Of a stretch of DNA of 14,352 bases, positions 1 to 14,352 are shown piece by piece. The DNA is taken from contig PBCW01000075.1 in NCBI GenBank assembly GCA_002718015.1, positions 1 through 14,352 on the forward strand, in the 5' to 3' direction. The position numbers and the translations under genes were made by a program. The notes beneath the pieces were generated by a model that was not told the origin of the DNA, searched no databases, and saw only the letters and a program-made list of their open reading frames with translations. Source of the stretch: Rhodospirillaceae bacterium (GTDB lineage Bacteria; Pseudomonadota; Alphaproteobacteria; UBA8366). The first letter of the stretch is position 1; the number at the start of each line of letters is the position of its first letter.

Positions 1-2
1 AT

Positions 3-1385
3 GAGCCGGACCTTATCGGCGCAGACGACTTCTCGAAGCGTCATCTGCTCTTCATCAACGACTCTCTGACTCAGCTCGATCGCGATTTGCGCAAGCTCGG
101 CAGTCGACTGCTGATCCGGCGCGGGAACGCCGTCGACGTCCTAAACCGTCTGAGGATAGAAACCGGCTATCACTGCATTCGCGCTCATCAGGAAACCACC
201 AACGCCCTAAGCTATCAGCGCGACCGGGCGGTAAAAAAATGGGCCCGGTCAGCGGGGATAGATTTTATTGAGTATCGCCAGCAGGGCGTTGTCCGGGCAA
301 TGACTAGCAGAGACGGATGGGCCAGACAATGGCAGGGGTTCGTGACTTCGCCTCTGGTCGGACGCCCTAGACAAATCATCGACGGAGGAGCCGGATTGAC
401 CGAGCTTGGCGTGCATTCTCCGGAGAGCTTTGCGCTTAAGGACGATGGACTGATCAACAGACAAACAGGTGGGGAGAGTGAGGCACTCAAGGTACTCAAC
501 AGCTTTCTGTCAGACCGGTCACGGGAATATCTGCAGGGCCTTTCCTCACCTTTGACCGCTTGGGACAGCTGCAGCCGGCTGAGCCCCTACCTGACTTACG
601 GCAATATTTCAATTCGCACAGTGTATCAGCTTGTTACACAACGCAAACGTGAGCTCCAGCGTCAACGCGGCCAGCGTGACCCATGGAGCCAATCGCTGTC
701 GAATTACGTTGAGCGCCTGGCATGGCGCTGCCATTTCATTCAAAAGCTGGAAGATGAACCGGCGATCGAATTCGACAATATGAACCCTGAGTTTAACGGC
801 CTGCGAGAAGACGAGTTCAACCCCGCACACTTTGAGGCATGGGCTGCGGGCCGGACAGGCTATCCGCTGATCGATGCCTGTATGCGTGCGCTTCAGCAGA
901 CAGGCTGGATCAACTTCCGCATGCGGGCCATGTTGATTTCGTTTGCCTCCTATCATTTGTGGTTACACTGGCGACAGCCGGCCCTGCACCTTGCGCGGCT
1001 GTTCACCGACTATGAGCCAGGGATCCATTACTCACAAATTCAAATGCAGGCTGGCACAACAGGCATTTCCGCTCTGCGGATTTATTCTCCCATCAAGCAG
1101 GTAATCGACCAGGACCCGGAGGGCAAATTTATCCGTCGGTGGGTGCCCGAGCTGATGCAGGTCCCGGATGATTTTATCGCCGAACCGCATCGGATGCCCG
1201 AACCGATCCAGCAGCGGTCAGGCTGCATCATTGACCGCGATTATCCCGCCCCGATCGTCGATCATTTTTCTGCTTATCGTGCCGCACAAAAACGCATGCG
1301 TGCGGCGAATCTATCAGCAAAGGCCAGTGGCGTAAGCTCGCGCGTATTCCAGCGCCATGGGTCGCGCAGACATCGGAGCCGATGA
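3..1385 (+). CDS. Cryptochrome/photolyase family protein, 5' end missing
   Basis: The reading frame is open to the left edge (from base 3), so the true start lies outside the window; the TTG at 87 is not the start. The visible part begins late in the N-terminal alpha/beta antenna domain and then covers the whole FAD-binding helical domain. Supporting motifs are WRCHFIQKL, the flavin-domain signature GRTGYPLIDACMRAL followed by TGWINFRMRAM (about 849-930), and RIYSPIKQ...DPEGKFIRRWVPEL near 1080-1160. The C-terminus ends in a basic HGSR tail. Family members bind FAD and either repair UV-induced pyrimidine dimers with blue light or act as photoreceptors. Where E. coli PhrB has WQWAASTG, this protein has QMQAGTTG, so both tryptophans of that motif (first one thought to be in the electron-transfer chain) are Gln here. 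It is therefore not a plain PhrB orthologue, and repair versus signalling cannot be decided from sequence. GC content matches its neighbours. Confidence 0.9.
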   Translation, partial: EPDLIGADDFSKRHLLFINDSLTQLDRDLRKLGSRLLIRRGNAVDVLNRLRIETGYHCIRAHQETTNALSYQRDRAVKKWARSAGIDFIEYRQQGVVRAMTSRDGWARQWQGFVTSPLVGRPRQIIDGGAGLTELGVHSPESFALKDDGLINRQTGGESEALKVLNSFLSDRSREYLQGLSSPLTAWDSCSRLSPYLTYGNISIRTVYQLVTQRKRELQRQRGQRDPWSQSLSNYVERLAWRCHFIQKLEDEPAIEFDNMNPEFNGLREDEFNPAHFEAWAAGRTGYPLIDACMRALQQTGWINFRMRAMLISFASYHLWLHWRQPALHLARLFTDYEPGIHYSQIQMQAGTTGISALRIYSPIKQVIDQDPEGKFIRRWVPELMQVPDDFIAEPHRMPEPIQQRSGCIIDRDYPAPIVDHFSAYRAAQKRMRAANLSAKASGVSSRVFQRHGSRRHRSR

Positions 1386-1409
1386 CTGCTCTGACTGCCC
1401 TTTACGCTT

Positions 1410-1436
1410 CCCGATCAGGCAGTTGCTCGGGTTTTT
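1410..1436 (+). terminator. Possible weak terminator after the photolyase-family gene
   Basis: CCCGA (1410-1414) can pair with TCGGG (1427-1431) across a 12-base loop and is followed at once by TTTTT. The stem is only 5 bp, so this is a weak Rho-independent terminator candidate, placed 25 bases after the stop codon. Confidence 0.3.
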
Positions 1437-1490
1437 GTGATAGATTCCCGTACGACAATCCTTGCCATACCCAAGGGGCGAAATAAAGAT

Positions 1491-2171
1491 TATGACTGCT
1501 GCATACCATCCGCTGATCATGCTTCTAGTAAGCGCAGTTTTGCTGTTCCACAAGATTCCGGCTCTGGGCCAGGACTTCGCCAGCCCCGAGGACGAATTTG
1601 GCTCAATGTTAACGCCCCTGTCGCAGGTGGGGGCTCAATATGCGCTCGCTATCACAACTGGAATAGTGGGACCTTTTCACCCCTATCACAGGATCAGCTG
1701 CTTCTTTTCCGGAACGCCTACGCGGCCGTCTCCCTGGCAGACGACGACTGGTTAAAGACCCTTGTTACAGACATTGATAACAATCAGGATATGTATTTGT
1801 TCGTCTCTAACATTCGTCAGCTTGCGCAGAATGATATGGGAGTGAAATACCTTTTTCAGGAACCGTTCGATGACAAAAAGAAACAACATCGAAGACTGGC
1901 CAGTAATTTATCGAGCGAGCCGGTCGCGATCGTTGGAATCTTCTGGTGCCAGCTCATGGGAGAGAACTCAGCACCCAGGTTCACCGGCGGCTAAGCATAC
2001 CTCAAACGGCGCGACTGGGACTGGAAGTTCCAGACCCGATAGCGCAGTAGCCTCGCGTCGGGAGAAAAGCCAGATAATCTCCCTTTTTGCCGGCAGGGAA
2101 GTACTCGGGAGCGCACGCTGCATTACGTTCAGTCAGGACCTGAGGTGGCGCTACGCAGCATAGAAGTCTAG
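1491..2171 (+). pseudogene. Decayed, multiply frameshifted gene for a secreted protein (unrecognised)
   Basis: I do not recognise a family. The ATG at 1491 opens a peptide with a convincing Sec signal: a short polar start, the hydrophobic run LIMLLVSAVLLF, then PALGQ as a plausible cleavage region. This frame stops at 1753-1755. Protein-like sequence continues in the third frame from about 1666 (FSPLSQDQLLLFRNAY, then DDDWLKTLVTDIDNNQDMYLF) to a stop at 1992-1994. It appears again in the second frame at about 1926-2045 (RWNLLVPAHGRELSTQ, QTARLGLEVPDPIAQ), then in the third frame to 2169-2171 (RTLHYVQSGPEVALRSIEV). Joining these pieces needs several frame changes, so a dead gene or poor sequence quality is likelier than a live gene. 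This is the only content I see between the photolyase-family gene and nei; 2172-2324 holds nothing I can name. Confidence 0.3.
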
Positions 2172-2324
2172 CAAATCAGGCAAGAATCTCCGCAGCAACC
2201 AAACTCTTGGCTGCGGCGACGATGACCTTCAGCGCTATGATCGCGCGCAGCATGAATAGAGTCATCCGATTGATAAACTGAAGCTAAACTATTTTGTCGC
2301 CAATCCCAAAATTGAATTCTGTCT

Positions 2325-3146
2325 TCAGGCGTCCTGGCAGCCGGGGCACCAGTAGAGTCTTCTGCCGGAAAGCAAATCCTTTCTGATGCTGTCGCCACAC
2401 TCATAGCAACTTTGCCGATGCCTACCAAATACCGCGTGACGAAATGCCCCGCGCTTTAGTCCCTGCTTTTTCAGGTGAGCCACCCGGCGGGGAGGATTCG
2501 TAATACCGGCTGTCCGATAGGCCCTCTGACTTATCTTCAAGGTACTGCGCCCCAGATCATTGAGCTGCTTAACACTCAAGTCTCGGGGTCTGGCATCCGG
2601 AAGAACCTTCGCATCAAACAGAATTTCGCTGCGCAAGTAGTTGCCAATGCCCGCGAGAAAATCCTGAGCAAGATAGAGAGATGCGAGAGTCCGTCGCCGA
2701 AAACGTTCGCTACGCAGTCGTTGAGAGATTTCTTTCCAATTCAGCTTGGGATTCAGAATGTCTGGGCCAATTTTTGCCAAAAAGGGATGGAGATCAAGCT
2801 CAAACCGATCCCAGATACTGATGTCACTGGCGCTGTACAGCAGCGCACTGTGAGTGCACGTATGCAGCGATAGGCGCAAACTCCGATTTGTTTTAGGGTA
2901 AGCATCCCGCTTGACTACATACCAGCGTCCATACAACTGATTGTGCGAGTAGATCGTGAGTTCATTGTCGAAGTGGGTAAGCAGGGCCTTGCCGCGGGTT
3001 TCAATTTCACGCACCTCGGCACCCCGAAAGTCACGCTCCCTGCCCTTTAGACGGTCCAGACCAAAATGGATATCTACAATTTGCTGGCCTTCCAGAACCT
3101 GGGCAATTTTGTCGGCGGCGCGCCGAATTTCAGGTCCTTCGGGCAT
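2325..3146 (-). CDS. nei: Endonuclease VIII (DNA glycosylase/AP lyase)
   Basis: Base-excision repair enzyme of the Fpg/Nei family. It removes oxidised pyrimidines such as thymine glycol and then cuts the abasic site by beta,delta-elimination. The start is fixed by MPEGPEIRRA: after Met removal Pro1 is the Schiff-base nucleophile and Glu2 the catalytic acid. The family lysine sits in ETRGKALLTHF (Lys53 counting Met). The Nei-type void-filling loop region reads SHNQLYGRW. The helix-two-turn-helix region contains FLAGIGNYLRSEIL. The C-terminal zinc finger is C-x2-C-x16-C-x2-C, starting CYECGD and ending YWCPGC. Length is 273 aa against 263 in E. coli, and no key residue is missing. No clear Shine-Dalgarno precedes the ATG. 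It lies 76 bp downstream of glmM on the same strand and may be co-transcribed with it, apart from the hairpin between them. Confidence 0.95.
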   Translation of the reverse strand: MPEGPEIRRAADKIAQVLEGQQIVDIHFGLDRLKGRERDFRGAEVREIETRGKALLTHFDNELTIYSHNQLYGRWYVVKRDAYPKTNRSLRLSLHTCTHSALLYSASDISIWDRFELDLHPFLAKIGPDILNPKLNWKEISQRLRSERFRRRTLASLYLAQDFLAGIGNYLRSEILFDAKVLPDARPRDLSVKQLNDLGRSTLKISQRAYRTAGITNPPRRVAHLKKQGLKRGAFRHAVFGRHRQSCYECGDSIRKDLLSGRRLYWCPGCQDA

Positions 3147-3170
3147 AAGATGGCCACATGAACAGGCAGG

Positions 3171-3204
3171 TTACGTGAGTGCTGTAGAAACTACGTAACA
3201 GCAC
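3171..3204 (-). other. Inverted repeats between glmM and nei
   Basis: GTGCTGT (3179-3185) and ACAGCAC (3198-3204) form a perfect 7-bp stem with a 12-base loop. TTACGT (3171-3176) and ACGTAA (3193-3198) are a competing 6-bp pair, so the two structures are mutually exclusive. On the glmM-nei transcript the hairpin starts 19 bases after the glmM stop codon and is not followed by a run of U. It looks more like a processing, attenuation or protein-binding structure than an intrinsic terminator. Its role is unknown. Confidence 0.3.
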
Positions 3205-3222
3205 CCAAATAGATCAATCCGA

Positions 3223-4578
3223 TCAGGCAAATTCCTCAGCTTCAGCGGCAACCACATCCGCCAGTTCCCGCGCTAACCGCGCAACCAGATCCGCGTCTTC
3301 GCCTTCGACCATCACCCGCAACACCGGCTCGGTGCCTGAGGGGCGCAACAGTACGCGACCTCTGCCCTGCAATTTGGCTTCCACGCCCGACACGGCGTCA
3401 CGAACGCTCTGGCTGGCTGAAACATTGGGATTCTGACCCAGTCTGACGTTGATCATGGTTTGTGGAAACTTCTGCATCGCGCTGCGTAATTCCATCAGGG
3501 GCTTGTCAGTCAGTGCAACAGCGGTGAGCGCCTGCAGGGCTGAGACGATACCATCCCCGGTCGTCGTAATATCGTGACAAATGATGTGTCCGGATGATTC
3601 ACCGCCAAGCTGCCATCCGCGCTGCAGCATTTCCCGCAGAACAAACCGGTCGCCAACTGCCGTGCGTGCGAAAGGAACTTCTAATTCTACAAGCGCCAGC
3701 TCCATACCAAGGTTGCTCATCTTAGTTCCCACAACACCACCGAATTCAATATTCCGGCGCCGGCGCTCGCAGGCAATCACGAATAGCATCTCATCGCCAT
3801 CAACGACATTGCCCTCGTGATCCACCATGATGCTCCGGTCACCGTCGCCGTCCAGTGCAACGCCGAGGTCAGCGCCCACCTCGAGAACTTTTTGTTTGAG
3901 CGCTGCTGGCGATGTTGAGCCGATTTTATCGTTGATATTTAAACCGTTTGGGTCAGTTCCGATGCTGACGACATCTGCCCCCAGTTCAGACAGCACAGCA
4001 GGTGCGATGTCGTAAGTTGCACCATTGGCGCAATCCACAACGACCTTCAGTCCCGAAAGTGTCAACCTTGAGCCAACGGTGCTTTTACAGAACTCGATAT
4101 AGCGGCCTCTCGCGTCGTCTATTCTGCTGGCCTTGCCCAGAAATTTCGGTGCAACTGTCGTCAGCGCCTTGCTGAGTTCCGCTTCAATCGCCAGTTCGAT
4201 CTCATCGGGCAGCTTTGTTCCATTGTCGGAAAAAAACTTAATCCCGTTATCCTCGAAGGAATTGTGCGACGCGCTGATCACGATACCCGCTTGAGCACGC
4301 AGAGTGCGCGTCAGGTAAGCAATGGCAGGTGTCGGCATCGGGCCAGTGAGATTGATGTCCACCCCTGCTGCCGTCAGGCCTGCTTCCAGCGCAGCCTCAA
4401 ACATGTAACCGGAGATACGCGTATCTTTGCCAATCAATATCTTGCTGCGGTTACCGCCTTGAGTGAACACCTTACCGGCTGCCCACCCCAGTTTAAGCAT
4501 AAAATCAGGGGTAATCGGCGTCTGGCCAACCTTGCCGCGGATACCGTCTGTGCCGAAATAGCGTTTCTGAGCTGCCAT
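3223..4578 (-). CDS. glmM: Phosphoglucosamine mutase
   Basis: Converts glucosamine-6-phosphate to glucosamine-1-phosphate, the step between GlmS and GlmU on the way to UDP-GlcNAc for peptidoglycan and LPS. It is a cytosolic member of the alpha-D-phosphohexomutase family. The start at 4578 gives [15 protein letters not shown], matching the E. coli N-terminus; the frame is open further upstream (to 5004) but that part runs antisense into glmS. The phosphoserine loop reads ISASHN (Ser104 is the equivalent of E. coli Ser102), the metal loop DGDGD, the sugar-binding loop ESSGH (E. coli ENSGH), and the phosphate-binding loop RPSGTEP. Length is 451 aa against 445 in E. coli. No Shine-Dalgarno is visible; the leader is A-rich and probably unstructured. 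It is transcribed away from glmS, with nei 76 bp downstream. Confidence 0.97.
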
Positions 4579-4670
4579 AATTGTTGTTGTCGTTTTTCGA
4601 TGCAGGAACGAATAGTAAGGAATCTGAGCCCAGAGTGCGAGTACTAACCTGTACCCGCTCGTCGCGCTGA

Positions 4671-4699
4671 TTGTGGGCCAGCGGTATCTGGGAGATAAT
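4671..4699 (+). promoter_or_regulatory. Candidate sigma-70 promoter of glmS
   Basis: TTGTGG (4671-4676) and GATAAT (4694-4699) are separated by exactly 17 bases. The -10 box matches the consensus at 5 of 6 positions, the -35 box only at its TTG. It ends 35 bases before the glmS ATG, inside the 156-bp divergent glmM-glmS intergenic region (4579-4734). I found no equally good promoter for glmM on the other strand; TACTAT read on the minus strand near 4614-4619 is a weak -10 candidate. No GlmZ-like pairing site or ribozyme-type leader (as in Gram-positive glmS) could be recognised. Confidence 0.4.
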
Positions 4700-4734
4700 T
4701 TGTAGCCTTCACTTACTGCGAGCAGGTCAGACCC

Positions 4735-6570
4735 ATGTGCGGAATTGTCGGCGCAATTGCTGAACGGAATGTCACCGAGATCCTCCTGGAAGGATTGAAA
4801 AGACTGGAATATCGCGGTTACGATTCGGCGGGTATCGCGCTGCTTGCCCCTGACCGAAAAACAGTCAAAGTGCATAAAACCGCCGGCAAGGTGAGTAAAC
4901 TGGTAGAGCGGGTCCAAGGCAAAGCGCTGCGGGGCCACGTAGGCATCGCCCACACACGCTGGGCAACTCACGGCAAACCCACTAACGTCAATGCGCACCC
5001 TCACAGTTCAGGCGGACAAATCGCCATTGTTCATAACGGCATCATCGAGAATTTTGAAAAACTTCGGGAGAAGTTGACCGAATCCGGATGTCAATTCGCC
5101 ACGCAGACTGACAGTGAAGTCATTGCGCATCTGATCCATCTTGAGCGCAAGGGGAATAAAGTTTCTCTGTTCGATGCGACCCAAAAAGCAATCAGACGCC
5201 TCGAAGGCGCTTACGGCATTTGCGTCGCCGATGCAGCCACACCTGATGAATTAATCGTCGCGAGATCAGGCAGCCCGCTGGTAATTGGTGTCGGGATCGG
5301 AGAGAACTTCGTTGCCTCTGACCCACATGCGCTCGGCCAGGTGACCGATCAGTTTGTCTACCTTGAAGAGGGAGACATTGCCCGAATTACCCTTGAAAAC
5401 TATGAAATTTGGCACGACAGCAAGCAGATAAAACGCAAAGTTAGCACAGTGGCGGGCCATAGCAGTGATGGTGATAAGGGCACCTACAAGCACTTCATGC
5501 TGAAAGAAATTTATGAGCAACCGGCTGTCATCCGGGACACGCTGGACGGCAGGGTTTCGAAAAACAAAGTCCTGGAGAATGCATTCGGTGTCAAGGCACC
5601 GGCCATTTTCGACAAGGTCAAACACGTCCAGTTCGTCGCGTGCGGCACTTCCTATCATGCCTGCCATGTCGCCAAATACTGGTTGGAGTCCATCGCTCGC
5701 ATGGAGTGTTCAGTAGACATTGCCAGTGACTATCGCTATCGGGACATCATCGTGCCAGACGGGTCTTTGCTGGTCACCGTGTCTCAATCCGGTGAGACTG
5801 CAGATTCTCTGGCCGCGCTTCGCTACGCCAAAACACTCCCTTACACTGCCTATCTGGCGATTTGCAACGTTGCCACTAGTTCACTGGTGCGTGAATCAGA
5901 CTTTTCTTTACTGACGATGGCCGGGCAGGAAGTCGGCGTTGCCTCAACCAAAGCGTTTACGGCACAGCTCGCCGTGTTGCTGATCCTGACCATTGCGTTG
6001 GGACGCCGGAATAGTCTAACACCGCGAAAAGAGGCAGCCCTGGTCAGAGAGCTTAACCGCTTACCGGACCTGATCGAAAGCACGCTGAGCCTCAACAGAG
6101 ACATTCGCAAGATGTCGCGACAATTCGCTGATAAGCACCACAGCCTTTTTCTTGGCAGGGGAATCCAGTACCCCATCGCGAAAGAGGGCGCTCTAAAACT
6201 GAAGGAGATATCTTATATACACGCCGAAGCCTATCCTTCAGGCGAACTTAAACATGGACCGCTGGCACTGGTCGATGAAAACATGCCGGTCATCGCAGTA
6301 GCTCCCAATGACGATTTGCTTGAAAAACTGCGCACCAACCTAGCAGAAGTCAGCGCCCGGGGCGGAAAACTGTACGTCTTTTCTGACGAGAGCGTGAACT
6401 ACCAGGGCGACAAGAATTGCAAGGTCATCCACGTCCCGGCCTCACCTGATGTTCTCGATCCGATCGTCTTCACCATTCCGCTGCAGCTCCTGTCTTATCA
6501 TGTCGCCATCGTTAAAGGCACAGATGTAGACCAGCCTCGTAATTTAGCTAAATCGGTTACAGTGGAATAG
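4735..6570 (+). CDS. glmS: Glutamine:fructose-6-phosphate amidotransferase (isomerizing)
   Basis: First committed enzyme of amino-sugar synthesis: fructose-6-P plus glutamine gives glucosamine-6-P plus glutamate. The N-terminal class II glutaminase begins MCGIVGAI, with Cys2 becoming the N-terminal nucleophile after Met removal; [10 protein letters not shown] and HNGIIENF are the glutamine-site motifs. Two SIS isomerase domains follow, with [24 protein letters not shown] and the catalytic [14 protein letters not shown] region. The C-terminus is [14 protein letters not shown]; its Lys corresponds to E. coli Lys603, which forms the Schiff base with the sugar, so the last five residues SVTVE form an essential tail. 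Length is 611 aa against 609 in E. coli, complete and intact. The Shine-Dalgarno is weak (AGGT, about 8 bases upstream). The gene's last codons are also the attTn7 recognition region in other bacteria, and the AT-rich island starts right after the stop codon. I see no GC-rich terminator after it. Confidence 0.98.
6553..6570 (+). repeat. glmS-tail repeat, copy A (the genuine gene end)
   Basis: TCGGTTACAGTGGAATAG encodes Ser-Val-Thr-Val-Glu-stop, the C-terminus of GlmS. Its first 14 bases are repeated exactly at 9402. This is the presumed original attachment site; TnsD of Tn7 reads the same part of glmS in other bacteria. Confidence 0.7.
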
Positions 6571-6683
6571 AATAAACCAGACTCTCTGCGTCACTTTCCC
6601 ATCACCTCGCAACATCTTCCCTTAAAAAAGATTTTTTAGAAGCCTCTGTAATCGTCGAAATTAAACATTCCTATCTTGGTGGA

Positions 6684-6899
6684 GTGAATGAGTATTATTG
6701 GAAGTTAATAGAGGTTATAGAGGATCTCAGGGGTTCTGGTTGGGAATATAAAGAGGTTGCTGGTTATTAAAATAATCTTGGTTATCGAAGTAGACGTGGA
6801 AAACTTTTTTATGGGAGTTTGGTTGAAAGGATTCATAAGAAATATCTAGCAAAACTAGAAAACGAAAAAATCAGAGATATTCGCATCCACATAAAATAG
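6684..6899 (+). pseudogene. Small recombinase-type HTH protein, one in-frame stop
   Basis: GTG at 6684 (VNEYYWKLIEVIEDL) opens a frame that reaches TAG at 6897-6899 with one internal TAA at 6768-6770. The TAA falls in the phrase GY-stop-NNLGYRSRRGK. The paralogs at 9370 and 12571 have DYLN at this place, so the stop most simply replaces a Leu codon (TTA to TAA). The pattern of I-x2-L-x3-G-x-s-x3-I-x2-YLN-x-x-G-y-x-x-R-x-G followed by V-x2-I-x-KKY resembles the DNA-binding part of serine recombinases (Pfam Recombinase, PF07508), but here it stands alone without a catalytic domain. Protein-like sequence also extends upstream without a start codon (SYLGG and before). It is the first gene of the island, about 130 bp behind the glmS tail. 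The fold assignment is by pattern only. Confidence 0.5.
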
Positions 6900-7087
6900 T
6901 AAAAGTGGTATATGGGTGTGTCGTGTAATGTTTTACTACTTTCTGGGGGGATATAAATAGCAGATAAACAAAGAAATATTTTGCTCTAGGTTTTAGATAG
7001 ATGATTTCAGTCTTGGTTTATAAAAGTGAATTAAGGGATTGCATGTAAGGAAAACCTTTCATATCCCCTTTTGCAGTTACCTTAACT

Positions 7088-7507
7088 ATGAAACCCGATA
7101 AGTCGCATTTTCATACCCAGAAAATCAGACACTTTAGCAATCGCTTAAATCAATCATGTCTGCAGAACAATTATAGAAGGAAAAGAAAACGTTTAACGTT
7201 TATCCCTATCAAGTTAGGCAATTCTTATATTCACACACACTTCCATTTAATTATCGATAATCCTTATAAGGATAGAAGCGATGAGTTTGTTGGCGAGGTT
7301 AAATCCTGCTAGGGAAAAACGTCTGGAAGTCTTCCAAGAATTTTAGTTGAGGAAATGAGAGACGATGTATGGATTGCTTATATAACCAAGTTTAAAAGCA
7401 AATCCAATTATAGGGATTGCGTGGATTGGGATAATGTTTGGGTTAATCGAGGTTATATATACCGCAAACCTCTGTTATCAAACCTACCTGTATTGAGTCT
7501 GAATTAG
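7088..7507 (+). pseudogene. Rep-like protein with HUH and Tyr motifs, one in-frame stop
   Basis: The frame runs from ATG 7088 with an internal TAG at 7310-7312, between SC and GKTSGSLPR, and continues in the same frame to TAG 7505-7507. Before the stop it contains HTHFHLIIDNP, which fits the His-hydrophobic-His metal motif of HUH nucleases. After the stop it contains VWIAYITKFKSKS, which fits the Tyr-x-x-Lys catalytic motif of single-tyrosine Rep proteins, then DCVDWDNVWVN. The N-terminal part is basic (RRKRKRLTF). Such proteins nick and rejoin DNA to start rolling-circle replication of small plasmids and filamentous or single-stranded phages. The pair of motifs in the right order and spacing is the whole evidence. 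No Shine-Dalgarno precedes the ATG. The 3' end overlaps the convergent minus-strand gene (7443-7507), so its true end may be nearer 7440. Confidence 0.4.
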
Positions 7508-7847
7508 CATAAGGACTTTCTGGATTTTCTGGATTGATAGTGGTTTCTTCTCTTCCTCTTGCCATTGATTGTTTATATAACGTAAAACTAAATAACCTCA
7601 TTCCTAATGTCGCACAATTACCTTCCAATTAATTCGTTGAGGAGAGATGTCCAAACTTGTCGGGTTTAAGGTTATTTTGCAGATACGTAAAATAGACAAG
7701 TCCCCGATATACCCTCGTTTGCTCATAGTCCAAATAAAATTCATTACCTTCTGGGTTTGTTGTCCTCTTAGTCCACTCCCCAAAAGACAGCGACGAGAAA
7801 GTTATCGTGGATAGCAGCAGAGATAGTGTTAGGATTTGCTCTCTCAC
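7443..7847 (-). pseudogene. Small secreted protein (surface-adhesin E-like), one in-frame stop
   Basis: On the minus strand GTG 7847 starts a Sec signal (MREQILTLSLLLSTITF with cleavage near SFG), then EWTKRTTNPEGNEFYLDYEQ and LKPDKFGHLSSTN. A TAA at 7631-7629 interrupts it. The same frame then continues LEGNCATLGMRLFSF, YKQSMARGREET and ends EVCGIYNLD before the stop at 7443. The order of features (WT...fYlDy...L-x-N-x2-KPD-x2-G-x-LS...C...GRG...C) fits a family of about 130-residue exported proteins that I associate with the surface-adhesin E-like annotation. Removing the single stop restores a 134-codon protein. Its GTG overlaps the TGA of the upstream gene as GTGA, a sign of translational coupling. 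Function beyond export is unknown. Confidence 0.45.
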
Positions 7848-8271
7848 AGTACGTTGCCTTTCCTCTGATTGTCATATTCTGCTTGCTTCGAACCTTTTAA
7901 TAATTGCATTCCAATTGAGTAGGATTGATAACTTTCCATAACTTCGCAGGAATGTTCGTACCTCGGAGTGTTGTCAATCGATACGACTAATCGTCCATCT
8001 TTTCGGGAAAAAACGTAATTGACACTTACAATACGGTAGTCTCCCCAAGAGATTTCGTCAGGATTTGTAAAATAGTGTCTATATGTGTATTCACGAACAT
8101 AGAACTCTTCTTTTTCCCTTCTGAATTCCCCTGAACAACTGTACCTGAGTCGAAATAAAACCCTTGTATTATCTCTCCGTCATCTCTTGTGCAAATAATC
8201 CCCTTGCCATCGACTTGCCCGAAGCAGACAGCAGGCAAGCAAAATATGATTAAGAATGTGAGTTTTTCCAT
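7844..8271 (-). pseudogene. Small secreted protein, one-base frameshift
   Basis: ATG 8271 on the minus strand begins a Sec signal (MEKLTFLIIFCLPAVCFG, cleavage before QVDG), followed by GKGIICTRDDGEIIQGFYF. At about 8115-8121, in an A-rich GGGAAAAAGAAGAG stretch, the frame is lost. A one-base shift continues with EEFYVREYTYRHYF, NPDEISWGDYRIVSVNYVF and CEVMESYQSY to a TGA at 7846-7844. The intact product would be about 142 residues. I know similar marine exported proteins of the type signal-GK-x-I-C...W-x-x-Y-x-(I/L), but no function. It is the first gene of a two-gene minus-strand operon; its stop overlaps the GTG of the next gene. Homopolymer slippage or a sequencing error could both explain the shift. 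Confidence 0.45.
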
Positions 8272-8535
8272 CCCCTGATATTCTCAAACAATTTCCCAAA
8301 ATTGCAGTGTTTTTGCTTTCTAACTTTTCATTATCCCCTATCATCCCTGCAGTTTCGACAACAAATTTCCCCAAATGAACAGTTTTATAAATATTAGGTA
8401 TTTGCGGTAAATACGATGTATTGCCTGGAACTCAGACTGCAGGAAAATTTCGTCTAAATAAGGTTGAAAATCTTGATAGAGCAAATCTATCTAGTATCTG
8501 TCGCTTTGTCTGTTGGAATTAGAGAAGAAGTTTAA

Positions 8536-8733
8536 ATGGAAAGTATTGATAAGAAGTTGGTTAATTTTAGATGTGATATGGATGTGTTGGATAGGTTTGA
8601 TGAGATATGCAATTTTAAGAGAACAAATCGCACTCATATCCTAATCAATTTTATGAGAAATTTTGTTGTTGCTGAGAATGAAGAAATTGATAAGTGGAGA
8701 CTCTTATCAGATTCCATAATTAAACCGTCTTAA
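8536..8733 (+). CDS. Ribbon-helix-helix (CopG/Arc-type) small DNA-binding protein
   Basis: A 65-residue protein. The segment KLVNFRCDMDVLDRFDEICN gives the N-terminal beta strand and helix A of a ribbon-helix-helix fold. NRTHILINFMRNFVV gives the turn and helix B, where the family usually has sRs-x-l-I-x2-a/l-x2-f. Such proteins bind operator DNA as dimers and serve as repressors, antitoxins or plasmid copy and transfer regulators. GAGAAG upstream gives a modest Shine-Dalgarno. A loose promoter candidate lies at 8464-8491 (TTGAAA, 16 bases, TCTATC), in the 264-bp region that it shares with the divergent secreted-protein operon. It is followed by the recombinase-tail fragment at 8827, so it may control the element's recombination or replication genes (inference). 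No toxin gene is adjacent. Confidence 0.6.
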   Translation: MESIDKKLVNFRCDMDVLDRFDEICNFKRTNRTHILINFMRNFVVAENEEIDKWRLLSDSIIKPS

Positions 8734-8826
8734 ATCGTTTCTAAGAGGTTTTATCGATTAATCCGATGCAATTATCGGTGATTTGTAAATATGAGATATT
8801 CATGCAGTCTTTATAAGGAATTTTAA

Positions 8827-9373
8827 ATGTTACGTGAATATAAGAGTAATGTTAAATTACCGAAAGCAAAGACTGAGTTAGTTAGAGTTCGAAATTGCCC
8901 AAATACGAAAAACTGTCAAAAGACTGGACAACGCAATTATCGTGAACGAAACAAACAAGGTATTGACACCGAACAAGGCAAAACATCTCACGAAGTTAAC
9001 CAGCCACTTGGAAGTCGAAAAAAATTTAGAATTGCAAAAACTGTTGGAAAAGGAAAATCTGCTGACTGAATTAAGAAATGACGATGACTGGGTTGATTGG
9101 GTTAAAGATTATGGCAAGAAAGTCAAAAATCTGGACAAATTGAACAGAGATGCTAGAAATGCTGAAATCTTAAAATATGTTGATAACATCGTTGTTTCTT
9201 TCAACGAAGAAAGACGTACTCACAGTCTAGATGTCAGACTGAAATTGCCCATAATTGGTGACTCCTTAAAATATAAGAGCAAGAATAAGAAAAAGGGTTA
9301 TGAATTGGGTGAAGGAAGTTTTGTCGCTGCTGTCGATATCCAGTCACATGCAAAGAATCTCGGTAAAAGGTGA
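8827..9373 (+). pseudogene. Serine recombinase C-terminal fragment, frameshifted near its start
   Basis: A good Shine-Dalgarno (AAGGA) and ATG at 8827 start MLREYKSNVKLPKAKTELV in one frame. From about 8885 the protein-like reading moves to another frame (EFEIAQIRKTVKRLDNAIIVN), which stays open to TGA 9371-9373; a GTG at 8942 could also start it. The middle is a coiled coil rich in Leu, Glu and Lys. The end, EILKYVDNIVVSFNEERRTHSLDV followed by KLPIIGDSLKY and KKGYELGEGS, resembles the tail of many serine recombinases (hydrophobic I-V strand, H-x-L-x-V, F/L-K-x-P-I/V-x-x-D, then GY-x-x-x-EG). There is no resolvase catalytic domain (no Ser nucleophile motif) upstream, so recombination activity is not expected. 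It ends 28 bp before glmS-tail copy B, the expected place for an integrase beside its attachment site. Family call by pattern, moderate confidence. Confidence 0.4.
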
Positions 9374-9675
9374 GTCAAAATAAGGGTCTGGTTAATTCAA
9401 CTCGGTTACAGTGGAGTGAAATTCATAACTCTGACATCTACAACATCACACTCGGATGTATTGTCAGTATCACTTCTCGTAAATTCACAGTTTGTAGGTT
9501 GAGTGATGATTGGGAAGAACTACTCAAACTGATACACGATTTACACATCAACGAAATGTCGAATAGAGACATTTCAGACTATCTAAATTCAAATAACTAC
9601 AAACCAAGACGAACAGAGAATTTCTCAACAAAACTGGTTTGGAGTCTCATCGAAAAATACAAAATTCGACTTTAA
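9370..9675 (+). CDS. Small recombinase-type HTH protein
   Basis: 101 residues if it starts at GTG 9370, which overlaps the stop of the upstream recombinase fragment as GTGA (translational coupling). An internal ATG at 9556 could give only the HTH part. The C-terminal half, ELLKLIHDLHINEMSNRDIS followed by DYLNSNNYKPRRTENFSTK and LVWSLIEKYKIRL, aligns without gaps over its core with the proteins at 6684 and 12571. The pattern resembles the Recombinase (PF07508) DNA-binding region, without a catalytic domain. The first part of the frame reads straight through glmS-tail copy B (as TRLQWSE), so the N-terminal third may not be ancient coding sequence. A DNA-binding accessory or excision factor for the island elements is my inference. 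Confidence 0.5.
   Translation: MSQNKGLVNSTRLQWSEIHNSDIYNITLGCIVSITSRKFTVCRLSDDWEELLKLIHDLHINEMSNRDISDYLNSNNYKPRRTENFSTKLVWSLIEKYKIRL
9402..9419 (+). repeat. glmS-tail repeat, copy B
   Basis: TCGGTTACAGTGGAGTGA. The first 14 bases are identical to the end of glmS at 6553, 2849 bp away, and the 18-mer encodes the same Ser-Val-Thr-Val-Glu-stop with GAG TGA in place of GAA TAG. The bases in front (TTCAAC) do not resemble glmS, so only the tail is copied. It sits 28 bp after the recombinase fragment and inside the 5' part of the HTH frame. Candidate right attachment remnant of the first unit. Confidence 0.6.
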
Positions 9676-9743
9676 AAGCAGCATGAAGTGAAAATCAAAG
9701 CCGAAGAAATCGGATACTGGATTAGATAACTTAAGGAGAACTC

Positions 9744-10205
9744 ATGAAGATTTCAGCAATCAATGAAAGTGTTTCACTAATAGCAAATATCGGTGTAATT
9801 GGTTCAATCGTATTTCTGGGTTTAGAGATGCAACAAAACACGGAGATGATGCAATCGCAAACGAGAAATTCGATCGTGGAAAATCAACTCACATTCTACG
9901 AGAGAGCAATCGAAAATTCTGAAATCTTTGATATACGGAAGAGACTTGATTCAGGGTTATCTACTGAGGAAACTGAGGAGTTTCAATATACATATTTCCT
10001 GTTGTCGAATTTACGAATGTGGGAAAATGAATTTTATCAGAGTCAACTTGGACTTTTTGATTCAGATGAATTTGAAGCAAGAACGCATGCATGAAGGCGT
10101 CAGATGTCTATGGCTGTAAATTTAGGTATCTGGAGACGCTTAAAAGATGCGTTTGCTCCAGACTTTAGATTCTATCTCAATGAAATAATTGATGAAATTT
10201 CATAG
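9744..10205 (+). pseudogene. Membrane-anchored accessory protein, copy 1, one in-frame stop
   Basis: ATG 9744 has a strong Shine-Dalgarno (AAGGAG). The product begins with a membrane helix (residues about 8-26, SLIANIGVIGSIVFLGLEM), then MQQNTEMMQSQTRNSI and a helical cytosolic part (LSNLRMWENEFY). A TGA at 10092-10094 interrupts it; the same frame runs on to PDFRFYLNEIIDEIS and TAG 10203-10205. The paralog at 11296 has exactly the same length (462 nt) and a TGG (Trp) codon at the matching place (11644-11646), which shows that a Trp codon was lost here. The architecture, an N-terminal helix followed by QIRQN or EMQQN, is common in uncharacterised marine proteins. The small charged gene at 10221 follows after 15 bp and is probably co-transcribed. 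Function unknown. Confidence 0.6.
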
Positions 10206-10220
10206 AGGATAGGAAGAGTC

Positions 10221-10406
10221 ATGAGCAACGAAAAGGATATGCACAAAACTGGATGGAAGAATATAGATTTGCCGCCTCATTTGAAAAAAGCACGAGAAGA
10301 GCAAGAGCGGTTAAATCAAGAGAAGACAGATAAAGATCCTGCTGAGAAAGATTTAAAGTTTACAACTGCGGAAGAATATATGAATCAACAAGCAGAGGAA
10401 GATTGA
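10221..10406 (+). CDS. Small charged protein (unrecognised), intact copy
   Basis: 61 residues beginning MSNEKDMHKTGWKNIDLPPH, then a very charged helical stretch (LKKAREEQERLNQEK) and KFTTAEEYMNQQAEED. No membrane helix, cysteine or known motif. AGGAAG before the ATG is a fair Shine-Dalgarno. It follows the membrane protein copy 1 after 15 bp. Truncated and broken copies are at 11773 and 12780; the one at 11773 keeps the same upstream partner and the same spacing, so the pair moves or duplicates together. An accessory subunit or antitoxin-like partner of the membrane protein is possible, but there is no direct evidence. Confidence 0.55.
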   Translation: MSNEKDMHKTGWKNIDLPPHLKKAREEQERLNQEKTDKDPAEKDLKFTTAEEYMNQQAEED

Positions 10407-10490
10407 GATCGTCTAAAGCGTAATCATCAAGGTCAAAATATAGCCAGCAACCGAGTTGCTTGAAGTCAGGAAATATTAGGAGGAAAAAGA

Positions 10491-11060
10491 ATGAGTTTTC
10501 AGGAACTGGGTTCACTCGGCGAATTTATCGCGGCAATTGCTACTGTAGCGACACTACTCTACCTATCTGCGCAGATTAGACAGACCAATTTAATAACCAA
10601 AGCGCAATTTGGTCATGGTTTAACGCATCGACTATACGAACGATTTTTTCACACGGCAAAAGATCAGGAGTTTGCTGAGTTTATTGGAAAGGATTGGGCT
10701 TCAGAGGATATTAATTCTGTGGATAAATCCAGGATTACATTTTTTACGATCATGCTTTTGGTTGATGTATTCGATGTTTACGACAAGGTTCAGCAAGGTC
10801 TTGTAGAAAAGAAGCACCTAGATATGAGGGTTCATATGCTGAGAACTGGTATTTTTAGATCCCCGACGGGAGAACGAGTCTGGAAATTTTGGAAGAACCT
10901 TCGTGAAGCGGAATTTGCTGATTGGTTTGAAAAGAATATCGTTGATCCGAGTACCACCGCAGAATTTGTAAAGAGAATGCAGGAAGAGAATCCTGAGCTT
11001 TACAATGAATTAAAAGGTGATCATGAAAAATCTGAAAATAGTTTTTTTAGGGTCGACTGA
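10491..11060 (+). CDS. Membrane-anchored accessory protein of the QIRQ type
   Basis: 189 residues, intact, with a strong Shine-Dalgarno (AGGAGG, 9 bases before the ATG). The N-terminus MSFQELGSLGEFIAAIATVA continues as TLLYLSAQIRQTN, one membrane helix (about residues 8-26) followed by the polar QIRQ motif. The rest is soluble and mainly helical (YERFFHTAKDQEFAEF, WKFWKNLREAEFADWFEKNI) and ends in an acidic-polar tail. It has the same architecture as the proteins at 9744 and 11296, but the soluble part is longer and shows no close match to theirs, so it is an older relative at most. This type is widespread in marine bacteria and uncharacterised. It stands 84 bp after the small charged gene. 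No frame damage. Confidence 0.6.
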   Translation: MSFQELGSLGEFIAAIATVATLLYLSAQIRQTNLITKAQFGHGLTHRLYERFFHTAKDQEFAEFIGKDWASEDINSVDKSRITFFTIMLLVDVFDVYDKVQQGLVEKKHLDMRVHMLRTGIFRSPTGERVWKFWKNLREAEFADWFEKNIVDPSTTAEFVKRMQEENPELYNELKGDHEKSENSFFRVD

Positions 11061-11295
11061 AGACTGAGCTTTGGGCACGGAAGTTTAGTCGGATCGCAAC
11101 TCGAGATACAAGCAACAGCTTCTTTAATCGCTCTTCAGTCACAGTGTATTTTTCGTTTTTCAATAAGAAAGCTGTCTCTCTCTGCCAAATTGCAAGGTAC
11201 GACTCTCATCACGCTCATGACTGAAGATCACGCCCTCAGTTTCCTATTCAACAATCCTTCGATAAGATAAAAACACAGAAATCAAAGGAGGATTT

Positions 11296-11757
11296 ATGAA
11301 GATTTCAGCAATCAATGAAGGTGTGTCACTTATAGCAAACATTGGTGTGATTGGTTCAATCATATTTCTAGCTTAAGAGATGCAACAAAACACGGAGATG
11401 ATGCAATCGCAGACTAGGAATTCTATCGTTGCTAATCAATTGTCAGTCTACGATAAAATGGTCGAGAACCCTGAGCTTTTTGATATAGCGGATAAACGTA
11501 GTGCAAATCTAGATGTTACGAACGCTGAATGGCAACAATTACACATTTTTATATTGTCACAATTGCGAATCTGGGAGAACGAATTCTATCAATATCAAAT
11601 AGGACTCTATGCCGCAGAAGAATTCGAAGCAAGGAAAATTTGGTGGGCAAAAATAATAGGAATACCTGTCAATTTACAAACTTGGAGAAGTGAACAAGAA
11701 ACATTTTATCCAGATTTCAGGATTTACATAAACGAATTACTTGGTGAGATTTCATAG
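11296..11757 (+). pseudogene. Membrane-anchored accessory protein, copy 2, one in-frame stop
   Basis: The paralog of the gene at 9744, 462 nt like it, starting MKISAINEGVSLIANIGVIG behind an excellent Shine-Dalgarno (AAAGGAGG). TAA at 11374-11376 breaks it inside the membrane helix (FLA-stop-EMQQ), exactly where copy 1 has the Leu codon TTA (9822-9824). Downstream the frame is intact: MQQNTEMMQSQTRNSI, LRIWENEFYQYQIGLY, PDFRIYINELLGEIS. Translation could restart at ATG 11380 but would give a protein without the membrane anchor. Nucleotide similarity to copy 1 is high over the first 130 bases and again at the end and into the next gene. The 235 bp before it (11061-11295) hold no gene I can support. 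Confidence 0.6.
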
Positions 11758-11772
11758 AGGATAGGAAGAATC

Positions 11773-11805
11773 ATGAGTAACGAAAAGGATATGCGTAAAA
11801 CTTGA
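11773..11805 (+). pseudogene. Small charged protein, truncated copy
   Basis: ATG 11773 starts MSNEKDMRKT and then reaches TGA. The first 10 codons, and the 15-bp spacing from the membrane gene, match the intact gene at 10221. After AAACT the sequence diverges completely and runs into the repeat E region, so this looks like a recombination or insertion junction and not a point mutation. Confidence 0.55.
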
Positions 11806-11836
11806 TGAAGTCGGATTGTATAATAGTATATTCTCA

Positions 11837-11850
11837 CCGATCACAGTGGA
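11837..11850 (+). repeat. glmS-tail repeat, copy E (degenerate)
   Basis: CCGATCACAGTGGA matches the glmS tail at 11 of 14 positions, without the stop codon. It is linked to copy C by a longer match: here the frame reads GLYNSIFSPITVD, at copy C it reads GLYSSICSVTVD, with synonymous changes in Leu, Tyr, Ser, Val and Asp codons. Confidence 0.35.
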
Positions 11851-11882
11851 TCACTTACGAGCATTGATTTAGGAATGAAAGA

Positions 11883-12278
11883 ATGAGTGAATTAAATAAG
11901 CCAAACAAGATAATTACATTTATTTTTGAATTGGGATTCATTAAAAGCGTGAATGAGGCTAGACAATTTATGAGGGAAAATTCATCTCCATATGTTTTTA
12001 ATTGTTCAGAACCTAAAACCATAAGATTTGAATGGTTTCTATCCGAAGATGAGAAGTCGGCAACATTAATAGAAATGTTTGAGGATAGCGATGCTGCCAG
12101 ATTAAGATTAGAAAATCACTCAGAAAGCCACCTGGTTAAAGAGTTCCCAGAATATTTTGAAATTAAGCAGTTTCTTGTATTGGGCGACATTAAATCAGAC
12201 ATGAAGGATAAGTTAACGGACTGGAATGCAGATCTAAGAGGAAATGTGGGCGGTTTTTTTAAAGGATTAGACCAATAA
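11883..12278 (+). CDS. ABM-like (dimeric alpha/beta barrel) small protein
   Basis: 131 residues, intact. The middle part, IRFEWFLSEDEKSATLIEMF followed by EDSDAARLRLENHSESHLVK, then FEIKQFLVLGDIKSD and a late GGFFKGL, fits a group of stand-alone proteins annotated as antibiotic biosynthesis monooxygenase (ABM)-domain-like. That group has y-E-W-f-l-S-x-D-g, y-E-x-y-x-D-S-x-A-x-l-x-H-l-x-N, f-x-v-x-G and a late GGF. The usual HLEN is RLEN here. The group's catalytic role is not established. The N-terminal 40 residues (KIITFIFELGFIKS) are not part of the pattern. AGGAA lies 8 bases before the ATG. It sits alone between repeats E and F. Confidence 0.45.
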   Translation: MSELNKPNKIITFIFELGFIKSVNEARQFMRENSSPYVFNCSEPKTIRFEWFLSEDEKSATLIEMFEDSDAARLRLENHSESHLVKEFPEYFEIKQFLVLGDIKSDMKDKLTDWNADLRGNVGGFFKGLDQ

Positions 12279-12300
12279 TAAACAAGCCTGCTACGGACGC

Positions 12301-12318
12301 TCTGCTGCAGTAGAGTGA
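12301..12318 (+). repeat. glmS-tail repeat, copy F (degenerate)
   Basis: TCTGCTGCAGTAGAGTGA matches copy B at 14 of 18 positions and in the same frame reads Ser-Ala-Ala-Val-Glu-stop. A longer comparison with copy C (GCTC before, GAGA after) gives 17 of 22 identical bases. On its own it would be weak; its position just before C and D makes it worth listing. Confidence 0.35.
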
Positions 12319-12380
12319 GATTACTGCACAAAAGACTCCAGTTCCGACTGGGTAAAAAAGGACTATACAGTAGTATATGC

Positions 12381-12398
12381 TCGGTTACAGTTGACTGA
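12381..12398 (+). repeat. glmS-tail repeat, copy C
   Basis: TCGGTTACAGTTGACTGA: the first 11 bases equal the glmS end and the 18-mer encodes Ser-Val-Thr-Val-Asp-stop. A short open frame (GTG 12315 to TGA 12398) ends on it. It lies 58 bp before copy D. Confidence 0.5.
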
Positions 12399-12438
12399 GA
12401 TTTACTACATGAAGATTCATAAGACTTACGAAATACAG

Positions 12439-12456
12439 TCCGTCACAGTGGAGTAA
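12439..12456 (+). repeat. glmS-tail repeat, copy D
   Basis: TCCGTCACAGTGGAGTAA encodes Ser-Val-Thr-Val-Glu-stop exactly, using TCC, GTC and TAA where glmS has TCG, GTT and TAG. A 15-codon open frame (ATG 12409) ends on it. Copy D is followed, 115 bp later, by the recombinase-type HTH gene at 12571. Confidence 0.55.
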
Positions 12457-12570
12457 GTTATTCAACACAGTTGAACTCTAAACTACACAACGGGATTTGA
12501 TATTCACATCTCTACAACTCGACTCTCTCAATTCTCACAGGAATAGAACTATGACTACAGAGAGAAGTTG

Positions 12571-12777
12571 ATGTATCGAATGAGTCAGAAAGGAATTTCC
12601 AATAAGGATATTCCTGACTATCTAAACGAACGACAAATCAAACCAAAACGCACTGAGCGATACACCACAAAACTCGTTTGGGCGATTCTTCAAAAATACA
12701 CAAAAAAACTAAACCGAAAAGATCGTCTCGAAGTAGAGTTTAGGAATATTGGACTTTATAAGCGAGTTAGAAATTAG
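12571..12777 (+). CDS. Small recombinase-type HTH protein
   Basis: 68 residues from ATG 12571 (a TTG stands directly before it). MYRMSQKGISNKDIPDYLNE followed by RQIKPKRTERYTTKLVWAIL and QKYTKKLNRKDRL aligns with the protein at 9370 (NEMSNRDISDYLN, KPRRTENFSTKLVW, KYKIRL) and more distantly with the pseudogene at 6684. The helices around GISNKDIPDYLN and TTKLVWAIL, with a basic stretch between them, resemble the DNA-binding region of serine recombinases; the C-terminal tail is basic. No catalytic residues are present. The Shine-Dalgarno is weak (AGAGAAG). The frame opens shortly before the start after a TAG, so unlike at 9370 it does not read through the glmS-tail repeat upstream. Confidence 0.5.
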   Translation: MYRMSQKGISNKDIPDYLNERQIKPKRTERYTTKLVWAILQKYTKKLNRKDRLEVEFRNIGLYKRVRN

Positions 12778-12779
12778 AC

Positions 12780-12977
12780 ATGTGCGACAAAAAAGATATG
12801 CACAAAACTGGGTGGGCGAATATAGAATTGCCAGCTCATTTAAAGAAAGCAAGAGAAGAGCGAGAGCGGTTAAATCAAGAGAAGAAAGATATTTATGCTG
12901 CTTAGAAGGATTTGAAGTTTACGACTGCGCAAGAATACATGAATTCGGGATCAGAGCATGATCGAGGCAGAGATTGA
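12780..12977 (+). pseudogene. Small charged protein, third copy, one in-frame stop
   Basis: ATG 12780 reads MCDKKDMHKTGWANIELPAH, then LKKAREERERLNQEKKD, a TAG at 12903-12905, and in the same frame KDLKFTTAQEYMNSGSEHD to TGA 12975-12977. The intact paralog at 10221 has GAG (Glu) at the matching codon (10344-10346), so one base change created the stop. It starts 2 bases after the HTH gene and ends 9 bases before the TPR gene, so it may still be transcribed with both. Here, unlike at 10221 and 11773, the membrane-protein partner is absent. Confidence 0.55.
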
Positions 12978-12986
12978 GAGTATTTA

Positions 12987-14352
12987 ATGGAACTTACTAT
13001 CGAACAAGCACTGCAGCAAGGCGTTGCCGCACACAAAGAGGGCAAGCTACAAGATGCTGAATGTTTATATCGGGCTATCTTGCAATCTCAGCCTCAGCAT
13101 CCAGACGCTAACCACAATCTAGGCGTATTAACAGTCTCTGTTAATAAAGCTGATGCAGCACTACCGTTATTTAAAACTGCTCTTGAAGCAAATCCAAATA
13201 TAGAACAATTTTGGCTCAGTTATATTGATGCACTTATCAAAGAAAAGCAGTTTGATAATGCGGAGGAAGTTCTTGAGCAGGCAAAGAATCAAGATGTGGA
13301 CAAAGAAAAATTAAATGTCCTGGAGGCTCAACTAGCCTCCATAAACAAACAAGAAACTGTTGTTAGTTTAAGCCCATCTCAGGAACAACTCAGTAGTCTT
13401 TTAGAACACTATCAGAGCGGACGATTTAGTGACGCAGAGAAGCTAGCTACAACCATAAGTAAAGATTTTCCTAATCATCCTTTTAGTTGGAAAGTTTTAG
13501 GCGCAGTATTAGGAGCAACAGGCAGAAAGTCTGAAGCCCTAAATGCCAATCAGACAGCAGTTGCGTTATTTCCTCAAGACGCTGCTGCCCACTACAACTT
13601 GGGTATCACGCTCCAAGCATTAGGAAGATTAGACGAAGCAGAAGCAAGCTATAGGCAAGCGATAGCGTTGAATCCGAACTATGCCCTAGCCCACAGCAAC
13701 TTGGGTGTCGCGCTCAAAGAACTAGGCAGATTAGACGAAGCTTTAGCAAGCTCTAGTCAAGCGATAGCGTTGAATCCGAACTATGCCCTAGCCCACAACA
13801 ACTTGGGCGTCACGCTCAAAGAACTAGGCAGATTAGACGAAGCTTTAGCAAGCTATAGTCAAGCGATATCGTTGAAGCCTGACTATGCCGAAGCCCACTA
13901 CAACTTGGGTAACACGCTCCAAGAACTAGGCATATTAGACGAAGCTCTAGCAAGCTATAAGCAAGCGATAGCCTTGAATCCGAAATATGCCCTAGCCCAC
14001 AGCAACTTGGGCAACACGCTCGAAGAACTAGGCAAATTAGACGAAGCTCTAGCAAGCTATAACCAAGCTATAGCATTGAATCCTGACTGTGCCCTAGCCC
14101 ACAGCAACTTGGGTAACACGCTCCAAGAACTAGGAAAATTAGACGAAGCCGAAGTAAGTTTAATGCAAGCGATAGCGTTGAAACCTGACTTTGCCGAAGC
14201 CCACTACAACTTGGGTAACATGCTCAAAGAACTAGGAAGATTAGACGAAGCTGTTGCAAGTTATTCGCAAGCCATAAAGTTGAAATCTGACTTTTCCGAA
14301 GCCCACAATAATTTTGGTAACACACTCAAAGAACTAGGAAGATTAGAAGAAG
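12987..14352 (+). CDS. TPR-repeat protein, 3' end beyond the window
   Basis: The frame is open from ATG 12987 to the right edge, at least 455 residues, with no stop codon. It begins MELTIEQALQQGVAAHKEGK, itself the start of a tetratricopeptide repeat. A less regular helical region follows (SPSQEQLSSLLEHYQSGRFS), and then near-identical 34-residue TPRs of the form AHxNLGxxLxELGRLDEAxASYxQAIALNP from about 13585 on. TPR superhelices bind peptides or protein partners. In bacteria proteins of this type often carry a C-terminal sulfotransferase, glycosyltransferase (SPINDLY/OGT-like) or methyltransferase domain, which would lie outside this window; none can be claimed. There is no signal peptide, so the product is probably cytosolic. 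Its base composition is less AT-rich than the island genes. A GAGAG about 8 bases upstream is a weak Shine-Dalgarno. Confidence 0.85.
   Translation, partial: MELTIEQALQQGVAAHKEGKLQDAECLYRAILQSQPQHPDANHNLGVLTVSVNKADAALPLFKTALEANPNIEQFWLSYIDALIKEKQFDNAEEVLEQAKNQDVDKEKLNVLEAQLASINKQETVVSLSPSQEQLSSLLEHYQSGRFSDAEKLATTISKDFPNHPFSWKVLGAVLGATGRKSEALNANQTAVALFPQDAAAHYNLGITLQALGRLDEAEASYRQAIALNPNYALAHSNLGVALKELGRLDEALASSSQAIALNPNYALAHNNLGVTLKELGRLDEALASYSQAISLKPDYAEAHYNLGNTLQELGILDEALASYKQAIALNPKYALAHSNLGNTLEELGKLDEALASYNQAIALNPDCALAHSNLGNTLQELGKLDEAEVSLMQAIALKPDFAEAHYNLGNMLKELGRLDEAVASYSQAIKLKSDFSEAHNNFGNTLKELGRLEE
13588..14352 (+). repeat. 102-bp tandem repeat coding the TPR array
   Basis: Seven full units and one partial begin at 13588, 13690, 13792, 13894, 13996, 14098, 14200 and 14302, each with CCCAC and a following ACTTGGG or close variant. 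The spacing is exactly 102 bases (34 codons) throughout, and units share long identical blocks such as TTAGACGAAGC. Such similarity favours unit gain and loss by recombination or slippage. Confidence 0.9.

Follow-up and report, generated by a model that had tools for sequence, protein, structure and literature searches.

Copies of the glmS ending as probable attachment sites of integrative elements whose recombinase gene may be cut on insertion

Why should the end of glmS be repeated several times behind the gene itself? The window, a whole stretch of 14,352 nucleotides from a Rhodospirillaceae bacterium, carries the target gene glmS on the plus strand (positions 4735–6570), an open reading frame of 611 amino acids with 56% identity to E. 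coli GlmS, whose last codons up to the stop at 6570, TCGGTTACAGTGGAATAG, encode the terminal SVTVE-stop. A sequence-only reading had noticed this ending again at 9402 and 12439, and less perfectly at 12381, 12301 and 11837, and had explained the copies by mobile units that insert behind glmS and bring a substitute ending with them. We conclude that the repeated tails are very probably the attachment sites of a family of integrative elements with a large serine recombinase (LSR), which would use the last glmS codons as attB, cross over at the dinucleotide AC and have their recombinase gene cut on integration.

Tail Copies in the Island Behind glmS

The copy at 9402 (TCGGTTACAGTGGAGTGA) is the same as the glmS end over bases 1–14 and, as does the copy at 12439 (TCCGTCACAGTGGAGTAA), encodes SVTVE-stop. 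The pattern WSNGTNACNGTNGANTRA, with at most two mismatches allowed, has six matches in the window, the glmS end counted, compared with 1.41 expected, and this number was reached in none of 200 dinucleotide shuffles. Exact matches in the island (6571–12500) number two on the plus strand and none on the minus strand; in 5000 first-order Markov simulations of the island at least two plus-strand matches never arose, and one arose in three of them. Both tests therefore bear out that the copies at 9402 and 12439 exceed chance. The degenerate copy at 12381–12398 (TCGGTTACAGTTGACTGA; plus strand, 13 of 14 fixed positions) does encode SVTVD-stop, with TGA as stop codon, and is probably a relic junction. 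The two weaker copies were not upheld: 12301 has two mismatches, a level at which 1.4 matches are expected, and 11837 does not match the tail pattern.

The context of the strong copies provides independent support, since those at 6553, 9402 and 12439 are each followed by a stretch of one domain family, termed A (6675–6869, 9439–9705 and 12496–12750), and an LSR remnant (8867–9361, E 8.5e-16) lies ahead of the copy at 9402. A rival reading does without mobility and takes the copies for fragments duplicated from glmS or for matches by chance; in its favour, two loci of other genomes (L035 and L037, in G043 and G030) hold longer duplicated glmS ends, with no A or LSR matches in the stretch read. 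As an account of the window this reading has next to no likelihood, given the simulated islands and given that the copies here resemble glmS over only about 18 bp, at positions that coincide with the ends of A and LSR, as in the relatives.

The copies divide the island into units, all on the plus strand. The glmS end itself (6553–6570) would be a hybrid tail and the left junction of unit 1, its crossover being placed at AC 6559–6560 from the relatives. Unit 1 (6561–9407; 2849 bp from tail to tail) consists of a decayed A domain (A profile E 4.8e-08), which is in phase +2 to the tail and has in-frame stops, of cargo, and of the LSR remnant, which spans positions 386–558 of the 567 of the LSR profile and whose frame stops with TGA at 9371–9373. 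The profile search of this remnant shows the C-terminal part only, the catalytic domain not being found, and BLASTP against the protein P0076 gives 28% over 115 amino acids (E 3e-04). The junction of units 1 and 2 (9402–9419; SVTVE-TGA, putative core AC 9408–9409) is crossed in frame +1 by an ORF of 101 amino acids (9370–9675), which overlaps the LSR stop (GTGA) and continues into the unit 2 A domain (A profile E 3.3e-10; weak PF07508 match). Unit 2 (9410–12444; 3037 bp from tail to tail) contains A and small cargo ORFs, and no LSR was recognised in it. Behind the junction of units 2 and 3 (12439–12456; SVTVE-TAA, putative core AC 12445–12446), unit 3 shows a decayed A domain (ORF 12568–12777; A profile E 4.8e-06, PF07508 E 3.7e-04). 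The array is old and its units are decayed, unit 1 being left with remnants of LSR and A only.

Related Elements and the Probable Place of the Crossover

Alphaproteobacteria, Gammaproteobacteria and Flavobacteriaceae have related elements, mostly marine, behind their glmS genes. The recurrence of the same anatomy in other genomes supports the proposal that mobile units insert behind glmS and stack as a ladder. The intact order is glmS, tail, the small ORF A, cargo, LSR and tail. In L133, the tail at 4422 is followed by A and by a full LSR (12315–13985) that adjoins the far tail at 14044, and L187 and L188 are likewise intact, with a full LSR beside the far tail. The LSR of L133, which is the same gene as that of L056, matches PF00239 (E 9.9e-18) and PF07508 (E 6.1e-14) and contains an RVS motif with Ser12 as well as DRSRLFR. 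Linkage to glmS was seen at 22 of the 29 loci of the genome scan (extensions counted) and in 11 of the 12 further genomes of the class that carry the small ORF. Within one genus a filled site, with the order LSR, tail, gene (G228), can be set beside two empty ones (G449 and G445), where glmS and its tail are followed by the same gene at a similar distance. The flavobacterial loci L134 and L135, in which an A-like domain lies before the tail, count against the reading proposed here.

Comparison of the flanks, a matter of sequence alone, places the switch between them at AC, tail positions 7–8, within the Thr codon. In the 13 pairs with near-identical upstream flanks (at least 0.95) the wobble positions 3 and 6 are shared in 26 of 26 cases and positions 9 and 12 in 7 of 26, and in the 12 pairs with near-identical downstream flanks the corresponding values are 6 of 24 and 18 of 24, the pairs being non-independent and the same-upstream set consisting partly of loci with a longer glmS-like upstream flank (L053, L058, L060, L061, L072, L108). 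LSR sites have a central dinucleotide common to attP and attB, and AC would be such a dinucleotide. If strands are indeed exchanged there, the element replaces only T-V-E-stop and the S-V of the host is kept. Inner copies deviate in codons 1–2 in 13 of 33 cases and in codons 3–6 in 2 of 33, as would follow from GlmS receiving only the half after AC. The substitute ending is thus carried by the units as had been suggested, but not as a whole, because S-V remain those of the host; similarly, the alleles of the copies do differ, but largely since each inner copy would be a hybrid of two elements.

The target of Tn7, a DDE transposon, is also the 3′ end of glmS, but Tn7 inserts 3′ of the stop and does not replace the tail. 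Could the tail copies be relics of the recognition site of Tn7-like transposons at attTn7? A wobble-tolerant recognition would likewise yield synonymous copies, and one of 126 cargo ORFs matches a transposase PHROG (phrog_157, E 3.4e-104). The use of the glmS 3′ end is shared with Tn7 and TnsD. However, the flanks switch inside the coding tail at AC and not 3′ of the stop, an LSR or LSR remnant lies at the element ends, and no Tns family is found among the 25 listed of the 110 Pfam families for the 126 cargo ORFs, nor a Tns protein in a comparison of nine window sequences with Pfam, which makes this origin extremely improbable. Tn7-like insertion and mere glmS duplication were both set aside on breakpoint and anatomy.

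The A Domain as a Probable Part of the Recombinase

Several lines of evidence make A look like a piece of the recombinase. According to a model built without LSR rows, A is the C-terminal domain in 10 of 101 LSR homologues, which belong to ten protein clusters. The fused homologues cross the glmS-like tail in another frame than GlmS; they are known as proteins only, and some could be look-alikes that arose from a tandem junction in frame. In the AlphaFold model of the fused protein P0084 the tail-coded residues form a low-confidence linker that is followed by a three-helix domain. Foldseek ranks serine integrases at the top for this model (9dxd, E 5.7e-20), and the A domain alone yields nothing at E ≤ 0.001. 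In one pair, A is under purifying selection (dN 0.084, dS 1.26). Early readings, in which the A ORFs on the minus strand were terminal inverted repeats and A was an independent DNA-binding gene, were abandoned.

For three of seven elements, one and the same fused protein is the closest to the LSR and, clearly, also to the A domain at the far end of that element, about 4–8 kb from the LSR. Compared with P0084, the LSR of L133 shows 79%, its own far-end A 83% and the adjacent A 42%; compared with P0167, the values are 59%, 59% and no hit for L187, and 65%, 62% and 23% for L188. Such co-inheritance is weak in the window and missing in L100, L101 and L137/L138, which have only distant fused relatives.

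These data have to be weighed against ordinary LSR islands, in which an LSR inserts at the tail of glmS and gives the gene a new end, A is a small independent DNA-binding gene (e.g. a directionality factor) located by attP, and fusions are chance tandem junctions. Ten of the 15 distinct LSR 3′ ends (16 rows, L056 and L133 being one gene) stop before the tail, and thus before attP, so that direct fusion is not universal. A start codon within or after the tail is possible (GTG at 2124 in L039 and at 3842 in L033), arrays can put a foreign A beside an LSR (L189), and the elements lacking co-inheritance point in the same direction. Ordinary islands are nevertheless unlikely, as fused forms occur in ten protein clusters, as L133, L187 and L188 match their nearest fused homologue in their own and not in the adjacent A, and as the phase +2 frame from the core to A is open in 37 of 38 cases, compared with 12 of 38 for the other non-GlmS frame. 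A split of the recombinase gene at an internal attP is supported by ten fused homologues and by co-inheritance in three of seven elements, with ten of 15 LSR ends stopping short. The fused LSR-A proteins and the far-end co-inheritance make it probable that the recombinase gene is cut, on integration, at an attachment site of its own that codes in two frames.

Proposed Mechanism and Reading Frames

The LSR would exchange strands at AC of the Thr codon, with T-V-E-stop coming from the element. As long as the element is a free circle, its attachment site would lie inside the reading region of the recombinase, in the order LSR core, glmS-like tail in frame +2 (or +1) serving as a flexible linker, and C-terminal helical A. 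Integration would split this unit and leave an orphan A ORF beside glmS and the catalytic part at the far end, so that the long recombinase would be lost, and every further insertion would add one tail and extend the ladder.

As the other half of each copy appears to belong to the 3′ end of a recombinase, coding in two frames is possible at the site. In phase +1 the frame from the core to A is open in 25 of 27 cases and the other non-GlmS frame in 21 of 27; with the core-spanning codon counted, phase +1 frames are open in only 12 of 27. In 11 of 14 cases a run of A8–A10 is found close to where the LSR ends, a hint of programmed slippage into A. We tentatively propose two isoforms: a short one with the catalytic LSR alone, which would end close to an A9–A10 slippage run, and a long one, LSR-A, which would arise by slippage or directly and continue through the glmS-like tail. 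Integration would permanently end the long one while GlmS receives a functional end, and the site would thereby act as a built-in one-way switch; the chances of this model are slightly below even.

Distribution and Cargo

Reference genomes contain few of these LSRs. At E ≤ 1e-15, P0076 has matches in 3 of the 385 genomes of the class, and at E ≤ 1e-10, P0084 (LSR or A part) matches 40 of 136 genomes in the order to which G426 belongs. With A6, no match at E ≤ 1e-30 appeared in 369 genomes from the class that includes G427, which says nothing, because G427 itself, with its decayed LSR, also escaped the scan. Among viral contigs, A3 found no relative and A6 found seven distant ones (24–28%), and plasmid and phage collections contained only distant LSRs. 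Of 177 candidate cargo ORFs 126 were scanned, and the families that turned up repeatedly include methyltransferases, HNH and other nucleases, with two to three members each among the matches listed.

Relation to Known Systems

SCC elements form tandem composite arrays. In SCCmec and ECC elements the LSRs (CcrAB) insert at the 3′ region of rlmH, with direct repeats at both ends (PMC6222049), so that end repeats, and LSR insertion in the 3′ region of a housekeeping gene that is conserved, would be common to both systems. By contrast, the elements described here target glmS and not rlmH, one LSR was seen per element instead of a ccrAB pair, their attP would lie inside or run into the recombinase coding region, and their tail measures 18 bp as opposed to att repeats of about 50 bp. 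“Suicidal” integrases of the SSV type have attP within the integrase gene, which is split on integration, and are exclusively archaeal according to the pertinent part of a 2021 review (PMC8371274). A recombinase gene with attP inside that is cut on integration is what we propose here as well, but for a bacterial PF00239 serine recombinase instead of an archaeal tyrosine recombinase, and the piece split off would be C-terminal and not catalytic. IME_Spy2096_SNF2 of streptococci has a serine integrase with the recombination site within its own gene, as proposed here, but inserts inside snf2, and the passage available describes neither a replacement gene ending nor a ladder (PMC5357655).

In the open-access literature no paper on LSR elements at glmS was found, in keeping with the remark in the sequence-only reading that it knew of no described family of this kind, and glmS does not occur in the main text of PMC12884075. 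Each part has precedents (SCC/ECC, SSV integrases and one streptococcal IME), and the combination was not found described in this literature.

Implications

If the proposed reading is true, there is a natural LSR family that leaves its target, a conserved housekeeping gene in two bacterial phyla, unbroken, and the attachment sites of such LSRs can be read from sequence. A single 18-bp site would serve two reading frames, one giving the end of an essential enzyme and the other a linker of the recombinase. Self-splitting integrases, exclusively archaeal in the review cited above (PMC8371274), would extend to a family of bacterial serine recombinases, which would raise the testable question of how directionality and silencing can be achieved via gene architecture and not by a separate factor. 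Orphan PF07508-like ORFs behind glmS would then be explained as fragments of recombinases.

The tail copies behind glmS

The window carries glmS as an ORF at 4735-6570, and the sequence-only reading had claimed that its 18-bp 3' end (the tail, coding SVTVE-stop) is repeated downstream. A pattern search indeed recovered copies coding exactly SVTVE-stop at 9402 and 12439, and the copy at 12381 codes SVTVD-stop. Chance is ruled out for the two exact copies, since two or more copies occurred in 0 of 5000 simulated islands and one copy in 3. With two mismatches allowed, the window holds six matches including the glmS end versus 1.41 expected, a number reached by 0 of 200 shuffles; the copies proposed at 12301 and 11837 are at chance level. 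After each strong copy lies a stretch of a small family, A, with weak similarity to PF07508 in a Pfam scan, and a remnant of a large serine recombinase (LSR; 8867-9361, profile E 8.5e-16) precedes the far-end tail. The ladder, ascribed earlier to repeated insertion, consists of LSR elements that form an old array at glmS. Cargo duplications of 76-82% identity are found within and between its units (9733-9935/11285-11487, 10217-10407/12776-12966 and 10114-10255/11666-11807), and unit 3 contains tandem 102-nt repeats that run to the contig end (13431-14342) and code for a protein that is TPR-like by eye.

The contig itself (C76 of genome G000) is probably a misbinned gammaproteobacterial one, because its GlmS and GlmM are far from the same-genus versions and GlmS is nearer to Gammaproteobacteria: GlmS is 56% identical to that of E. 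coli, 56% to that of gammaproteobacterium G427 and 48% to that of a same-genus genome, and GlmM is 46-47% identical to same-genus proteins. The bin contains no further full-length GlmS.

Other genomes show a similar layout. In a SAR116 genome (loci L056/L133) a 580-aa LSR with PF00239 and PF07508 ends within an inner tail, and an LSR gene or remnant also precedes the far-end tail in genomes G167, G209, G228, G358 (tail with 11 of 14 fixed positions kept), G427, G441, G828, G858, G865, G880, G916 and G944. Both ends lie in one stretch in L133 (9.6 kb), L187 (8.4 kb), L188 (5.9 kb), L101 (5.0 kb, LSR decayed) and L100. Between G828 and G858 the LSR is 98% and A 99% identical; A is located behind glmS in G828 and behind the end of another element in G858, where A and the LSR are on separate contigs.

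The probable crossover within the tail

Junction pairs with a common upstream flank tend to agree in the tail up to the AC at positions 7-8 and then diverge, and pairs with a common downstream flank agree from AC onward. Where flanks are at least 0.95 identical, the tails match at wobble positions 3 and 6 in 26/26 and at positions 9 and 12 in 7/26 comparisons for the same upstream flank (13 pairs), and in 6/24 and 18/24, respectively, for the same downstream flank (12 pairs); at a looser limit of 0.68 the values are 57/104 and 31/104 upstream and 19/108 and 60/108 downstream. All come from non-independent pairs, drawn only from candidate tails in which positions 7-8 read AC, and one group has a longer glmS-like upstream flank. 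This switch of flanks argues that the T-V-E-stop codons of GlmS would come from the element. The proposed element-borne substitute tail is supported for T-V-E-stop, but not for the codons before AC. The 33 inner tail copies preceding A bear this out, with mismatches in codons 1-2 in 13 and in codons 3-6 in 2 (15/132 versus 2/330 bases), the possible deviation being bounded by the requirement that a copy keep at least 12 of 14 fixed positions; among the 36 copies adjoining glmS no mismatch occurs. A longer glmS-like end before the tail (..RNLNIAVTVE, ..RNLPITVTVE, by reading) is common to several genomes (L053, L058, L060, L061, L072, L108).

Comparison of filled and empty sites was possible in the genus of G228, where empty sites were found. 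In G228 about 110-117 bp separate the LSR-side tail from a region that follows the glmS tail itself in G449 and G445, where it starts 106 and 89 bp after the tail, respectively; in the other relatives read at least 0.5 kb lie between the two, or the stretch analysed has no glmS.

A as a probable part of the recombinase

A model of A built without LSR rows placed A at the C-terminus of 10 LSR homologues among the nearest 101 of 107 listed. These fused forms are known here from protein sequences. The join peptide [SGRC][NDHY][SGRC][GR][VIM], complete in 7 of the 10, is what the glmS tail would give if read in frame +2; P0098 and P0126 keep its last four residues, the join of P0174 fits the +1 reading, and the unfused homologue P0113 ends in SVTVE. 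At the DNA level, the LSR frame of L124, L126 and L189 runs through the tail into the following sequence. When codons wholly after the AC core are considered, no stop interrupts the frame before A in 37/38 cases of phase +2 (other non-GlmS frame 12/38) and in 25/27 of phase +1 (21/27), or in 12/27 of the latter if the core-spanning codon is counted; phase 0 occurs in 4/69 cases. In the structure model of P0084 the tail-coded residues fall into a low-confidence stretch (552-587), followed by a confident three-helix domain. A is under purifying selection in the pairs with computable dS (dN/dS 0.083/0.457, 0.084/1.26 and 0.0037/0.050; two further pairs are saturated), and it is predicted to belong to the recombinase.

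Seven elements were checked for co-inheritance of the LSR with the far-end A, the element's own A at its opposite end. In L133, L187 and L188 one fused homologue is nearest to both at similar identities, whereas the A adjoining the LSR is much more distant from it. The LSR of L189 is 99.5% identical to the fused P0091, yet is joined to a foreign A. Window unit 1 shows weak agreement via P0126, and L100, L101 and L137/L138 have distant fused relatives only and no co-inheritance. Across 42 pairs of fused proteins, the identity of the LSR parts tracks that of the A parts only moderately (Spearman 0.33).

Of 14 LSR 3' ends, 11 (among them L187, L188, L189, L133 and L124) have an A8-A10 run 47-76 nt upstream of the tail, where the LSR core ends; it is missing from the window remnant, L101 and L126; LSR bodies hold one such run in 17,342 nt, corresponding to 0.08 expected in the 3' ends. 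In L187, L188 and L100 the LSR core stops upstream of the tail, and the stretch from run to AC core is open solely in the frame of the own A; L101 has A6 runs only and two open frames. The position of the run and the open own-A frame suggest a possible programmed slippage, which may give a short and a long recombinase.

Relatives and linkage to glmS

A protein search found 75 relatives, with source labels mostly of ENA and JGI assemblies, and a genome scan found 29 loci labelled Rhodospirillaceae, SAR116, other Alphaproteobacteria, Gammaproteobacteria and Flavobacteriaceae. Extensions counted, glmS is present in the locus or record in 22 of the 29 and was not seen in L048, L058, L060, L063, L071, L072 and L073. 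An even draw of 385 class genomes gave 18 matches, including four long LSR-like frames and one 46-aa fragment; with the window's own genome left out, glmS is in the locus for 11 of the 12 remaining. A tail-pattern search of 144 genomes found close copies that share a contig in G000, G001, G005, G050, G043 and G030, the second copy in G043 and G030 being part of a longer glmS-like duplication.

Several loci differ in their arrangement. Longer duplicated glmS-like 3' ends occur in L035 (3198-3368) and L037 (6486-6503), and very small units with tail copies 237 and 262 bp apart in L036 (2081-2597), all in stretches with no A or LSR match. Inverted A ORFs beside a tail in L056 (9378-9689), L062 (2572-2841), L070 (6595-6891) and L099 (8647-8964) suggest that certain units are bounded by A-type ends at left and right. 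In the Flavobacteriaceae loci L134 and L135 an A-like domain is immediately 3' of the LSR; it precedes a tail in L134, and no tail was found in L135.

Precedents

Precedents are the SCC/ECC elements at rlmH (PMC6222049) and the archaeal suicidal integrases, termed exclusively archaeal in PMC8371274, a term already qualified by a streptococcal serine integrase with its own site inside the gene (PMC5357655). The open-access literature searched contained no description of such elements replacing the end of a housekeeping gene by a dual-coding site. The separate parts have precedents; their combination with a housekeeping-gene end that is replaced via a dual-coding site is, judging by these searches, undescribed.
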